Shown here piece after piece: positions 1 through 64,000 of a stretch of DNA of 64,000 bases. Every line of letters starts with the position of its first letter. Positions within the stretch are counted from its first letter, which is position 1. The notes below the pieces were generated by a model, which had not been told where the DNA came from, did no database searches, and saw only the letters and a list, made by a program, of their open reading frames with translations. The position numbers were made by a program, and so were the translations under genes. The DNA comes from Komagataeibacter sucrofermentans DSM 15973 (GTDB lineage: Bacteria; Pseudomonadota; Alphaproteobacteria; Acetobacterales; Acetobacteraceae), in assembly GCF_040581405.1 (NCBI RefSeq), contig NZ_CP137157.1, positions 328,001 through 392,000 on the forward strand. Reading direction: 5' to 3'.

Positions 1-889
1 CGCGGATGGCGGCGGCGATGTTGATGCCCGCCGACCCGCCAACCGAAAGCCCTTCATGGATCAGCAGGCTGTAGATCTGCTCCAGCGCCTCGGGGTCGGG
101 GATGCACACGGCATCATCGAAATGCAGCCCCTCAAGGTTGCCGGTCACGCGCGACTGGCCGATGCCTTCGGTCACGGAAGAGCCGCTGACCGAAAGATCG
201 CCCGATTTCACCCAGCCATACAGGCCCGAGCCTTCGGGGTCGGCCAGCACGATGCGCGGGCGCGCAACGCCAGCCTTGCGGGCTTCATCCTCCAGCCCCA
301 GCGTCACCCCCGCCAGCGTGCCGCCGGTGCCGCACGAGCAGGTGAAGGCATCGAGCTTTCCGCCCATCTGCTGCCAGATCTCGGGGGCGGTGGTGTGGCG
401 GTGGCCTTCGCGGTTGGCGGTGTTGTCGAACTGGTTGGCCCACACGCCGCCAGTCTCCTCGGCCAGGCGGCGCGAGACATGCACGTAGTTGCCCGGATCG
501 CGGAAGGGCTTGGCGGGCACGAGGCGCAGGTCGGCCCCGATCATGCGCAGGAAGTCGATCTTCTCGCGGCTCTGGGTCTCGGGCATGACGATGATGGAGC
601 GGTAGCCGCGCGCATTGGCCACGAGCGTCAGCCCGATGCCGGTATTGCCTGCCGTGCCCTCGACAATCGTGCCGCCGGGCTTGAGCGTGCCGCGGCGTTC
701 GGCATCATCGATGATGGCCAGCGCCGCGCGGTCCTTGACCGAACCGCCGGGATTCATGAATTCCGCCTTGCCGTAGATCTCGCATCCCGTGATGTCCGAC
801 GCATGGCGCAGGCGGATCAGCGGCGTATGGCCGATGGCTGCGGGCATGTCAGCACTGGGGGAGGAGACGGGATTTGCACTTTCGGCCAT
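1..889 (-). CDS. cysK: Cysteine synthase A-like PLP enzyme (3' end beyond window)
   Basis: Makes L-cysteine from O-acetylserine and sulfide in the cytoplasm (fold-type II PLP enzyme). Reading from the ATG at 889, residues near 50 read NPGGSVKDRAA, the PLP-lysine motif, followed by VEGTAGNTGIGL, the substrate loop, and CGTGGTLAG, the phosphate-binding loop. About 296 residues are present and the C-terminus lies beyond position 1. The start has a weak AAGG about 10 nt upstream and gives a normal N-terminus. It is divergent from a rhodanese gene across a 149-bp gap, which groups two sulfur genes. Cystathionine beta-synthase-like activity cannot be excluded from sequence alone. Confidence 0.9.
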   Translation of the reverse strand, partial: MAESANPVSSPSADMPAAIGHTPLIRLRHASDITGCEIYGKAEFMNPGGSVKDRAALAIIDDAERRGTLKPGGTIVEGTAGNTGIGLTLVANARGYRSIIVMPETQSREKIDFLRMIGADLRLVPAKPFRDPGNYVHVSRRLAEETGGVWANQFDNTANREGHRHTTAPEIWQQMGGKLDAFTCSCGTGGTLAGVTLGLEDEARKAGVARPRIVLADPEGSGLYGWVKSGDLSVSGSSVTEGIGQSRVTGNLEGLHFDDAVCIPDPEALEQIYSLLIHEGLSVGGSAGINIAAAIR

Positions 890-1038
890 AAGGCAGCACC
901 TTCGCTTGATCTGGGTCGTACCATGCGGCACGGCAGGCCGGGTGGTGGCCATGCAGCGCCTGTTGCATCCTTAACTATCAGGACGGGGGCAGGGCTGGCA
1001 TATCCCCGCTGCACAGGTTTTTCCAGCCGAAAGGAAAC

Positions 1039-1452
1039 ATGATGATTGATGATATCTCGCCCGCCGCCGCGTGGGCTGCGGTCAGTGACCGCCCCAACGC
1101 CCACCTGGTGGACGTGCGCACCCCCATGGAATGGGAACATATTGGCGTGCCTGACCTTTCCGGCGCGGGCCGCACGCTGGTGCGCGACAGCTGGCAGCTG
1201 CCGCCTGCAGGCCAGGTCAACCCGGACTTCCTGACCACGCTGGAACAGGCCGGGATCGGCAAGACCGACGAGATCTATTTCATCTGCCGCTCCGGCGCGC
1301 GCAGCATGGCAGCCGCCCATGCAGCGTATGACGCGGGCTATCACAATGTTTTCAACGTGGCCGACGGTTTCGAGGGGCCGGAAGACGCGACGGGCAGTCG
1401 CGGTCGCCTAGCGGGCTGGCAGGCATCCGAACTGCCGTGGACGCGCGGCTGA
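1039..1452 (+). CDS. Rhodanese-like domain protein
   Basis: A 137-residue single-domain rhodanese, a sulfurtransferase that carries persulfide on an active-site cysteine. It contains HLVDVRTPMEWEHIG near residues 22-36 and the catalytic loop CRSGARS near residue 83, so the nucleophilic Cys is present. AAGGAAAC lies just before tandem ATGs at 1039 and 1042, and either could be the start. Its divergent partner is cysteine synthase. The ORF ends about 20 bp before a palindromic repeat that probably terminates it against the convergent gene at 1550. The sulfur donor and acceptor are unknown. Confidence 0.88.
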   Translation: MMIDDISPAAAWAAVSDRPNAHLVDVRTPMEWEHIGVPDLSGAGRTLVRDSWQLPPAGQVNPDFLTTLEQAGIGKTDEIYFICRSGARSMAAAHAAYDAGYHNVFNVADGFEGPEDATGSRGRLAGWQASELPWTRG

Positions 1453-1473
1453 GGGGCCGTGCGGAATTGAAGT

Positions 1474-1546
1474 GAAAGTTTTTGGGTGCCGCCTTTTTTA
1501 AAAAAGGCGGTGTTCTTCCTGAAAGAAGCTTCACCAAAAACTTTTG
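1474..1546. repeat. Dispersed nested palindromic repeat, copy 1
   Basis: The outer arms AAAGTTTTTGG and CCAAAAACTTTT enclose a perfect 22-bp palindrome at 1489-1510 (CCGCCTTTTTT and its complement) and a second shorter hairpin, GAAAGAAGCTTC. It lies between two convergent genes, where it could act as a bidirectional terminator. Related copies occur near 18.9, 19.5, 23.5, 24.2-24.4, 33.5, 50.9, 56.0, 59.8 and 60.4 kb. Confidence 0.9.
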
Positions 1547-1549
1547 GGG

Positions 1550-2443
1550 TTACTGGTCGGCCTGCGGCTCGCGGTCGGCGTCGTAATGCACCTGCAGCAC
1601 CACGCACCACGGGTAGCGGGAGTCGAGGCTTTTGCCGTGGCTGTCGGTCAGGCGGCCATTGGGGCCTACGGGCACATGCGTCAGGGCCACGGCATCGTCG
1701 ATATTGCCGCCAATGATGCTGATTTCGTGGCCAAAGGGCGCATCATCATGCGGACCCGCCACCACGATGCCGCAATGGGCGGGAAAGCCCTGCGGCGTAG
1801 GCAGGTCACGAAAGCGCACCGACTTGCTCGCCCCGCGCCCCACGCAGATCAGGTCGCCCATTTTGGGCGCGTAACGGGCGGGATTGCGGGCCTTGACGCC
1901 CTTCTCCTGCCCGGAGGCTGCGGCGTTGATATAGGTGGCGTGGTTGGGGGAATAGGCGAAGCGGTCATTGGCCCCGGCCACCCGCATCACGTATGAGATG
2001 AACGCCGCCGACCATGCATAATAGCCATCATGCACGAAATCGGTGATGTGGCCGTTCGCGTCATGCTTGCCATCCCATGAGGATTCGGTCTCGGCGGGGT
2101 CCTGGCCAATCCACCAGTATTCGCCCACGCGCTGCCACAATCCCGCCGTGCGTTCGGGCTTGACCACGGTCGTGGTCGGCTCGGGGCGCAGCAGCGGGTC
2201 GTCATCACTTACCGGCTGGCCGAACAGCCGCCATTCGCGTAGCGCAATGGCCACGACATCCTGCCGGTTGAAGGGTTCGTAGTTACGGGTGGCGAAATCG
2301 GGCACATGGGTGTTGACCGCCAGCGGCCCGGCCCCGTTGGCATACTGCGCGACCGGTGTGGTGGCCCGATGGGCCTGATCGGCAGGCGTATGCGCGCACG
2401 CAGCCAGCACGAGCAGGGGGGCGAGCAGGACTGTCTTGCGCAA
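1550..2443 (-). CDS. DUF2272-type lipoprotein
   Basis: Probable outer-membrane or periplasmic lipoprotein of about 297 residues. The proposed start is TTG at 2443: GGAG lies 8 nt upstream and the product begins with a clean lipoprotein signal (RKTVLLAPLLVLAAC, lipobox LAAC). Extending upstream to 2635 would add about 64 residues with no signal character. The mature part contains WSAAFISYVMRVAG followed by SPNHATYINAA, a pattern remembered for DUF2272, whose fold resembles NlpC/P60-like hydrolases; the activity is unproven. The stop abuts the palindromic repeat. It is divergent from the aldo/keto reductase gene. Confidence 0.75.
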   Translation of the reverse strand: MRKTVLLAPLLVLAACAHTPADQAHRATTPVAQYANGAGPLAVNTHVPDFATRNYEPFNRQDVVAIALREWRLFGQPVSDDDPLLRPEPTTTVVKPERTAGLWQRVGEYWWIGQDPAETESSWDGKHDANGHITDFVHDGYYAWSAAFISYVMRVAGANDRFAYSPNHATYINAAASGQEKGVKARNPARYAPKMGDLICVGRGASKSVRFRDLPTPQGFPAHCGIVVAGPHDDAPFGHEISIIGGNIDDAVALTHVPVGPNGRLTDSHGKSLDSRYPWCVVLQVHYDADREPQADQ

Positions 2444-2691
2444 GGGGCACTCCGTAACAGGTAACGTGCCTCTACCCATACGGCGCGGACCGGCCTTGCG
2501 GAAGGGGTGCGCCCCCTCCCGGCCCGAAAAAGAACGCAACGCCGCCACGCGCTTCGTGTTGTGGGGAGCAGGCAGGGGCGCGCATGCCTCAGCCGTGGCG
2601 GGGCGGGTAACGCTACATGCCATGCCGTGGCACATTGTGGCTGGCGGTCATCCCATCGCCACGATCGTATTCACCATAAGGGAGAACATTC

Positions 2692-3690
2692 ATGACGCAG
2701 GCGCCTGTTACGGAAACCATCCAGATACGGGGGCTCAAACATCCCGTTTCGCGCATTGCGCTGGGCACGTGGGCCATTGGCGGGTGGATGTGGGGCGGCC
2801 CGGATGACCGCAACGCCATCGCCACCATCCATGAAGCCCTCGATCTGGGCATAACGCTGGTCGATACCGCGCCTGTGTACGGTTTTGGCCATTCGGAGGA
2901 GATCGTGGGCCAAGCCCTGGCCGGGCGGCGCGACAAAGTGGCCATCGCCACCAAGGTCGGACTTGACTGGAAGGATGACCACAAGCCCTTCCGCAACAGC
3001 GCGCCTGCACGCATTCGCAAGGAAATCGAGGATTCGCTGCGCCGCCTGCGCACTGATTACATCGACCTCTATCAGGTGCACTGGCCCGATTCCTCGGTGC
3101 CGATGGAAGAGACCGCCCGCACGCTCGAGGCCCTGGTGCGCGAAGGCAAGGTGCTGGCGCTGGGGGTAAGCAATTTCTCCATCGCCCAGATGGATGCCTT
3201 CCGCGCGTTCGCCCCGCTCTGTGCCGTGCAGCCGCCCTACAACCTGTTCGAGCGCGCGATGGAGCACGACATCCTGCCCTATGCCCGCCAGCACGACCTG
3301 GCCATCCTGGCCTATGGCCCGCTGTGCCGTGGCCTGCTGTCAGGCAAGATGACGGCGGAGACGAAATTCGGCGCCGATGACCTGCGCAGCGCCGACCCCA
3401 AATTCCAGCCGCCCCGTTTTGCGCATTACCTGCAGGCCGTGCGCGAATTGCAGGACTTCGCCCGCGAGAAGCACGGCAAGTCGCTGCTGGCGCTGGCCAT
3501 ACGCTGGGTGCTCGATCAGGGGCCGACCATTGCCCTGTGGGGCGCGCGCCGCCCCGACCAGATCGCTGCCGTGGCCGATGCGATGGGCTGGCACCTGAGC
3601 GCTGATGACCGGCGCGAGATCGATGCGATCCTTGCGCGCTGCATCCCCGACCCGGTTGGCCCCGGCTTCATGGCGCCTCCGGGCGCCTGA
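2692..3690 (+). CDS. Aldo/keto reductase
   Basis: NAD(P)H-dependent oxidoreductase of the AKR superfamily, 332 residues, cytoplasmic (TIM barrel). The catalytic Asp/Tyr region reads DTAPVYGFGHSEEIVG near residues 56-71, the Lys is in AIATKVGLDW near residue 89, and the His is in YQVHWPD near residue 126. C-terminal residues ALWGARRPDQI fit the cofactor phosphate-binding loop. AAGGGAG lies about 9 nt before the ATG. The natural substrate cannot be read from the sequence; the overall pattern resembles the YajO/Tas-like AKR group. It is divergent from the DUF2272 lipoprotein. Confidence 0.9.
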   Translation: MTQAPVTETIQIRGLKHPVSRIALGTWAIGGWMWGGPDDRNAIATIHEALDLGITLVDTAPVYGFGHSEEIVGQALAGRRDKVAIATKVGLDWKDDHKPFRNSAPARIRKEIEDSLRRLRTDYIDLYQVHWPDSSVPMEETARTLEALVREGKVLALGVSNFSIAQMDAFRAFAPLCAVQPPYNLFERAMEHDILPYARQHDLAILAYGPLCRGLLSGKMTAETKFGADDLRSADPKFQPPRFAHYLQAVRELQDFAREKHGKSLLALAIRWVLDQGPTIALWGARRPDQIAAVADAMGWHLSADDRREIDAILARCIPDPVGPGFMAPPGA

Positions 3691-3726
3691 CGGGTGCTGC
3701 CCCGTGCCCTGCGGCTCCCGCAGGGC

Positions 3727-4086
3727 TCAGGGGTCGACCGAGTCGCCCACGCTGGTGCTGTAGCGGGGTTTCCATGCCCCGGCCTCCACCATGCATTCCG
3801 AGAAGAAAGTGGTATGTGACGACCCGGCCCATGCCTGGGCGCTGCCGCTGTTCGTGCTGCCCATGGCGCCCACGCCAGCCTTGTTCTGGCATCGCTGCGA
3901 CGCCGCGACGTAGCGGGGGTCCTTCTCGCTTATGGCGGCCACGAAGCCGCTGAGATGGCCATAGGGCGAGTTGCCGTGCGGATGATGCTCACGCACGTTG
4001 AAGTGATGCGAGCGGGCCTGTGCGCCCGCGCTCCCGACGGTGCTGAGGCACAGGCAGGCCAGCAGGATACGGATGCGCAGCAGCAT
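3727..4086 (-). CDS. Small secreted protein of unknown function
   Basis: 119 residues from the ATG at 4086 (AGAGGA about 7 nt upstream). The N-terminus is a Sec signal (LLRIRILLACLCLSTV, cleavage probably after AGAQA). The mature part is His-rich at its start (SHHFNVREHHPHG) and has two cysteines (QRCQNK, SECMVE) that could form one disulfide. No family is recognised. It lies convergent to the aldo/keto reductase and downstream of the antiporter gene, 56 bp after that gene's stop, so it may be co-transcribed with it. Confidence 0.65.
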   Translation of the reverse strand: MLLRIRILLACLCLSTVGSAGAQARSHHFNVREHHPHGNSPYGHLSGFVAAISEKDPRYVAASQRCQNKAGVGAMGSTNSGSAQAWAGSSHTTFFSECMVEAGAWKPRYSTSVGDSVDP

Positions 4087-4142
4087 GGGGCGGTTCCTCT
4101 TGCGGTTTCGGTCTGCCGGGAAATGGGGTCGCAGTTCTTTTA

Positions 4143-5912
4143 TCAGTCTGTCAGGGCGGGTGTCATGCATCCCGTTTCAGGCAGGGCTGCGCCATCATGG
4201 GTGCTGGCATGCGGCAGGCCATCGGGGCGGGGCAGGGAACGGGCCTCGATCTGGAGTTCCTGCTCGATGAAATCAAGCTCCTGATTGATGGTCAGTTCGG
4301 TCTCGTCATTGATGAGTTTCTGCACCACCCGCATGTGCAGGCGTTCGCGCATGTGGCGGATGAGGCGGAAGCGCAGCGCAAGCTCGGTTCGTTTTTCGCG
4401 GATGGCGGTGGCGCGGATGCTGGCTTCCGCCGCGCGTGAATTGTCCAGCCTGCGCAGCGTGTCCTGATATTCGTGCAGCAGGCGGCCAATGGCTTCCTGC
4501 TTCAGGTCCACGCTTTCCGAGCCATCGGGCATGATGTCGAGTTCCTGCTGCGCCAGCACGGCCTGCTCGGCATGCAGGGCCTCGATGGCGGTCTGCGCCA
4601 GTTCGATGCGCATCATGTCCAGTTCGTGCAGGCTGGGGTCGTCCTCATCGGTGCTCATGCCGTGCAGCAGCGGCGGAATGGCCAGGCTTGCCAGCACCAG
4701 CGAGCAGATGATAACGCCCGCCGCCAGCGTTACCAGCAGGTCGCGACCCGGAAAGCCCGGTCCCGCCAGCGTTGCCACCGGCAGCGACAGCACGGCCGCC
4801 AGCGTAATGGCCCCGCGCGTGCCCGCCACGGTCATGAGCAGCACGTTGCGCGCCGACGGGATGACCGTGTTGCGGTGGCGCAGATGGGCGAACAGCCGCC
4901 GGGCGGAAATGGAGATCCAGATCCACGCAAAGCGGATCAGGCTCATCATGAGCTGGATGCCCACGATGGCCAGGATCAGGAACCACGGCGAAATGCCGCC
5001 CGCGCGCGCAATGGCGGCGCCCCCGCTCACAAGGTCAGGCAGTTGCAGGCCCAGCAGCAGGAAGATCACGGCATTGAACGTGAAGTTCACCATGTCCCAC
5101 ACCGTGGTGGCCTTGAGGCGCGTTTCGGTGCGGGCTTCGTTCATCACCCCGGTGAACTTGACCGTCATGCCGCCCGCCACGGCAGCGAGGATGCCCGAGC
5201 ACTGCACCGCATCGGCCAGCAGGTAGATGCCAAAGGGCAGCATCATGGCCAGCGTGATGTGGGTGGGCGGGTCGTCATAGCCGCGCACCAGCAGCATGTG
5301 CTCCGCCCGGCACGCCGCCCACGCCACCACGATGCCGATCACGATGCCGCCCACCGCCATGAAGATGAAGCTGCCCAGCGCCTGCTGGAACGAGAACAGC
5401 CCCGTCATGGCCGCCGCCACCGCGAACTTGAAGCACACCAGCCCCGAGGCATCATTGAGCAGCGCCTCGCCATGCAGGATGTGCACCACGCGGGCAGGCG
5501 CGCGCCCGCCCTCGATCATGCTGCCGACCGAGACCGCATCGGTGGGCGACATGACGGCGGCGAGCGCGAAGGCCGCAGGCAGCATGATGGGCGGAATGAG
5601 CCAGTGAATGAAGTAGCCGCACGCCAGCGTGGTGAACACCACAAGCCCCAGCGCCATCATGACGATGATGTTGCGCAGCTCGCCAAACTCGCGCATCGGC
5701 ATGCGGTAGGCATCGGCATAGAGCAGCGGCGGAATGAACAGCAGCAGGAACATGTCGGGGTCGAAGCCGATATTCAGCCCCGCAAGGGCCGCGATGGCCC
5801 CCACCGCGATCTGGATCAGTGGCAGGGGCACGGGAATGCGCCCTATGCGCGAAATCAGGCTGCTGATCCCGGTAACGGTCAGTAATGCAAGGGTGATGAA
5901 AACGGCATGCAT
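4143..5912 (-). CDS. Na+/H+ antiporter, CPA1 family
   Basis: Inner-membrane cation/proton exchanger of 589 residues. About a dozen hydrophobic segments fill residues 1-415; FIPPLLYADAYRMP near residue 62 and MSPTDAVSVGSM near residue 126 match CPA1 (YjcE/NhaP-like) motifs, including the transport Asp. A hydrophilic tail of about 170 residues with charged helical character (QELDIMPDGSESVDLKQEA and later IRHMRERLHMRVV) follows, probably a cytoplasmic regulatory domain. The ATG at 5912 places the first membrane segment at the N-terminus, although no good ribosome site is seen. It is divergent from cbpA across 279 bp. Confidence 0.9.
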   Translation of the reverse strand: MHAVFITLALLTVTGISSLISRIGRIPVPLPLIQIAVGAIAALAGLNIGFDPDMFLLLFIPPLLYADAYRMPMREFGELRNIIVMMALGLVVFTTLACGYFIHWLIPPIMLPAAFALAAVMSPTDAVSVGSMIEGGRAPARVVHILHGEALLNDASGLVCFKFAVAAAMTGLFSFQQALGSFIFMAVGGIVIGIVVAWAACRAEHMLLVRGYDDPPTHITLAMMLPFGIYLLADAVQCSGILAAVAGGMTVKFTGVMNEARTETRLKATTVWDMVNFTFNAVIFLLLGLQLPDLVSGGAAIARAGGISPWFLILAIVGIQLMMSLIRFAWIWISISARRLFAHLRHRNTVIPSARNVLLMTVAGTRGAITLAAVLSLPVATLAGPGFPGRDLLVTLAAGVIICSLVLASLAIPPLLHGMSTDEDDPSLHELDMMRIELAQTAIEALHAEQAVLAQQELDIMPDGSESVDLKQEAIGRLLHEYQDTLRRLDNSRAAEASIRATAIREKRTELALRFRLIRHMRERLHMRVVQKLINDETELTINQELDFIEQELQIEARSLPRPDGLPHASTHDGAALPETGCMTPALTD

Positions 5913-6191
5913 CTGGCGTGGTCTTTTTTATAGTTCTATTGCATTGCGGAAATACTTCATTTTTGCATGAATTAAAAATACAAAAGATGTTATTTTGAAG
6001 TTCCTGTTGTGTTATTTTCTTCTGCCAGCCATGCATGGATCGAAGATTTCCCCGCCCTTCATTGACCCTGCTCTCCCCACTTCCCATTATTGAAGCATGA
6101 AGGGCCGCAAGGCTGTATTGATGGTGTTCAGGGGGCACGGGCGTGGCGCATGGCCGGGCTGGCCCATTCCTGACGGAGGGATGATTTTTAA

Positions 6192-7118
6192 GTGAGCAAG
6201 GATCCATACGAAGTACTCGGCCTCACGCGCTCGGCCAGCCAGGATGATATCCGCAAGGCCTATCGCAAGCTGGCCAAGAAGTACCACCCCGACCTCAACC
6301 CCGGCGACAAGGTGGCCGAGGAACGCTTCAAGGCCATCGGGGCGGCCAATGCCCTGCTGTCCGATGAGGCGCAGCGCGCGCGCTACGATCGGGGCGAGAT
6401 TGATGAAACCGGCCAGGAAAAAGGCTTCGGCTTTGGCGGTGGCGGCGGCTACCGCGACCATGCCGAAGGGCCGCAGGGCTTCAATTATGGTGGCGGCCAG
6501 TTCTCGGAAGATGATCTGGGCGATATCTTCGGCATGTTTGGCGGTGGCGGCGGCGGGTTCCGCCGCAGGCCGCAGGGACCGATGAAGGGGGCGGACCGGC
6601 AGTACGCGCTGACCGTAAGCTTCCTTGATTCCGTCAATGGCGGCACGGAACGGATCACGCTGCCCGGCGGCACGCAGCTTGATGTGAAGATTCCGCCCGG
6701 CATTACCGATGGCCAGGTCATGCGCCTGCGCGGCAAGGGCGATCCGGGCCATCAGGGCGGCCCTGCGGGCGACGCGCTGATCACCATCACCGTGGCGCCC
6801 GACAGCACCTACACGCGTGATGGCAACGACATCCGCATGTCGCTGCCGGTGGACCTGAAAACGGCGGTGCTTGGCGGCAGCATCACCATCCCCACGCCTG
6901 CGGGGTCGGTAAAGATGAACGTGCCCGCCCATTCCGACAGTGGCAGCGTGCTGCGCCTGCGCGGGCGCGGGGTCAAGGCGCATGGCAAGACCGAGGCGGG
7001 CAACCTGTATGTCAGGCTGGTCGTGACGCTGGGCAAGGTTGACCCGGCGCTGGAGGAATTCCTGCGCAAGGGCACGGCGGATGAGAAGGCGGAGCCAGCG
7101 GAGGGCAAGAAAGCATGA
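6192..7118 (+). CDS. cbpA: CbpA-type DnaJ co-chaperone
   Basis: Hsp40 of 308 residues that stimulates DnaK. The J domain occupies residues 1-70 with the HPD motif in KKYHPDLNPGD. A Gly/Phe-rich linker (GFGFGGGGGYR and GMFGGGGGGFRR) follows, then the C-terminal substrate-binding beta domains. There is no cysteine zinc finger, which separates CbpA from DnaJ. The start is GTG at 6192 with GGAGGG 10 nt upstream. It overlaps cbpM by 4 bp (ATGA), the arrangement known for the CbpA-CbpM pair, in which CbpM modulates CbpA. Confidence 0.92.
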   Translation: MSKDPYEVLGLTRSASQDDIRKAYRKLAKKYHPDLNPGDKVAEERFKAIGAANALLSDEAQRARYDRGEIDETGQEKGFGFGGGGGYRDHAEGPQGFNYGGGQFSEDDLGDIFGMFGGGGGGFRRRPQGPMKGADRQYALTVSFLDSVNGGTERITLPGGTQLDVKIPPGITDGQVMRLRGKGDPGHQGGPAGDALITITVAPDSTYTRDGNDIRMSLPVDLKTAVLGGSITIPTPAGSVKMNVPAHSDSGSVLRLRGRGVKAHGKTEAGNLYVRLVVTLGKVDPALEEFLRKGTADEKAEPAEGKKA

Positions 7119-7444
7119 TTACGATCGAGACCCTGTGCCTGCGCATTGGCAACGTGCCGCAGCAGGACGTGCAGGCATGGATCGACAGCGACTGGCTGCG
7201 GCCCGAGGGCGCGCCCGGTCATTACCTGTTTCGTGAGATCGATGAGGCGCGGGCCCGGCTGATTCTTGAACTGCGTGATGACATGGGCATCAATGACGAA
7301 GGGATGCCGGTGGTGCTCTCGCTGCTCGACCAGCTTTACGCCGCCCGCCGCCAGATGCTGCGCCTGCGCGAGGCGATCAGCATCCCGCGTGAGAACGAAC
7401 TGCGTTCCCGCCTGCGCGGCCTGCTGATCAGCGCGCAGGACTGA
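7115..7444 (+). CDS. cbpM: CbpM-like chaperone modulator
   Basis: 109 residues. It shares a MerR-like N-terminal pattern with CbpM (ETLCLRIGNVPQQDVQAWID, then LRPEG) and a helical C-terminal half with Leu/Arg-rich YAARRQMLRLREAIS. CbpM binds the J domain of CbpA and inhibits its co-chaperone activity. The start codon overlaps the cbpA stop, so translation is probably coupled. A hairpin terminator follows within about 15 bp. The identification rests on context plus pattern; the protein diverges from the enterobacterial one. Confidence 0.82.
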   Translation: MITIETLCLRIGNVPQQDVQAWIDSDWLRPEGAPGHYLFREIDEARARLILELRDDMGINDEGMPVVLSLLDQLYAARRQMLRLREAISIPRENELRSRLRGLLISAQD

Positions 7445-7454
7445 CACAGCCCGA

Positions 7455-7488
7455 CCCCCGTGAGCGCATCCGGCCACGGGGGTTTTTC
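7455..7488 (+). terminator. Rho-independent terminator of cbpAM
   Basis: CCCCCGTG pairs with CACGGGGG across a 14-nt loop, followed by five T residues. It lies between cbpM and the convergent gene ending at 7494. Confidence 0.85.
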
Positions 7489-7493
7489 ATGGC

Positions 7494-7901
7494 TCAGTCC
7501 GCGCGGCTGAGTGGCAGGTCGAGCTTCTGGCCCGGCTTGGCGCCCTGCATCTGCAAATCGGCGGCATTGGGCGAGGTCAGGCGGAAGACGGTGCGCGGGT
7601 TGTCATTGACCGAGCGCAGCGAAGTATCGTCCTGCACCTTCAGTTCGATGGTGCGGCCCGTCAGCCCCGTGATCTTGCCCAGCGAATCCGGCAGCTTCAG
7701 GTAAAGCCGCGCCGCAGGGCCGAGCGCCCTGTTGGCGGCGATGGTGACGGGCTGGAGGCCAAGCGCCGTCCACTCGCCCGTATAGGCGCCGGGACCATAG
7801 GGGGGCTTGGGGTCGGGCTGGTCGGCGTGGGCCACGCCAGCACCCGCGATCACGCCGGTCAGGCCCAGCGCTGCGATCGCCATGTGGAGGGGTTTCATCA
7901 T
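7494..7901 (-). CDS. Small secreted protein of unknown function
   Basis: 135 residues from the ATG at 7901 (AGGA about 7 nt upstream; the next codon is also ATG). The signal peptide PLHMAIAALGLTGVIAGAG ends at AHA. The mature protein begins with a Pro-rich stretch (DQPDPKPPYGPGAY) and then an apparently beta-rich domain with TIELKVQDDTSLRSVND and KPGQKLDLPLS. No cysteines and no recognised family. It is convergent with cbpAM. Confidence 0.6.
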   Translation of the reverse strand: MMKPLHMAIAALGLTGVIAGAGVAHADQPDPKPPYGPGAYTGEWTALGLQPVTIAANRALGPAARLYLKLPDSLGKITGLTGRTIELKVQDDTSLRSVNDNPRTVFRLTSPNAADLQMQGAKPGQKLDLPLSRAD

Positions 7902-8000
7902 CGGGTCATCCTGCCTGTTCATTTACCGTTCACAATGCAGGCGGGGGGCGGGCAGGGCAAGCGGCAAGCCCCGTGTGGCCGGTCTGCGGCCCACGCCAGT

Positions 8001-8019
8001 CCATATATTTTATATATGG
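8001..8019. promoter_or_regulatory. Palindromic operator-like site upstream of the acetoin genes
   Basis: CCATATAT-TTT-ATATATGG is a perfect 8-bp inverted repeat in an AT-rich patch 127 bp before the proposed acetolactate decarboxylase start. A related half-site, AATATATATTGG, follows at 8031-8042. It may be the target of a dimeric regulator of the divergent pair, but no regulator gene lies beside it. Confidence 0.45.
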
Positions 8020-8145
8020 AAATAGCCTTGAATATATATTGGACGTACTGACCAGCCTGCCGCACCATCCGCGTGCCATCTACACATGATCGGGAAGCAG
8101 GCCGTGCCACGCCGCGCCGCCGCCCCGTTGCAGGAGACCCAGGTC

Positions 8146-8931
8146 TTGAAGCTGAAATGCTACTCGGTAGGCGATATCGATACCCGCTCCAGCGCCGCTG
8201 ACGCGACGGGCGTGCGTCCGCGCATGAACCGCCTGTACCAGACCTCCACCATGGCCGCGCTGCTCGATGCCGTCTATGATGGGGAAACCACGCTTGACGA
8301 ACTGCTGCTGCACGGCAATTTCGGCCTTGGCACGTTCAATGCGCTCGATGGCGAGATGATCGTCAATGACAGCGTCATCCACCAGTTCCGCGCCGATGGG
8401 CAGGCCGGTCGCGTGCCGGGCGACCTCAAGACCCCGTTCGCCTGCGTCACCTTCTTCAACCCGGAGAAGGAGTACATGATCGACACTGCGCAGGACAAGG
8501 AAGGCTTCGAGGCGATTGTCGACCGTCTGGTCAACAACCCCAACCTGTTCGCCGCCGTGCGCTTTACCGGCCTGTTCGAGCGTGTCGAGACCCGCACCGT
8601 GTTCTGCCAGTGCCAGCCCTACCCGCCCATGCTCGAGGTCGTGGCGCGTCAGCCCACCATGCAGCTTGGCGCCGCTGCAGGCACCATGCTCGGCTTCCGC
8701 ACGCCGGGCTACATGCAGGGCGTGAACGTGGCGGGCTATCACCTTCACTTCCTGACGGAAGACGGGCGCCGTGGCGGCCACCTGACCGATTACGCCGTGC
8801 TCAAGGGCAAGCTTGAAGTGGGCATCATCTCCGATGTCGAGATCCAGTTGCCCCGCACCGAGCAGTTCGCCAAGGCCAACCTTTCACCCGAGAACATTCA
8901 TGAGGCCATTCGCGTGGCCGAGGGCGGTTGA
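8146..8931 (+). CDS. alsD: Alpha-acetolactate decarboxylase
   Basis: Converts 2-acetolactate to acetoin and CO2; a cytoplasmic metalloenzyme. The product, about 261 residues, matches the family in length and pattern: LYQTSTMAALLDAVYDG, HGNFGLGTFNALDGEM, and a C-terminal metal-binding YHLHF followed by GGH. The proposed start is TTG at 8146 with AGGAG 9 nt upstream; the in-frame ATG at 8086 lacks a ribosome site and would add 20 atypical residues. It is followed 74 bp later by acetolactate synthase in the same direction, forming an acetoin operon. The symbol budA is equally used. Confidence 0.88.
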   Translation: MKLKCYSVGDIDTRSSAADATGVRPRMNRLYQTSTMAALLDAVYDGETTLDELLLHGNFGLGTFNALDGEMIVNDSVIHQFRADGQAGRVPGDLKTPFACVTFFNPEKEYMIDTAQDKEGFEAIVDRLVNNPNLFAAVRFTGLFERVETRTVFCQCQPYPPMLEVVARQPTMQLGAAAGTMLGFRTPGYMQGVNVAGYHLHFLTEDGRRGGHLTDYAVLKGKLEVGIISDVEIQLPRTEQFAKANLSPENIHEAIRVAEGG

Positions 8932-9005
8932 GGGGTCACCCCTCCCGCCATTTCCCTGCCCGGCAGCCCAGGCTGCGGCATACATCTTTCAGGATAGCTG
9001 AAACA

Positions 9006-10697
9006 ATGACTGACAAGACCAAATCGGCCGCGCCTGAGTGCGGGGCGGACATGATCGTGCGCAACCTAGTGGCGCATGGCACGACCCACGTATTCGGTAT
9101 TCCGGGTGCCAAGGTTGACCGCCTGTTCGACGCGCTGGTCGACAGCCCGATCGAGACGGTGGTGACCCGCCATGAGCAGAATGCCGCCTTCATTGCCGGT
9201 GGCATTGGCCGCCTGACCGGCAAGGCGGGCGTTGCCATCGCGACCTCGGGCCCCGGCGCCTCGAACTTCGTGACCGGCCTGGCCACCGCCAACTCCGAAG
9301 GCGACCCGGTGCTGGCCATTGGTGGCGCGGTGAAGCTGGCCGACCGGCTGAAGCTGACGCATCAGAGCATGGACACGGTGGCCCTGTTCCAGCCCATCAC
9401 CAAATACAGCGCGGAAATCACCTCTCCCGCCGCCGTATCCGAATCCATTGCCAACGCGCTGCGCTTTGCCGAGAGCGGCCGCCCGGGTGCAGCCTTCGTC
9501 AGCACGCCGATGGACATCCTGTCCATGCCGGCGGAAGGCAAGGTGCTGGCCGGGCGCGAATTGCCCAAAAATGGCGCGGCTCCGGTCGAGGCCATCAACG
9601 AGGCGCTGGGCCTGATCCGCAAGGCGCAGCGTCCGGTCATCTTGCTCGGCCTGCTGGCCAGCCGCCCCGACGTGTCGGATGCGGTGCGCGCGCTGGTGGC
9701 GACCACGGGCGTGCCGGTCATTGGCACCTATCAGGCTGCCGGTGCGGTGTCGCAGGAACTGTCCGACCGCTTTGGCGGCCGCGTGGGCCTGTTCCGCAAC
9801 CAGCCGGGCGACCAGCTGCTGCATGAGGCCGACCTCGTGATCTCGATCGGCTACAACCCGATCGAATATGATCCGTGGCTGTGGAATGTCGATAACGGCC
9901 GCAAAATCGTGCATGTCGATGTGGTCGCTGCCGAACTCGACACGCATTACGACCCGGCAGTGGAACTGGTTGGCGATATCGCGGCCTCCGTGCGCGCGCT
10001 GGCCACGCAGGCAGGCAAGCTTGCGCGCGCGCCGCAGCTTGAAGAGATCCTGAGCCAGTATCACGCTACCCGCCTGGCCGCCCTGTCGGGCGCGCGCAGC
10101 ACGTCCAACACCGCAGTCCACCCGCTGCAGATCGTGCGCGAACTCGAGCAGTTCGTTACCCCGGACGTGACGATGTGCCTCGACATGGGCACCTTCCACA
10201 TCTGGCTGGCGCGTTACCTGCTATCCTTCCGCGCGCGCCAGATGCTGATCAGCAACGGCCAGCAGACCATGGGCGTGGGCCTGCCGTGGGGCATTGCCGC
10301 AAGCCTGGTCAACCCGGGGCAGAAGGTCATCTCGATCTCGGGCGATGGCGGGTTCATGATGTCGTGCATGGAGCTGGAAACGGCGGTGCGCCTCAAGTGC
10401 AACCTCATCCACATGGTCTGGGTCGATCAGGCCTACAACATGGTCGAGATGCAGGAGAAGAAGAAGTACGGTCGCGGCTCGGGCGTGGATTTCGGGCCGA
10501 TCGACTTCGCCATGTTCGCCCGCTCGTGCGGCGCGCATGGCATTGCCGTCCATTCCGCCGATGGCGTGGCGGGCGCCCTGCGCGAGGCCATGGACATTGA
10601 AGGCCCGGTGGTGATCTCGGTGCCGGTCGACTACTCGCAGAACCATCTGCTCATGAAGCCGCTGGCAACCCTGGGCGAGACCTCAGCCGCGGCCTGA
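9006..10697 (+). CDS. alsS: Catabolic acetolactate synthase
   Basis: Condenses two pyruvates to 2-acetolactate using thiamine diphosphate. 563 residues from the ATG at 9006; an upstream in-frame start at 8928 would add a non-family extension. The catalytic Glu lies in TRHEQNAAFIAGG near residue 53, and the ThDP/Mg motif begins GDGGFMMSCMELETA and ends with QAYNMVEMQEKKKYGR. Domain order is Pyr, central, PP. No small regulatory subunit is adjacent, and pairing with acetolactate decarboxylase indicates the acetoin route rather than branched-chain synthesis. A terminator follows. Confidence 0.92.
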   Translation: MTDKTKSAAPECGADMIVRNLVAHGTTHVFGIPGAKVDRLFDALVDSPIETVVTRHEQNAAFIAGGIGRLTGKAGVAIATSGPGASNFVTGLATANSEGDPVLAIGGAVKLADRLKLTHQSMDTVALFQPITKYSAEITSPAAVSESIANALRFAESGRPGAAFVSTPMDILSMPAEGKVLAGRELPKNGAAPVEAINEALGLIRKAQRPVILLGLLASRPDVSDAVRALVATTGVPVIGTYQAAGAVSQELSDRFGGRVGLFRNQPGDQLLHEADLVISIGYNPIEYDPWLWNVDNGRKIVHVDVVAAELDTHYDPAVELVGDIAASVRALATQAGKLARAPQLEEILSQYHATRLAALSGARSTSNTAVHPLQIVRELEQFVTPDVTMCLDMGTFHIWLARYLLSFRARQMLISNGQQTMGVGLPWGIAASLVNPGQKVISISGDGGFMMSCMELETAVRLKCNLIHMVWVDQAYNMVEMQEKKKYGRGSGVDFGPIDFAMFARSCGAHGIAVHSADGVAGALREAMDIEGPVVISVPVDYSQNHLLMKPLATLGETSAAA

Positions 10698-10720
10698 AAC
10701 CGGCCCCGCGTACGGTAAAA

Positions 10721-10762
10721 CCGGCCCGCCACGCCCTGACCGGCGGGCGGGCCGTTCTGTTT
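10721..10762 (+). terminator. Terminator of the alsD-alsS operon
   Basis: GGCCCGCC at 10723-10730 pairs with GGCGGGCC at 10746-10753, followed by a short T-rich tail (GTTCTGTTT), 25 bp after the alsS stop. Confidence 0.65.
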
Positions 10763-10897
10763 GGGCATGCGACCTCAGCATTTTATGCGCACGTCGCCCG
10801 ATGCGAAACATGCCAGACTATGCAACATCATTTTACGAATGCCCTGCGCCGGAACCGGCGCGGGCGCATGCGGGAATGACATCGAAGGAATAATAAA

Positions 10898-12631
10898 ATG
10901 CTGACAGCGGCACAGGACATGGCATCCACAACGGGCGCGCAACTGGTTACGGAACTCCAGCAGATCGTGGGCAACCACCATGTGCTGACCGAGGACGGAG
11001 CGACCCTGCCCTACCGGCGGGGGTTCCGTTTTGGCGAGGGGCGTGCCCTTGCGGTTGTCATGCCCGGCTCGCTGGTGGAGCAGTGGCGTGTGCTGCAGGC
11101 CTGCGTGAAGGCAGGCGTGATCGTGATCATGCAGGCGGCCAATACCGGCCTGACCGGCGGCTCCACGCCCGATGGCAACACCTATGACCGTGATATCGTG
11201 ATCGTGCACAGCATGCGCATGCGCACGATTCACCTGATCGGTGGCGGCAGGCAGGTGGTGTGCCTGCCCGGTGCCACGCTTGACCAGCTCGAGACCATGC
11301 TCAAGCCCATCGGGCGCGAGCCGCATTCGGTCATTGGCTCATCGTGCATCGGGGCGTCGGTCTTTGGCGGGGTCAGCAACAATTCGGGCGGCGCGCTGGT
11401 GCGCCGTGGCCCGGCCTATACCGACATGGCGCTGTTCGCCCAGGTCTCGCCGCAGGGTGAACTGCAGCTTGTCAACCATCTGGGCATCGAACTCGGCGCC
11501 GACCCCGAGGAGATCCTCAGGCGTGCGGAGGAAGGCAACTTCCCCGATGCCAGCATCAACTGGCAGGCTGGCCGTGGGCATGATGATGGCTACGCCACTC
11601 ATGTGCGCGACGTGAACGCCGATACCCCTGCGCGCTACAACGCCGACCTGCAGCGCCTGCACGAAGGTGCCGGCTGCGCGGGCAAGCTTGGCCTGTTTGC
11701 CGTGCGGCTTGACACGTTCGAGGCGGAAAAGGATCCCGTCGTCTTCTACATGGGCACCAACCAGACCGATGTGCTCGAAGACGTGCGCCGCCATATCCTG
11801 TCGGAATTCAAGGAACTGCCGATCGCAGGCGAATACCTGCACCGCGATGCGTTCAACATTGCCGAGAAATACGGCAAGGACACCTTCGTCATCATCCGCA
11901 TGATCGGCACCAGCCGCCTGCCCGCCATGTTCGCCATGAAGAATGCGTTCGACCGGCTGGCGGATAAAATCGGGTTCCTGCCCAAGCATTTCAGCGACCG
12001 GTTCATGCAGTTCATGAGCCATTTCTTTCCGCAGCACCTGCCCGCGCGCATGCGCGATTACCGCGACCGTTTCGAGCATCACCTCATGCTCAAGGTCAGC
12101 GCCTCGGGCGCACAGGAGGCACGTGACTTCCTCAAAAGCCATTTTGCCACGCATGAAGGCGAATTCTTTGAATGCACGCCCGATGAAGGGGCCAAGGCCT
12201 TCCTGCATCGCTTTGCAGCTGCGGGTGCTGCCGTGCGTTACCGCAATGTCCATACCGACACGACCGAAAACATCGTGGCGCTTGACGTAGCGCTGCGCCG
12301 TAACGACCGCGAGTGGTTCGAGGTACTGCCCAAGGACATCGAGGACGAGATCATCGTCAAGCTGTACTACGGCCATTTCCTGTGCCACGTGATGCATCAG
12401 GATTACGTGGTGCGTAAGGGCTATGACTGCATTGCGCTCGAGCACCGCATGCTGCCAGGCCTGGACAGGCGTGGCGCGCGCTATCCGGCGGAGCATAATT
12501 TCGGTCATCTCTATCAGGCACCCGAGGACGTGCTGGCCCATTACCGCCAGCTTGACCCGTGCAACTGTTTCAACCCCGGCATTGGTCAGGCGACCAAGCG
12601 CCGGAACTGGGTTGCCGAAAGCGTAGGCTAA
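10898..12631 (+). CDS. dld: Quinone-dependent D-lactate dehydrogenase
   Basis: Peripheral membrane FAD enzyme that oxidises D-lactate to pyruvate and passes electrons to ubiquinone. 577 residues, close to E. coli Dld (571). The FAD-binding domain includes IMQAANTGLTGGSTP near residue 78 and SSCIGASVFGGVSNNSGG near residue 148. The C-terminal membrane-binding and cap region follows, with HRMLPGLDRRGARYPAEHN and CNCFNPGIGQ near the end. GAAGGA lies 8 nt before the ATG. It stands between acetolactate synthase and pyruvate decarboxylase, so its pyruvate product feeds both neighbours. Confidence 0.93.
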   Translation: MLTAAQDMASTTGAQLVTELQQIVGNHHVLTEDGATLPYRRGFRFGEGRALAVVMPGSLVEQWRVLQACVKAGVIVIMQAANTGLTGGSTPDGNTYDRDIVIVHSMRMRTIHLIGGGRQVVCLPGATLDQLETMLKPIGREPHSVIGSSCIGASVFGGVSNNSGGALVRRGPAYTDMALFAQVSPQGELQLVNHLGIELGADPEEILRRAEEGNFPDASINWQAGRGHDDGYATHVRDVNADTPARYNADLQRLHEGAGCAGKLGLFAVRLDTFEAEKDPVVFYMGTNQTDVLEDVRRHILSEFKELPIAGEYLHRDAFNIAEKYGKDTFVIIRMIGTSRLPAMFAMKNAFDRLADKIGFLPKHFSDRFMQFMSHFFPQHLPARMRDYRDRFEHHLMLKVSASGAQEARDFLKSHFATHEGEFFECTPDEGAKAFLHRFAAAGAAVRYRNVHTDTTENIVALDVALRRNDREWFEVLPKDIEDEIIVKLYYGHFLCHVMHQDYVVRKGYDCIALEHRMLPGLDRRGARYPAEHNFGHLYQAPEDVLAHYRQLDPCNCFNPGIGQATKRRNWVAESVG

Positions 12632-12663
12632 GGCGCGAACGGCCTTACCATGCTTTTGGCATG

Positions 12664-12683
12664 ATGGCCCGATTACGGGCCAT
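12664..12683 (+). terminator. Intercistronic hairpin between dld and pdc
   Basis: ATGGCCCG-ATTA-CGGGCCAT is a perfect 8-bp hairpin, preceded by two smaller ones (AAGGC...GCCTT at 12630-12646 and CATGC...GCATG at 12649-12663). No T-tract follows, so it may attenuate, stabilise or process the transcript rather than terminate it. Confidence 0.45.
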
Positions 12684-12760
12684 TCATGTGGCTCTTCCCC
12701 CCGTTGGGGGAGGGGCGCGGCCAGCCGCGCCCGCCACGCAAGGGAAGGAAAGTCGTCATA

Positions 12761-14455
12761 ATGACATATACAGTTGGCCATTACCTTGGTGAACGCCTGG
12801 CGCAGATCGGGCTCAAGGACCACTTCGCGGTGGCGGGTGACTACAATCTCGTCCTGCTCGACCAGCTTCTTGAAATCGAGGGCCTGCGCCAGGTCTATTG
12901 CTGCAATGAACTGAACTGCGGCTTCAGTGCCGAGGGCTATGCCCGCGCCAACGGGGCGGGTGCTGCGGTTGTCACCTTCAGCGTGGGTGCGCTGTCTGCA
13001 CTCAACGCCATTGGCGGCGCCTATGCCGAGAACCTGCCGGTCATCCTGATTTCGGGTGCGCCCAATTCAAACGATCACGGCAGCGGGCACATCCTGCACC
13101 ACACCACCGGCACGCCGGATTATGGCTACCAGCTTGAAATTGCCAAGCGGCTGACCTGTGCGGCAGTGTCCATCACCGCAGCCGAGCACGCGCCGGTGCA
13201 GATCGATCACGCCATCCGCACGGCGCTGCGCGAGAAGAAGCCCGCCTATATCGAGATTGCGTGCAACGTTGCCTCCCAGCCCTGTTCGCGCCCCGGCCCG
13301 GTCAGCGCCATTCTGGCTGACGTGCCATCCGACCCGGCCACGCTGAAGGTGGCGGTTGACGCGCTGGCCCGCTTCCTCGATGCGCGCAGGAAGCCCATCA
13401 TTCTCGTGGGCAGCCGCCTGCGTGCCGCTGGCTGCGAAGAGGCGGCCATCCGCCTGGCCGATGCGCTGGGCTGCGCCGTGGTGAGCATGGCGGCGGCCAA
13501 GAGCTTCTTCCCCGAGGATCATCCGGCCTATGCCGGCACCTACTGGGGCGATGTGAGCAGCCCCGGCGCGCAGCAGATCTTTGACTGGGCGGATGGCGTG
13601 CTGTGCCTGACCCCGGTGTTCAACGACTACTCCACCGTTGGCTGGACCGCGTGGCCCAAGGGCGACAACGTGGCGCTGATGGAGGCGCGGCATATCGAGG
13701 CGGCTGGCACCACCTATGATGGCGTGCACCTGCGCGACGTGATCGATGCGCTGATTGCCCGCATCAAGGGCCAGCCCAAAAAGGATGCGACGCTGGTTGA
13801 ATACAACCGCATCAAGGCGCCCGTGGCTCCGGTGGCGCCTGCTGCCCCCGATGCGCCGCTGGTGCGGGCCGAGATGGCGCGTCAGATCCAGGCGCTGCTG
13901 ACATCGAACACCTCGGTCATCGCCGAGACGGGCGATTCGTGGTTCAACGCCATTCAGATGAAACTGCCGCGTGGCGCGCGCGTGGAACTGGAGATGCAGT
14001 GGGGCCATATCGGCTGGTCCGTGCCCGCCACCTTCGGTTATGCCGTGGCCGAGCCGGAGCGGCGGATCATTGCCATGATCGGCGATGGTTCCTTCCAGCT
14101 GACCGCGCAGGAAGTGGCCCAGATGGTGCGGCTCAAGCTGCCGGTCATCATCTTCCTGGTCAATAACCGGGGCTATACCATCGAAGTCCAGATTCATGAC
14201 GGCCCGTACAACAACGTCAAGAACTGGGATTATGCCGGGCTGATGAAGGTGTTCAACGCCGAGGACGGCCACGGCCTGGGCTTCCGCGCCACCACGGGTG
14301 CCGAGATGGAAAAGGCGATTGCCGCCGCCCTGGCCAACAAGGAAGGCCCGACCCTGATCGAGTGCCAGATCGACCGTGATGACTGCACGAGCGACCTGAT
14401 CTCGTGGGGGCGGCGCGTTGCGTCCGCCAACGCCCGGCCGCCTGCCGCGCGCTGA
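12761..14455 (+). CDS. pdc: Pyruvate decarboxylase
   Basis: Non-oxidative, thiamine diphosphate-dependent decarboxylation of pyruvate to acetaldehyde, which acetic acid bacteria then oxidise to acetate. 564 residues, very similar in pattern to Zymomonas Pdc: [20 protein letters not shown] at the N-terminus, [20 protein letters not shown] with the catalytic Glu near residue 50, a HH pair in GHILHHTTG, and the ThDP motif [14 protein letters not shown] ending NNRGYTIE. The ATG at 12761 has GGAAGGAA about 10 nt upstream. It is followed by a hairpin terminator. The enzyme is rare in bacteria and typical of this group. Confidence 0.96.
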
Positions 14456-14483
14456 AACGCCAACGCCTTCATGGCCTGAAAGC

Positions 14484-14512
14484 GGGGGTGCCTTCGGGCG
14501 CCCCCTTGCTGT
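14484..14512 (+). terminator. Terminator after pdc
   Basis: GGGGGTGCC-TTCG-GGCGCCCCC (one G-T pair, stable UUCG-type loop) then TTGCTGT, 28 bp after the pdc stop. Confidence 0.7.
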
Positions 14513-14547
14513 ATGGGCCACGCATCAACGGCAACAGGATGACTGAC

Positions 14548-14979
14548 ATGACCGGACAGACCGGCCCGCGCGTGGGTTGTGGCGCTGCCATTATTGATGG
14601 GGAAGGGCGCATCCTGCTGCTCAGACGCCTGCGCCCGCCGCAGGCCGGGTGCTGGGGGCTGCCCGGTGGCAAGGTGGAGGCGTTTGAGACGACCTGCCAG
14701 GCAATGGCGCGGGAAATCAAGGAGGAAGTGGGCCTGAGCGTAAAGGCCCCTGAGTTCTTATGCCTGGTGGAGGAACGCGACCCCACGGCGGGGCATTTCT
14801 GGGTTTCCCCGGTTTATCTGGTCACGGCATGGGGCGGCACGCCACGGCTTATGGAGCCGGACAGGCATGAAGGCCCGCGCTGGTTTGCGCTTGATGCCCT
14901 GCCGGAAGAACTGACGACCCCCACCCGCCATGCGGTGGAGGAACTGGCACGCAGGGCAACCCTGAATTGTAAAAAATGA
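14548..14979 (+). CDS. Nudix hydrolase
   Basis: Hydrolyses a nucleoside diphosphate linked to another moiety; about 143 residues. The Nudix box is complete: GGKVEAFETTCQAMAREIKE then EVGL, with all metal-binding glutamates. GCGAAIIDGEGRILLLRR precedes it, as in MutT/ADP-ribose-type members. Of two close ATGs (14539, 14548) the second has AGGA 8 nt upstream and is preferred. It is not obviously linked in function to pdc, from which a terminator separates it. The substrate cannot be read from sequence. Confidence 0.88.
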   Translation: MTGQTGPRVGCGAAIIDGEGRILLLRRLRPPQAGCWGLPGGKVEAFETTCQAMAREIKEEVGLSVKAPEFLCLVEERDPTAGHFWVSPVYLVTAWGGTPRLMEPDRHEGPRWFALDALPEELTTPTRHAVEELARRATLNCKK

Positions 14980-15037
14980 CAAAGTTTGATTTCTGTCGTG
15001 GTTGCCGAGAGCAATTCGGCCTCAGATAGGCGAAGGA

Positions 15038-15223
15038 TCAGGACGGGTCGGCGGCCGTGTCGAGCGTGCGGGCATAATCGAGCAGCGCGCGGCGGTGACG
15101 GGCATGGATCATCCGCGTGGTCAGCGACCGGGTCGGGATTTCATCCGTGATTAACGGAAGGGCACCGGCTGCGATGGATGAAGCCGCGGCAGACGGGGCG
15201 ATCGTGTCAACTGCAGGGGTCAT
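15038..15223 (-). CDS. Small protein of unknown function (doubtful)
   Basis: 61 residues from an ATG at 15223 with GGAAAA 5-9 nt upstream. An Ala/Ser-rich N-terminal half is followed by a basic, helix-like C-terminal half (TTRMIHARHRRALLDYARTL). The composition looks more protein-like than a shadow, and no other gene lies on either strand here, but no family is recognised. If it is not real, 14980-15517 is a 540-bp non-coding stretch; its right part (15240-15500) is AT-rich and otherwise featureless. Confidence 0.4.
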   Translation of the reverse strand: MTPAVDTIAPSAAASSIAAGALPLITDEIPTRSLTTRMIHARHRRALLDYARTLDTAADPS

Positions 15224-15517
15224 TGCTGTTTTTCCGTTATGTGCCAAGGACAGGACAAGCTCCGGTGAGTCGGATCGTTAACCGAGCGACACATTACCTA
15301 ATGTTCATACATGTCAGAATTGAGGCATAAAAGACATACTGGACCAAAAAGCTTGTTTTAGCGTTCACATTTAATTTATCGCATGAAACTCAGGAATAGG
15401 ACCATGTTCCTCCTGAATCTTTCCGGAAAGTAATCTGAGCGCTTTATCAGCCTGCATGAATTAAAAAATTATCTAAATTTTTCCCCTTGGTTAAAAAAAC
15501 GGGCGTTCGCCGTGCCG

Positions 15518-16501
15518 TCAGCCGATATGGCGCAGGAACTGTCCGTTTTCCCATGCGCGGCATAGCGCGACCGTGCGTTCGGACCAGTCCCGCCCCAGGC
15601 TCTGCACCTGCTGGGTCTGGGTATGGGTGCCTGTCCACGCCAGAAGCTGGATGCGGCGCTGGATGACGAGGGCTGGCAGGATATCAAGGTCTGCCTGCGT
15701 CAGGTCGCCCGTGGTGCCGTAGCCAGCCAGCCAGTGCTCAACCCAGCGCGGGGCCTGCGGATGGTCTTCATAAAAACTCAGCGCCGCCGCCAGATCGTGC
15801 ATGAACCAGCTGATGCCGCAGTCATCAAAATCGATCAGGCGGGTGTGTGTGCCGCTGACCAGCAGGTTGGCCAGGCGCAGGTCGGCATGGATCAGCCCGA
15901 ATCGTGCAGGCCCGGTGCCATAATCCGCCAGTTGCGCCGCAACGGTGCGCAGGCAGCCAGCAATCAGGTCGCGGGCGGTGGCGGTCATGCCAGGCGCATC
16001 GGGCCATCGGCCCCACAGGGCATCGGGGCCGGTCATGGTGGCGGGGGTCCAGACCTTGCGGATGAAGCCGGGGGGGCGCTGCCAGTGGCGGCTGTGGGCG
16101 TGCAGGCGGGCGGTCACGCGGCCCAGCCGGGCGAAGGCGGCAGGGTCGATATCGGTGGTGGGTTCGGTGCCTTCCATCCAGCCAAACAGCACGGCATGGC
16201 GGGGCACGCCATCAGCGCTGGAAATGGTGCGGATGCGCCCGCCATCAAGACCGGGCCGGGGCTGGGGCACATCGAGCCCGGTTGCGTGCAGGGCATCGAG
16301 CCAGGCCAGCTCGCTGCCAATTTCAGCGGCGGTATGGTAGCCGGGCCGGTGCAGGCGCAGCACATGGCGCGGGCCGGATGGCGTATCGATGCGAAAGACG
16401 ACGTTTTCTGAAATGGAAAGCAGGCTGGCGCGCGCGTCACGCAGTGGGTACTGGGCCAGCGCTGCGTGGGCCAGCCGGTAAAGGGAGGCGGGATCGGTCA
16501 T
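15518..16501 (-). CDS. Phosphotransferase, APH/choline-kinase fold
   Basis: 327-residue cytoplasmic kinase-like protein. It carries the Brenner motif HADLRLANLL (catalytic Asp and metal-binding Asn) near residue 215 and the second metal site LIDFDDCG near residue 235, typical of aminoglycoside phosphotransferase, homoserine kinase ThrB2 and SrkA (YihE) relatives. VVFRIDTPSGPRHVLRLHRP near residue 34 is the nucleotide-binding beta sheet with its Lys/Arg position. The overall look is nearest SrkA/YihE-like stress kinases, but homoserine kinase is possible. It sits alone, 45 bp downstream of the porin start side gene in the same direction. Confidence 0.8.
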   Translation of the reverse strand: MTDPASLYRLAHAALAQYPLRDARASLLSISENVVFRIDTPSGPRHVLRLHRPGYHTAAEIGSELAWLDALHATGLDVPQPRPGLDGGRIRTISSADGVPRHAVLFGWMEGTEPTTDIDPAAFARLGRVTARLHAHSRHWQRPPGFIRKVWTPATMTGPDALWGRWPDAPGMTATARDLIAGCLRTVAAQLADYGTGPARFGLIHADLRLANLLVSGTHTRLIDFDDCGISWFMHDLAAALSFYEDHPQAPRWVEHWLAGYGTTGDLTQADLDILPALVIQRRIQLLAWTGTHTQTQQVQSLGRDWSERTVALCRAWENGQFLRHIG

Positions 16502-16546
16502 GATCCCTCTCCCATACCGCCTGGGCGCGTATTGATGAAGGGCGGG

Positions 16547-18028
16547 TTAGAGAATGCAGTTGAACTGCAGGCCCATCACCGCCGCATCATGATAGGTGGT
16601 GGTGCCGCCGGGGCGGTTGATATACTGGAAATCCGGCTGGAAGCTCATGCCGCGCGCAGTATGGATGTTGTAGAAGACTTCGTACACATCCTCATGCGTC
16701 TGGATGCCCCAGACCTTGCCCCACTGGTTGTTCAGGAAGGGCGTGCCCGCCAGCACCGAGGATTCCTGCTGCAGCACCGAGGCGCGGCTCATCTCGAAAT
16801 AATGGAACATGGCACCCACCGTATCGAGCGGGCGGCCCCATGCGGCGCCTGTTTCCACCATGCCGGCCCAGGCGTGCTGTTTCATGGCCGAGACCTTGCC
16901 TGAGGTGTACATGTAGCCCGCAAGCGCGATCAGGCCGTTGGTCGGCCCCTTGCCGTTGCGGATGAACATCTGGTCGGCCTGGAACCAGGCGGTGCTGACA
17001 CCGGACTGCTTGCGGAAAGGTCGGCCCGTGAGCACGGCGGAGTTGCCGTTGATGTCGGAATACAGGTCATTGTACTGCGAGTTGTCATAGCCGTAACCCG
17101 CCTTGTAGTGACCGGCGAGGTGGTGCGGACCGAATTCCGGCAGCCAGCCGAATTCCACCGGGGTGGAGAACTTGCCCAGCCCGCTCTGCGCCCAGGACCA
17201 GCCCGAGATGCCGCCATTGAAGGAATGCGGCGAGACGGCGAACATCGAGGCCATGATGTAGGTATCGACCGTGGGCATGACGCGCATCACCACGCCAAGG
17301 TTGCCCGAGGGCCAGTCGCGCCCGCCCGGCACGTATTTGCCTGGTGCGGGATTGCCGCAGATCGACACGTTCATGAAGTCACAGAACAGGGGGGATGCGG
17401 CAAAGAAGCTGCCCACCGGAATCCAGCCCGCGCTGATGTCGAGCCGGTTATGGAACAGCGACTGTTCGGCATACATGTACACAAGGTGGGCGACCACGTT
17501 ACCACGCGCGCCGTAGATCTGCTGCACGCCACCAAGCGAATCGTGGATGTTGTCCGTGCTTTCGTTCCGGCCATGACCGTTCACGATCATGGTGTGGGTC
17601 CAGAAATTCTTGGGTGCGCCTGCCAGCTTGTGCCAGTCGATATCGATTTCCACGCCAACCTGACCCGCATCCGTCACGCCTTTTTGCGCGCCGCCGTGGA
17701 AGTTGCCTGCCAGTTCCTCATGCACGTCGGCTTCGATATGCACGCCATGCTTCTGCAGGTAGGGCTGAAGCCCGGCCCAGTCGCCAAAAAAGTGCTGGTT
17801 GCCGTAGGGCGGGCTGTAAAACAGCCCGGGGTCCTGCACCGAAACATCACGGCGTGCATTGATGTTGAGGCTGGGCTGCGAGCCAACCACGCCCTGGCCT
17901 TCCCCCGGAATGGCCTGTGCCCGGGCACCACCTTCGCCACAGGTGAAAAAGGCAAGAAGAAACAGGGGGAACAGTGCGCAAGAGCGGATTAATCTTCGGG
18001 TCATTCGCGTATCGATAGCATATTTCAT
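16547..18028 (-). CDS. OprB-family carbohydrate-selective porin
   Basis: Outer-membrane beta-barrel, about 493 residues, for uptake of sugars. A signal peptide (LIRSCALFPLFLLAFFTCG, ending near ARAQA) leads into QPYLQKHGVHIEADVHEELA, a typical OprB opening, then repeated amphipathic strands rich in Gly, Tyr and Trp, ending in VMGLQFNCIL. Three in-frame ATGs (18079, 18028, 18004) are possible and none has a strong ribosome site; 18028 is chosen for its basic n-region. Upstream is an AT-rich region with a 17-bp palindrome that could be its operator. Acetic acid bacteria carry many OprB paralogues. Confidence 0.88.
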   Translation of the reverse strand: MKYAIDTRMTRRLIRSCALFPLFLLAFFTCGEGGARAQAIPGEGQGVVGSQPSLNINARRDVSVQDPGLFYSPPYGNQHFFGDWAGLQPYLQKHGVHIEADVHEELAGNFHGGAQKGVTDAGQVGVEIDIDWHKLAGAPKNFWTHTMIVNGHGRNESTDNIHDSLGGVQQIYGARGNVVAHLVYMYAEQSLFHNRLDISAGWIPVGSFFAASPLFCDFMNVSICGNPAPGKYVPGGRDWPSGNLGVVMRVMPTVDTYIMASMFAVSPHSFNGGISGWSWAQSGLGKFSTPVEFGWLPEFGPHHLAGHYKAGYGYDNSQYNDLYSDINGNSAVLTGRPFRKQSGVSTAWFQADQMFIRNGKGPTNGLIALAGYMYTSGKVSAMKQHAWAGMVETGAAWGRPLDTVGAMFHYFEMSRASVLQQESSVLAGTPFLNNQWGKVWGIQTHEDVYEVFYNIHTARGMSFQPDFQYINRPGGTTTYHDAAVMGLQFNCIL

Positions 18029-18152
18029 GCCGAATATAAACCTTGGCAGGGGAATTGTATAAAAACTAATGTTTTGCAAAATATTGGTAAAGATATTTTT
18101 TTTGTTATATCAATAGATTTATATAAAATGTTACTATTCCTTAGGGTGTTTT

Positions 18153-18169
18153 TTTGTGCAATGCACAAA
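18153..18169. promoter_or_regulatory. 17-bp perfect palindrome in the oprB/moaB intergenic region
   Basis: TTTGTGCA-A-TGCACAAA lies in an AT-rich stretch 125 bp upstream of the porin start and 121 bp upstream of moaB. Size and symmetry fit a dimeric repressor site such as a LacI-family operator; no regulator gene is adjacent. Confidence 0.45.
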
Positions 18170-18289
18170 TACATCAGAATTTCGTGTTTGTTCTCACATA
18201 TTACTCATTTGCCCTGCGCGGGCCGATGATATCGCACCGCGCCCGCCTGACCGTTGACGCAACCCCGTGAGAATGGTGAACATGCCACC

Positions 18290-18841
18290 ATGTCACGCCT
18301 TGATATGAAAAAACCTTTCCTGCCCGTTCGCATCGCCGTGCTCACGGTATCCGATACCCGCACGCCCGAAACCGACAGGTCGGGCGATATACTGGCCGCG
18401 CGCATCACCACGGCAGGCCATGTAGTGGCCGCCCGCGCCATCGAGCCCGATGATGCGGGGCAGCTCGCGGCCACGCTGTCGGGCTGGATTGCCGATCCGC
18501 AGGTCGATGTGGTCATTTCCACCGGGGGCACGGGGGTAACCGGCCGTGACGTAACGCCGGAAGCCTTCGACCGGGTGATCGAGAAGCGCATCGAAGGGTT
18601 TGGTGAACTGTTCCGCATGCTCTCGTATCAGAAGATCGGCACCTCCACCATCCAGTCGCGCGCGCTTGCAGGCGTTGCGGGAGGCACCTACCTGTTCGCC
18701 CTGCCCGGATCGACCGGCGCGGTGAAGGACGGGTGGGATGACATTCTGGTCTGGCAGCTTGATAGCCGTCATGTGCCCTGCAATTTTGTTGAGCTCATGC
18801 CCCGCCTGCGCGAGCATCTGCCGCCTGGCCATGAGGACTGA
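18290..18841 (+). CDS. moaB: MoaB-type molybdopterin adenylyltransferase
   Basis: Molybdenum cofactor biosynthesis protein of about 183 residues (MoaB/MogA fold), which adenylylates molybdopterin before metal insertion. IAVLTVSDTRTPETDRSGD and VVISTGGTGVTGRDVTPEA are the family's nucleotide- and pterin-binding motifs; LPGSTGAVKDGW follows. The ATG at 18290 is chosen; an upstream TTG at 18254 and a downstream ATG at 18305 remain possible. It is divergent from the OprB porin. MoaB versus MogA activity cannot be separated by eye, but length and motif order fit MoaB. Confidence 0.85.
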   Translation: MSRLDMKKPFLPVRIAVLTVSDTRTPETDRSGDILAARITTAGHVVAARAIEPDDAGQLAATLSGWIADPQVDVVISTGGTGVTGRDVTPEAFDRVIEKRIEGFGELFRMLSYQKIGTSTIQSRALAGVAGGTYLFALPGSTGAVKDGWDDILVWQLDSRHVPCNFVELMPRLREHLPPGHED

Positions 18842-18867
18842 GGCGGGGCACGCAGGAGCAGGGATGA

Positions 18868-18911
18868 AGGGTTCCGGCTGCCGCCTCTGTTCAAAAAGGC
18901 AGCATTGGCGT
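18868..18911. repeat. Degenerate copy of the palindromic repeat
   Basis: GTTCCGGCTGCCGCC followed by TCAAAAAGGCAGCATT matches the left half of the repeat family, with several mismatches in the central stem. It lies between moaB and the DJ-1/PfpI gene, just before that gene's ribosome site, and looks like a decayed remnant. Confidence 0.55.
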
Positions 18912-18925
18912 GAAGGAGGACAGGC

Positions 18926-19507
18926 ATGACGGGCACGAAAAAGCTGCTGTTGCTGGCAGGCGACTATGTCGAGGATTACGAGATCATGGTGCCCTACCAG
19001 GCCCTGACCATGCTCGGTTACGCGGTCGATACGGTCTGCCCCCGCAAGAAAAAGGGCGACTACGTGCTGACCGCCATCCATGATTTTGAAGGCGCGCAGA
19101 CCTATAGCGAGAAGCCGGGCCACCGCTTCGTGCTCAATGCCGATTTTGATGCGATCAACCACGCGGATTACGCGGGCCTGATCCTGCCCGGTGGGCGCGC
19201 GCCGGAATACCTGCGACTCGACGATCAGGTGATCGAACTCGTCCGCGCCTTTGCCGATCGCCCATTGGCCGCGATCTGCCATGCCGCCCAGCTTCTGGCC
19301 GCGGCCCGCGTCATTTCAGGCCGGCGTGTTTCCGCCTATCCCGCCTGCCGCCCTGATGTGGAACTGGCGGGCGGCGTTTATGCCGATATTGCCATTGATG
19401 CCGCTGTGACCGATGGCCTGCTGGTTACGGCTCCCGCATGGCCTGCGCACCCCGCGTGGCTGGCGCAGTTCATTGCCGTGCTGGGCGCGAAGGTGACACT
19501 CGCTTAA
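18926..19507 (+). CDS. DJ-1/PfpI family protein
   Basis: 193 residues with the flavodoxin-like glutamine-amidotransferase fold. The nucleophile elbow reads [10 protein letters not shown] with Cys118, the acidic residue lies in VEDYE near residue 17, and [12 protein letters not shown] near residue 86 is the oxyanion-side loop. Members are chaperones, glyoxalases/deglycases or peptidases; the sequence does not decide. GGAGG lies 6 nt before the ATG. The gene ends against a palindromic repeat shared with convergent folE. Confidence 0.85.
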
Positions 19508-19513
19508 AAGCAG

Positions 19514-19597
19514 ATAAAAGCTTTTGGTAAAGCTTTTTCCCAAAAGCTTTGAAAAGACGCCGCCTTTTTGAAAAAAGGCGGCGCGCCGGAACTTTGA
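19514..19597. repeat. Dispersed nested palindromic repeat, copy 2 (inverted)
   Basis: Runs in the opposite orientation to copy 1: TAAAAGCTTTTGG arm, AAGCTTTTTCCCAAAAGCTTT hairpin, GCCGCCTTTTT/AAAAAGGCGGC hairpin, then CCGGAACTTT. It lies between convergent genes ending at 19507 and 19612. Confidence 0.85.
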
Positions 19598-19611
19598 TGC
19601 ACAGGCCGATT

Positions 19612-20217
19612 TCAGATTCCGGCGCTGCTCATGGCCGGGCGGTTGAGAATGGACAGGAATTCTCGCCGCGTGTCGGAGTTGGTGCGGAACGTGCCAAGCA
19701 TGCGGCTCGTCACCATCGACACGCCGGGCCGGTGCACGCCGCGCGTGGTCATGCACTGGTGCGCCGCCTCGATCACCACGCCCACGCCATAGGGCTGGAG
19801 TTCCTCATTGATCGTGTTGGCGATCTGCGCGGTCAGGCGCTCCTGAATCTGGAAGCGCCGGGCATAGGCATCGACCACGCGGGCCAGCTTGGAAATGCCC
19901 ACCACCCGCTTGCGCGGCAGGTAGGCCACATGCGCCACGCCAATGATGGGCACCATGTGGTGCTCGCAATGGCTCTCCACGCGGATATCGCGCAGCAGCA
20001 CCATCTCGTCATAATCGTCCACTTCGGAGAAGGTGCGGCGCAGCATGTCCACCGGGTCTTCGGCATAGCCTGCGAAGAATTCGCCATAGGATTTGATGAC
20101 GCGGGCAGGCGTGTCACGCAGGCCTTCGCGGTCGGGGTCTTCGCCCGCCCAGCGCAGCAGGGTGCGTACGGCGTCTTCTGCTTCCGTGCGGGTGGGGCGG
20201 GAATCGATGGGGGTCAT
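19612..20217 (-). CDS. folE: GTP cyclohydrolase I
   Basis: First enzyme of folate synthesis, making dihydroneopterin triphosphate from GTP; toroidal decamer, cytoplasmic. 201 residues from the ATG at 20217. The zinc ligands are Cys84 and His87 in ESHCEHH and Cys155 in [25 protein letters not shown] and [12 protein letters not shown] are family motifs. The open frame continues upstream to 20427 but without family similarity. With folP near 51 kb, two folate genes lie in the window. It is downstream of apaG in the same direction with a 58-bp gap. Confidence 0.95.
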
Positions 20218-20275
20218 GCTTGTGGGTTCTTGTTGCAGGGGCCCGCCCGGCAGGGACAGGCCACGGAGGAAAAAC

Positions 20276-20752
20276 TTAATGCAGGATGGTCGGGTGGTGC
20301 GGGCTGTCGAGGCTGAAGACCGGAATGCTGATATCGAAGTGCTCCCGGCTGGCCGGGCGGACCATGTGGTACTGCCCGCCCATGAAGCCGGTTGGCGTTT
20401 CAAGGGCAGCGCCCGACATGTATTCAAAACTGGCGGCGGCGTCGATCAGGGGCTGCTCGCCCACCACGCCTTCGCCTTCCACCCGTTCGATCCGGCCCTG
20501 CCCGTCCACGATGCGCCAGCTGCGACGCAGGAGCTGCACCGCCGTGTCGCCGTGGTTCTCGATCCGCACCCGGTAAGCCCACACATAGCGGTGCTCATCG
20601 GGTTCGGACTGGTCATCGAGCCAGAAGGTCTGGACCACCACGCGCACCCTGTCGGTCGTCGCCTCGAAACATGGCGTATTGTCCAGTGTCTCGCCCAGTG
20701 CGGCGTCAGCACCTTCCCCGCCAGGGGGAAGGAAAGGCCTGTTCTTGCTCAT
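20276..20752 (-). CDS. apaG: ApaG domain protein
   Basis: 158 residues with a fibronectin III-like ApaG fold ([48 protein letters not shown]). In enterobacteria ApaG affects Co/Mg resistance; its biochemical role is unsettled. Compared with the roughly 125-residue enterobacterial protein this one has an N-terminal extension. AGGAG lies 8 nt before the ATG at 20752, which is only 19 bp after the metZ stop, so the two are probably one transcript. Confidence 0.88.
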
Positions 20753-20771
20753 GGTGGCGACGCTCCTGCGT

Positions 20772-21974
20772 TTACCGGTTGGCCAGCGCCGCAAGGCCGC
20801 GCTTGAGGTCATCGATCAGGTCATCGGCATCTTCCAGCCCGACCGAGAAGCGGATCGCGCCATCGGTAATGCCAAGGCGGGCGCGCTCTTCAGGTGCGAG
20901 CTTCATGTGGGTGGTCGTGGCCGGATGCGTGACCAGCGAGCGGGCATCGCCAAGGTTGTTCGAGATCGAGATCAGCCGCAGCGCGTTCATGAAGGCAAAC
21001 GCCCCCGCCTTGCCGCCCTCGACCTCAAATGCCACCAGCGTGGAGCCAGCCGCCATCTGCTTGCTGGCCAGTTCGTATTGCGGGTGGTCCTTGCGGCCGG
21101 GATAGAACACGCGGGCAATGCCGGGTGCTTCGGCCAGGAAGTCGGCCACTTTCGCGGCGTTCTGCGTCATGGCGTTGACGCGCAGGGCCAAGGTTTCGAT
21201 GCTCTTGAGCATGACCCACGCATTGAACGGCGAGAGACTGTTGCCGGTATTGCGCTGGAAGGGACGCAGCACCTCGTTGATCCATTTTTCCGCGCCCAGC
21301 ACGGCGCCACCGAGCACGCGGCCCTGACCATCGATGTGCTTGGTGCATGAATACACCACCACGTCGGCCCCGAGTTCGAGCGGCTTCTGGTAGAGCGGGG
21401 TGGCGAACACGTTATCGACCACCACGGTCGCGCCTGCCTTGTGCGCAAGGTCGCAGATCATGCGGATGTCGAGCACGTCGAGCATGGGGTTCGACGGGCT
21501 TTCCAGCAGGACCGCGCGGGTGGGCTTGCCAAGTGCGTCTTTCCACGCCGCCATGTCGCCGCCATCGACGAACACCGTCTCCACGCCGTAGCGCGGCAGC
21601 AGTTCGGAGACGATCCAGTGGCACGAGCCGAACAGCGCGCGCGAGGCCACCACGCGGTCGCCCGCGCGCACCTGTGCCAGCAGTGCGGAGGACACAGCCC
21701 CCATGCCGGTGGAGGTCAGGGCACAGGCTTCAGCGCCTTCAAGGTCGCACAGGCGGCGCTCGAGATTGGCCACCGTGGGGTTGCCAAAGCGGGTGTACTG
21801 GTAGTGCGAGACATCGCCGGTAAAGGTGCCTTCTGCCTGCTCGGCGCTGTCATAGACAAAGCCGGAGGTCAGGAACATCGCCTCGCTGGTCTCGCCATAG
21901 GGCGTGCGCTCGAGGCCCGCATTGATCAGGCGCGTTGCGGGGCGAAAGGATTTGGGGTCGGGCTGGTCAGTCAT
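20772..21974 (-). CDS. metZ: O-succinylhomoserine sulfhydrylase
   Basis: PLP enzyme of methionine synthesis that makes homocysteine from O-succinylhomoserine and sulfide. 400 residues from the ATG at 21974. The PLP lysine is in YSCTKHIDGQGRVLGG near residue 205, with the YQYTRFGNPT motif near residue 60 and ESPSNPMLDVLDI near residue 157. Cystathionine gamma-synthase/lyase relatives share the fold, but HIDGQGR and SVGLEDADDLIDDL resemble MetZ. It is upstream of apaG. A 15-bp-scale leader hairpin lies 41-73 bp before the start. Confidence 0.9.
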   Translation of the reverse strand: MTDQPDPKSFRPATRLINAGLERTPYGETSEAMFLTSGFVYDSAEQAEGTFTGDVSHYQYTRFGNPTVANLERRLCDLEGAEACALTSTGMGAVSSALLAQVRAGDRVVASRALFGSCHWIVSELLPRYGVETVFVDGGDMAAWKDALGKPTRAVLLESPSNPMLDVLDIRMICDLAHKAGATVVVDNVFATPLYQKPLELGADVVVYSCTKHIDGQGRVLGGAVLGAEKWINEVLRPFQRNTGNSLSPFNAWVMLKSIETLALRVNAMTQNAAKVADFLAEAPGIARVFYPGRKDHPQYELASKQMAAGSTLVAFEVEGGKAGAFAFMNALRLISISNNLGDARSLVTHPATTTHMKLAPEERARLGITDGAIRFSVGLEDADDLIDDLKRGLAALANR

Positions 21975-22014
21975 GGTGGGTAGCAGTTCCTGCAAACAGG
22001 GTGGTGTGAAAGCA

Positions 22015-22047
22015 GGCCAGAGCCGGTTGCTGCCCGGCGGTCTGGCC
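22015..22047 (-). promoter_or_regulatory. Leader hairpin upstream of metZ
   Basis: On the gene's strand GGCCAGA-CCG pairs with CGG-TCTGGCC, leaving a GC-rich loop. It lies 41-73 bp before the metZ ATG and could be a leader element. It does not match the SAM-II or SAM-I riboswitch patterns remembered for methionine genes. Confidence 0.4.
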
Positions 22048-22290
22048 CGAAGGCGGTGCACGACCGTGGAAACCATGATGCCCGCGCCCTGTCACCGGCG
22101 GGATCAGGCCTCTTTAGCGCGTATGTTTTACCTCGCCGCAAGCCGGCCGTATCAAATCACGAGGGTCCGGGCGCAACCATGCCCGGGCATGATGCTTATT
22201 GCGGATCAGGGCCGGGTGCGTCAACTGCTGGCCTGACCTGTAAAGGGGTGATTGCATCTGCCATGCTTGTGCAGTATAGAAGGCGGGCCT

Positions 22291-22364
22291 GCGGGTGTAG
22301 TTCAATGGTAGAACGGCAGCTTCCCAAGCTGCATACGAGGGTTCGATTCCCTTCACCCGCTCCA
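22291..22364 (+). tRNA. tRNA-Gly (anticodon CCC)
   Basis: Acceptor stem GCGGGTG pairs with CACCCGC. The D arm contains AGTTCAATGGTAGAAC, the anticodon stem GCAGC/GCTGC encloses the loop TTCCCAA (anticodon CCC), and the T arm contains GGTTCGATTCC. Discriminator T and encoded CCA end at 22364. It reads GGG codons. The 280 bp downstream is AT-rich and gene-free up to the IS. Confidence 0.95.
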
Positions 22365-22644
22365 GCTTTCCCCCAAATCGTTATCCTGACTGTGGCCATC
22401 ATGGTCTGGCTGTGCGCATGTCATTTTCAGGAATGATGACCGGACTGTAACAGCCGTTTTTAATAATGGAGCGGGAACTGTTCCAGACAATCATGGAAAA
22501 TGTTATTGTCGTCAGGGTATGTTTTGGGGAAATATTGGAATATTGATGCAATAATATTCCATAATTGATGTATTTGCATCATTGAAATAAATTATCATAT
22601 CAACAGCAAGTAAAATAATAATGTCATTATTTGATGATTATTTA

Positions 22645-23506
22645 GAGGGTGTTATGTATTTTCGTGCCTGATTGGTGCAGTAATGAGGGATGACGCCTGC
22701 ACGCAAACCGTATCCCTCTGATGTATCAGATGAAGAATGGTCTCTGGTTGTCCCGTATCTGGTTCTGATGCGCGAGGATGCGCACCAACGACATCACGCA
22801 TTGCGCGAACTGTTCAATGGATTGCGTTACGTGATCCGCTACGGAATTGCCTGGCGCGCCATGCCGAATGACCTTCCGCCGTGGTCGGCGGTCTACCAGC
22901 AATCCCGTCGCTGGATGGAGGCAGGTTGTTTTGACGCGTTGGTGTCTGATCTGCGTGCCGTGCTGCGTATCGCTTCTGGCCGCAGGGCGGAGCCAACGGC
23001 AGCCATTATCGACAGCCGGACATTACGTTCGACGCCGGAAAGCGGTTCCCGCGCCGGATATGATGGGGCCAAGCGCAAAAGGGGATCAAAGCTGCACATG
23101 GCCGTGGACACATTGGGGTATCTGCTGGCCCTGCATGTCACACCAGCCAGTCGGGATGATCGCGCCGAAGTCGGACGTCTTGCCGCCGCCATTCAGGACG
23201 CGACGGACGAGAGCGTTGAACTGGCCTATGTCGATCAGGGATATACCGGCGAGAAGCCTGCCAGGGCAGCACGGGCCCAGGGGATCGCCCTTGAGGTCGT
23301 CAGGTTGTCCGAAGCCAAACGCGGCTTTGTGCTGCTGCCGCGCCGATGGGTTGTCGAGCGATCTTTCGCATGGGCAACACGTTGTCGTAGGCTCGTCAAA
23401 GATTACGAGCGTTACGCTTCAACACTCGCAAGTCTCCATGTCATTGCGTTCGCGTGCTTCATGCTTAGAAATGCAGCTATGCTCGCCCAAGGTGCATAAC
23501 ACCCTC
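22645..23506 (+). mobile_element. IS5-family insertion sequence (862 bp)
   Basis: Bounded by 12-bp terminal inverted repeats GAGGGTGTTATG (22645-22656) and CATAACACCCTC (23495-23506), flanked on both sides by TA (22643-22644 and 23507-23508). A TA duplication points to the IS427 group of IS5 rather than the TNA-type IS1031 group. One transposase gene fills it and its stop codon lies inside the right repeat. The element looks intact. It is inserted in AT-rich DNA after tRNA-Gly, directly against a palindromic repeat copy. Confidence 0.85.
22690..23499 (+). CDS. IS5-family transposase
   Basis: 269 residues, a single uninterrupted DDE transposase. The N-terminal part (PYPSDVSDEEWSLVVPYL, then RYVIRYGIAWRAMPNDLPPW) is the conserved DUF4096-like helix-turn-helix region. 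Catalytic residues are Asp in AAIIDSRTLRS, Asp in AYVDQGYTGEKP, and Glu in RRWVVERSFAWATRCRRL, which carries the Y/R-E-K-type signature. GAGGG lies directly against the ATG, so translation may be weak. No frameshift is needed. Confidence 0.93.
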   Translation: MTPARKPYPSDVSDEEWSLVVPYLVLMREDAHQRHHALRELFNGLRYVIRYGIAWRAMPNDLPPWSAVYQQSRRWMEAGCFDALVSDLRAVLRIASGRRAEPTAAIIDSRTLRSTPESGSRAGYDGAKRKRGSKLHMAVDTLGYLLALHVTPASRDDRAEVGRLAAAIQDATDESVELAYVDQGYTGEKPARAARAQGIALEVVRLSEAKRGFVLLPRRWVVERSFAWATRCRRLVKDYERYASTLASLHVIAFACFMLRNAAMLAQGA

Positions 23507-23510
23507 TAGG

Positions 23511-23602
23511 AAAGTAAAAGTTTTTGGGTGCCGCCTTTTTTTAAAAAGGCGGCGTCTTTCAAAGCTTTTTGAAAAAAGCTTTACCAAAAACTTTTGTCTT
23601 TT
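23511..23602. repeat. Dispersed nested palindromic repeat, copy 3
   Basis: A nearly complete member: AAAGTAAAAGTTTTTGGGTG arm, GCCGCCTTTTTTT/AAAAAGGCGGC hairpin, AAAGCTTTTTGAAAAAAGCTTT hairpin, and closing arm ACCAAAAACTTTTG. It starts 3 bp after the IS flanking TA and ends just before the stop of the gene at 23610. Confidence 0.9.
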
Positions 23603-23609
23603 CTGCCTG

Positions 23610-24098
23610 TTATCGGGGCGGGGCAGGTTCGGCAGTAGCCTGCGTGTCGGTATAGGTGCTGCCGTTCCAGATCCAGCGATCCGTGCCATCAACCAGCAGG
23701 TCGTGCATGCCTTCATGCATCTCGGGCGCGATGGTGATCGGGCCGCTGACGGAATCAAGGATCTGTATCCATTTGCGCCCGTCTGGCAGGTAAACGGAGG
23801 TGGAGCACCCCGCCGAGCCACACAGGCTGGCCGATTGCAACTGCACGAACAGCGCCGTGCGGGCCGGGTCATCCGACAGGTGGCCCGAGCCGGTCAGCAG
23901 CACCGGGCGTTCGTTCTGCATCGCAGCATCATGCAGGTCGGGCGAGACCAGCAGCCGGGCCTGCCGGTCGAGTTCGGTGCCGGGATGCTGCGCCAGAATC
24001 ACCGGGCCGCCTTCCGCCCATGCCGCATTTGCGCCCCACAGTCCCATGATGGCGACAGGCAGCACGGCGGCACGCAGCAGGCGACGGATGGACGGCAT
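23610..24098 (-). CDS. Small secreted protein of unknown function
   Basis: 162 residues from the ATG at 24098, chosen because GGGAG lies 10 nt upstream; the ATG at 24107 is too close to that site. The signal peptide (LLRAAVLPVAIMGLWGANA, ending AWAEG) targets the periplasm. The mature part reads RPVLLTGSGHLSDDPART, then a Cys pair in SLCGSAGCSTSVYLPDG, and a WIWNGSTYTD tail. No family recognised. Repeat copies lie on both sides. Confidence 0.6.
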   Translation of the reverse strand: MPSIRRLLRAAVLPVAIMGLWGANAAWAEGGPVILAQHPGTELDRQARLLVSPDLHDAAMQNERPVLLTGSGHLSDDPARTALFVQLQSASLCGSAGCSTSVYLPDGRKWIQILDSVSGPITIAPEMHEGMHDLLVDGTDRWIWNGSTYTDTQATAEPAPPR

Positions 24099-24208
24099 GA
24101 AAGGCATACTCCCGCAATGACAAAGGTATTGCGAACCCAATGCGTAGCACCCCTCAAGGTTCCGTGCGGTATGCCTGTCTGGTGCGGAAGCCGCATTTGT
24201 AAACAGCC

Positions 24209-24253
24209 AGCGTCTTTTAAAGCTTTTTGAAAAGAAGCATCACCAAAAACTTT
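24209..24253. repeat. Right half of the palindromic repeat
   Basis: GTCTTTTAAAGCTTTTTGAAA then AGCATCACCAAAAACTTT matches the second hairpin and closing arm of the family, but the first GC-rich hairpin is missing here. The matching left half lies about 90 bp downstream at 24340-24390. Confidence 0.7.
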
Positions 24254-24339
24254 CTCATGAGTGCAGGGAAGTTTAAGGATGGGCTTTTCAGACCATAAAT
24301 TGTATTTAAGTAAATATAAAATTTATGCTTGTAAAAAAC

Positions 24340-24390
24340 AGTAAAAGTTTCCGGGTGTCACCTTTTTTCAAAAAGGCGGCACCCGGAATA
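24340..24390. repeat. Left half of the palindromic repeat
   Basis: AGTAAAAGTTTCCGGGTG then the CACCTTTTTTCAAAAAGGCGG hairpin and CACCCGGAA: the first arm and GC hairpin of the family without the second hairpin. It abuts the stop of the lipoprotein gene at 24395 and may serve as its terminator. Confidence 0.75.
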
Positions 24391-24394
24391 AACC

Positions 24395-25069
24395 TCAGTT
24401 CCGCCCGTGGTGGCGGATGCTGGCGGCAGGTTCCGCTGCCGCCGTGGGCCAACTGGCCTCGATGCGGTCGCTCAGCTGGTTCAGCAGGCCCTCGGTCACC
24501 TTGGCAATGTTGTCATTGCTGCCAGTTGCCCCACTGCCCAGAATGATGGTGCGGTTGCGCTGGATGGGCTGGCGCGAATCCTGCGGAATGATGGCCCAGT
24601 CCGCATTCAGCGCGGAGGAACCATCGCGGCTTACATCAAGGCGGCTGATATTGAGCTGCAGCCGCCAGGTGGGGCGGTCGGGCTGGGGCTGGTCGGTCAC
24701 GAACAGGTTCGGCCATTTCTGCGCCAGTCGCGCGGTAATCAGGTCGGTCGCGCCCACGGAAAGGCGGCTGGCCCAGCGGCCCAGCCCGCTGCGCTCGATC
24801 TCATGGCCGTTGCGCACCATGATGTCCTGGCTGTCCAGATAGTCGGGCAGGCGGGTCCGCTCGACTTCAATCACCGGCGTGCTGTCGGTAATGGGGGTGG
24901 TTGAGGTGGTTTCCGCACCCGTGGCGATGGCGGGCGCGCCCAGCGTGTAAAAGCGCACGGGCGCCGAGGAACACGCCGAGAGCACCATGGCTGACAGCAG
25001 CAGGCCACCACCCGCCCGCAGGGCCGGATACAGGCGCGAAAGGGAGAGAGCGGGCTGGCGCGTTTTCAT
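24395..25069 (-). CDS. ABC-type transport auxiliary lipoprotein (PqiC/DUF330-like)
   Basis: 224-residue lipoprotein: GGLLLSAMVLSAC gives a lipobox (LSAC) near residue 33, followed by SSAPVRFYTLGAP, the usual opening of PqiC/LnpB-type partners of MCE transporters. DYLDSQDIMVRNGHEIE near residue 75 is another family-like stretch. It overlaps the preceding MCE gene by 4 bp (ATGA), so it is the last gene of a permease-ATPase-MCE-lipoprotein operon. It probably docks the MCE barrel to the outer membrane in lipid traffic. Confidence 0.85.
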   Translation of the reverse strand: MKTRQPALSLSRLYPALRAGGGLLLSAMVLSACSSAPVRFYTLGAPAIATGAETTSTTPITDSTPVIEVERTRLPDYLDSQDIMVRNGHEIERSGLGRWASRLSVGATDLITARLAQKWPNLFVTDQPQPDRPTWRLQLNISRLDVSRDGSSALNADWAIIPQDSRQPIQRNRTIILGSGATGSNDNIAKVTEGLLNQLSDRIEASWPTAAAEPAASIRHHGRN

Positions 25070-26019
25070 TGATTGCGTCCCATCAGCAGAAGTTGCGGAT
25101 TACTTTCGACTTCATTGGCGAATCCGCGCAGCCCGTAGCCGGCTTCCATTACGTCACGCATCGTATCATTCAGGTTAAGCATGTCACGGGACTGCGGATC
25201 GAGCAGTGCGCGCAGGCTGGCAAGGGTTTCACGCGATTGCGCCATGGTTTGCCTTGTGTTGGCAATGAGTGCCAGCAGTTCGGCACGACGGCCCTCGAAC
25301 TGGCGCGTGTTGGTGGCAATCAGCCGGTCCAGCTTGTTTATGCTCACGCTGGCCCGGTTCTGTGCATCAATCACGACCGCGCGGATCTGGCGCACCGCCA
25401 TGTCGCTGCGCGCTGATGTGTCATGAATGCTGGTCATCATGCCCGGCATGGTGGCGTTCACGTCGGCCACGAGTTTATGCACGCTGGCAAGGGCGGTGGC
25501 CAGGTCATGACGCAGCCCCTCCATGGAGGTGGAAACCATCATCGCTTCAAGCTGCTGCAGCGCGGTCTGGCCCATCGGTATTTCCGGCAGGTCGGTCAGG
25601 TCGGGGTGCAGGTGCACGGGCGAGCCGGGGTCGAGGTCAAGGTCGAGTTCGGTCTGGCCCGTAACCAGGCTGTGCAGCGTCATCTCCGCGCGCAGTCCGT
25701 TGGCCACGAGTTGCGGCAGCGGCGGCAGGTCGCCCCGTCCCGGCGCATGGGCCGGGTCGAACAGGATATAGACCGGCATGTAGGTGTGGTGGTCGACCGG
25801 GTCCACCTTGACCGTGATCCGCTCGACAGCGCCTACCGGCACCCCGCGGAAATTGACCGGCGAGCCGATATCCAGCCCGTTCGTGGGGCTTTCAAACACC
25901 ACCACGGCTTCGCTGCTGCGGCCGGGCAGGGGCAGGTCGCCCTTGATCCCCAGCACGCCAAGCCCCAAGGCCGCCACCCCGAGCACGACCGCGCCGATCA
26001 GTGTCTGCCTGCCGGGCAT
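25066..26019 (-). CDS. mlaD: MCE/MlaD-family lipid-binding protein
   Basis: 317 residues. One N-terminal membrane helix (LIGAVVLGVAALGLGVLGI) is followed by a single MCE domain (AVVVFESPTNGLDIGSPVNF, RGVPVGAVERITVKVDP) to about residue 150, then a long helical C-terminal region (residues 165-300) with repeated Gln/Arg/Leu heptad character. It resembles longer alphaproteobacterial MlaD/PqiB-like proteins rather than the 183-residue E. coli MlaD. It forms the periplasmic lipid channel of an inner-membrane ABC transporter, 5 bp downstream of the ATPase gene. Confidence 0.88.
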   Translation of the reverse strand: MPGRQTLIGAVVLGVAALGLGVLGIKGDLPLPGRSSEAVVVFESPTNGLDIGSPVNFRGVPVGAVERITVKVDPVDHHTYMPVYILFDPAHAPGRGDLPPLPQLVANGLRAEMTLHSLVTGQTELDLDLDPGSPVHLHPDLTDLPEIPMGQTALQQLEAMMVSTSMEGLRHDLATALASVHKLVADVNATMPGMMTSIHDTSARSDMAVRQIRAVVIDAQNRASVSINKLDRLIATNTRQFEGRRAELLALIANTRQTMAQSRETLASLRALLDPQSRDMLNLNDTMRDVMEAGYGLRGFANEVESNPQLLLMGRNQ

Positions 26020-26024
26020 CGGCC

Positions 26025-26828
26025 TTACCCGTTTCCATGGGCGCTGGAACTGTCCAGCTGCTCACGGTGCATGAAGGCATGCACCGTGGGGTCGGTGCAG
26101 TGGTCGCGCAGCCAGGTGGGCGAACCATGGGCGATGGCGGTTTTCTGGTCGGCATCAAGGAAGATGCCATCATCGGCAATATGGAACAGGCTGGAAAGCT
26201 CGTGGCTGACGATGATGATCGTGGCGCCAAGCCCGTCGCGCAGGTTCAGGATCAGCTCATCAAGCCGGGCCGAGGTAATGGGGTCGAGACCGGCCGAAGG
26301 CTCATCAAAGAACAGGATGTCAGGGTCGAGCGACATGGCGCGCGCCAGCCCCGCGCGCTTGCGCATGCCGCCGCTGAGCTCGGAGGGATACTGGTCAATG
26401 GCGTGCAGCATGCCCACAAGCCCCAGCTTGAGCTCGACAAGCTGGCGGATGACATGGGGTTCAAGCTTGGTGAACATCTGCATGGGCAGCGCTACGTTCT
26501 CGCCCACGGTCATCGAGCTCCACAGCGCCCCGCTCTGGAACAGCACGCCAAAGCGCCGCCCGATCTGCACGCGGCTTTCATCATCGCCGGCCCAGTAATT
26601 GTCCTTCTGCACCATGTAGGTGCCGTGCGTGGGGCGCAGCAGGCCGATCATGCTCTTGAGCAGCGTGCTCTTGCCGCAGCCCGAGCCGCCCATCACGGCA
26701 AAGATGCTGCCGCGCCGGACCTGAAACGAGACATCATGCTGGATCACGCGCGAGCCGAAGGCCAGCGTCACGTCATTTACGTCGATCATGACGGGGCGGT
26801 CATCGGTGGAGGGCATCTGGTTATTCAT
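26025..26828 (-). CDS. mlaF: MlaF-like ABC transporter ATP-binding protein
   Basis: 267-residue cytoplasmic ATPase driving the MCE lipid transporter. Walker A is GGSGCGKSTLLKSMIG near residue 42, the signature is LSGGMRKRAGLARAM near residue 146, Walker B is DILFFDEPSAGLDP near residue 169 and the switch His is in IIVSHELSS. The gene sits between permease and MCE genes with 5-bp gaps on both sides, so it is co-transcribed with them. Confidence 0.93.
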   Translation of the reverse strand: MNNQMPSTDDRPVMIDVNDVTLAFGSRVIQHDVSFQVRRGSIFAVMGGSGCGKSTLLKSMIGLLRPTHGTYMVQKDNYWAGDDESRVQIGRRFGVLFQSGALWSSMTVGENVALPMQMFTKLEPHVIRQLVELKLGLVGMLHAIDQYPSELSGGMRKRAGLARAMSLDPDILFFDEPSAGLDPITSARLDELILNLRDGLGATIIIVSHELSSLFHIADDGIFLDADQKTAIAHGSPTWLRDHCTDPTVHAFMHREQLDSSSAHGNG

Positions 26829-26833
26829 GGCGA

Positions 26834-27970
26834 TCAGATCCCGATAACATTGGCAATAACCGCGAATACCGCATCAAGCGCGATCACGCCCACAATGCCC
26901 ACCACCACGGCCTTGGTGGCCGCGATGCCGACATCAGCGGCACTCCGCCCGGCCTTGAGGCCGATGCGGCAGCTTGTCAGCCCGATGAAGGTGCCGAACA
27001 CGAGGCTCTTGATGAAGCCGAAGGTGAACTGGTCAAGCGGCAGCGCATGCAGGGTTTCATGAAAGTAGCCCAGCGGCGAGACATCGAGCATGATGTAGGA
27101 AACGAAGAACCCGCCAAGCATGCCGATCAGGCAGCCATACAGGTAAAGCAGCGGCATGGTGAAGGCCAGCGCCAGCACCGAAGGCAGGATCAGGTAGCTG
27201 GAAACCGGAATGCCGAACACCTGCAGCGCGTCGATTTCCTCATTGGCCTGCATGGTGGAGATGCGCGCGGCATAGGCGCCACCGGTGCGGCCTGCCATGA
27301 TGATGGCCGTCATCACCGCTGACATCTCGCGCACCATGGCGATGGCCACAAGGCTCGCCACATAGATGTCGGCTGCGAATTTGTGCAGTTCCACCGACCC
27401 CACAAAGGCCAGGATCGCGCCGACAAGAAAGTTGACCACGCCCACGATCAGCAGCGCCGCAGGCCCCGCCGCGCTCAGGTCGGACATGAGATCGACGGTG
27501 CGCATCATGCCGCGACCCACCAGGGCGGCAAACCCGCCCTTGGCGGCGGCCGCTCCCATTTCGCTCACGCAGCCGACCTCGTTGAGCGTATCGAGCGTGA
27601 ACTGGCCCACGGCGGTGACGGGCTGGAATTTATGCGGTGGCGGCGGCGCGGGCGTGGGCGGGATTTCGGGCAGCAGGTCAAGCAGCTTGCGCGCGGATTC
27701 GGGCAGGGTGTCGATGCGCAGCTGCACGTTGTCTTCACGGGCGGTGCGCTTGAGCTCCCACAGGAAGCTGATCAGCGAGGTATCCCATTTGCCAAGCTGG
27801 TCGGTGCTGAATTCAACCGGTTCGCCGTGTGGCACATCCCTGAACCCGGATTCCGGGAAATCGGGAAGATGGCCCTGCTGTGCAATCCAGTCCCCGGATA
27901 ATGTGACAAGGGTCCGGTTCGCATCGGGCTGCAGATGCCATTGCGGCGCACCATTGACGGACGTTTTCAC
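26834..27970 (-). CDS. mlaE: MlaE-like ABC permease with N-terminal STAS-like domain
   Basis: Inner-membrane permease of the lipid transporter, about 378 residues. The proposed start is GTG at 27970 with GGAG 6 nt upstream; an ATG at 28024 is in frame. Residues 1-115 look like a STAS domain (LVTLSGDWIAQQGHLPDF, WELKRTAREDNVQLRID), replacing a separate MlaB. The permease domain follows with GRGMMRTVDLMSDLS, GRTGGAYAARISTMQANEEI and about five membrane helices to the end. It is the first gene of the four-gene Mla operon. Confidence 0.88.
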   Translation of the reverse strand: MKTSVNGAPQWHLQPDANRTLVTLSGDWIAQQGHLPDFPESGFRDVPHGEPVEFSTDQLGKWDTSLISFLWELKRTAREDNVQLRIDTLPESARKLLDLLPEIPPTPAPPPPHKFQPVTAVGQFTLDTLNEVGCVSEMGAAAAKGGFAALVGRGMMRTVDLMSDLSAAGPAALLIVGVVNFLVGAILAFVGSVELHKFAADIYVASLVAIAMVREMSAVMTAIIMAGRTGGAYAARISTMQANEEIDALQVFGIPVSSYLILPSVLALAFTMPLLYLYGCLIGMLGGFFVSYIMLDVSPLGYFHETLHALPLDQFTFGFIKSLVFGTFIGLTSCRIGLKAGRSAADVGIAATKAVVVGIVGVIALDAVFAVIANVIGI

Positions 27971-28185
27971 CAGCCTCTCCAACCTCAGTGCCGCAACCTC
28001 GCCCACCCGGTTGCGGGGCGGCATGCACAAAACGATCCCCGTTCTCGTCATCCGCCTGTTTGCTGGCAGGCAGGTGGCGGGTCTCTCACGGTGTTCTGTT
28101 TTCAATACCAGATGACCCGCCCGGCACAAGCCCCGCTGCCGTGAAGGCTCCGCGATGGCAGCGCATGGCTTTGGCGCGGCCGTGC

Positions 28186-29247
28186 TCAGGGCGGGGTGGG
28201 CGCGTGGAGCATCTCCACCGCCGGATCATCCACATCGCCGGTCACGATGGCGGCGGTGATGTCGGCCATGATGCGACGGGCGACGGGCTGGCGGTAATGC
28301 AGCGGATCCCAGAAATTGTCCCGGTTTCCGGTCAGGGTGGTGTTGTGGTTGAAGTCGAGCACTAGCGTGTCGTGGCGGGTTTGCGTCACCTGGCTTACGC
28401 CCAGGCGGCAGGCTTTGAGCCGCGCATCGGCCACGCTGCCGGGCGGGCCGTGCAGAAAGCTGGAGGCGGGCGGAAACCACACCACGCGCAGCGTGGTGGC
28501 AGGCATGCGCGCCAGCATGTCGGCCAGCAGGTCCATGCCCGATGGCGGCGTCCGGGCCATGCCGGGGGGGGCGGGGGTGTTGTCGGGGGGCGCCCAGCGG
28601 CTGAAAACGGCCTGCACGCGGGCGGGGTCGTACTGGCTGTCGGGGGGCACGAAGCTGGTATAGCCATCACTGCCAAAGCGCTGGGCCTTGCGCCCGGCCA
28701 GCCACCAGAACTCATTGGCCGCTTCCTGCAGGGCATACAGGCTGGCCATGTGCAGGTAGCCCTTCCATGCGGGGTGGCCGTACATCCATTCCGGCCAGGG
28801 GCGGTTGGGGCTGCTCAGGCTGCCGGGGCGGGGGTGGCACCAGGCGGCGTCGATCCCGATCAGGACAATGCGCGGGGCCGGGTGCGCGCGCAGGAAAGTG
28901 TCGAGTTCGCGCGACTGCTCCCACGGGCTGGCGCTGTTCATGGCCATGTTGAGAAAATGCGCGCCCAGCGGCGGCCCCAGCACGGCAGGCTGCATGAGGC
29001 GGCTGGTCGAGGTGCCGATGATGACGGAGTCAAACCGTGCCTCGCGCGCCAGCGCGGGCATGGTGTAGCGGGCGTTTGAGGTAATGGGGATGCGCGCAAG
29101 AGGCGGCGAAAAGGGCAGGATGTTCCACGGGTCAACAGTTACGATGAACAGGTAGAGGCCGCCCCCCGTCACCCCTATCGCCAGCAGGGCCAGCAGGGCA
29201 AAGCGCCGCCACGGGCCTGCCTGCCCCGCCCGCGTGGCTGGCGTCAT
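28186..29247 (-). CDS. Membrane-anchored SGNH-like protein
   Basis: 353 residues, a single N-terminal membrane helix (FALLALLAIGVTGGGLYLFI) and a periplasmic domain. SGNH-type features are seen: a Ser block VIIGTSTSRL near residue 76 and a C-terminal block FWDPLHYRQPVARRIM with the Asp/His pair of the catalytic triad. DltD, AlgJ and related acyl-transfer proteins share this plan, but no specific family is assigned. Its start overlaps the stop of the dioxygenase gene by 4 bp, so it is the third gene of the mscS-dioxygenase operon. Confidence 0.65.
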   Translation of the reverse strand: MTPATRAGQAGPWRRFALLALLAIGVTGGGLYLFIVTVDPWNILPFSPPLARIPITSNARYTMPALAREARFDSVIIGTSTSRLMQPAVLGPPLGAHFLNMAMNSASPWEQSRELDTFLRAHPAPRIVLIGIDAAWCHPRPGSLSSPNRPWPEWMYGHPAWKGYLHMASLYALQEAANEFWWLAGRKAQRFGSDGYTSFVPPDSQYDPARVQAVFSRWAPPDNTPAPPGMARTPPSGMDLLADMLARMPATTLRVVWFPPASSFLHGPPGSVADARLKACRLGVSQVTQTRHDTLVLDFNHNTTLTGNRDNFWDPLHYRQPVARRIMADITAAIVTGDVDDPAVEMLHAPTPP

Positions 29248-29978
29248 TGGTGGCGGAAGGTTACGACCAGAACATCACGGTAGGCCGGGCGGGTGGGGTC
29301 GAGCGGGCGCACCGCCGTCACGCCATGATAGACGCGGTTGTCATTGACCACTGCCGTATCCAGCGGCTGGTCGAGCATGAACCCGCCAAGCAACGTGCGT
29401 TGCAGGTCATGGATGGAGGTCTCGCCGGACATGACGTTTTCACGTCGCACCATGATCACCATCACCCAGTCCACGCCATCGCGGTGCAGGCCCTCGGGCG
29501 TGGGCTGGCCGGGGCTGTTCTCTAGCGCCTCGATGCGGAACTGGTGCACCTCGGTATGCCACACGTCGGGCCGGTTTGCCGGTTCGCTCAGGTCGGTCAC
29601 GATGCGGTGCATGAGCCGCAATATGGCCTGTAGCGCGGGATGACTGCCCATTTCGGGCTCCATGGCGCGGAACCAGCGTTCGATGCCGCCATTGAGCTCG
29701 TTGTAGTCGCGGCTCTGGTAATGGGGCTGGTGCTTCTTGCGCGTCATGCCCCCGGCGCTGATGGCGAAGGTGGCATGGCGGCGCCGGCGGTAGCGCCCGC
29801 CATCGGCCATGTAGCGGTCCAGCCCCAGCCGGTTCCAGCTTGCGGCAAAGCTGGCCCAGTCCGCCACGGCCTGCTGGCCCAGCAGGGCACGCATGGCCCC
29901 TGCGGGCACGAAGGCAAAGCCATCCGCACGCAGGGGAGCCTCAAGGCCAGCCAGCACGGTCGCTGTATCCTCAGCCAT
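29244..29978 (-). CDS. 2-oxoglutarate/Fe(II) dioxygenase (2OG-Fe_Oxy_2 type)
   Basis: 244 residues. Iron ligands are His and Asp in GLHRDGVDWVMVIMVRREN near residue 165, and a distal His in NDNRVYHGVTAV near residue 215, followed by RDVLVVTFRHQ containing the 2OG-binding Arg. This spacing matches the group that includes Bacillus L-isoleucine 4-hydroxylase, which hydroxylates free aliphatic amino acids. The start at 29978 lies inside the 3' end of the MscS gene; an ATG at 29990 is equally close to a short GGGAA. The substrate is unknown. Confidence 0.78.
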   Translation of the reverse strand: MAEDTATVLAGLEAPLRADGFAFVPAGAMRALLGQQAVADWASFAASWNRLGLDRYMADGGRYRRRRHATFAISAGGMTRKKHQPHYQSRDYNELNGGIERWFRAMEPEMGSHPALQAILRLMHRIVTDLSEPANRPDVWHTEVHQFRIEALENSPGQPTPEGLHRDGVDWVMVIMVRRENVMSGETSIHDLQRTLLGGFMLDQPLDTAVVNDNRVYHGVTAVRPLDPTRPAYRDVLVVTFRHQ

Positions 29979-32571
29979 GGGGGGCGTCATTTCCCTTTGG
30001 CGCGGCGTCCGCGCCGTGGCCTTCGGCGCTGGGGCCTTCGACCCTGGGGGCATCGGTTGCGCTGCCGATGCCTTCAGGCTGCGCGGGCTTGTCGAGGGCG
30101 GCCCTGGGGAAGTTTTCCTCCATGTTCATCTGCAGCGTGCCGGAGGGGCCGTTGGTCAGCAGGTTCATCGAGGTCGGGATCGGGAACTTGACCTTTTCCT
30201 TCACCATGCGCGCGCTCAGGCGGCTGTAATACTCGCGGTAGACCTTCCACTTCGAGCCCGGCGAGGTGCGGATGGAGCCAAGGAACTTGGAGCCATTGCC
30301 ATCAGCCTGCTCCAGCCCGAGGAAGGAGAAGTCCGACTTGATGAGCGGGCCATACACATGGTCCTTGCGCAGGATCGCCAGTTCGTCCTGCAGGATCGCG
30401 GCCACCCGGTGCGGGTCTTCCGACAGGTCAAGCATGAAGCTGACCACCACGAGGTTGTAGTCGCGCGAGGTATTGGCAATCGAGGTGACGGAGGAGAACG
30501 GGATGATGTGCAGGTCGCCATTGACCGCGCGCAGCCGCAGCGTGCGGATGGAAAGGTGCTCCACCGTGCCCGACACGGCGCCCGCCGTTACCCAGTCGCC
30601 CACCTGCATGGCGTTTTCAACCAGCATGAAGAAGCCGGTGATGAAGTCCTTCACCAGGCTCTGGGAACCGAACGCGATGGCCGCACCCATGATGCCCGCA
30701 CCGGTGAGCAGCGGGGCCACGTTGATGCCGATCTGCGAAAGGGTGGTCACCGTCACGATGATGATGATGAAGGTGAGCAGCACCGTGCGGATGATGGGCA
30801 GAACCGTGCGCAGCCGTGTCGCGCGCGAGGCCTGGTCCGATGTCTCGAAACGGGTGATCTGGTTCTGCAGGGTGGCGTTGGCCACTTCCCACACCACGAT
30901 GGCGATGGTGTAGGCGATCATGATCGTCAGCATCGCGCCCACGATCTTGGTGCCCAGCGAGCCATGCACGAAGAAGCGGATGGCCGGCAGCCCCCAGGAC
31001 TGGAGCAGCAGCACGACCGTGAAGAACACCAGCAGCACCGACAGCGTGCGCCGCGCCATGGGGTAGTAGTAGTCCACGCGGGCCTGCAGGCCGGGATAGC
31101 GCTTCTCGGTCGCTTCGGGCACGTGGAAGATCTTGTTCTGCAGGCTGAAGGCCAGCACCGACAGCAGGCGCGCGCCCAGAATGACCACGATGGTCAGCGA
31201 CAGCGTGCGCAGGATCCACGCATAACCGCCCTGGATCTGGGTGGCCCAGACCAGCCACAGCGCGAAGTCGAAGAACATGGCCGGGATCCACCAGAAGCGG
31301 ACCATCTTGCCCACGAACATCCAGAACGGCTTCTCGCGCAGGCGGCCCGAGGGCTGGAGCGCTGCCCCCACATGATGGCGGATGCGCCAGATGAAGACGG
31401 CGATCAGCATGTGCTCGATCAGCACCACGGCGCGGATGATGGCCTCGGTGCCACGGGCAGGCATGTGGAACACGCCGCCAAGCGTGGACAGGCAGACCAC
31501 GATGGAAGGTGCCGCCACCAGGAAGTTCCACCACCTTGTTACCATGCGCGCCGTCGCATCGGATGCGCTGCACAGGCGGATGGTGGGCGAGTGCGGCACG
31601 AACACGGTCTCGAGCAGCAGGTAGATCACGCGCGCGATGACATAGGCATTGGTGAGCGTGATGGTGACCATCGCCGCCTGGTGGGTGGTGGCGAACAGGG
31701 CGGAAGCGCCGTAGCCCAGCCCGAAGAAGAGGACAACCGGCAGCAGCTTGATGAGAAAATGCAGTAGCGAATACGGAATGCGCGTGATGATGCGCAGCGT
31801 TTCATGCTGCTTGCGGTCATCCTGCTCGCGAGTCTGCTCGGTCTGCTGTTCGGCCTGGGCATCGGCGGCGGTGGCGGGGGGCGGGCTGGGCTGGTCCGCA
31901 TCCGCCGCATCCTCACGCGCGAGGCGCTGGTTCAGGCGCTGCTCGGTTGCCACCGCGCGCGCGGTAACCCCCGCGAGCGGCTTGCGCAGGACAATGGACA
32001 GGCCACGCTCGGCCACGAGGGCGAGAATGAAGATGATGCCCGCGCGCCCCATCGCATCAAGCAGGATCTGGCGCGAATCCGTATTGGACAGGATGGAGTG
32101 AACCCACCGCCCCACAAAGGCCAGATCAGCGAACAGCGCCATGAAGTTCTGGCCCTGCTGGAGCGCGATATCGCGGATATGGCTCAGCTCGTTCATGGTT
32201 TCGCTGCTGATGCTGCCTGGCTCGACTTCCACGTCGGACTTGGCGGCAGCCTTCTTGGCGGGAGCCGGGGCAGGCGCCGGGGCTGCGGCAGGCGTGGTCG
32301 GCGCGGGCAGGCCCTTGGCGATGGCGTCAAGGGTGTGGGTGAATTCCTCACGCTTCTGCGGGTCGTTCATCACCGCGAGCACCTGCTGGGCCTGCTGGGC
32401 GGTGATGGTCTGCCCCGTGGCCTGGGCGGCTGCCGTGCCGGGGTCGGCGGCATGGGCGTGGGGAATGCAGGGCAGGAGGGCGAGCAGGAAAGCCGCCAGC
32501 ACTGTCAGGATGCCGCCCCGTCGGGACTGTCTGGATACGGGATGGGCGCGCGTCGTGAAATGGGCTGACAT
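29971..32571 (-). CDS. Large MscS-family mechanosensitive channel
   Basis: Inner-membrane channel of 866 residues, much larger than MscS (about 286). A signal peptide (GGILTVLAAFLLALLPCI, ending AHA) precedes a periplasmic Gln/Ala-rich region with a Pro/Ala stretch near residues 95-110. About 11 membrane helices follow, then the MscS core with GAGIMGAAIAFGSQSLVKDF (pore helix) and ENAMQVGDWVTAGAVSGTVE near residue 640. A hydrophilic C-tail ends the protein. The ribosome site AAGGAGGTGA, 7 nt before the ATG, is a near-perfect anti-SD match. It is the first gene of a three-gene overlapped operon. Confidence 0.9.
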   Translation of the reverse strand: MSAHFTTRAHPVSRQSRRGGILTVLAAFLLALLPCIPHAHAADPGTAAAQATGQTITAQQAQQVLAVMNDPQKREEFTHTLDAIAKGLPAPTTPAAAPAPAPAPAKKAAAKSDVEVEPGSISSETMNELSHIRDIALQQGQNFMALFADLAFVGRWVHSILSNTDSRQILLDAMGRAGIIFILALVAERGLSIVLRKPLAGVTARAVATEQRLNQRLAREDAADADQPSPPPATAADAQAEQQTEQTREQDDRKQHETLRIITRIPYSLLHFLIKLLPVVLFFGLGYGASALFATTHQAAMVTITLTNAYVIARVIYLLLETVFVPHSPTIRLCSASDATARMVTRWWNFLVAAPSIVVCLSTLGGVFHMPARGTEAIIRAVVLIEHMLIAVFIWRIRHHVGAALQPSGRLREKPFWMFVGKMVRFWWIPAMFFDFALWLVWATQIQGGYAWILRTLSLTIVVILGARLLSVLAFSLQNKIFHVPEATEKRYPGLQARVDYYYPMARRTLSVLLVFFTVVLLLQSWGLPAIRFFVHGSLGTKIVGAMLTIMIAYTIAIVVWEVANATLQNQITRFETSDQASRATRLRTVLPIIRTVLLTFIIIIVTVTTLSQIGINVAPLLTGAGIMGAAIAFGSQSLVKDFITGFFMLVENAMQVGDWVTAGAVSGTVEHLSIRTLRLRAVNGDLHIIPFSSVTSIANTSRDYNLVVVSFMLDLSEDPHRVAAILQDELAILRKDHVYGPLIKSDFSFLGLEQADGNGSKFLGSIRTSPGSKWKVYREYYSRLSARMVKEKVKFPIPTSMNLLTNGPSGTLQMNMEENFPRAALDKPAQPEGIGSATDAPRVEGPSAEGHGADAAPKGNDAPHG

Positions 32572-32766
32572 GCCGATTGTTCACCTCCTTGAAAATATAA
32601 AACCCCGCCGGAGCGGAGGCAGGCTCCCCTGTCGAATGACGAACACCCCCGCCCATCGCTGCGCGGGGGTGCCGTGTCATCTTACCGCCTGAACACATGC
32701 AATATCAGGACAAAAGATTGCCAAAGCCTGCATGGTTGCATTCTTGACATGCCTTTTTTGCGTTTT

Positions 32767-33369
32767 TCAGCCCCATTGCGGGGGCTGTGGAGCCAGGGCG
32801 CGGGGCGCGCGCCGGATCACGCAGGTGCCTGCCAGAATGTCGTGCAATGCCTGCTTGCGCTGCGTCCACATGACCATGAGAAAGCCGATACCGAGCAGCA
32901 GCGTCGAAAGGTATTTGCCAAAATACCGCCCCGCCGCCCGCAGCGGCGTGATCCGGTTGCCATAAAGGTCGGTCACGCGCATCTGGCACACCAGCTTGCC
33001 GGGCGTGGCCTGAAAGCGCGAGGATTCAAACACGATGAAATAGAGCGCGGGCAGCAGGAGCGACATCAGCTCGAACAGCCCGTTCCCGTTCCAGTGCAGG
33101 TGGGGCATGGTCGAGACGATGGTGTAGTCGGCCTGCGTGTAGCCCGCGGGGTGGATGTAGGAGATGCGGTAGTCACCGCCGCTGCCGCCAGTCGCCTGCG
33201 GGTCGAACACCGACACCGAAAGGCTGGGCGGCACCAGCAGCAGGCCCATAAGCCCCAGCACCGCCCACAGCACGATGCCATCGATCACATGGGCGACCAC
33301 ACGCATCCAGAACCCGGCATAGGTCCAGATCTCGGTGGGGGAGGCAGGGCGGGAAAACGGGTTCGTCAT
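32767..33369 (-). CDS. RDD family membrane protein
   Basis: 200 residues with about three membrane helices. YAGFWMRVVAHVIDGIVLW near residue 15 carries the Arg and Asp of the RDD motif, and TPGKLVCQMRVTDLYGNRIT with LRAAGRYFGKYLS follow in the family order. A C-terminal MWTQRKQALHDILAGTCV is also typical. The function of RDD proteins is mostly unknown; some act in ion transport. AGGA lies about 9 nt before the ATG. It is transcribed alone between the mscS operon and a repeat copy. Confidence 0.85.
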   Translation of the reverse strand: MTNPFSRPASPTEIWTYAGFWMRVVAHVIDGIVLWAVLGLMGLLLVPPSLSVSVFDPQATGGSGGDYRISYIHPAGYTQADYTIVSTMPHLHWNGNGLFELMSLLLPALYFIVFESSRFQATPGKLVCQMRVTDLYGNRITPLRAAGRYFGKYLSTLLLGIGFLMVMWTQRKQALHDILAGTCVIRRAPRALAPQPPQWG

Positions 33370-33473
33370 GCAGGGTATTCCTGTCTGGCTGCCAAGAGGT
33401 TCACCCGTACAGCAATGCCATTGCCAGGAGCGCAGCGGAAGCAGGAAAAAACGTGCCGTCCCTATGAAACCGG

Positions 33474-33554
33474 AAGAAAGTTTCTGGTGAAGCTTTTTTA
33501 AAAAAAGACGCCGCCTTTTTTTGAATAAAGGCGGCGCCCGGAAACTTTTACTTT
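33474..33554. repeat. Dispersed nested palindromic repeat, copy in argJ/RDD gap (inverted)
   Basis: AAAGTTTCTGGTGAAGC, a T/A hairpin, GACGCCGCCTTTTT and AAAGGCGGCG, then CCCGGAAACTTTTA. It lies 14 bp after the argJ stop codon and upstream of the RDD gene, in position to terminate argJ. Confidence 0.85.
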
Positions 33555-33568
33555 TTTATCCGTGCCTG

Positions 33569-34804
33569 TCAGCTGCGATAGGAGCCATTGATGTCGATAT
33601 AGCCATGCGTGAGGTCACACCCCCACGCCTGCGCCGTGCCGTTGGCCAGGCCAAGGTCGATCGCGATCTCGATTTCCTGGCCCTTCATGTGGGCCACGAC
33701 CGGGGTTTCGTCGTAGTCGGACACCACGGTGCCGCCCTGCGCGATCCATGTGCCGCCTATGGCGACGGAAAGCGTATCGCGGTTGGCGGGTTCGCCGCAT
33801 TTGCCCACCGCCATGACCACGCGGCCCCAGTTGGCGTCCTCGCCCGCTACGGCGGTCTTGACCAGTGGCGAGTTGGCCACGGCCATGGCCACCCTGTGGG
33901 CCGACTCATCGGAGGTGGCGCCCGTTACGACCACATGCATCATCTTGGTCACCCCCTCGCCATCGCGGATGACGAGCAGGGCCAGTTCCAGCAGCAGCGA
34001 ATCAAGGGCCGCGCGGAAATGGGCCAGTTCGGGCGAGGCAGGGTCGGTGATCTCGGCATTGCCGGCCTGGCCGGTGGCGAACAGCAGCACCATGTCGGAG
34101 GTGGAGGTGTCCGAATCCACCGTGATGCAGTTGAAGCTGCGGTTCACGCCCTCGGTCAGGAAGGACTGGAGCACGCTGGCGGGTAGCTTCGCGTCGGTGG
34201 CGACAAAGGCGAGCATGGTGGCCATGTCGGGGGCCACCATGCCGCTGCCCTTGGCAATGCCCTGGATGCGCACCGTGGTGTCGCCAATCTTCGCCGTGCG
34301 GGTCGCGGCCTTGGGGAAGGTGTCGGTGGTCATGATGCCACGCGCGGCATCCGCCCAGCCATCAGCGGAGAGGGTGGAATACAGGCCGGGCAGGGCTGCC
34401 GAAATCTTCTGGTAGGGCAGTACCTCGCCAATCACGCCGGTGGAGGCGAGGAACACCTCGCTGGCGGCGCAGTTGACCAGACGGGCGGCATCGGCCGCGT
34501 TGGCCTGTGTCGCCTCAAAGCCGGCCCGGCCGGTAAAGACATTGGCGTTGCCCGCATTGACCACCAGCGCGCGGGCCCGGCCATCGGCCATGGCGGCGCG
34601 GCACCAGTCCACCGGGGCGCCGGGGCATTTGCTTTTTGTATAGACGCCCGCCACCGTCGTGCCCGGTGCGAATTCAGCCATGACCAGATCGGTGCGCCCC
34701 GTGTAGCGGATGCCGGCCTCGGTCGCGCCAAAACGCACGCCAGCCAGCGCTGGCAGTTCGGGCAGGGGCTGGGCAAGGGGGGAGACGGGCAGGGCTTTGG
34801 CCAT
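33569..34804 (-). CDS. argJ: Bifunctional ornithine acetyltransferase / N-acetylglutamate synthase
   Basis: Recycles the acetyl group in arginine synthesis. 411 residues. The autocleavage site reads KGSGMVAPDMATMLAFVATD, with nucleophile Thr196 after Ala195; cleavage gives alpha and beta chains. VNAGNANVFTG near residue 82 and STGVIGEVLP near residue 121 are family motifs. The C-terminus DLTHGYIDINGSYRS is typical. It is followed by a repeat copy and preceded, 84 bp away, by the parvulin gene in the same direction. Confidence 0.95.
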   Translation of the reverse strand: MAKALPVSPLAQPLPELPALAGVRFGATEAGIRYTGRTDLVMAEFAPGTTVAGVYTKSKCPGAPVDWCRAAMADGRARALVVNAGNANVFTGRAGFEATQANAADAARLVNCAASEVFLASTGVIGEVLPYQKISAALPGLYSTLSADGWADAARGIMTTDTFPKAATRTAKIGDTTVRIQGIAKGSGMVAPDMATMLAFVATDAKLPASVLQSFLTEGVNRSFNCITVDSDTSTSDMVLLFATGQAGNAEITDPASPELAHFRAALDSLLLELALLVIRDGEGVTKMMHVVVTGATSDESAHRVAMAVANSPLVKTAVAGEDANWGRVVMAVGKCGEPANRDTLSVAIGGTWIAQGGTVVSDYDETPVVAHMKGQEIEIAIDLGLANGTAQAWGCDLTHGYIDINGSYRS

Positions 34805-34888
34805 GGTCGGTCGGCTTCCGGTGCAGGGACGGGGGAAAAACTCGGATGGCGCGGCAGGGCAGGGGCCCCGCCGCGCGGCAGCCCGCTT

Positions 34889-35788
34889 TTAGTGGGCGGG
34901 CTGGTTTTCAGGCAGGGGCTTGCCATCGGGGCCGTAGCGCACGACCTTGACCTGTGCGAGCGCGTTGGCAACCGCCTTCTGCACGCCGTCCTGGATCAGC
35001 TTCTGGCGGATCTGGTCGCGCGTTGCGTCAAGCGTGGGGGTGGGCGCGGTGCGCTTGCCCAGCACCTGGATCACGTGCCAGCCATACTGGGTGTGCACCG
35101 GGGTCTGGCTGTAGCTGTTGGGCTGCATGGAAGAGGCCGCATCCCAGAAGGTCGGCAGCATGTCGCCCTTCTTGAACCAGCCCAGGTCGCCGCCATTCTG
35201 CTTGGCCGAGCCGGGATCCTTCGACAGCTTGGTGGCCAGCTGCCCGAAATCGGCGCCGCCCTTGAGCTGCTTGATCACGTCGTTGGCCTCGGCCTCGGTC
35301 TGGACCAGGATGTGGCGGGCATGAATTTCTTCCGCGCCCGGCTTGTTGGCGTAGTTCTTGTCGTAATACGCCTTGACCGCATCATCGGTCAGGGTCGGTG
35401 CGACCTGTGCCGACAGGTAGGCATTCTGCAGCGCCCCCTGCGAGGCCTGCTGCATCTGCTGCTGCACGTCGGGCTGCTTGTCGAGCCCGGACTTGGTGGC
35501 GGCAAGCTGGATGGCGCGCTGGTCAACGAGCTGGTTGAGCAGGATCGGCACGATGATGTTGTCGGGCAGCTTGCGCAGCTGCTCGGGCATCGTGGCCATG
35601 GCCTGCCGCACGTCATTGAGGCGGATGTCCTGCCCGTTCACGCTGGCGAGCAGCGGATTCTGGTCCGCCGTGGCCGGTGCGGCGGGCGCCGCTGGCGCGG
35701 GGGAGGCCGCCATTGCAGGAGGAATGATGAAAGAGGAAGCAAGCAGGGCCATCGTTGCGACAGCCTTTGCCGGACTGATAGTCCGCAT
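34889..35788 (-). CDS. Periplasmic parvulin-type peptidyl-prolyl isomerase
   Basis: 299 residues from the ATG at 35788. A signal peptide ([20 protein letters not shown]) and an Ala/Pro-rich linker precede a SurA_N-like region ([18 protein letters not shown]) and a rotamase domain beginning [20 protein letters not shown], with the [20 protein letters not shown] core. It probably assists folding of secreted and outer-membrane proteins. Its tail is hydrophilic with no membrane anchor. It is divergent from secA across 248 bp, so two secretion-related genes share a control region. Confidence 0.9.
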
Positions 35789-36036
35789 GTGCAAAAAACC
35801 CTAGTTATGAACGCGTTCGGCAGGCATCATGGCGAAGGGCGGCCCTGCCTGCAAGGGCCGTATGGCGGATGGCCGTTTCCCCCCGCTTTTTCCATGGCGC
35901 TGCGGTCCATCGGTTGACCCGTGGCGGCGTGGGTCCTATCTCATGTCTCCGCGCGAGAATTTTATCCGCACGCCTGCCCCGTCCCCGCCAGTCATTGTGT
36001 GCGGGCGTGCGGGAATGTCATTCCGGGAAGGTCTTC

Positions 36037-38778
<2,742 letters not shown>

Positions 38779-38843
38779 ACGGCCAGCCCCACCCGGGCCG
38801 ATAGACAAGACAGTAACAAGAACAACACGATCAGGGACGAACG

Positions 38844-39593
38844 ATGGCAGGTCATTCCCAATTCAAAAACATCATGCATCGCAAGGGCGCGCAGGACGCC
38901 AAGCGGGCCAAGCAGTTTGCCAAGGTCATCCGTGAAATTACCGTAGCCACGCGCGAAGGCATGCCCGACCCGGCCATGAATCCGCGCCTGCGTGCCGCAA
39001 TCTCGGCCGCGCGTGAAGTGAACATGCCCAAGGATACGGTCGAGCGCGCCATCAAGAAGGCGAGCGGCGCGGGTGGCGGTGATGATTACACCGAGGTCCG
39101 TTATGAAGGCTACGGCCCGGCAGGCGTTGCCGTGATCGTGGAAGGGCTGACCGATAACCGCAACCGCACCGCGTCTGACGTGCGGGCTGCGTTTTCCAAG
39201 CATGGTGGCTCGCTGGGCGAGACGAATTCGGTCTCCTTCATGTTTACCCGCCTTGGCGTGATCGCCTATCCGCTTGATGCCGCGAGCGAGGATGACCTGA
39301 TCGAGACCGGCCTTGAAGCCGGCGCCGAGAATGTCGAGACCGTGGACGGCATGCATGAAGTGACCTGCCCGGTCGAATCCTTCTTCGCCGTGCGCGATGC
39401 GCTGGAAACCCGCTTTGGCGAGCCGGCTTCCGCCAAGCTGGACTGGCGGCCGTCCAACACGGTCGAACTCGATGAGGACAAGGCCCGCAGCGTGTTCAAG
39501 CTGATCGACACGCTGGAAGATCATGACGACGTGCAGGCCGTGTACGCCAATTTCGACGTGCCGGACGACGTGGCCGAAAAGCTTTCGGCCTGA
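38844..39593 (+). CDS. YebC/PmpR-family protein
   Basis: 249 residues, typical length for the family. The N-terminus reads [20 protein letters not shown] and is followed by [20 protein letters not shown] and a C-terminal ALEDHDDVQ-type stretch ([20 protein letters not shown]). Members are DNA-binding regulators or, by more recent work, translation factors that relieve ribosome stalling. It sits 8 bp before ruvC, a conserved link with the Holliday-junction genes. GGGA precedes the ATG by about 8 nt. Confidence 0.93.
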
Positions 39594-39601
39594 TCCGGCC
39601 T

Positions 39602-40108
39602 GTGGTCCGCATCCTGGGCATCGACCCCGGCCTGCGTTTTACGGGCTGGGGGGTGATTACGGCGCAGGGCAACCGGCTGAGCCACGTGGCCGATGGCGTG
39701 ATCGCCACCGATTCGGCGCTTTCCGTGCCCGAGCGCCTGCGCCACCTGCACGATGCGCTGCTCGAACTGGCCCGCAACTTCGCCCCCGATGAAGCGGCGG
39801 TGGAGGAAACCTATGTCAACCGCAATGGCGCTGCCACGCTCAAGCTGGGCTATGCCCGTGGCGTGGGGCTGCTGGTGCCCATGCTGCTCGATATTCCGGT
39901 AGCCGAATATGGCGCCAAGACAGTCAAGCGCGCGGTGGTGGGCACGGGTGCCGCCACCAAGGAGCAGGTCAGCATGATGGTCCGCCGTATCCTGCCCACT
40001 GCCCTGCTCAAGCGCGCCGATGCGGCGGATGCGCTGGCCGTGGCCATCTGCCACGCGCATCATCGCGCCTCAGCCGCCCATATCGCCAATGCCACGAGGA
40101 TGGCATGA
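39602..40108 (+). CDS. ruvC: Crossover junction endodeoxyribonuclease RuvC
   Basis: Resolves Holliday junctions with RuvAB. 168 residues. Catalytic acids include Asp in ILGIDPGLRFTGWGV (residue 7), Glu in AAVEETYVNRN near residue 67, and the C-terminal DAADALAVAICHAHH. The start is GTG at 39602, 8 bp after the yebC stop. It overlaps ruvA by 4 bp (ATGA), so ruvC-ruvA-ruvB form a coupled operon. Confidence 0.96.
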   Translation: MVRILGIDPGLRFTGWGVITAQGNRLSHVADGVIATDSALSVPERLRHLHDALLELARNFAPDEAAVEETYVNRNGAATLKLGYARGVGLLVPMLLDIPVAEYGAKTVKRAVVGTGAATKEQVSMMVRRILPTALLKRADAADALAVAICHAHHRASAAHIANATRMA

Positions 40109-40725
40109 TCGCGCAACTGCGCGGCCTGCTGGCACAGGTCGAGGCCGATCGCTGCGTGATTGATGTCAGCGGCGTGGGCTACCTCGTGCAGGCCTCGAGC
40201 CGCACGCTCGCGGCCCTGCCGCAGCCGCCGGAACTGGCCCTTGTGCTGGTCGAGACCGTGGTGCGCGAGGATGCGATCCTGCTCTATGGCTTTGCCGAAG
40301 CCTCGGAGCGCTCATGGTTCCGCCTGCTCACCACCGTGCAGGGCGTTGGCGCCAAGGTGGCGCTGGCCATCCTGTCGGTGCTGCCGCCACCTGAACTGAT
40401 GGTGGCCATCGGCAGTGGCGACAAGACCATGCTCACCCGCGCGGGCGGCGTGGGCGCGCGGCTGGCCCAGCGCATCGTGACCGAACTGCGCGACAAGTGC
40501 GAGGGCATGCCCACGGGTGCGCCTGCGGCTGGCGGCGTGCCGGGTGTGACCATTACGGTGCCCACGCCGCGCAGCATTGCGGCGGATGCCGTACTGGCGC
40601 TGTCGGGCCTTGGCTTCAGGCGGGCAGAGGCGCAGCCTGTGGTCGAGCGCGTGATCGACCGCTTTGAGGGGGATGTGAACCTCGATGTCGTGATCCGTGA
40701 CGCGCTGAAGGAACTGGCCCGATGA
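40105..40725 (+). CDS. ruvA: Holliday junction DNA helicase subunit RuvA
   Basis: Junction-binding tetramer, 206 residues. The N-terminal OB domain begins [20 protein letters not shown], the two helix-hairpin-helix motifs appear in [18 protein letters not shown] and [19 protein letters not shown], and the RuvB-contacting domain III is at the C-terminus ([19 protein letters not shown]). It overlaps both neighbours by 4 bp. Confidence 0.96.
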
Positions 40726-41783
40726 GTGAGCACCCCGAGCGCGAGATCGACGCCCGCCGGGCGGAGGAAGACGGCAACGAAGGCAGCCTGCGCCCGCAGA
40801 CGCTTGATGACTTTACGGGCCAGAAGGCCAGCCGCGAGAATCTGGCCATCTTCATCGCCGCAGCCCGCCAGCGCGGCGATGCGCTGGACCACGTGCTGCT
40901 GCATGGCCCCCCGGGCCTGGGCAAGACCACGCTGGCGCAGATCGTGGCGCGCGAACTTGGCGTGGGCTTTCGCGCAACCTCGGGGCCAGTGATCCAGCGC
41001 GCGGGCGATCTGGCCGCCATCCTGACCAACCTCCAGCCGCGCGACGTGCTGTTCATTGATGAAATCCACCGCCTGCACCCCTCCATCGAGGAAGTGCTGT
41101 ACCCGGCGATGGAGGATTTCCAGCTTGACCTGATTATTGGCGAGGGGCCAGCGGCGCGGTCCGTGCGCATCGACCTCTCGCCGTTTACGCTGGTCGCGGC
41201 CACCACGCGGGCGGGGCTGCTGGCAACGCCGTTGCGTGACCGCTTCGGCATTCCGCTGCGGCTGGTGTTCTACACGCCTGAGGAGCTGTGCCAGATCGTG
41301 GTGCGCGGGGCGCGCAAGCTGGAATTTGACCTCACCCCGGAAGGGGCGGAGGAAATTGCCCGCCGCTCGCGCGGCACGCCGCGCATTGCGGGCCGCCTGC
41401 TGCGCCGGGTGCGCGATTTCGCCGCCGTGGCGCGGGCAGGGCGTGGCCCGGTTGACCGCGCGCTGGCCGATGCGGCGCTGTCGCGCCTCGAGGTCGATTC
41501 GATGGGGCTTGATGGCATGGACCGGCGCTACCTGCGCCGCATTGCCGAATACCATCATGGCGGCCCTGTAGGGGTCGAGACGCTGGCCGCGGCCCTGGCC
41601 GAGGCGCGCGATACCCTCGAAGACGTGATCGAGCCTTACCTGATTCAGGAAGGGCTTGTGCTACGCACCAGTCGCGGCCGCATGCTGGGCGAGCGGGGCT
41701 GGCGGCATCTGGGCCTGCAGCCGCCCGCCCGCGTGCCCGGCCAGGGCGACCTGCTCGGAGAGGGGACTGATGGTTCAGCATAG
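40722..41783 (+). CDS. ruvB: Holliday junction DNA helicase subunit RuvB
   Basis: AAA+ motor for branch migration, 353 residues. Walker A is [13 protein letters not shown] near residue 65, Walker B is [12 protein letters not shown] near residue 113, sensor 1 lies in [12 protein letters not shown] and the arginine finger in [13 protein letters not shown]. The C-terminal winged helix includes [15 protein letters not shown]. The last 14 bp overlap ybgC. Confidence 0.97.
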
Positions 41784-42189
41784 TATCGATTTCCGCATCT
41801 ATTACGAGGATACGGATGCGGGCGGCGTGGTCTATCACGCCCGCTACCTCGCCTTTGGCGAGCGCGCCCGCACCGAAGCCATCCGTGCGCAGGGGCACTC
41901 GGCTGCTGACCTGCTCGATGATTTTGGCCTGGCCTTCGTGGTGCGCCATGCGGCCATGGACTACCGCGCCCCCCTGCGGCTCGATGACATCGTGTGCGTT
42001 ACGACTCGCCTGACAGAGCTGGGGGCTGCGAGCTGCAGGCTGCTCCAGACCTTCCACCGGGCGGGGGTGGCGGAAAAACCCGATTGTGGCACGCTCGATG
42101 TGCGGCTGGCCTGCGTGCGGGCCGCCGATGGGCGCGCGGCCCGATTTCCGCCGTTATGGCGTGATCTGTTGCGCGGGCTGGTCGGCTGA
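41770..42189 (+). CDS. ybgC: Tol-Pal-associated acyl-CoA thioesterase
   Basis: 139-residue hotdog-fold thioesterase. [19 protein letters not shown] near residue 10 is the YbgC active-site signature with catalytic Asp, and ERARTEAIR follows. It cleaves acyl-CoA and is linked to phospholipid metabolism in the cell envelope. The start at 41770 has GGAGAGGGG just upstream and overlaps the ruvB end. It opens the Tol-Pal gene set, with 147 bp before tolQ. Confidence 0.93.
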
Positions 42190-42336
42190 GCGTTACAAAG
42201 CCATGCAGGACGTGTGTTCTTTTTGTGTCATGGGTTGACCGTGATGCAAGGCTGTGCGGAAAGCAGGTTGGCCGTGGCTTGCCAAGCGGGCAATCTTCGT
42301 GTTTGAGCGAACGGCCAAGGTGGGCAGGAGGCGTAT

Positions 42337-43056
42337 TTGGACCAAGCGGTTAATGCAGCGAATCTGGGTGCTGCAGCGGGTGATCTTTCAATGTGGGCGC
42401 TGTTCATGCACGCCTCAATTGTGGTCAAGCTCGTCATGATCGGGCTGGTGACCAGCAGCATCATTGTCTGGGCCATCATTTTTGATAAATTCACCACCAT
42501 CCGCCGGGTCAACCGGCAGGCCAACGATTTCGAGGAGCGCTTCTGGGCTGGTGGCAGCCTTGAGGATCTGTACGAATCCGATGGCGCCAAGCCCGTGCAC
42601 CCGATGGCCGCCGTCTTTGGCGCGGCCATGGGCGAATGGCGGCGTTCATCGCGCATTTCGGGTATCGACCTGGTGCATGGCGGCGTGCAGGACCGCGTCA
42701 ACCGCGCCATGGCCATTACCATCACGCGCGAGATGGACCGGCTGAACCGCTGGATCATCTTCCTCGCCACCATCGGGCCGGTGGCGCCCTTCATTGGCCT
42801 GTTCGGCACGGTATGGGGCATCATGCACGCGTTCGGCTCGATCGCGGCCATGCACAACACCAACCTTTCGGTCGTGGCGCCGGGCATTTCCGAGGCGCTG
42901 TTCGCCACCGCCATCGGCCTGGTCACGGCCATTCCCGCCGTGATCGCCTATAACGTGGTCAGCAACAGCATGAGCGTGTTCGAGGACCGGCTGGATGCGT
43001 TCGGCACCGAGTTCGCCGCCATCCTGTCGCGCCAGTCGGAAGAAAGGGGCGCGTAA
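42337..43056 (+). CDS. tolQ: Tol-Pal system proton-channel subunit TolQ
   Basis: Inner-membrane protein of 239 residues with three membrane helices (near residues 25-45, 140-160 and 180-205). The TolQ/ExbB/MotA signature lies in LATIGPVAPFIGLFGTVWGI near residue 144. With TolR it uses the proton motive force to energise TolA during division. The start is TTG at 42337, supported by AGGAGG 5 nt upstream. TolR follows after 1 bp. Confidence 0.95.
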   Translation: MDQAVNAANLGAAAGDLSMWALFMHASIVVKLVMIGLVTSSIIVWAIIFDKFTTIRRVNRQANDFEERFWAGGSLEDLYESDGAKPVHPMAAVFGAAMGEWRRSSRISGIDLVHGGVQDRVNRAMAITITREMDRLNRWIIFLATIGPVAPFIGLFGTVWGIMHAFGSIAAMHNTNLSVVAPGISEALFATAIGLVTAIPAVIAYNVVSNSMSVFEDRLDAFGTEFAAILSRQSEERGA

Positions 43057-43057
43057 C

Positions 43058-43489
43058 ATGGGGGCAAGCCTGGGCGACCTGCGGGGGCGGCGGCGCAAGC
43101 GGCGCCCCATGGCCGAGATCAACGTCACACCCCTGGTGGACGTGATGCTGGTGCTGCTCATCATCTTCATGGTGACAGCGCCCATGATGACCAGCGGCGT
43201 GAACGTGGACCTGCCCAAGACGGATGCGGCCCCGGTCAATACCGACACCAAGCCCATCACGGTGTCGATCCGCTCCAATGGCGACCTGTATCTGGGCGAT
43301 GAACCCGTATCGCAGGACCAGTTGGTGGACCAGCTCAGGGCGGCGGCGCAGAATGACAGCGAGCACCGTATTTTCGTGCGCGGTGACCAGCATATCGATT
43401 ATGGCCGCGTCATGCAGATCATGGGGCAGATCACGGCGGGCGGCTTTACGCATGTGGCCCTGCTGGCCCAGCAGCCACCCGGTCACTAA
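43058..43489 (+). CDS. tolR: Tol-Pal system subunit TolR
   Basis: 143 residues. A basic N-terminus (LRGRRRKRRPMAEINVTP) leads to one membrane helix, VDVMLVLLIIFMVTAPMM, carrying the proton-conducting Asp near residue 29. The periplasmic domain ends QITAGGFTHVALLAQ, as in ExbD/TolR. The ATG at 43058 lies immediately after tolQ, with GGGG 10 nt upstream inside tolQ, implying translational coupling. Confidence 0.95.
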   Translation: MGASLGDLRGRRRKRRPMAEINVTPLVDVMLVLLIIFMVTAPMMTSGVNVDLPKTDAAPVNTDTKPITVSIRSNGDLYLGDEPVSQDQLVDQLRAAAQNDSEHRIFVRGDQHIDYGRVMQIMGQITAGGFTHVALLAQQPPGH

Positions 43490-43519
43490 ACAGAATCTGA
43501 TACCAGGAGCCGTCTGATC

Positions 43520-44512
43520 GTGGTCCCACCGCGTCGTTCCGAACGCATCCTCATGCGGCGTTCCATCCTGGTTTCGGGCGGGCTTCATTTTGCCCTGCTG
43601 GTGGCGGTGCTGCTCAGGCTGCCCGTGCCGGTGCCCAAGGAGCCGCCGCCCCCGCCCACCATCGAGATGGAATTCGCAGCCGATACGGGCACATCAACCC
43701 CGCACAAGGGCGACAAGCCGGCCCCCAAGCCCGCCCCTGCGCCCGCCCCGGTAAAGCAGGAGGCGCCGCCTTCGCCCACGCCGCCGGAAAAGGAACCCAA
43801 CGAGGAGGCGGCACCCCCGCCGCCCCCGCCGCCACCCATGCCGCCGCCGCAGCAGGTGTCCAAACCCGTGCCGGATGCGCCAACCCCGCCGCGTGAGCAG
43901 ACGCCATCGCCCGATGCGGTGAAGCTGCCGCCCACGCCGCCCAAGGCAGCCCCCGCGCAGGCGCACGCCCCCGTGCCGCCTTCGGCCCAGCCTGACCCCA
44001 CGGCCGCGCCCAAGGTGCAGGAGCAGTCACGCACCACGCAGCCCAACGAGGCCAAGAAGCATGTGCCTGATACGCACTCGCTGCTGGCAACACTCGATAC
44101 CTTCCGCGCGGACCAGAAGCAGACCCACCCGCCCAAGGCCCGCCCCAACCCGCAGCAGGGTGGGGCGCCCGATGGCGGGGGCTCGCCGGATGGCGACATA
44201 ACCAGTTCCATGACCGCCACCGAGCAGAAGGCCATCGGCAACTCGGTGCGGCGCTGCTACTCGGAAGATACGGCGGCCCGTAATTATGCCCAGTTTGTGG
44301 CGCATCTGGTCGTGACGGTGGATGGCACCGGCATGGCGCGCATGGTTGACTTCGCGCCGCAGACACAGGCGCAGATGGAGGCTGACCCGTCCTACCGCGC
44401 GCTGGCCGAACGCGCGCGTGATGCGGTGCTCAGCCCGACCTGTGCCAAGCTGCCCATTCCGCAGAACCTGCTGGGCCAGACCCGGCAACTGAAATTCGTA
44501 TTCCGTCCCTGA
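43520..44512 (+). CDS. tolA: Tol-Pal system energy transducer TolA (TonB-like)
   Basis: 330 residues. One N-terminal membrane helix (ILVSGGLHFALLVAVLLRL) with the Ser-His pair typical of TolA/TonB contacts with TolQR. A very Pro-rich periplasmic spacer (residues 38-205) contains a run of eight prolines, in place of the Ala/Lys helix of E. coli TolA. The C-terminal domain begins about residue 230 with Cys residues in RRCYSED and LSPTCAKLP that may form a disulfide. GTG start with AGGAG about 10 nt upstream. Confidence 0.88.
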   Translation: MVPPRRSERILMRRSILVSGGLHFALLVAVLLRLPVPVPKEPPPPPTIEMEFAADTGTSTPHKGDKPAPKPAPAPAPVKQEAPPSPTPPEKEPNEEAAPPPPPPPPMPPPQQVSKPVPDAPTPPREQTPSPDAVKLPPTPPKAAPAQAHAPVPPSAQPDPTAAPKVQEQSRTTQPNEAKKHVPDTHSLLATLDTFRADQKQTHPPKARPNPQQGGAPDGGGSPDGDITSSMTATEQKAIGNSVRRCYSEDTAARNYAQFVAHLVVTVDGTGMARMVDFAPQTQAQMEADPSYRALAERARDAVLSPTCAKLPIPQNLLGQTRQLKFVFRP

Positions 44513-44542
44513 TACAAAGCGGACGAAGGCGAGGAGAGGAAA

Positions 44543-45910
44543 ATGATGTCAAGCGTAAAGCCATTGATCCCGGATGATGATGCCGCACGGCTGGCATCGG
44601 CCTTCAGCCGGCGTGGTTTCATGGGCGCAGGCGTTGCGGGCGGGCTTATGGCCACGCCGCTGTTCGCTGCAGGTGCCGCCCATGCACAGGATGCGGGTGC
44701 CGCCGAAATCACGGTTGACCAGGCCCGTACCGCCCCCATTCCCATTGTCCTGCCCTCGCTTGGCAGTGGCGTGGCCCAGCAGATCACGGATGTGATCTCG
44801 GCCGATCTGGGCAATTGCGGCCTGTTCCGCCCCATCAGCGCCAGCATGCCGCAGGGCACGCCCCCGTTTGCCACCTACAAGTCAATGGGCGCGCGTGCGG
44901 TCATGACCGGCAAGGTGGTCGAGCAGGGCAGCAGCCTGCGCGTCGAGTTCCGCCTGTGGGATGTGCTGACCGGCAAGCAGTTGCAGGGCACGGCCTATAC
45001 GGCCGCCACCCAGGACTGGCGTCGCATCGCGCATGTGATTGCCGATGTGATCTACAGCCGCCTGCTTGGCGAGCAGGGCTATTTCAATTCCCGCATCGCC
45101 TATATTGCCCGCTCCGGCCCGCGCGCGCGCCAGGTCACGCGGCTTGCCATCATGGACCAGGATGGCGCGGACAGCCGCTACCTGACCAACGGCCAGTGGC
45201 TGACGTTGACGCCGCGCTTCAACCCGGCCAATAGCGAACTGGCATTCATGTCCTATGCCAACTACAGGCCGCGTGTTTACCTGTTCAACCTAAATACCGG
45301 GCAGCAGCGCCTGCTGGGTGACTTTACGGGTATTTCATTTGCACCGCGCTTTGCCCCCAACGGGCAGTCGGTCATCCTGTCGGTCACGCGCGGTGGCGGG
45401 TCGGACATCTTCGTGGTCGATCTTGCCACGATGGCGCGCCGGCAGATCACCTCCTCCGGGGCGATTGACACCAGCCCATCCTACAGCCCCGACGGGTCGC
45501 AGATCGTGTTCAACTCCGACCGTGGCGGCTCGCAGCAGCTCTATGTCATGAGTGCATCAGGCGGCGAAGCGAAGCGGATTTCCTACGGGCACGGGCGCTA
45601 CGGCTCGCCCGTATGGTCGCCGCGTGGGGATCTGATCGCGTTCTCGCGCATTGCCAATGGCAGCTTCTCGCTTGGCGTGATGGCGCCTGATGGCACGGGC
45701 GAGCGAATCCTGACCCAGGGCTTTACGGTGGAAAGCCCCACTTTCTGCCCCAACGGGCGCGTGCTGGCGTTTTGCCGCCAGAGCGCGGCCGGGGCAAATG
45801 GTGCCGGATTTGCAACAGGTATCAATACAATCGACATCACCGGCTTCCATGAACGCGCCCTGCCTGCGGGCAGCGCCTCTGATCCGGCATGGTCGGGCCT
45901 GAATAAGTAA
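44543..45910 (+). CDS. tolB: Tol-Pal system beta-propeller protein TolB with Tat-type signal
   Basis: 455 residues. An N-terminal TolB domain (PIPIVLPSLGSGVAQQITDV) precedes a six-bladed propeller built of repeats such as SPSYSPDGSQIVFNSDRGG and SPVWSPRGDLIAFSRIANG. The signal peptide has a twin-arginine motif, SRRGFMGAGVAGG (Arg23-Arg24), a weakly hydrophobic core and cleavage after AHA, so it may use the Tat rather than the Sec pathway. E. coli TolB is a Sec substrate. GAGGAGAGG lies about 6 nt before tandem ATGs. Confidence 0.94.
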   Translation: MMSSVKPLIPDDDAARLASAFSRRGFMGAGVAGGLMATPLFAAGAAHAQDAGAAEITVDQARTAPIPIVLPSLGSGVAQQITDVISADLGNCGLFRPISASMPQGTPPFATYKSMGARAVMTGKVVEQGSSLRVEFRLWDVLTGKQLQGTAYTAATQDWRRIAHVIADVIYSRLLGEQGYFNSRIAYIARSGPRARQVTRLAIMDQDGADSRYLTNGQWLTLTPRFNPANSELAFMSYANYRPRVYLFNLNTGQQRLLGDFTGISFAPRFAPNGQSVILSVTRGGGSDIFVVDLATMARRQITSSGAIDTSPSYSPDGSQIVFNSDRGGSQQLYVMSASGGEAKRISYGHGRYGSPVWSPRGDLIAFSRIANGSFSLGVMAPDGTGERILTQGFTVESPTFCPNGRVLAFCRQSAAGANGAGFATGINTIDITGFHERALPAGSASDPAWSGLNK

Positions 45911-46158
45911 GTTTTTTCAATGCGTTGGACAAACACATCGCCCTAACCCACTCAATTGACAAATGGCGGGTATGTGTTTGTTCCGCGTTGACTGAAACCG
46001 GATTTGAAAGCTATGCTAGTGGCGGTTTCCAGCGATCGCGAGTTTCTGTTTTACAATTTGTTTGGCAGGGCGCAACGAGACTCGGGACCGTTCTATATTT
46101 AAATCCGGAAATTCAACAAATGGTTTCGAAACAAGAAACCGATCCAGGATCCAAAGTA

Positions 46159-46632
46159 ATGAAACTGAAGCTTTTTGGTGCGGCCGGTCTGGCGCTCTTC
46201 CTTGCCGCCTGTTCTGACCATGCGAACAAGAACGTAAACACCGGCGCTGCCACGCAGCAGCAGGTTGGCCCCGTGCCCGGCAGCGAGGCCGATCTGGTCG
46301 CGACCGCTGGTGACCGCGTCCTGTTCGCGCTGAACCAGAACTCGCTGTCCAGCGATGCGAAGGCAACGCTCGACAAGCAGGCCGCATGGCTGGCCAAGTA
46401 CCCGCAGGTGCATGTGCAGGTCGCCGGTAACTGCGATGATCGCGGCACCGAGGAATACAACATCGCGCTGGGCGAGCGTCGTGCCAACGCGGCGCATGAC
46501 TACCTGGTGGCCAAGGGTGTCGATGCATCGCGCATCACCACCATCTCCTATGGCAAGGATCGCCCGACCGCCGTTGGCGATGACGAGGCTTCCTGGGCCC
46601 AGAACCGCAACGCCATCACGGCGGTGCAGTAA
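46159..46632 (+). CDS. pal: Peptidoglycan-associated lipoprotein Pal
   Basis: Outer-membrane lipoprotein of 157 residues binding peptidoglycan and TolB. The lipoprotein signal is KLFGAAGLALFLAAC (lipobox LAAC). The OmpA-like domain contains NCDDRGTEEYNIALGERRAN, with the Asp and Arg that bind diaminopimelate. The ATG at 46159 has AGGA 9 nt upstream; the open frame extends back to 45925 without family similarity. The 248-bp gap after tolB is longer than others in the cluster and may hold a separate promoter. A hairpin terminator follows. Confidence 0.95.
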   Translation: MKLKLFGAAGLALFLAACSDHANKNVNTGAATQQQVGPVPGSEADLVATAGDRVLFALNQNSLSSDAKATLDKQAAWLAKYPQVHVQVAGNCDDRGTEEYNIALGERRANAAHDYLVAKGVDASRITTISYGKDRPTAVGDDEASWAQNRNAITAVQ

Positions 46633-46642
46633 GTTTCTGCCA

Positions 46643-46708
46643 GCACTTCCACGAAGTGTGGCGGTATGGAACCGGCCGGGCGCTTATCGCTCGGCCGGTT
46701 TTGTTTTA
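46643..46708 (+). terminator. Double hairpin terminator after pal
   Basis: A small hairpin CACTTC-CAC-GAAGTG (46644-46658) is followed by a strong one, ACCGGCCG...CGGCCGGT (46671-46700), with TTTTGTTTT behind it. It probably ends most transcripts from the tol operon before cpoB. Confidence 0.8.
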
Positions 46709-46745
46709 GGTAGACGTGCGTAGTGTTGCTTGAAGGGTATGGTCC

Positions 46746-47504
46746 ATGCGGTCTGTTATGTCGTGTTTCCTTTCGGTTCCCGGCCGGTTTTCACGGTGGG
46801 GGCGGGTTGGTATGCTGGCAGGTGGCGTATCGCTGGCCTGTCTGGCCAGTGCGCGCGCAAGTGACAGTGGCAACCTGACCCTGCAACTGCTTGACCGGGT
46901 CAACACGCTTGAAGAGCAGACGCGCGAGATGCGCGGGCAGATCGATCAGCTGACCAATCAGGTGCAGCAGCAGAATGCCGCCATGAGCAAGCAGATCGAT
47001 GACATGAATTTTGCCATGCAGCAGCATGGCCATGCTGCCGCAGGGGTTCCGGCTGCGGCGACGGCGGCCAGTGGCGTGACGCCTGCAGCGCCCGCCGCAG
47101 CAGCCCCTGCCACGGCCAAGCGCAGCCCCGATGATGTGCTCAAGGCAGGCAATGATGCGCTGTTGCAGCATGATTACGCCACGGCGCAGGCCGATGCGCA
47201 GCAGGTGCTCTCCGGCCCCAAATCCGCCAGACAGATTGATGCGCAGTACCTGCTGGCCCAGTCCCTGGCGGGGCAGAAGCAGTACCGTCAGTCCGCCCTT
47301 GCCTATTACGATACCTATAACCGCGCCCCGCATGGCCAGCGCGCGCCAAGCGCCCTGCTCGGTGTTGCGGCAACACTGGTGGCGCTGAACGACAAGGCAT
47401 CCGCCTGCCAGGCGCTGGACAAGCTTTCCAGCGAATTTCCCACGCCCGCCCCGCGCATCAAAGCCGCCGAGTTGGTCTACCGCAAGCGCGCCAAATGTAG
47501 CTGA
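46746..47504 (+). CDS. cpoB: Cell division coordinator CpoB (YbgF)
   Basis: 252-residue periplasmic protein: signal region (GMLAGGVSLACLASARAS), then a coiled coil (QLLDRVNTLEEQTREMRGQI and LTNQVQQQNAAMSKQ) for trimerisation, an Ala/Pro-rich linker near residues 98-125, and a C-terminal TPR domain (VLKAGNDALLQHDYATAQAD, YLLAQSLAGQKQYRQSAL). In E. coli it links the Tol system to septal peptidoglycan synthesis. It completes the ybgC-tolQRAB-pal-cpoB order despite the terminator before it. Confidence 0.9.
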   Translation: MRSVMSCFLSVPGRFSRWGRVGMLAGGVSLACLASARASDSGNLTLQLLDRVNTLEEQTREMRGQIDQLTNQVQQQNAAMSKQIDDMNFAMQQHGHAAAGVPAAATAASGVTPAAPAAAAPATAKRSPDDVLKAGNDALLQHDYATAQADAQQVLSGPKSARQIDAQYLLAQSLAGQKQYRQSALAYYDTYNRAPHGQRAPSALLGVAATLVALNDKASACQALDKLSSEFPTPAPRIKAAELVYRKRAKCS

Positions 47505-47527
47505 TTGCCTGCAGGGGTGTAGGGCGC

Positions 47528-48805
47528 ATGCAGCCTTCCGGACCGGTCAGCCCGGCCTGTTTCGCCGCCCGCATGGCTGCTCTTGGTCCGTGGCCGGGGC
47601 AGGGCATGCCTGTCTGCATTGCGGTATCGGGTGGGGCGGACAGCATGGCGCTGGCCATTCTGGCCCGGGGCTGGCGGCGTGATGTGGTGGGGCTGGTGGT
47701 GGACCACGGGCTGCGTGCCGAGTCGCGGCTTGAGGCCGAGCAGACGGTGGCCCGCCTGCTCCAGCTTGGCATACCCGCCCGCCTGCTGGTGCTTGAAGGG
47801 CTGGCGCGCGGCCCCCGCATGGCCGAGCGTGCCCGGCGCATGCGTTATCAGGCCCTGTTTGCCGCCTGCCGCGACCTTGGCGCGCTTGACCTGCTGGTGG
47901 CCCACCATGCGGGCGACCAGGCGGAAACCGTGCTCATGCGCCAGCAGGCTGCAAGCGGGGATGACGGGCTGGCCGCCATGGCGGTGGCGACGGACATGGC
48001 GGATGTGCGCCTCGTCCGCCCGCTGCTGGGCGTGGGCAAGGATGCCCTTTATGCCACGGTGCGGGCGGCAGGCGTGAACTGGGTGGAAGACCCCTCCAAC
48101 ACTGACCTGCGCACCGCCCGCGCCCGGGCGCGTCATGCCCTTGCGGCAGATCCCCCACGGGCGGCCACGCTCCTGACGGATGCCCTGCAGGCTGGACAGG
48201 CCCGCAAGGCGCGTGATGGGGATGATGCACGCTGGCTGGCCATCCATGCCCGCTTTCACCCCGGTGGCTGGGTGGTGCTGCCCGCGGATCTTGCGCCGCC
48301 ACGGCTGCTGTCGGCCCTGATCCGCGTGGTGGGGGGGCGGGATTATGCCCCGGCGCGCGAGGCGGTGGCAGCGCTTGCCGCCCGGCCCCGGGCGGCTACG
48401 CTGGCCGGGGTTGCCCTCCTGCCCTGGCGTGAAGGGCAGTGGCTCGTGGCCCGTGAGGAAGCCGGTCTTGCACCCCTCATCCCCGCCAGATCAGGAGCCA
48501 TATGGGACCGGCGTTTCATCCTGCACGCGGCCTCCCTGCCGCCGGGCTGGCGCGTGGGTGCTGCGGGGCCGGTGGCCGCATGGTGGCCGCATGGCAGGGG
48601 GCGGTCGTGCTGGCCCGCGCGATTGTTGCGCACGCTGCCTGCGCTATGGCATGATGGACAGGTCAAGGCCGTGCCCCATATGGGCCTGCGCGCGCAAGAA
48701 CGTGCCGCCGCCCATGCGGTTTTCATGAACCAGCCCCCCCATCCCGTGCTCGACTGCGCTGTATTTGGCGACGCCGAACGCCACGAGGCAGGTGGACTGG
48801 CATAA
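47528..48805 (+). CDS. tilS: tRNA(Ile)-lysidine synthetase
   Basis: Modifies C34 of tRNA-Ile(CAU) to lysidine with ATP. 425 residues. The PP-loop is IAVSGGADSMALAIL near residue 33, and VVDHGLRAESRLEAEQ and HHAGDQAETVLMR follow in the expected order (N-type ATP pyrophosphatase domain), then a divergent C-terminal part. It starts 23 bp after cpoB and precedes ftsH, a common bacterial neighbourhood. An essential gene in most bacteria. Confidence 0.93.
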   Translation: MQPSGPVSPACFAARMAALGPWPGQGMPVCIAVSGGADSMALAILARGWRRDVVGLVVDHGLRAESRLEAEQTVARLLQLGIPARLLVLEGLARGPRMAERARRMRYQALFAACRDLGALDLLVAHHAGDQAETVLMRQQAASGDDGLAAMAVATDMADVRLVRPLLGVGKDALYATVRAAGVNWVEDPSNTDLRTARARARHALAADPPRAATLLTDALQAGQARKARDGDDARWLAIHARFHPGGWVVLPADLAPPRLLSALIRVVGGRDYAPAREAVAALAARPRAATLAGVALLPWREGQWLVAREEAGLAPLIPARSGAIWDRRFILHAASLPPGWRVGAAGPVAAWWPHGRGRSCWPARLLRTLPALWHDGQVKAVPHMGLRAQERAAAHAVFMNQPPHPVLDCAVFGDAERHEAGGLA

Positions 48806-48840
48806 AAGGTTGGCGGGTGGGGGTGTGAATATCCCCTGAT

Positions 48841-48861
48841 CGTCCTATGTATGATAGGACG
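48841..48861. promoter_or_regulatory. Inverted repeat upstream of ftsH
   Basis: CGTCCTAT-GTATG-ATAGGACG is a perfect 8-bp inverted repeat 77 bp before the ftsH ATG, in the tilS-ftsH gap. It could be an operator or a leader hairpin. No clear heat-shock sigma-32 promoter could be assigned by eye. Confidence 0.45.
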
Positions 48862-48937
48862 TAGTGAACGTGGCATCTGTTCGCCTGCCCGCTGTGGGGC
48901 ATGGGCGAGGGGGCCAGCGGATGGAACAGTGGACAAG

Positions 48938-50878
48938 ATGAACAATTTCGGCCGGAACTTGCTCCTGTGGGTTATCATCATCGTCCTGCTGCTGTTGCTG
49001 TTTAATGTCTTCCAGCCGGGAAGCGTGCAGCATGCATCGCAGCAGTTGGCGTATTCCGATTTCATCGGAGACGTGAACAGCGGGCATGTTCGCTCTGTCG
49101 TGGTGCAGGAGCACAACATCACCGGCACGCTGACGGATGGCACGTCGTTCGATACCTATACGCCGCAGGACCCCACCCTGATTTCCCGCCTGACGGAAAA
49201 GGGCGTGGAAGTCGTGGCCAAGCCGCTTGAGGCGGATACCAACCCCATCCTGCGCTACCTCATCAACTATGCGCCGCTGCTGCTCATGGTGGGTGCCTGG
49301 ATCTTCATCATGCGCCAGATGCAGTCGGGCGGTGGCCGGGCCATGGGCTTTGGCAAGTCGCGTGCCCGCATGCTGACCGAAAAGCAGGGCCGCGTCACCT
49401 TTGATGACGTGGCCGGCATTGATGAAGCCAAGGGCGAACTGCAGGAGATCGTCGACTTTCTGCGCGATCCGCAGAAGTTCACCCGCCTTGGCGGCAAGAT
49501 CCCCAAGGGCGTGTTGCTCGTAGGCCCTCCCGGCACCGGCAAGACGCTGCTTGCCCGCGCCATTGCGGGTGAGGCGAACGTGCCGTTCTTCACCATCTCG
49601 GGTTCCGACTTTGTGGAGATGTTCGTGGGCGTGGGCGCATCCCGCGTGCGTGACATGTTCGAGCAGGGCAAGAAGGCCGCGCCCTGCATCATCTTCATTG
49701 ACGAGATCGACGCTGTCGGCCGCCATCGTGGCGCAGGCCTTGGCGGCGGCAATGACGAGCGCGAGCAGACGCTCAACCAGATGCTTGTCGAGATGGATGG
49801 CTTTGACAGCAATGAGGGCGTGATCCTGATTGCCGCAACCAACCGCCCCGACGTGCTTGACCCCGCCCTGCTGCGCCCCGGCCGCTTCGACCGTCAGGTC
49901 GTGGTGCCCAACCCCGACGTGGCGGGCCGCGAGAAGATCCTGCGCGTGCACATGCGCAAGGTGCCGCTGGCCTCCGATGTGGATCCAAAGGTCATTGCCC
50001 GTGGCACACCCGGCTTCTCGGGTGCGGACCTTGCCAACCTGGTCAATGAAGCCGCCCTCATGGCCGCCCGCCTGGGCAAGCGCACCGTGGCGATGCTCGA
50101 GTTCGAGAACGCCAAGGACAAGGTGATGATGGGCGCCGAGCGCCGCTCGCTTGTCATGAGCGAGGACGAGAAGAAGATGACCGCCTACCACGAAGGCGGG
50201 CATGCGCTGGTGGGTATTCTCACGCCGGGTTCCGACCCGGTGCACAAGGCCACCATCATTCCCCGTGGCCGGGCGCTGGGCATGGTGATGAGCCTGCCGG
50301 AGAAGGACCGCTACTCCGAAAGCCGCTCGTGGTGCATTGGCAAGCTGACGCTGGCTATGGGTGGCCGCGCGGCTGAGGAAATCATCTTCGGGGCCGACAA
50401 TGTCTCGACCGGTGCCTCGGGCGACATCAAGATGGCGACCGACGTGGCCCGCCGCATGGTGACCGAATGGGGCATGAGCGAAAAGCTGGGCATGGTGGCC
50501 TATGGCGGCAACGGGCAGGAAGTGTTCCTTGGCCATAGCGTGACGCAGAACAAGAACGTATCGGAAGAAACGGCGCGCGAGATCGATAACGAGGTGCGCA
50601 AGCTGATCGATGCCGCCTATGAGCGTGCCCGCAGCCTGTTGCTTGAGCATATCGACCAGCTTCACCGCCTTGGCGCGGCGCTGCTGGAATATGAAACCCT
50701 GACCGGTGAGGAAATCCGTCAGGTGCTGCGTGGCGAGAAGATCGAGCGCGTGGTGGTGGATGACCCGATGCCGGAGAACCGCCGTCCTTCCGTGCCGCCT
50801 TCGGCGCCGTCCGCTCCTGTGGCTCCGCTGCCCACGCCAGAAGGTGAGGGTGGGGTGGGTACTGCCCCGGCTGGCTAG
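48938..50878 (+). CDS. ftsH: ATP-dependent zinc metalloprotease FtsH
   Basis: Inner-membrane AAA+ protease of 646 residues. Two membrane helices flank a periplasmic domain ([18 protein letters not shown] and [15 protein letters not shown]). Walker A is [14 protein letters not shown] near residue 196, Walker B is [14 protein letters not shown], the second region of homology is [18 protein letters not shown], and the zinc site reads [10 protein letters not shown] near residue 420. The motif is HEGGH where most FtsH proteins have HEAGH; zinc ligands and catalytic Glu are kept. The ATG at 48938 is preferred over 48851. The end is Pro/Gly-rich. A repeat copy follows. Confidence 0.96.
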
Positions 50879-50898
50879 GTTGCCTTGATAGAAAACAA

Positions 50899-50960
50899 GT
50901 AAAAGTTTCCGAATGCCGCCTTTTCTCAAAAAAGGCGGCATTCTTTTTAGGCTTTAGGCT
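50899..50960. repeat. Palindromic repeat copy after ftsH
   Basis: AGTAAAAGTTTCCGAATGCC, a GCCGCCTTTTCTC/AAAAAAGGCGGC hairpin and a shortened, divergent right half (GGCTTTAGGCTGG). It is 20 bp after the ftsH stop and is a plausible terminator. Confidence 0.8.
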
Positions 50961-51116
50961 GGCAGGCTTTTCAAACAGGCTCTTATATGAACATGGCGGG
51001 GCGGCTTCAGGCTGTTCCGCCATGTCTGTATCCGGTCCCCCGGGCGCGGACAGGAAATGATGGGCGCATGGAAAGCCGCTTCATCAAAAACTTCTTCATG
51101 ATCGGATGCGTATTTC

Positions 51117-52166
51117 GTGGGTCATTTCTCCAACCAGCCGCTGATTGAGCCACTGGCCCTGCTGCATGGCGAAGCGGCCCGGCAGGCGGTGGCGCAGGGT
51201 CTTGCGCACTGGTTTGCAGGCGGCCCGCATGCCTATGCGCTTGCCCGCCTGATCGGGCAGGGGCAGGAAGGGACAATCGTGCCGGTTGCAGCTCTTCCCC
51301 CCGCATGGGAGGAGGCGGCCCGGCGCGTCAGCGCAGCCGTGCCCGATGCAGGGCTGCCACCGGGCCCGCAGGTCATGGGCATCATCAACGTCACCCCGGA
51401 CAGTTTCAGTGATGGCGGCCAGCATGACCGCGTGGAGACGGCGCTGGCACGCATCAAGGCGTTGCATGCAGCCGGGTGCCGGGTGGTGGATATTGGCGGC
51501 GAGAGCACCCGCCCCGGCGCGCCTGCTGTTCCGGCCGAGGCGGAATGGGGGCGGATCGGCCCGGTCATCCGCGCCGTGCGGGCCTGTTCCGCGCTTGATG
51601 ACCTGCATCTCTCGATTGATACGCGGCAGGCTGCGGTCATGGACCAGGCGCTGGCGGCCGGGGCGACGCTCATTAACGATGTCTCGGCGCTGACGCATGA
51701 CCCCGCCGCGCGTGCGGTCGTGGCGCGGCATGGCTGCCCGGTCATGCTCATGCACATGCGCGGCACGCCCGCAACAATGCGCGCGCACACGACATATGGC
51801 GATGTGGCGGTGGATGTGGTGCGCGAACTCGGCCAGCGGGTGGAGGAGGCGGTGGCAGCAGGCATTGCGCGCACGCGCATACTGGTTGACCCCGGCATCG
51901 GCTTTGCCAAGACGCTGGAAGGCAACCTGACCCTGCTGGCCCGCCTGCCGCTGCTGGCCAATCTGGGGTGCCGGGTGGTGCTGGGCACATCACGCAAGCG
52001 CATGATTGGCGAACTGGGCCACGAACCCGATGCCGCCGCACGCGATCCGGGCACGATTGCGGCCAGCCTGCCCGGAATGGTCTTTCCCGGCGTGGTGCTC
52101 CGGGTTCACAATGCAACGGCCATGATCCAGGCCATGCGGGTGCGGCAGGGGCTGGATCAGCAGTAA
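51117..52166 (+). CDS. folP: Dihydropteroate synthase
   Basis: Joins p-aminobenzoate to dihydropterin pyrophosphate in folate synthesis; the sulfonamide target. 349 residues, about 70 longer than E. coli FolP because of an N-terminal extension of unknown role. Core motifs are VMGIINVTPDSFSDGG near residue 86, VVDIGGESTRPGA, TLINDVSALTHDP, LMHMRGTPATM and VLGTSRKRMIGEL. The GTG at 51117 is the first in-frame start after a stop at 51099; it has no clear ribosome site. glmM follows after 51 bp. Confidence 0.93.
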   Translation: MGHFSNQPLIEPLALLHGEAARQAVAQGLAHWFAGGPHAYALARLIGQGQEGTIVPVAALPPAWEEAARRVSAAVPDAGLPPGPQVMGIINVTPDSFSDGGQHDRVETALARIKALHAAGCRVVDIGGESTRPGAPAVPAEAEWGRIGPVIRAVRACSALDDLHLSIDTRQAAVMDQALAAGATLINDVSALTHDPAARAVVARHGCPVMLMHMRGTPATMRAHTTYGDVAVDVVRELGQRVEEAVAAGIARTRILVDPGIGFAKTLEGNLTLLARLPLLANLGCRVVLGTSRKRMIGELGHEPDAAARDPGTIAASLPGMVFPGVVLRVHNATAMIQAMRVRQGLDQQ

Positions 52167-52217
52167 CAGGTAAGGTAGGTCGGTGTCCGACCAGAACGTA
52201 TCCGGAGATTCCCAGTC

Positions 52218-53576
52218 ATGGTAAAAACAAGAAAGCTGTTCGGCACTGATGGCATTCGGGGCATGGCCAACCGCTTTCCCATGACGGTGGAAGTGGCGCA
52301 GAAGCTGGGTCAGGCCGCGGGTCTGCGCTTCATACATGGCACGCACCGCCATAGCGTGCTGCTGGGCAAGGATACGCGCCTTTCGGGTTACATGATTGAA
52401 TGCGCGCTGGTGTCGGGCTTTCTTTCCGCCGGGATGGACGTGACGCTGGTGGGGCCGATGCCCACGCCCGCCATTGCCATGCTCACCCGCTCCCTGCGCG
52501 CCGATCTGGGCGTCATGATCTCGGCTTCGCACAATCCGTATGGTGATAACGGCATCAAGCTGTTCGGTCCCGACGGGTTCAAGCTGTCCGATGAGACGGA
52601 AGCGGACATCGAGGCCGCGATGGGCGAAGACCTGACCCACATGCTGGCCGCACCCGACCAGATCGGCCGCGCCTCGCGCCTGAATGACGCGGCGGGCCGG
52701 TACGTGGAAAGCGCCAAGTCCTCCTTTCCCCGCCGCCTGCGGCTTGACGGGCTGCGCATCGTGATCGACTGCGCCAACGGGGCGGCCTATCGCGTGGCAC
52801 CCACGGCGTTGTGGGAACTGGGTGCTGAAGTGGTGCGCATTGGCTGCGACCCCGATGGCATCAACATCAATGAAGGCTGTGGCTCCACCCGCCCCGAAGC
52901 CCTGTGCGCGGCGGTGCTGCGCCACCGGGCCGATATTGGCATCGCGCTGGATGGGGATGCCGACCGCGTGCTGATTTCCGATGAAAAGGGCCGGCTGATT
53001 GATGGCGACCAGATTCTGGCGCTGATCTCGCATTCATTGGCGCGGCAGGGGCGGCTGTCGGGGCGGCATATCGTGGCCACCGTCATGTCCAACATGGGGC
53101 TTGAGCGCTATCTCGAGACACAGGGGCTGGAACTGGTGCGCACGGCGGTCGGCGATCGCTACGTGGTGGAGAAAATGCGCGAGCTCGGCGCCAATATCGG
53201 CGGCGAGCAGTCAGGGCATATGGTGCTGTCGGACTTTGCCACCACGGGCGACGGGCTGGTGGCCGCCCTGCAGGTGCTGGCCGAAGTGGTGGAGGCCGGT
53301 CGCCCCGCCAGCGAGGTGTGCCGCATGTTCAAGCCCTACCCGCAACTGTTGCGCAACGTGCGCTTTGCCGGTCGCAGCCCGCTGCATGACCCGCAGGTAC
53401 AGGATGCGCGCAAGGCGGCGGAAAAACGGCTGGGCACGCGCGGGCGGCTTGTGCTGCGTGAAAGCGGCACCGAGCCATTGGTGCGCGTCATGGCGGAAGC
53501 CGAGGACGAGGCGCTGGTCAATGCGGTGGTCGATGACATGTGCGAGGCGATCACCGCCATCCAGATGGCGGGCTGA
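52218..53576 (+). CDS. glmM: Phosphoglucosamine mutase
   Basis: Converts glucosamine-6-phosphate to glucosamine-1-phosphate for UDP-GlcNAc, peptidoglycan and LPS. 452 residues. The active serine is Ser104 in [18 protein letters not shown], the metal loop reads [13 protein letters not shown] near residue 250, the sugar loop GEQSGHMV and the phosphate-binding [12 protein letters not shown] near the end. The folP-glmM order is widely conserved. thiD begins 3 bp after its stop. Confidence 0.96.
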
Positions 53577-53579
53577 GCC

Positions 53580-54374
53580 ATGCGCGGGCGTATTCTCATC
53601 ATGGCGGGCAGCGATAGCGGGGGCGGCGCTGGCATCCAGGCGGATATCAAGACCGTAACCGTGCTGGGCGGCTTTGCCATGACCGCCATCACCGCGCTCA
53701 CCGCGCAGAATACGCTGGGCGTGCAGGCGGTCATGCCGGTCTCCCCTGCCTTTATCGTGACCCAGATGCGCTGCGTGATGGATGATCTGGGCGTTGATGC
53801 ATTCAAGAGCGGCATGCTGGACCGGCCGGAGGTGATCGAGGCGATTGCCGATGTACTGCTCACCACCGCCGACATTCCCTACGTGCTCGACCCGGTCATG
53901 GTGGCGAAAGGGGGGGCTGCGCTGTTGCAGGATAGCGCGCTGGCCACGCTGAAGGCGCGGCTGCTGCCGCTTGCCACCGTGCTGACCCCCAACATTCCTG
54001 AAGCCGAGGCCCTGCTCGGCCATGCCATTGCCGGGCGCGCGGACATGGTGCCCGCAGCCCGCGCCCTGCTGGCGTTCGGCCCACGGGCCGTGCTGCTCAA
54101 GGGCGGCCATATGGAAGGCGATGAACTGCTGGACGTGCTGGTGCAGGCCGATGGCACGGTACAGGAATTCGTGAGCCAGCGCATCCATACTCGCCATACG
54201 CATGGCACGGGCTGTACGCTGGCAAGCGCCATAGCCACGGGGCTGGGGCAGGGCATGAGCCTGCCGGATGCCGTGATCCGCGCGCGGGCCTATGTGCTGC
54301 GCGCCATTGCGGCAGCACCCGGCTATGGCGCGGGAGCTGGGCCGCTGAACCATGGTGCAGGCGGCATGGGATAG
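53580..54374 (+). CDS. thiD: Hydroxymethylpyrimidine/phosphomethylpyrimidine kinase
   Basis: Phosphorylates HMP and HMP-P for thiamine synthesis or salvage. 264 residues, ribokinase fold. ILIMAGSDSGGGAGIQADIK at the N-terminus is the substrate loop, VLDPVMVAKGG follows near residue 102, and the catalytic Asp/anion hole lies in RHTHGTGCTLASAIATGLG near residue 205. It is 3 bp after glmM, so probably co-transcribed. Thiamine supply suits the two ThDP enzymes (Pdc, AlsS) at 9-14 kb, although they are not linked in the operon. Confidence 0.94.
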   Translation: MRGRILIMAGSDSGGGAGIQADIKTVTVLGGFAMTAITALTAQNTLGVQAVMPVSPAFIVTQMRCVMDDLGVDAFKSGMLDRPEVIEAIADVLLTTADIPYVLDPVMVAKGGAALLQDSALATLKARLLPLATVLTPNIPEAEALLGHAIAGRADMVPAARALLAFGPRAVLLKGGHMEGDELLDVLVQADGTVQEFVSQRIHTRHTHGTGCTLASAIATGLGQGMSLPDAVIRARAYVLRAIAAAPGYGAGAGPLNHGAGGMG

Positions 54375-54378
54375 GATA

Positions 54379-54393
54379 TTAATAATTCATTAA
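54379..54393 (+). promoter_or_regulatory. CtrA-box-like motif upstream of the CtrA-like gene
   Basis: TTAA-TAATTCA-TTAA matches the full CtrA consensus TTAA-N7-TTAA exactly in both half-sites and spacing. It lies 128 bp before the proposed start of the CtrA-like regulator, suggesting autoregulation or control by another CtrA. The region is AT-rich, so a chance match is possible. Confidence 0.5.
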
Positions 54394-54444
54394 TAAAATA
54401 AGTCCCATTATATTTATTATCCCTATGAAAGAATGGTAATATAT

Positions 54445-54463
54445 AAACAACTTTAGGTTGTTT
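54445..54463 (+). promoter_or_regulatory. Inverted repeat 1 in the ctrA-like leader
   Basis: AAACAAC-TTTAG-GTTGTTT, perfect 7-bp arms, 58 bp before the start codon. It could be a protein-binding site or an RNA hairpin. Confidence 0.45.
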
Positions 54464-54485
54464 AATACGACCGGCGCACTTATAG

Positions 54486-54508
54486 GTAGATATAGTGTAA
54501 ATATCTAC
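54486..54508 (+). promoter_or_regulatory. Inverted repeat 2 in the ctrA-like leader
   Basis: GTAGATAT-AGTGTAA-ATATCTAC, perfect 8-bp arms ending 12 bp before the ATG. As RNA it would place a hairpin directly ahead of the ribosome site and could control translation. Confidence 0.5.
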
Positions 54509-54520
54509 TGGATGGTCGAT

Positions 54521-55249
54521 ATGCGGATTTTGCTTGTAGAGCCCAATGCCCGGAAAGCCGAAGAGACCACCCGGCATATGGAGAGGGCCGGATTTACAGT
54601 AGATCATGTTGATACGGGGCATGATGGACTGGGAATGTTAAAGTCCTATAATTATGACCTTGCGGTCATGGAGGTGCGGCTGAAAGATCTCGATGGATTC
54701 GAGGTCATTCGGGTCAGCCGCGCGGCAAGGGTGCCCACCCCCGTGCTGGTCCTGTCAGAGGAGCGCGATGCCGCCACAAAGGTGAAGGCCTTCTCCACCG
54801 GGGCGGATGATTATGTGACCCGTCCCTACGAATCGATGGAACTGACAGCGCGGATGCAGGCGGTTATCCGCCGCTCCAAGGGTTATAGCGAGCCGACCCT
54901 GCGCGCGGGGCCACTTGAACTGTGTCTTGATAGCCGCGCGGTCAGCGTGCAGGGGCACTCTGTGCACCTGACCGGCAAGGAATACATGATTCTGGAGCTG
55001 CTCCTGCTGCGCAAGGGCATGGTCCTGACCAAGGATGCCTTCCTCAACCATCTGTATGGCGGGATGGATGAGCCGGAAATGAAGATTATCGATGTGTTTA
55101 TCTGCAAGCTGCGCAAGAAATTGCAGGTTGCGGGCGCAGGGCAGCTCATTGCCACCGTGTGGGGGCAGGGCTATGTGCTGCGCGACGAGACCCCGGCCCT
55201 GTCTGTAGCACCCTTTGGTGCCCCGAGGGCGCAGGTAACGGTTGCGTGA
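54521..55249 (+). CDS. CtrA-like response regulator with degenerate receiver (Glu at the phospho-Asp position)
   Basis: 242 residues, OmpR/PhoB class. The C-terminal winged helix (residues 129-222) is nearly identical in pattern to Caulobacter CtrA: VHLTGKEYMILELLLLRKG, FLNHLYGGMDEPEMKIIDVF, CKLRKKL and WGQGYVLRD. The receiver aligns without gaps but is altered: the acidic pair after Glu7 (EDD in CtrA) is EPN, the phosphoacceptor Asp51 is Glu51 (DLAVMEVRL), and the conserved Lys of TKP is Arg101. Phosphorylation by CckA-ChpT is therefore unlikely; Glu51 mimics the active state. The C-terminus is about 11 residues longer and ends VTVA. A CtrA-type box and two inverted repeats lie upstream. Confidence 0.88.
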   Translation: MRILLVEPNARKAEETTRHMERAGFTVDHVDTGHDGLGMLKSYNYDLAVMEVRLKDLDGFEVIRVSRAARVPTPVLVLSEERDAATKVKAFSTGADDYVTRPYESMELTARMQAVIRRSKGYSEPTLRAGPLELCLDSRAVSVQGHSVHLTGKEYMILELLLLRKGMVLTKDAFLNHLYGGMDEPEMKIIDVFICKLRKKLQVAGAGQLIATVWGQGYVLRDETPALSVAPFGAPRAQVTVA

Positions 55250-55320
55250 TGCCTGTCGGGCTATCGTAACTGCAACTGGAACGGATCTGTCATCGTTAAA
55301 ATGACCGTGCAAAGAAAAAT

Positions 55321-55360
55321 GGCAGGCCCACCCCGCAAGGTGTGCCTGCCAAAGTTTTAA
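55321..55360 (+). terminator. Terminator after the CtrA-like gene
   Basis: GGCAGGC-C-CACC pairs with GGTG-T-GCCTGCC around CCGCAA (one mismatch), with AAAGAAAAAT before and AAAGTTTTAA after. It is 72 bp past the stop and could work in both directions. Confidence 0.7.
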
Positions 55361-55545
55361 AGTGATGATTCGATATGCGATGCCCCCATCGCCTGACTGT
55401 TATCGCATTGCCGTGCCGACCCGGAACATGAGATAAATCAAACTCGGCTGAAATAATTCATATGTTTTTTTCCGCGCATCTTTATTCCGTCCCGTTGATG
55501 AGACAGGATGCGCTGATTAACAGGATGGAAACAGGCGGCACGTCG

Positions 55546-55989
55546 ATGGGAAACAAGAAAGCGCTGAGGCATCTTTACGCAGGTGGTGCGTTGCTGCTTG
55601 CCATATCCACCGGGCTGAGTGCGTGCGAAAGCGTGCATGACCAGATCGTGGATAAAGAAAACAGCCTTGCCGCAGCCGGTTTCGTGGCGCGCCCCGCCAA
55701 TAATCCGGAACGGCAGTTGATGCTGCAGAAACTCCCCCCCAACCGGTTTCTCCAGAAATCGTTTGGAGACCACATGCTCTACATCTATTCCGACCCCAAG
55801 GTGTGTAGCTGCCTGTATGTGGGCAACCAGGCGGCCTATGGGCGCTACATGTCCTATGTGCAGGCCCAGAACCTGGCTGACCAGCAGCAGATGACGGCGG
55901 ATATGTACGAAGATGCCTCCTGGAACTGGGGCATGTGGGGCTGGGGCGGCGGTGGCTGGGGTGGCCCCTGGGGCGGCGGCTGGTGGTAA
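55546..55989 (+). CDS. Lipoprotein with Gly/Trp-rich tail, unknown function
   Basis: 147 residues from the ATG at 55546. The signal LYAGGALLLAISTGLSAC gives lipobox LSAC near residue 27. The mature part contains LPPNRFLQKSFGDHMLYIYS and a Cys-x-Cys in PKVCSCLYVGNQAAYGRY, then a 25-residue tail alternating Gly and Trp (GGGGWGGPWGGGWW at the end). No family recognised. The ribosome site is weak and upstream ATGs at 55525 and 55462 are in frame. A repeat copy follows the stop. Confidence 0.65.
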   Translation: MGNKKALRHLYAGGALLLAISTGLSACESVHDQIVDKENSLAAAGFVARPANNPERQLMLQKLPPNRFLQKSFGDHMLYIYSDPKVCSCLYVGNQAAYGRYMSYVQAQNLADQQQMTADMYEDASWNWGMWGWGGGGWGGPWGGGWW

Positions 55990-56023
55990 GGCGCTGTCTG
56001 AAACACGCCGCACTGATGCAATA

Positions 56024-56106
56024 AAGAACGTTTCTGGGTGCCGCCTTTTTTTTAAAAAGGCGGCATTTCTTTAAAGCATCGTGAAAAAGCATCACCAGCA
56101 ACTGTC
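56024..56106. repeat. Palindromic repeat copy between convergent genes
   Basis: AACGTTTCTGGGTGCCGCC, a T/A-rich GC-capped hairpin (GCCGCCTTTTTTT/AAAAAGGCGGC), TAAAGCATCGTGAAAAAGC and CACCAGCAACT. It sits between the lipoprotein stop (55989) and the convergent gene ending at 56140. Confidence 0.85.
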
Positions 56107-56139
56107 TGCTGATTACACGATATTTTTGCTGCCAGCATT

Positions 56140-56382
56140 TCAGGTAAATTTGGGGCGGTGGTCTGCATAGACCACCATCTGCCAGGCTTCACGCGTGCCG
56201 AGCCTGTGGGGATGGGCATGGATGGCAGGCAGGAGCTGCCCTTCGCTTATGGCAATTTCCACGCCGCAGCCGGCACAACGATAAATGCCGGAATGGGGGG
56301 CGACGGTGCGGGGCGGATGAAGCTTGTCGAATTCAGGATCGGTCCACGTATCAATAAACTGTGCGGACTGGTAGAGGGCCAT
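56140..56382 (-). CDS. Small protein with a CxxC motif, unknown function
   Basis: 80 residues from the ATG at 56382, chosen because GGAG lies 6 nt upstream. It contains YRCAGCGVEIAISEGQLLPA, a single CxxC knuckle near residue 34, with a His-rich stretch AIHAHPHRLG behind it that could complete a metal site. Cytoplasmic by composition. No family recognised. It is convergent with the Gly/Trp lipoprotein, separated by a repeat copy. Confidence 0.6.
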   Translation of the reverse strand: MALYQSAQFIDTWTDPEFDKLHPPRTVAPHSGIYRCAGCGVEIAISEGQLLPAIHAHPHRLGTREAWQMVVYADHRPKFT

Positions 56383-56394
56383 CCCGTTCTCCAT

Positions 56395-56919
56395 TGTTTT
56401 TCATCGGCTGGCTGGGCTGTTAAAATAACACTTAGCATGCATCTTATGCGGTGGCACATTCATCCCCGCATGTCGCACCCTATATTCCTATGCTGTTTCC
56501 TGCCCTGTGGATATTGGCCCCATGCAGGTCAGGTCGACCTTTTATGAGGGCGTCTGCTGCAAGCCAATATCTTTTTCAGTACAGAATTGAATTTTTTATA
56601 TCTGACAATGTAAAATGAAATTTACATTTCTATTTTGTTTATGTTGAGATCATTGGGCACATTGTAAATAAAAATATATAATTTGCATAACCGTTTTCGT
56701 TCTGTCGAAAAAAGTATTTGTTGGATGGTTTTTATAATAATGCATTGACTGGAAGCAGTAAAATTTTTTGATGCGGCTTCGGAAAGAAATTTCTTATCAA
56801 AACAGGCAGTTTACTGAACAGAAAGTTCAGGCAATTGATCAGAACCCTGTTGCCTGTGTGCTTCCATCATGCCCGTCATGTGGCATGATATGGACAATAC
56901 ATAACTGAAAATACTGTTT
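56395..56919. other. AT-rich gene-free stretch
   Basis: About 525 bp with clearly lower GC than the surroundings and no reading frame that looks like a protein on either strand. It holds poly-A/T runs near 56580-56780 and promoter-like AT patches, but no terminator, tRNA or repeat-family copy was seen. Confidence 0.6.
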
Positions 56920-57603
56920 TCAGTCTGGCGAACGGAGTGTCAGCGACTGGTCAACTGTTCGTGTAACAATTGCATTCAGTGCGCCGTGGGCTGCTGTCCA
57001 TTGAAAGGGATCGGCATCGTTATTGAAGGTTGGATCAAGCTGGTCGCCCCGTACCGTGCCATAGGCCTGAAAATACATGTCGGGGCGGGCGGGGATGGTG
57101 TCCATCGTCCATGTCCAGTCATCGGACAGGAGTGCCGTCGCACCCACCTGCGCGCAGGGGCGCGTGGGTGACAGGGTCACGGCGGCAGTGGTCATGAGGG
57201 CCGCCTGCGGGCGGTGGTAGCGGCTGTCGCCGCCAATATCTTCCATTTGCAGGTCGCGGCGGTGCGCTTCCTCGGCGGGCGGGATGTTACGCCAGCCATC
57301 GCCATCGGGGGCCGCGTGGGCGCGGTCGAGCGGGTCCGATGCAGGGCCGAAGGCATGGCCCGCATAATTGAGCGCGGTGCCCGCTGGCACATGGATCGGG
57401 CCATGGGCGGCGGCATTCTGCACAAAGCTGTTTTCAACAGGGTGTCGGGCCAGACAAAGTTCGATCTGGCCGCCCGCCCGGGCCGGTTGTGTGCCAAGGG
57501 CAAGGCAGAGTCCGGTCATGGCCAGCCAGAGGCCCCGCCGGGTGAACAGCCCGCCCCCCTGCGCGGGAGGCGATGGGGGGCGGGCTGTCCTTACGCGCGG
57601 CAT
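56920..57603 (-). CDS. Secreted protein of unknown function
   Basis: 227 residues from the ATG at 57603. A Pro-rich cytoplasmic leader (ARPPSPPAQGGG), then RRGLWLAMTGLCLALG as signal core with cleavage near ARAGG. The mature part contains IELCLARHPVENSFVQN, GTALNYAGHAFGPASDP and a second Cys in SPTRPCAQVGATAL, ending SLTLRSPD. No family recognised. It begins 25 bp after the YfdX-like gene's stop in the same direction, so the two may be an operon of exported proteins. Confidence 0.6.
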   Translation of the reverse strand: MPRVRTARPPSPPAQGGGLFTRRGLWLAMTGLCLALGTQPARAGGQIELCLARHPVENSFVQNAAAHGPIHVPAGTALNYAGHAFGPASDPLDRAHAAPDGDGWRNIPPAEEAHRRDLQMEDIGGDSRYHRPQAALMTTAAVTLSPTRPCAQVGATALLSDDWTWTMDTIPARPDMYFQAYGTVRGDQLDPTFNNDADPFQWTAAHGALNAIVTRTVDQSLTLRSPD

Positions 57604-57628
57604 GCTAACGACCGGAAACAACCGGGAT

Positions 57629-58315
57629 TCAGTTCTTGGCGGCTTTCTTGCCCGAAGGCGTGCCAACCATGTCTTCAGACACGAAGCGGATGCTGTTCTG
57701 GGCATCGAACAGGGCGGCGTCCGCATCCTTGGTGTTGGGCGTGGCGCCTGCAAGCAGGTTGGAGGCGCGATAGACATCGCTTGCGCTGACATCAAGCGGT
57801 GCTATGGCCAGCACGAAGTCAACATCCACTGCGGCAACCTGCAGGTTCTGCGCTGCCTGCGCGGGCTTGCCCTTGTTCAGGCTGGTATTGGCCGAAGCCA
57901 CTGCCGTGCCCTTGGTGGAGGTGGGCTCAAGGTCTTCGGTCACGATGTATTCGCCATCAACCGGCAGCCAGGCCACGGGCTGGGTGGAGGGGGCTGCCTT
58001 GGGCGCGGGGGCGGCAACCGGGGCCTTCTTGGGGGGCGTCAGCTGGGCTTCGGCCTTCATGAACACCTTGTTGTCGCTCTTGGCGCGGGTCAGGGCGTTG
58101 TTGGCGTCGGTCAGCAGCTTGACGGCGCCAGCGGTGTCGTTGTTGGCAAGCGCCGTGCGGGCCATGGCGATATCGTCAAACGCGCGGCTGCCATCAGCCG
58201 ACAGCTTGGCGAAATCACGATTGACCGCGCGTCCGGTTGACGGGGTGGCATGTGCTGCGCCGACTGCCGTGCCCAGCATGAGCAGGGCCGCAGGCAGGAA
58301 TGCATATTTCTTCAT
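57629..58315 (-). CDS. YfdX-family periplasmic protein
   Basis: 228 residues with a clear Sec signal (FLPAALLMLGTAVGAAHA). The mature helical protein reads DFAKLSADGSRAFDDIAMAR, then an Ala/Pro-rich insert (KKAPVAAPAPKAAP), and PAQAAQNLQVAAVDVDFVL, which fits the YfdX family. E. coli YfdX is acid-induced through EvgA and may be a periplasmic chaperone, a role that would suit an acid-producing organism, but this is inference. GGAGA lies 9 nt before the ATG. Confidence 0.75.
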   Translation of the reverse strand: MKKYAFLPAALLMLGTAVGAAHATPSTGRAVNRDFAKLSADGSRAFDDIAMARTALANNDTAGAVKLLTDANNALTRAKSDNKVFMKAEAQLTPPKKAPVAAPAPKAAPSTQPVAWLPVDGEYIVTEDLEPTSTKGTAVASANTSLNKGKPAQAAQNLQVAAVDVDFVLAIAPLDVSASDVYRASNLLAGATPNTKDADAALFDAQNSIRFVSEDMVGTPSGKKAAKN

Positions 58316-58524
58316 GGTTCATTCTCCGGTCTTGGTGGCGGTATCATTGCCCGGCGCCATCTGTAACAAAAGATGTGGCAACGCAATGCGGCTGCCCTGC
58401 TGCCGCATGTCAGGCCCGACCGGGCGCCTGCGCGGCAAAAGCCCACTGGTCACGGCGCATGCATGCGCTAATATGGGTTGTGCTGCTCCCGTCTGGAGTG
58501 GAGCTGTTGATCAAGGAATGAATC

Positions 58525-58644
58525 ATGTCTGAATGTGCAACCAAGTGCCCTTCCAAGTCTCCCTGCCTCAAGGGCATCCTGGTTTTCGGTGCGATTGTTG
58601 GCGCTATCGTGTTTTTCCTTAAGAAAAAGAAGTGCAACGACTGA
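58525..58644 (+). CDS. 39-residue membrane peptide with Cys-rich head and Lys tail
   Basis: A short gene with a good ribosome site (AAGGA 7 nt before the ATG at 58525). The peptide has four Cys (ECATKCPSKSPC near the N-terminus and one near the end), a single membrane helix (GILVFGAIVGAIVFFL) and a KKKKCND tail. Orientation should be Lys tail in the cytoplasm. Function unknown. It lies upstream of dinB in the same direction and could share its transcript. Confidence 0.7.
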   Translation: MSECATKCPSKSPCLKGILVFGAIVGAIVFFLKKKKCND

Positions 58645-58708
58645 TCTCCCGCAGTCACGCCGTGCCGGTCATGTCCCTTGGGGGCATGACCCCGGTGCTG
58701 CCAGCGCC

Positions 58709-59791
58709 GTGAGTAGCGCGGGGCACCGGCGCATCATCCATGTTGACATGGATGCCTTCTATGCCTCGGTCGAGCAGCGGGATGATCCGGCCCTGCGGGG
58801 CAGGCCGCTTGCCGTAGGCGGTGCCGGGCGGCGCGGTGTTGTCGCCGCCGCAAGTTATGAGGCCCGCCGGTTTGGAATACGCTCGGCCATGCCTTCGGTC
58901 GTAGCGCAGCGCAAATGCCCGGACCTTGTGTTCGTGCCGCCGCGTTTTGATGTGTATCGCGCGGTTTCAGCCCAGATTCACGCCATATTTGCCAGTTTTA
59001 CCCCCATCATCCAGCCGCTTTCGCTTGATGAGGCGTATCTGGATGTAACCCGGCCGCTGCTGGATTATCCTTCCGCCACGGCGATTGCCACGGCCATCCG
59101 CGCCCGCATCCGCAACGAGACGGGGCTGACCGCCTCGGCAGGCGTGTCCTACAATAAATTCCTGGCCAAACTGGCATCCGATTACCGCAAGCCCGATGGC
59201 CAGTTTGTCATTACACCACGCATGGGGCCGGATTTTGTGGCGAACCTGCCGGTCGAGCAGTTTCATGGCATTGGCCCGGCCACGGCTGCGCGGATGCATG
59301 GGCTGGGCATTCGCACGGGGCTGGACCTGCGCGGGCAGCCGCTGTCACGCCTGCTGCGGCATTTTGGCAAGGCGGCGGATTTCTATTACGGCATTGCCCG
59401 TGGGCTTGATGACCGCCCCGTGGAGGTCAATCGCCCGCGCCGCTCCATCGGTGGCGAGCAGACCTTCGATGCCGATATTCACGACTGGTCCGCAGCGCGT
59501 GACAACATGCTGGCCCTGTCGGAGCGGGTGTGGGGGCGCTGCGTGGCGCGTGGCCTGACGGGCGTGACCGTGACGCTGAAGGTGAAATACAACGATTTCC
59601 GCCAGATCGTGCGCGGGCGCACGGTGCCGGAGCCGGTAGCGGACGGGGCCGATCTGGCCCGGCGGGCGCTGGCGCTGCTGGCCCCATGCTTTCCGCCGCC
59701 ACGGGGCATCCGGCTGCTCGGCGTGACCGTATCGGGCCTGCGCGTGCCCGGCGCTGTTCCGCCCGCGCGGCAACTCGCGCTGTTTGGCTGA
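58709..59791 (+). CDS. dinB: DNA polymerase IV
   Basis: Y-family translesion polymerase, 360 residues. IIHVDMDAFYASVEQRDDP near residue 10 carries the first catalytic Asp, PLSLDEAYLDVT near residue 110 the Asp-Glu pair, and ASAGVSYNKFLAKLASDYRK the fingers/palm motif. The last six residues QLALFG form a beta-clamp-binding motif. The start is taken as GTG at 58709; no ATG gives a complete N-terminus. No LexA box was seen. A repeat copy follows. Confidence 0.92.
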   Translation: MSSAGHRRIIHVDMDAFYASVEQRDDPALRGRPLAVGGAGRRGVVAAASYEARRFGIRSAMPSVVAQRKCPDLVFVPPRFDVYRAVSAQIHAIFASFTPIIQPLSLDEAYLDVTRPLLDYPSATAIATAIRARIRNETGLTASAGVSYNKFLAKLASDYRKPDGQFVITPRMGPDFVANLPVEQFHGIGPATAARMHGLGIRTGLDLRGQPLSRLLRHFGKAADFYYGIARGLDDRPVEVNRPRRSIGGEQTFDADIHDWSAARDNMLALSERVWGRCVARGLTGVTVTLKVKYNDFRQIVRGRTVPEPVADGADLARRALALLAPCFPPPRGIRLLGVTVSGLRVPGAVPPARQLALFG

Positions 59792-59797
59792 TAAATG

Positions 59798-59881
59798 AAA
59801 AGGAATTTTTGGGTGTCGCCTTTTTTCAAAAAGGCAGCATTCTTTGACGCTTTTTGAAAAAAGCTTCACCAAAAACTTCTT
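59798..59881. repeat. Palindromic repeat copy after dinB
   Basis: GGAATTTTTGGGTGTCGCC, CTTTTTTCAAAAAGGC hairpin, GACGCTTTTTGAAAAAAGC and CTTCACCAAAAACTTCT. A complete member with base changes in the first stem, 6 bp after the dinB stop. Confidence 0.88.
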
Positions 59882-59944
59882 ATCGATTGTAGGCAGGTCG
59901 CATTGAGGTCATTGGATGACCTTCCTCATACGAAGCAGGACGCC

Positions 59945-60334
59945 ATGAACAACGCAGCCCCTCCCGGCTCAAAGGCCATTCTCAACGCCATTGCCGAACT
60001 CGTGCTGATCGCCGTGCCGGAAGAGGAAGAGGAAACCTGCCGCGCCATCGAGATGCACATGGCCTTTACCGGCAATGTCGAACTCGGTGACACGAATGTA
60101 TATTTCGGCTTCGATTACGAAACGCAGGAGGGGGAAAAGGTCAATTTCAGCCCCTTCGAGGACGAATCGACCGAAGGCCACATCCGCTACCTGCATGACC
60201 TGCAGCATGAACTGCTCGAACTGCGTGCTGCCTTCTGGCGCGAGAACCCGGCCCGCGACCAGCCGGTCTGGACCGGGTTGACCCTGCGGGTGGAGATGGC
60301 CGAAGGGTCTTTCTCGGTTGATTTTGACTACTGA
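59945..60334 (+). CDS. YezG/DUF600-like protein
   Basis: 129 residues, acidic and without a signal peptide. The pattern, with an acidic cluster VPEEEEETC, NVYFGFDYETQEGEK, LHDLQHELLELRAAFW and WTGLTLRVEMAEGSFSVDFDY at the end, resembles remembered YezG (DUF600) immunity proteins, which neutralise LXG-type toxins in Bacillus. No toxin gene lies beside it; both flanks are repeat copies. AGGA lies 5 nt before the ATG. The family call is by eye and moderate. Confidence 0.6.
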   Translation: MNNAAPPGSKAILNAIAELVLIAVPEEEEETCRAIEMHMAFTGNVELGDTNVYFGFDYETQEGEKVNFSPFEDESTEGHIRYLHDLQHELLELRAAFWRENPARDQPVWTGLTLRVEMAEGSFSVDFDY

Positions 60335-60358
60335 GAGGCTGTTAATGCCCTGAAATAA

Positions 60359-60443
60359 TAAAAGTTTCTGGTGAATCTTTTTTCAAAAAGCGTCAAAGAA
60401 CGCCACCTTTGTGAAAAAAGACGACACCCAAAAACTTTTTCGG
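60359..60443. repeat. Palindromic repeat copy (inverted) between convergent genes
   Basis: AAAGTTTCTGGTGAATC, CTTTTTTCAAAAAGCG, CGCCACCTTTGTGAAAAAAG and CACCCAAAAACTTTTT. Inverted relative to the copy at 59.8 kb, so the YezG-like gene lies between two oppositely oriented copies. Confidence 0.85.
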
Positions 60444-60457
60444 AATCAACACGCCAT

Positions 60458-61027
60458 TCAGGCCGGGGCGAAAAGCGGCAGGGGTTCCGGCTTCAGGCTG
60501 CCGGGCAGATAGAGCGGGTGCTCTGGGCGGCCCGACCCCTTGCTCAGCCGCATGGCGCTGACCGTAATGCCGTGCTGTTGCAGCATGCGGATCACCTCCG
60601 GCCCACGCGGTAGCAGGCTTTTGATCTGCGGTGAGCCATAGGCCGCCACCACCAGGTCCGCCCGCCGCGCCATGGCCAGCAGGTGGCGGTCGTTCTCGGG
60701 GCCAACCGGATCGGGCACCTCGGTCAGGCGTTTCTGGTCGGTGCAGCGATAGGCGAAGGTGTTGCCCACCAGCAGCGTGCCGTAGCCCCAGGCGCGGGCA
60801 TAGCGCTGGCACTTGGCCACCGTGCGGTCATCGCCATCTTCCGTCGCGACCGAAGGGTTCATCATCAGCCACATCACCGCAGGCCCTTCGGGGTTCCAGG
60901 TGCGGGTCAGTTCATAACGGTAGCACTTGTCCGGGCCGCCATAGATGGCATGGCTGACCACGTCATCGGCCAGGCGGAGCGGGCGGCTGTGGCCCACATG
61001 GTGCTGGCCCTGTCTGGTGGTGTTCAT
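60458..61027 (-). CDS. DUF1643 domain protein
   Basis: 189 residues from the ATG at 61027 (ATG at 61045 also in frame). The pattern YRYELTRTWNPEGPAVMWLM, MNPSVATEDGDDRTVAKCQR and YGTLLVGNTFAYR, ending PEHPLYLPGS, is characteristic of DUF1643, a family of unknown function often seen in phages and bacterial accessory regions. Cytoplasmic. It lies alone between a repeat and the sulfide-oxidation genes. Confidence 0.85.
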   Translation of the reverse strand: MNTTRQGQHHVGHSRPLRLADDVVSHAIYGGPDKCYRYELTRTWNPEGPAVMWLMMNPSVATEDGDDRTVAKCQRYARAWGYGTLLVGNTFAYRCTDQKRLTEVPDPVGPENDRHLLAMARRADLVVAAYGSPQIKSLLPRGPEVIRMLQQHGITVSAMRLSKGSGRPEHPLYLPGSLKPEPLPLFAPA

Positions 61028-61102
61028 GGCCCCAAACATACGCATGGCCGCGCAGAGGTCTACCCCCGCGCGGCCATGGCGCGTTTCAGCAGATGTGAAA
61101 GA

Positions 61103-62389
61103 TCAGCGCGGCGTGCCGATCTTGTGCGGGGCCACCATCAGTTCATGGCCGCGCAGCATGCCATCCCAGTACAGCGCGGGCATGACCCATTCCTTAAGGA
61201 ACCATGCCAGATGCGTGGGCTTGCGGCCATTGAGCAGCCATGTGGGCAGGGTGGGGGCCAGCTTGCCGCCATAGGCGAACTCGGCCAGCACGATCTTGCC
61301 GCGCTCGACGGTCAGCGGGCAGGCGCCATAGCCGTCATAATCGGCCACGGCGGGTTTGTGGTCGAGCGTGGCCAGCACGTTCACGGCCACGACCGGGGCC
61401 TGCACGCGCACGGCGGCGGCGGTCTTGGCGTTGGAGGTGCCCGCCACATCGCCGAGTGCAAAGACATTGGCGAACTTCGTGTGGCGCAGCGTTGCGGGGT
61501 CAACCGATACCCAGCCGCCATCGCCCGCAAGCGCGCTGTTGCGGATCACGTCGGGCGCGCGCTGCGGCGGGACGACATGCAGCATGTCGAATTCTACTTC
61601 CGAGGTCGTCTTGCTGCCATCGGCCGCCACGTTCTCGAAGGTCGCGATGCGGCCCTTGCCGTCCACCTTCGTCAGGTTGGACTTGAGGCACAGGTCGATA
61701 TGGTAGCGGTTGATGTAGTCCATCAGCGGCGGCACGAATTCCTTCACGCCAAACAGCCCCGGCGTTGCGGTGTGGAAGGACACGTTGATGTTGTCGCCCA
61801 GTCCGCGCCTGCGCCATGCGTCGCATGCCAGGTACATCGCCTTCTGCGGCGCGCCCGCGCACTTGATGGGCATGGGCGGCTGGGTAAAGACGGCGTTGCC
61901 GCGGCCCAGCGTCTGCACCATCTGCCAGGTATAGGGGGCAAGGTCATAGCGGTAGTTCGAGGTCACGCCATTGCGGCCAAGGGTCTCGCTCAGGCCCTCG
62001 ATCGCGTCCCAGTCCAGCGTCAGGCCGGTGGCTACCACCAGCACCTCGTAGCGGATGGATGACCCGTCGGACAGGTGCACGAGATTGGCTTCTGGCTCGA
62101 AGCCCGTGGCCGCTGCCTGCACCCAGTCGGCACCGGCGGGGATCAGCTTCTTTTCCGACCGGCGGGTCTGTGACTGCTTGAACACGCCGCCCCCCACCAG
62201 CGTCCAGCCCGGCTGATAGAAATGCGAGCCCGACGGCTCTATGATGGCCAGCGTGATGCCGCCCCGCCGCTTGAGAATGCTCGCCGCGGTGGACAGGCCG
62301 GCAGCCCCCCCGCCAACCACGACGACATCATAGGTCAGGCCCCGCGCCGTGCTGGCGAGGTTCGGGGTGGTGGGGGCGGTATCGGTCAT
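61103..62389 (-). CDS. Sulfide:quinone oxidoreductase-like flavoprotein
   Basis: 428 residues, FAD-dependent, membrane-peripheral. The dinucleotide motif is VVVVGGGAAGLSTAASILK near residue 22, SHFYQPGWTLVGGGVF follows, and the redox-active Cys lies in MPIKCAGAPQKAMYLACD. ANVFALGDVAGTSNAKTAAA near residue 327 is the second FAD motif. It resembles type-I/II SQR, which oxidises sulfide to persulfide and reduces quinone. GGAG lies about 8 nt before the ATG. It follows a persulfide dioxygenase-like gene by 48 bp on the same strand, as in bigR/sqr-type operons. Confidence 0.85.
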   Translation of the reverse strand: MTDTAPTTPNLASTARGLTYDVVVVGGGAAGLSTAASILKRRGGITLAIIEPSGSHFYQPGWTLVGGGVFKQSQTRRSEKKLIPAGADWVQAAATGFEPEANLVHLSDGSSIRYEVLVVATGLTLDWDAIEGLSETLGRNGVTSNYRYDLAPYTWQMVQTLGRGNAVFTQPPMPIKCAGAPQKAMYLACDAWRRRGLGDNINVSFHTATPGLFGVKEFVPPLMDYINRYHIDLCLKSNLTKVDGKGRIATFENVAADGSKTTSEVEFDMLHVVPPQRAPDVIRNSALAGDGGWVSVDPATLRHTKFANVFALGDVAGTSNAKTAAAVRVQAPVVAVNVLATLDHKPAVADYDGYGACPLTVERGKIVLAEFAYGGKLAPTLPTWLLNGRKPTHLAWFLKEWVMPALYWDGMLRGHELMVAPHKIGTPR

Positions 62390-62437
62390 GAAGGATCTCC
62401 GTAATGACTTTATAGATAAGGCAGCGATAGATGTGTG

Positions 62438-63361
62438 TCAGGAACGGCTGAGCGGTATTTTGATATAACTTACACCATTATCTTCAGGCTCGGGCAAATG
62501 ACCACCGCGCATGTTGACCTGCACCGAGGGCATGATCAGGTTGGGTAGCGACAGGGTGGCGTCGCGCGCGGTGCGCATCTGCACGAAAGCCTCCTCATCC
62601 ACGCCGTCATGAACGTGAACATTGTTCTGGCGTTCCGCGCCGATGGTGGTTTCCCATGCAAAGGTGTCGCGGCCGGGGGCCTTGTAGTCGTGGCACAGGA
62701 AAACCCGCGTCTCGGCGGGCAGTGCGAGCAGGCGGCGGATGGACTGGTAGAGCATGCGGGCATTCCCGCCGGGAAAATCGGCCCGCGCGGTGCCGTAATC
62801 GGGCATGAACAGCGTATCGCCAATAAAGGCGGCCTCGCCGATCACGTAGGCCATGTCGGCAGGCGTGTGGCCAGGCACGTGCAGCACGGTCACGGGCAGG
62901 GCGCCGAGCGTGAACTGCGCCCCGTCCTCGAACAGTTCGTCAAACTGCGAGCCATCACGCGCGAACTGCGTGCCCACGTTGAACAGCCTGCCGAAGATGT
63001 CCTGCACTTTCAGGATGGCATGGCCAATGCCGAGCCTGCCGCCAAGCCGCTCCTGCAGCCAGGGGGCGGCCGAGAGGTGATCGGCATGGACATGGGTTTC
63101 AAGCAGCCATTCCACCTTCAGCTTTTCCGCCGTGACGTAGTCCACGATGTCCTGCGCCATGGCGTGGTCGGTTTTGCCGGATGCGGGGTCGTAGTCCATC
63201 ACGCTGTCGATGATGGCGCAGGCGCGGGTGGCTGGGTCATGCACCACATGGGTGGCGGTGAAGGTGGGCAGATCGAAAAAAGTCCGTACTACCGGCGCCT
63301 GGCCTGTTGCGCGGCATGTCATCACCTGGGTTGCAGCGGCTTCAAGGGCGGGGTCGGACAT
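62438..63361 (-). CDS. MBL-fold persulfide dioxygenase-like protein (Blh/ETHE1 type)
   Basis: 307 residues, metallo-beta-lactamase fold. The metal motif is THVHADHLSAAPWLQERL near residue 89, with VTVLHVPGHTPADMAYV and VFLCHDYKAPGRD supplying further His and Asp ligands. ETHE1-type members oxidise glutathione persulfide to sulfite. The overall pattern, including HVVHDPATRACAIIDSVMDY, fits the Blh hydrolases of sulfide operons, here without the DUF442 domain. First gene of a two-gene unit with SQR; divergent from a peroxiredoxin. Confidence 0.86.
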   Translation of the reverse strand: MSDPALEAAATQVMTCRATGQAPVVRTFFDLPTFTATHVVHDPATRACAIIDSVMDYDPASGKTDHAMAQDIVDYVTAEKLKVEWLLETHVHADHLSAAPWLQERLGGRLGIGHAILKVQDIFGRLFNVGTQFARDGSQFDELFEDGAQFTLGALPVTVLHVPGHTPADMAYVIGEAAFIGDTLFMPDYGTARADFPGGNARMLYQSIRRLLALPAETRVFLCHDYKAPGRDTFAWETTIGAERQNNVHVHDGVDEEAFVQMRTARDATLSLPNLIMPSVQVNMRGGHLPEPEDNGVSYIKIPLSRS

Positions 63362-63386
63362 GGAATATCATCCATAGTTTATGAAT

Positions 63387-63404
63387 TACATAATAAATGT
63401 ATGT
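63387..63404. promoter_or_regulatory. Inverted repeat in the divergent sulfide/peroxiredoxin promoter
   Basis: TACAT-AATAA-ATGTA with an overlapping ACATA...TATGT, in an AT-rich 90-bp gap between two divergent starts. Such gaps usually hold an ArsR-family (BigR/SqrR) operator; the exact known consensus was not found. Confidence 0.4.
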
Positions 63405-63451
63405 TATGAGATGGCTTGCGTCAAGGCGCGGCAGATGCAAAAGGGCAGGAC

Positions 63452-64000
63452 ATGAGCAAAGAGGCGAGTATACCCGCATACCATGGCGTGATCGAAACGC
63501 GCCCGTTGCGGATCGGAGACGTGGCGCCAGACTTTCAGGCCCGTACCACGAAGGGGGAAATGCGCCTGTCGGACTTCCGCGGGCGCTGGCTGCTGTTTTT
63601 CTCGCATCCGGCGGATTTCACGCCGGTCTGCACCAGCGAGTTCATGGGCCTGGCCCGCGCGGCCGATCGCTTCGAGCAGCTTGACTGCGCGCTGCTGGGC
63701 CTGTCGGTCGACAGCCTGTATGCGCATCTGGCCTGGCTCGAGACGATACAGGAGCGCTTTGGCGTCGAGATCCCGTTCCCGCTGGTGGAAGATCCCTCCA
63801 TGGCGGTGTGCCGCGCCTATGGCATGCTGGACCTGACCGCGCAGAACAGCGCAACCGTGCGCGCCACCTACGTGATCGACCCCGATGGCGTGATCCGCGC
63901 GCTGGTGTGGTACCCCATGTCGGTCGGGCGCTCGGTCGAGGAACTGCTGCGCCTCGTCGAGGCCCTGCGCCGCAGCGAGGGCAATGCGGTCATGACGCCC
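63452..64000 (+). CDS. 1-Cys-type peroxiredoxin (3' end beyond window)
   Basis: Thiol peroxidase that reduces H2O2 and organic peroxides; 183 codons are visible and the stop is beyond the window. The peroxidatic Cys lies in SHPADFTPVCTSEFMGLARA near residue 60, then LLGLSVDSLYAHLAWLE and TVRATYVIDPDGVIRALVWY, as in the Prx6 (1-Cys) group. Further cysteines occur near residues 79 and 119, but no standard resolving Cys motif is visible. AGGA lies immediately upstream of the ATG at 63452. Divergent from the persulfide dioxygenase. Confidence 0.9.
   Translation, partial: MSKEASIPAYHGVIETRPLRIGDVAPDFQARTTKGEMRLSDFRGRWLLFFSHPADFTPVCTSEFMGLARAADRFEQLDCALLGLSVDSLYAHLAWLETIQERFGVEIPFPLVEDPSMAVCRAYGMLDLTAQNSATVRATYVIDPDGVIRALVWYPMSVGRSVEELLRLVEALRRSEGNAVMTP

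Follow-up and report, generated by a model that had tools for sequence, protein, structure and literature searches.

The window, i.e. the whole 64-kb stretch of DNA that was analysed, carries a ctrA gene downstream of a thiD-type gene, and the features of this locus are compiled in Table 1. The AlphaFold2 model of the encoded protein adopts the usual fold, with a mean pLDDT of 85.6 that drops in the C-terminal tail (residues 224–242), and full-length proteins of the OmpR/PhoB type head its fold matches when these are ranked by E-value; the matches also include CosR and 2hqr, an atypical orphan regulator. The modelled receiver superimposes on that of PDB entry 4qpj, which contains a CtrA chain, with an rmsd of 1.0 Å, while the DNA-binding domain carries the CtrA signature FLNHLYGGMDEPEMKIIDVF. 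The Rhodobacterales CtrA model was the top NCBIfam match at 307 bits, below its cut-off of 350, and the nearest named relatives of the protein are from Komagataeibacter species (up to 95% identical). In a tree of the family, the protein falls inside a clade of 47 rows that contains acetic acid bacteria (the starred clade). Judged by these comparisons, the gene is a CtrA orthologue and the sole one in its genome. A search of this genome (99.99% complete) for a second CtrA, including one with Asp51 and an intact Glu-Asp-Asp motif, yielded none, the next best regulator being 35% identical, and exactly one match at 1e-50 or better was obtained in each of 19 congeneric genomes, the present one included. 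The term paralogue, as used for this gene in the original prediction, is thus not appropriate.

Table 1. Features of the ctrA locus, with positions in the window.
Feature	Position	Strand	Basis
thiD-type gene (hydroxymethylpyrimidine/phosphomethylpyrimidine kinase), preceding ctrA	53580..54374	+	TIGR00097, 302 bits vs cut-off 205
CtrA box TTAA-N7-TTAA, 142 bases upstream of ATG; likely autoregulation site (predicted)	54379..54393	+	motif scan
Imperfect inverted repeat CAACTTTAGGTTG, upstream of ctrA	54448..54460	+	kept in 18/19 congeneric genomes
TATAGGTA-like conserved stretch; perhaps a -10 region (guess)	54481..54488	+	alignment
ctrA ORF, ATG start, 242 aa; pseudo-receiver and winged-helix DNA-binding domain	54521..55249	+	homology, PF00072 + PF00486
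Receiver domain, residues 1–119, degenerate phosphorylation site	54521..54877	+	alignment + AF2 model
Pro8-Asn9 replacing acidic pair Asp-Asp	54542..54547	+	alignment; Pro8 in 19/19 congeneric genomes
GAG = Glu51 at phospho-acceptor position	54671..54673	+	alignment
CGT = Arg101 replacing conserved Lys	54821..54823	+	alignment
Winged-helix DNA-binding domain, residues 125–222	54893..55186	+	PF00486 + AF2 model
Helix 184–203; recognition helix inferred from position	55070..55129	+	AF2 model
WGQGY of the wing, residues 214–218	55160..55174	+	alignment
C-terminal tail ending VTVA, mostly disordered in model	55187..55246	+	pLDDT <50 at 224–242

The gene order at this locus is shared by close relatives, as ctrA adjoins thiD in 37 of 80 named loci (within the available DNA), all 37 of which belong to Komagataeibacter, Novacetimonas, Gluconacetobacter or Acetobacter. 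Among the relatives that possess ChpT, ctrA often lies near chpT (within approximately 7 kb in at least 19 of 88 ChpT-bearing genomes, as read from coordinates), and the acetic acid bacteria therefore have a different ctrA neighbourhood.

The receiver was aligned with 226 relatives and with a Caulobacter CtrA sequence that we take to be the reference, and whose receiver hits the CtrA chain in PDB 4qpj at an E-value of 2e-58. This alignment bears out the predicted exchanges at the phosphorylation site (Table 1), and the protein represents a receiver fold without catalytic residues, in which the phospho-acceptor Asp, the acidic pair and the Lys are all missing. Additionally, Pro55 is replaced by Lys, while Glu7, Ser79 and Asp97 are kept. 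A sequencing slip in one strain was ruled out as the source of Glu51, which is found in six further congeneric genomes, encoded by GAG or GAA. According to a passage of PMC12632262, Glu at the acceptor position (D), Asn at the second acidic position (DD2) and Arg at the Lys position are common in pseudo-receivers, and the idea of Glu as a phosphomimetic is described there as attractive yet disproved in some cases. Hallmarks of CtrA are indeed present in the DNA-binding domain; however, WGQGY, which had been named as one of them, does not qualify, as Caulobacter has WGRGY, as do 21 of the 32 rows of one alignment. In this 32-row alignment WGQGY was common to Komagataeibacter, Novacetimonas and Gluconacetobacter rows and absent from Acetobacter rows, and one may guess that the exchange alters DNA contact. 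A terminal AA is present in 51 of the 78 ChpT-bearing and 15 of the 49 ChpT-less family genomes scored, so the C-terminal end of CtrA is loose in general.

Upstream of the gene lies the sequence TTAA-N7-TTAA, which we take to be the CtrA box motif. It is the sole exact copy in the 64-kb window, where 0.01 would be expected. Of the 18 congeneric genomes that could be evaluated, 16 retain it between -141 and -148, with middle bases that vary; no TTAA boxes with spacings of 5, 6, 8 or 9 were detected within 200 bases upstream of ctrA in the congeneric genomes. The two exceptions are G158, in which the box is one base off and ctrA is frameshifted (in the 900 bases compared, this sequence shows no difference from K. 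rhaeticus LMG 22126), and G154, in which ctrA is intact. At the matching place, the box was absent from the Novacetimonas, Gluconacetobacter and Acetobacter loci examined. Genome-wide, TTAA-N7-TTAA is not enriched relative to other spacings (N5 13, N6 11, N7 10, N8 11 and N9 5, among the 50 of 63 matches listed), and the whole TTAA-spacer pattern, counted as exact full boxes only, is rarer than in a reversed control (63 versus 95). As exact boxes are not enriched genome-wide, the CtrA regulon may be tiny or built on another motif; since the box is, in addition, absent from the related genera, autoregulation would be the only target supported here. The single congeneric exception to the conservation of the inverted repeat CAACTTTAGGTTG is L054, which is cut by a contig start and differs in sequence at that point. 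No other copy of this repeat was found in the 64-kb window, even with two mismatches, and similar sequences occur upstream of ctrA in Novacetimonas. The TATAGGTA-like element was not picked up by a promoter scan.

CtrA is a textbook regulator whose power rests on a phosphorelay. In the genome under study the Pfam ChpT model had no match over its cut-off, nor did it match at an E-value of 0.01 in any of the 19 congeneric genomes, while the same model finds Caulobacter. Calls made with this model alone are partly ambiguous, as kinases match it, and they were replaced by those of a family profile, which was built from 19 family ChpTs and run on 150 family genomes, adding G027, G109 and G130. The profile behaved in a bimodal manner, with 88 of the 150 genomes at 4.2e-21 or better, followed by kinase fragments from 8.3e-9, and returned nothing up to 1e-3 in the present genome and two congeners. 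Similarly, a family CckA query gave no orthologue up to 1e-70 in these three genomes. CckA orthologues were taken as matches of approximately 2e-85 or better, a threshold that represents a judgement on a continuous ranking and by which CckA is called in 72 of the 150 family genomes; the NCBIfam CckA model was dropped because it lacked specificity, matching 136 of the 150 genomes at 1e-60 without exceeding its cut-off in any. That neither orthologue was found supports the proposed independence of this CtrA from CckA-ChpT, although a CckA that has diverged past the threshold, or a phosphotransferase unlike ChpT, might yet be present.

CtrA was taken from 130 of the 150 family genomes, and three of these genes (L236, L238 and L239) are cut or split before residue 51, leaving 127 to be scored; among the other 20 genomes, two gave no match at 1e-20 and the remainder gave weak or unlisted matches, and nine of the 20 have ChpT. 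With an intact site defined as a Glu-Asp-Asp/Glu pocket together with Asp51 and Lys101, the site was intact in 75 genomes with ChpT and six without, and degenerate in three with ChpT and 43 without (Fisher's test, 1e-23, descent ignored). Sorted by residue 51, ChpT is present in 77 of 95 Asp, one of 27 Glu, neither of two Ala, neither of two Arg and not in the one Ser genome, and none of the 27 Glu51 genomes has a CckA call. These figures supersede a first cross-table based on Pfam labels, in which split genes were counted (Asp51, 75 with and 20 without ChpT; other residues, 2 and 33). Three of the six intact-site genomes without ChpT are less than 90% complete (G039, G075 and G087), the others (G013, G041 and G099) not being below this value.

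The starred clade, obtained from a tree built without trait columns, has no ChpT at all. Besides acetic acid bacteria it contains broken-pocket Asp51 rows (G056, G071 and G132) and some long branches of unsure placement, and its residue 51 is Glu in 29 rows, Asp in 16, and Ala and Asn in one each. On a reduced tree, which leaves out 14 long rows, ChpT presence requires eight changes and residue 51 seven, against a shuffled minimum of 23, while residue 51 needs 14 changes on the full tree, which joins several long branches. An independent-pairs test of Glu51 versus ChpT loss, using Pfam-based labels, was not significant (six starred-branch pairs, of which at most two were informative). The association between site and ChpT is thus real as a pattern, but because there is one ChpT-less clade and the pairs test is not significant, it rests mainly on one old loss in the acetic acid bacteria. 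Outside the starred clade, Glu51 occurs in G081/G146 and G148, which have no ChpT, and in G133, which has it. G133 (L154) and L127 combine Glu51 with an otherwise intact pocket, ChpT and no CckA call, and G133, as the one exception to the pattern, possibly represents an early stage. The ChpT-less L226, L229 and L240–L244 encode CtrA-like proteins in which residue 51 is Ala, Arg, Ser or Glu and most of the pocket is gone. L114, a metagenome-assembled genome titled Asaia bogorensis, stands apart from the other acetic acid bacteria by its Asp51 and intact site; its sequence is near that of the oddly named L108, and we suspect that its label is wrong.

Of the 80 named loci, 26 belong to Acetobacter, Gluconacetobacter or Novacetimonas, and all 26 encode Glu51; Acetobacter also retains the remaining site residues, with Glu-Asp-Asp and Lys found in the majority of its rows. 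The 19 Komagataeibacter genomes have Glu (seven), Asp (ten) or Asn (two) at this position, together with an invariant Pro8 and Arg101 and with Asn (12), Val (six) or Cys (one) at residue 9. As the pocket is broken in all 19, the Asp51 congeners are also without a normal site. The original prediction had allowed for relatives with Asp51 and a recent mutation in this strain; the former do exist, with a pocket that is equally broken, while a recent mutation is contradicted by the occurrence of Glu51 in a seven-genome clade and in related genera. The path within Komagataeibacter may have run from Glu to Asp and back to Glu or involved several changes from Glu to Asp, the tree being compatible with both. 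Glu51 is thus a trait that acetic acid bacteria have inherited, yet it is not clearly what makes the protein active, since residue 51 varies among Glu, Asp and Asn within the genus and the pocket is always broken. Among the open-access papers listed (titles and the beginnings of abstracts), none reports a lineage-wide CtrA D51E or Glu51 in acetic acid bacteria, and the CtrA passages of PMC12733265 and PMC13214618 contain nothing on it.

The mean dN/dS among 15 intact congeneric genes (105 pairs) is 0.095 for the receiver and 0.065 for the DNA-binding domain. The ratio of receiver to DNA-binding divergence is 1.70 in 25 acetic acid bacteria versus 1.30 in 68 ChpT-bearing relatives, the former set being hand-picked and omitting divergent rows (such as L225, L229, L235, L237, L240 and L243) as well as the Asp51 rows L022, L023 and L170, and the ChpT-bearing comparison sets omitting seven long-branch rows. 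Variability has risen most in helix alpha-1, which we take to be a contact with ChpT, while helix 184–203 is slightly more conserved than in the ChpT-bearing relatives. To judge from these substitution patterns, ctrA is under purifying selection, its DNA-binding domain above all.

In our opinion, the CtrA of the window is probably a relay-less, phosphorylation-independent and self-regulating pseudo-receiver form of the regulator, which is dispensable in some species. The ancestors of Komagataeibacter would have lost the CckA-ChpT phosphorelay and, with no phosphodonor left, the receiver would have decayed into a pseudo-receiver by steps whose order may have differed between lineages: Acetobacter would have acquired Glu51 with its pocket intact, a related Asp51 group would have lost pocket residue 8 first and, within Komagataeibacter, residue 51 would have drifted among Glu, Asp and Asn once the pocket was gone. 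Because the protein, and above all its DNA-binding domain, is under purifying selection, it presumably continues to recognise CtrA sites in its unphosphorylated form, or at any rate the conserved box of its own promoter, and its amount (governed by autoregulation and possibly proteolysis), not phosphate, would determine its activity. At the loss of the relay, Glu51 may have contributed to maintaining the active state, but in Komagataeibacter it is seemingly not required. In a model for Rhodobacter capsulatus, outlined in a passage of PMC6363796, unphosphorylated CtrA activates gafA. More tentatively, and as a possibility rather than a probability, an acetic-acid-bacterial ancestor that had lost CckA-ChpT could have kept its motility and cell-cycle master regulator active by means of D51E, rendering it relay-free and autoregulated, and Komagataeibacter could later have made Glu unnecessary, such that Glu, Asp and Asn now coexist. 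If true, the presence of these three residues in one genus would constitute a ready-made evolutionary series and a natural D51E experiment.

Glu51 might also act as a strict natural phosphomimetic that imitates phospho-Asp, locks CtrA in its active state and is kept by selection. Its constancy in the named loci of the three related genera and its presence in seven of the 19 congeneric genomes would fit, as would the simultaneous variation of position 8 (12 Ser, five Pro, four Asn and four others; n=25) and the finding, given in a passage of PMC12186491, that an engineered ctrA D51E allele, called phosphomimetic, can stand in for ctrA in Caulobacter, although the cells then spread more slowly in soft agar. 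We nevertheless regard this possibility as rather unlikely, as the Asp51 and Asn51 congeners are nested in a mostly-Glu clade and the window CtrA has lost both Lys101 and Pro55. The phosphomimetic role assigned to Glu51 by the original prediction is therefore weakened: the residue itself is real, but the genus mixes Glu, Asp and Asn in a pocket that is broken throughout.

ctrA is broken in four of the 19 congeneric genomes. In G160 (L057) an insertion of 930 bases, with inverted ends and a 278-residue transposase-like open reading frame, interrupts it after codon 56, in G151 everything after codon 114 is lost, DNA-binding domain included (within the available DNA), and G158 and G163 carry frameshifts near codon 165 and codons 199–207, respectively, the G163 sequence being identical to K. 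xylinus K2G30 over 900 bases. The gene is thus non-essential where it is broken, and dispensable in several species. FlgI had no match in the genome under study, which presumably is therefore without a flagellum. A passage of PMC8116508 proposes that CtrA originally served motility, and such a role would fit the erosion of ctrA in non-motile species. These lesions and the missing FlgI could indicate that Komagataeibacter is in the process of losing ctrA and that the present copy has little or no function. This, however, appears unlikely given a dN/dS of 0.06–0.10 in the intact copies and the conserved promoter box; furthermore, an intact ctrA occurs both with FlgI (G060) and without it (the present genome and G135), and the frameshifts, which make up two of the four lesions, come from draft assemblies and could be sequencing errors.

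Phosphorylation of CtrA at another residue, by some other kinase or a small-molecule donor, is highly improbable. Candidate kinases do exist, with 14 HisKA matches in the genome; among them, an HDFNN-type hybrid of REC-PAS-kinase-REC architecture (L261, G000:C1:813342) is the closest to CckA seen there. Yet this hybrid reaches 331 bits where the CckA cut-off is 1000, Glu is not a usual phospho-acceptor, and Asp8, Asp9 and Lys101 are gone. Finally, antagonism or by-passing of a normal CtrA in the same cell by a paralogue, the former also raised by the original prediction, is hardly conceivable with no second CtrA in this genome or in the 18 other congeneric ones.

The relay-free pseudo-receiver CtrA that we favour resembles the OmpR/PhoB-type CtrA of Caulobacter and other Alphaproteobacteria in its DNA-binding domain (FLNHLYGGMDEPEMKIIDVF), in domain order and in the TTAA-N7-TTAA upstream of its own gene. 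It differs from Caulobacter CtrA in being without the acceptor Asp, the acidic pair and the Lys, in having no detected CckA or ChpT orthologue beside it, in its WGQGY and in a tail that does not end in AA. To our knowledge, the pseudo-receiver proteins HP1043, CosR, ChxR and NblR are not CtrA orthologues. These OmpR/PhoB-type proteins, whether orphan or otherwise atypical, likewise need no phosphorylation to bind DNA (PMC5253667, PMC8345958, PMC3960148 and PMC3938529; for NblR, titles of works cited in PMC12632262); unlike in these cases, the family considered here includes relatives with an intact, relay-equipped CtrA. The engineered CtrA D51E of Caulobacter and R. capsulatus carries the identical substitution, as given in passages of PMC12186491 and PMC6363796, but is otherwise wild type and acts with the relay in the cell, whereas the window CtrA is natural, lineage-wide and broken in the rest of its site. 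That relay parts are missing in the Rhodospirillales was already known: passages of Brilli 2010 (PMC2877005) and of a 2021 survey (PMC8116508) state that these bacteria keep ctrA more often than chpT and cckA, and the state of the CtrA site is absent from those passages, to which the present CtrA would add a relay-free pseudo-receiver form. Brilli 2010 (PMC2877005) further mentions, in a passage on this relay, cckA without chpT in some genomes, while no CckA orthologue was found here.

The retention of CtrA with loss of both the relay and the phosphorylation site would show how such a switch can be unwired, and the close natural variants (Glu, Asp, Asn and broken) allow the direct question of whether a glutamate at the acceptor site is truly phosphomimetic. 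Additionally, control by CckA-ChpT should not be read into the label 'response regulator CtrA' when it is given to a protein of acetic acid or cellulose-making bacteria. As a separate observation, GANTC is strongly depleted in the window (positions 1–64000), with 66 occurrences versus 189 expected, which would fit a CcrM-type methyltransferase.
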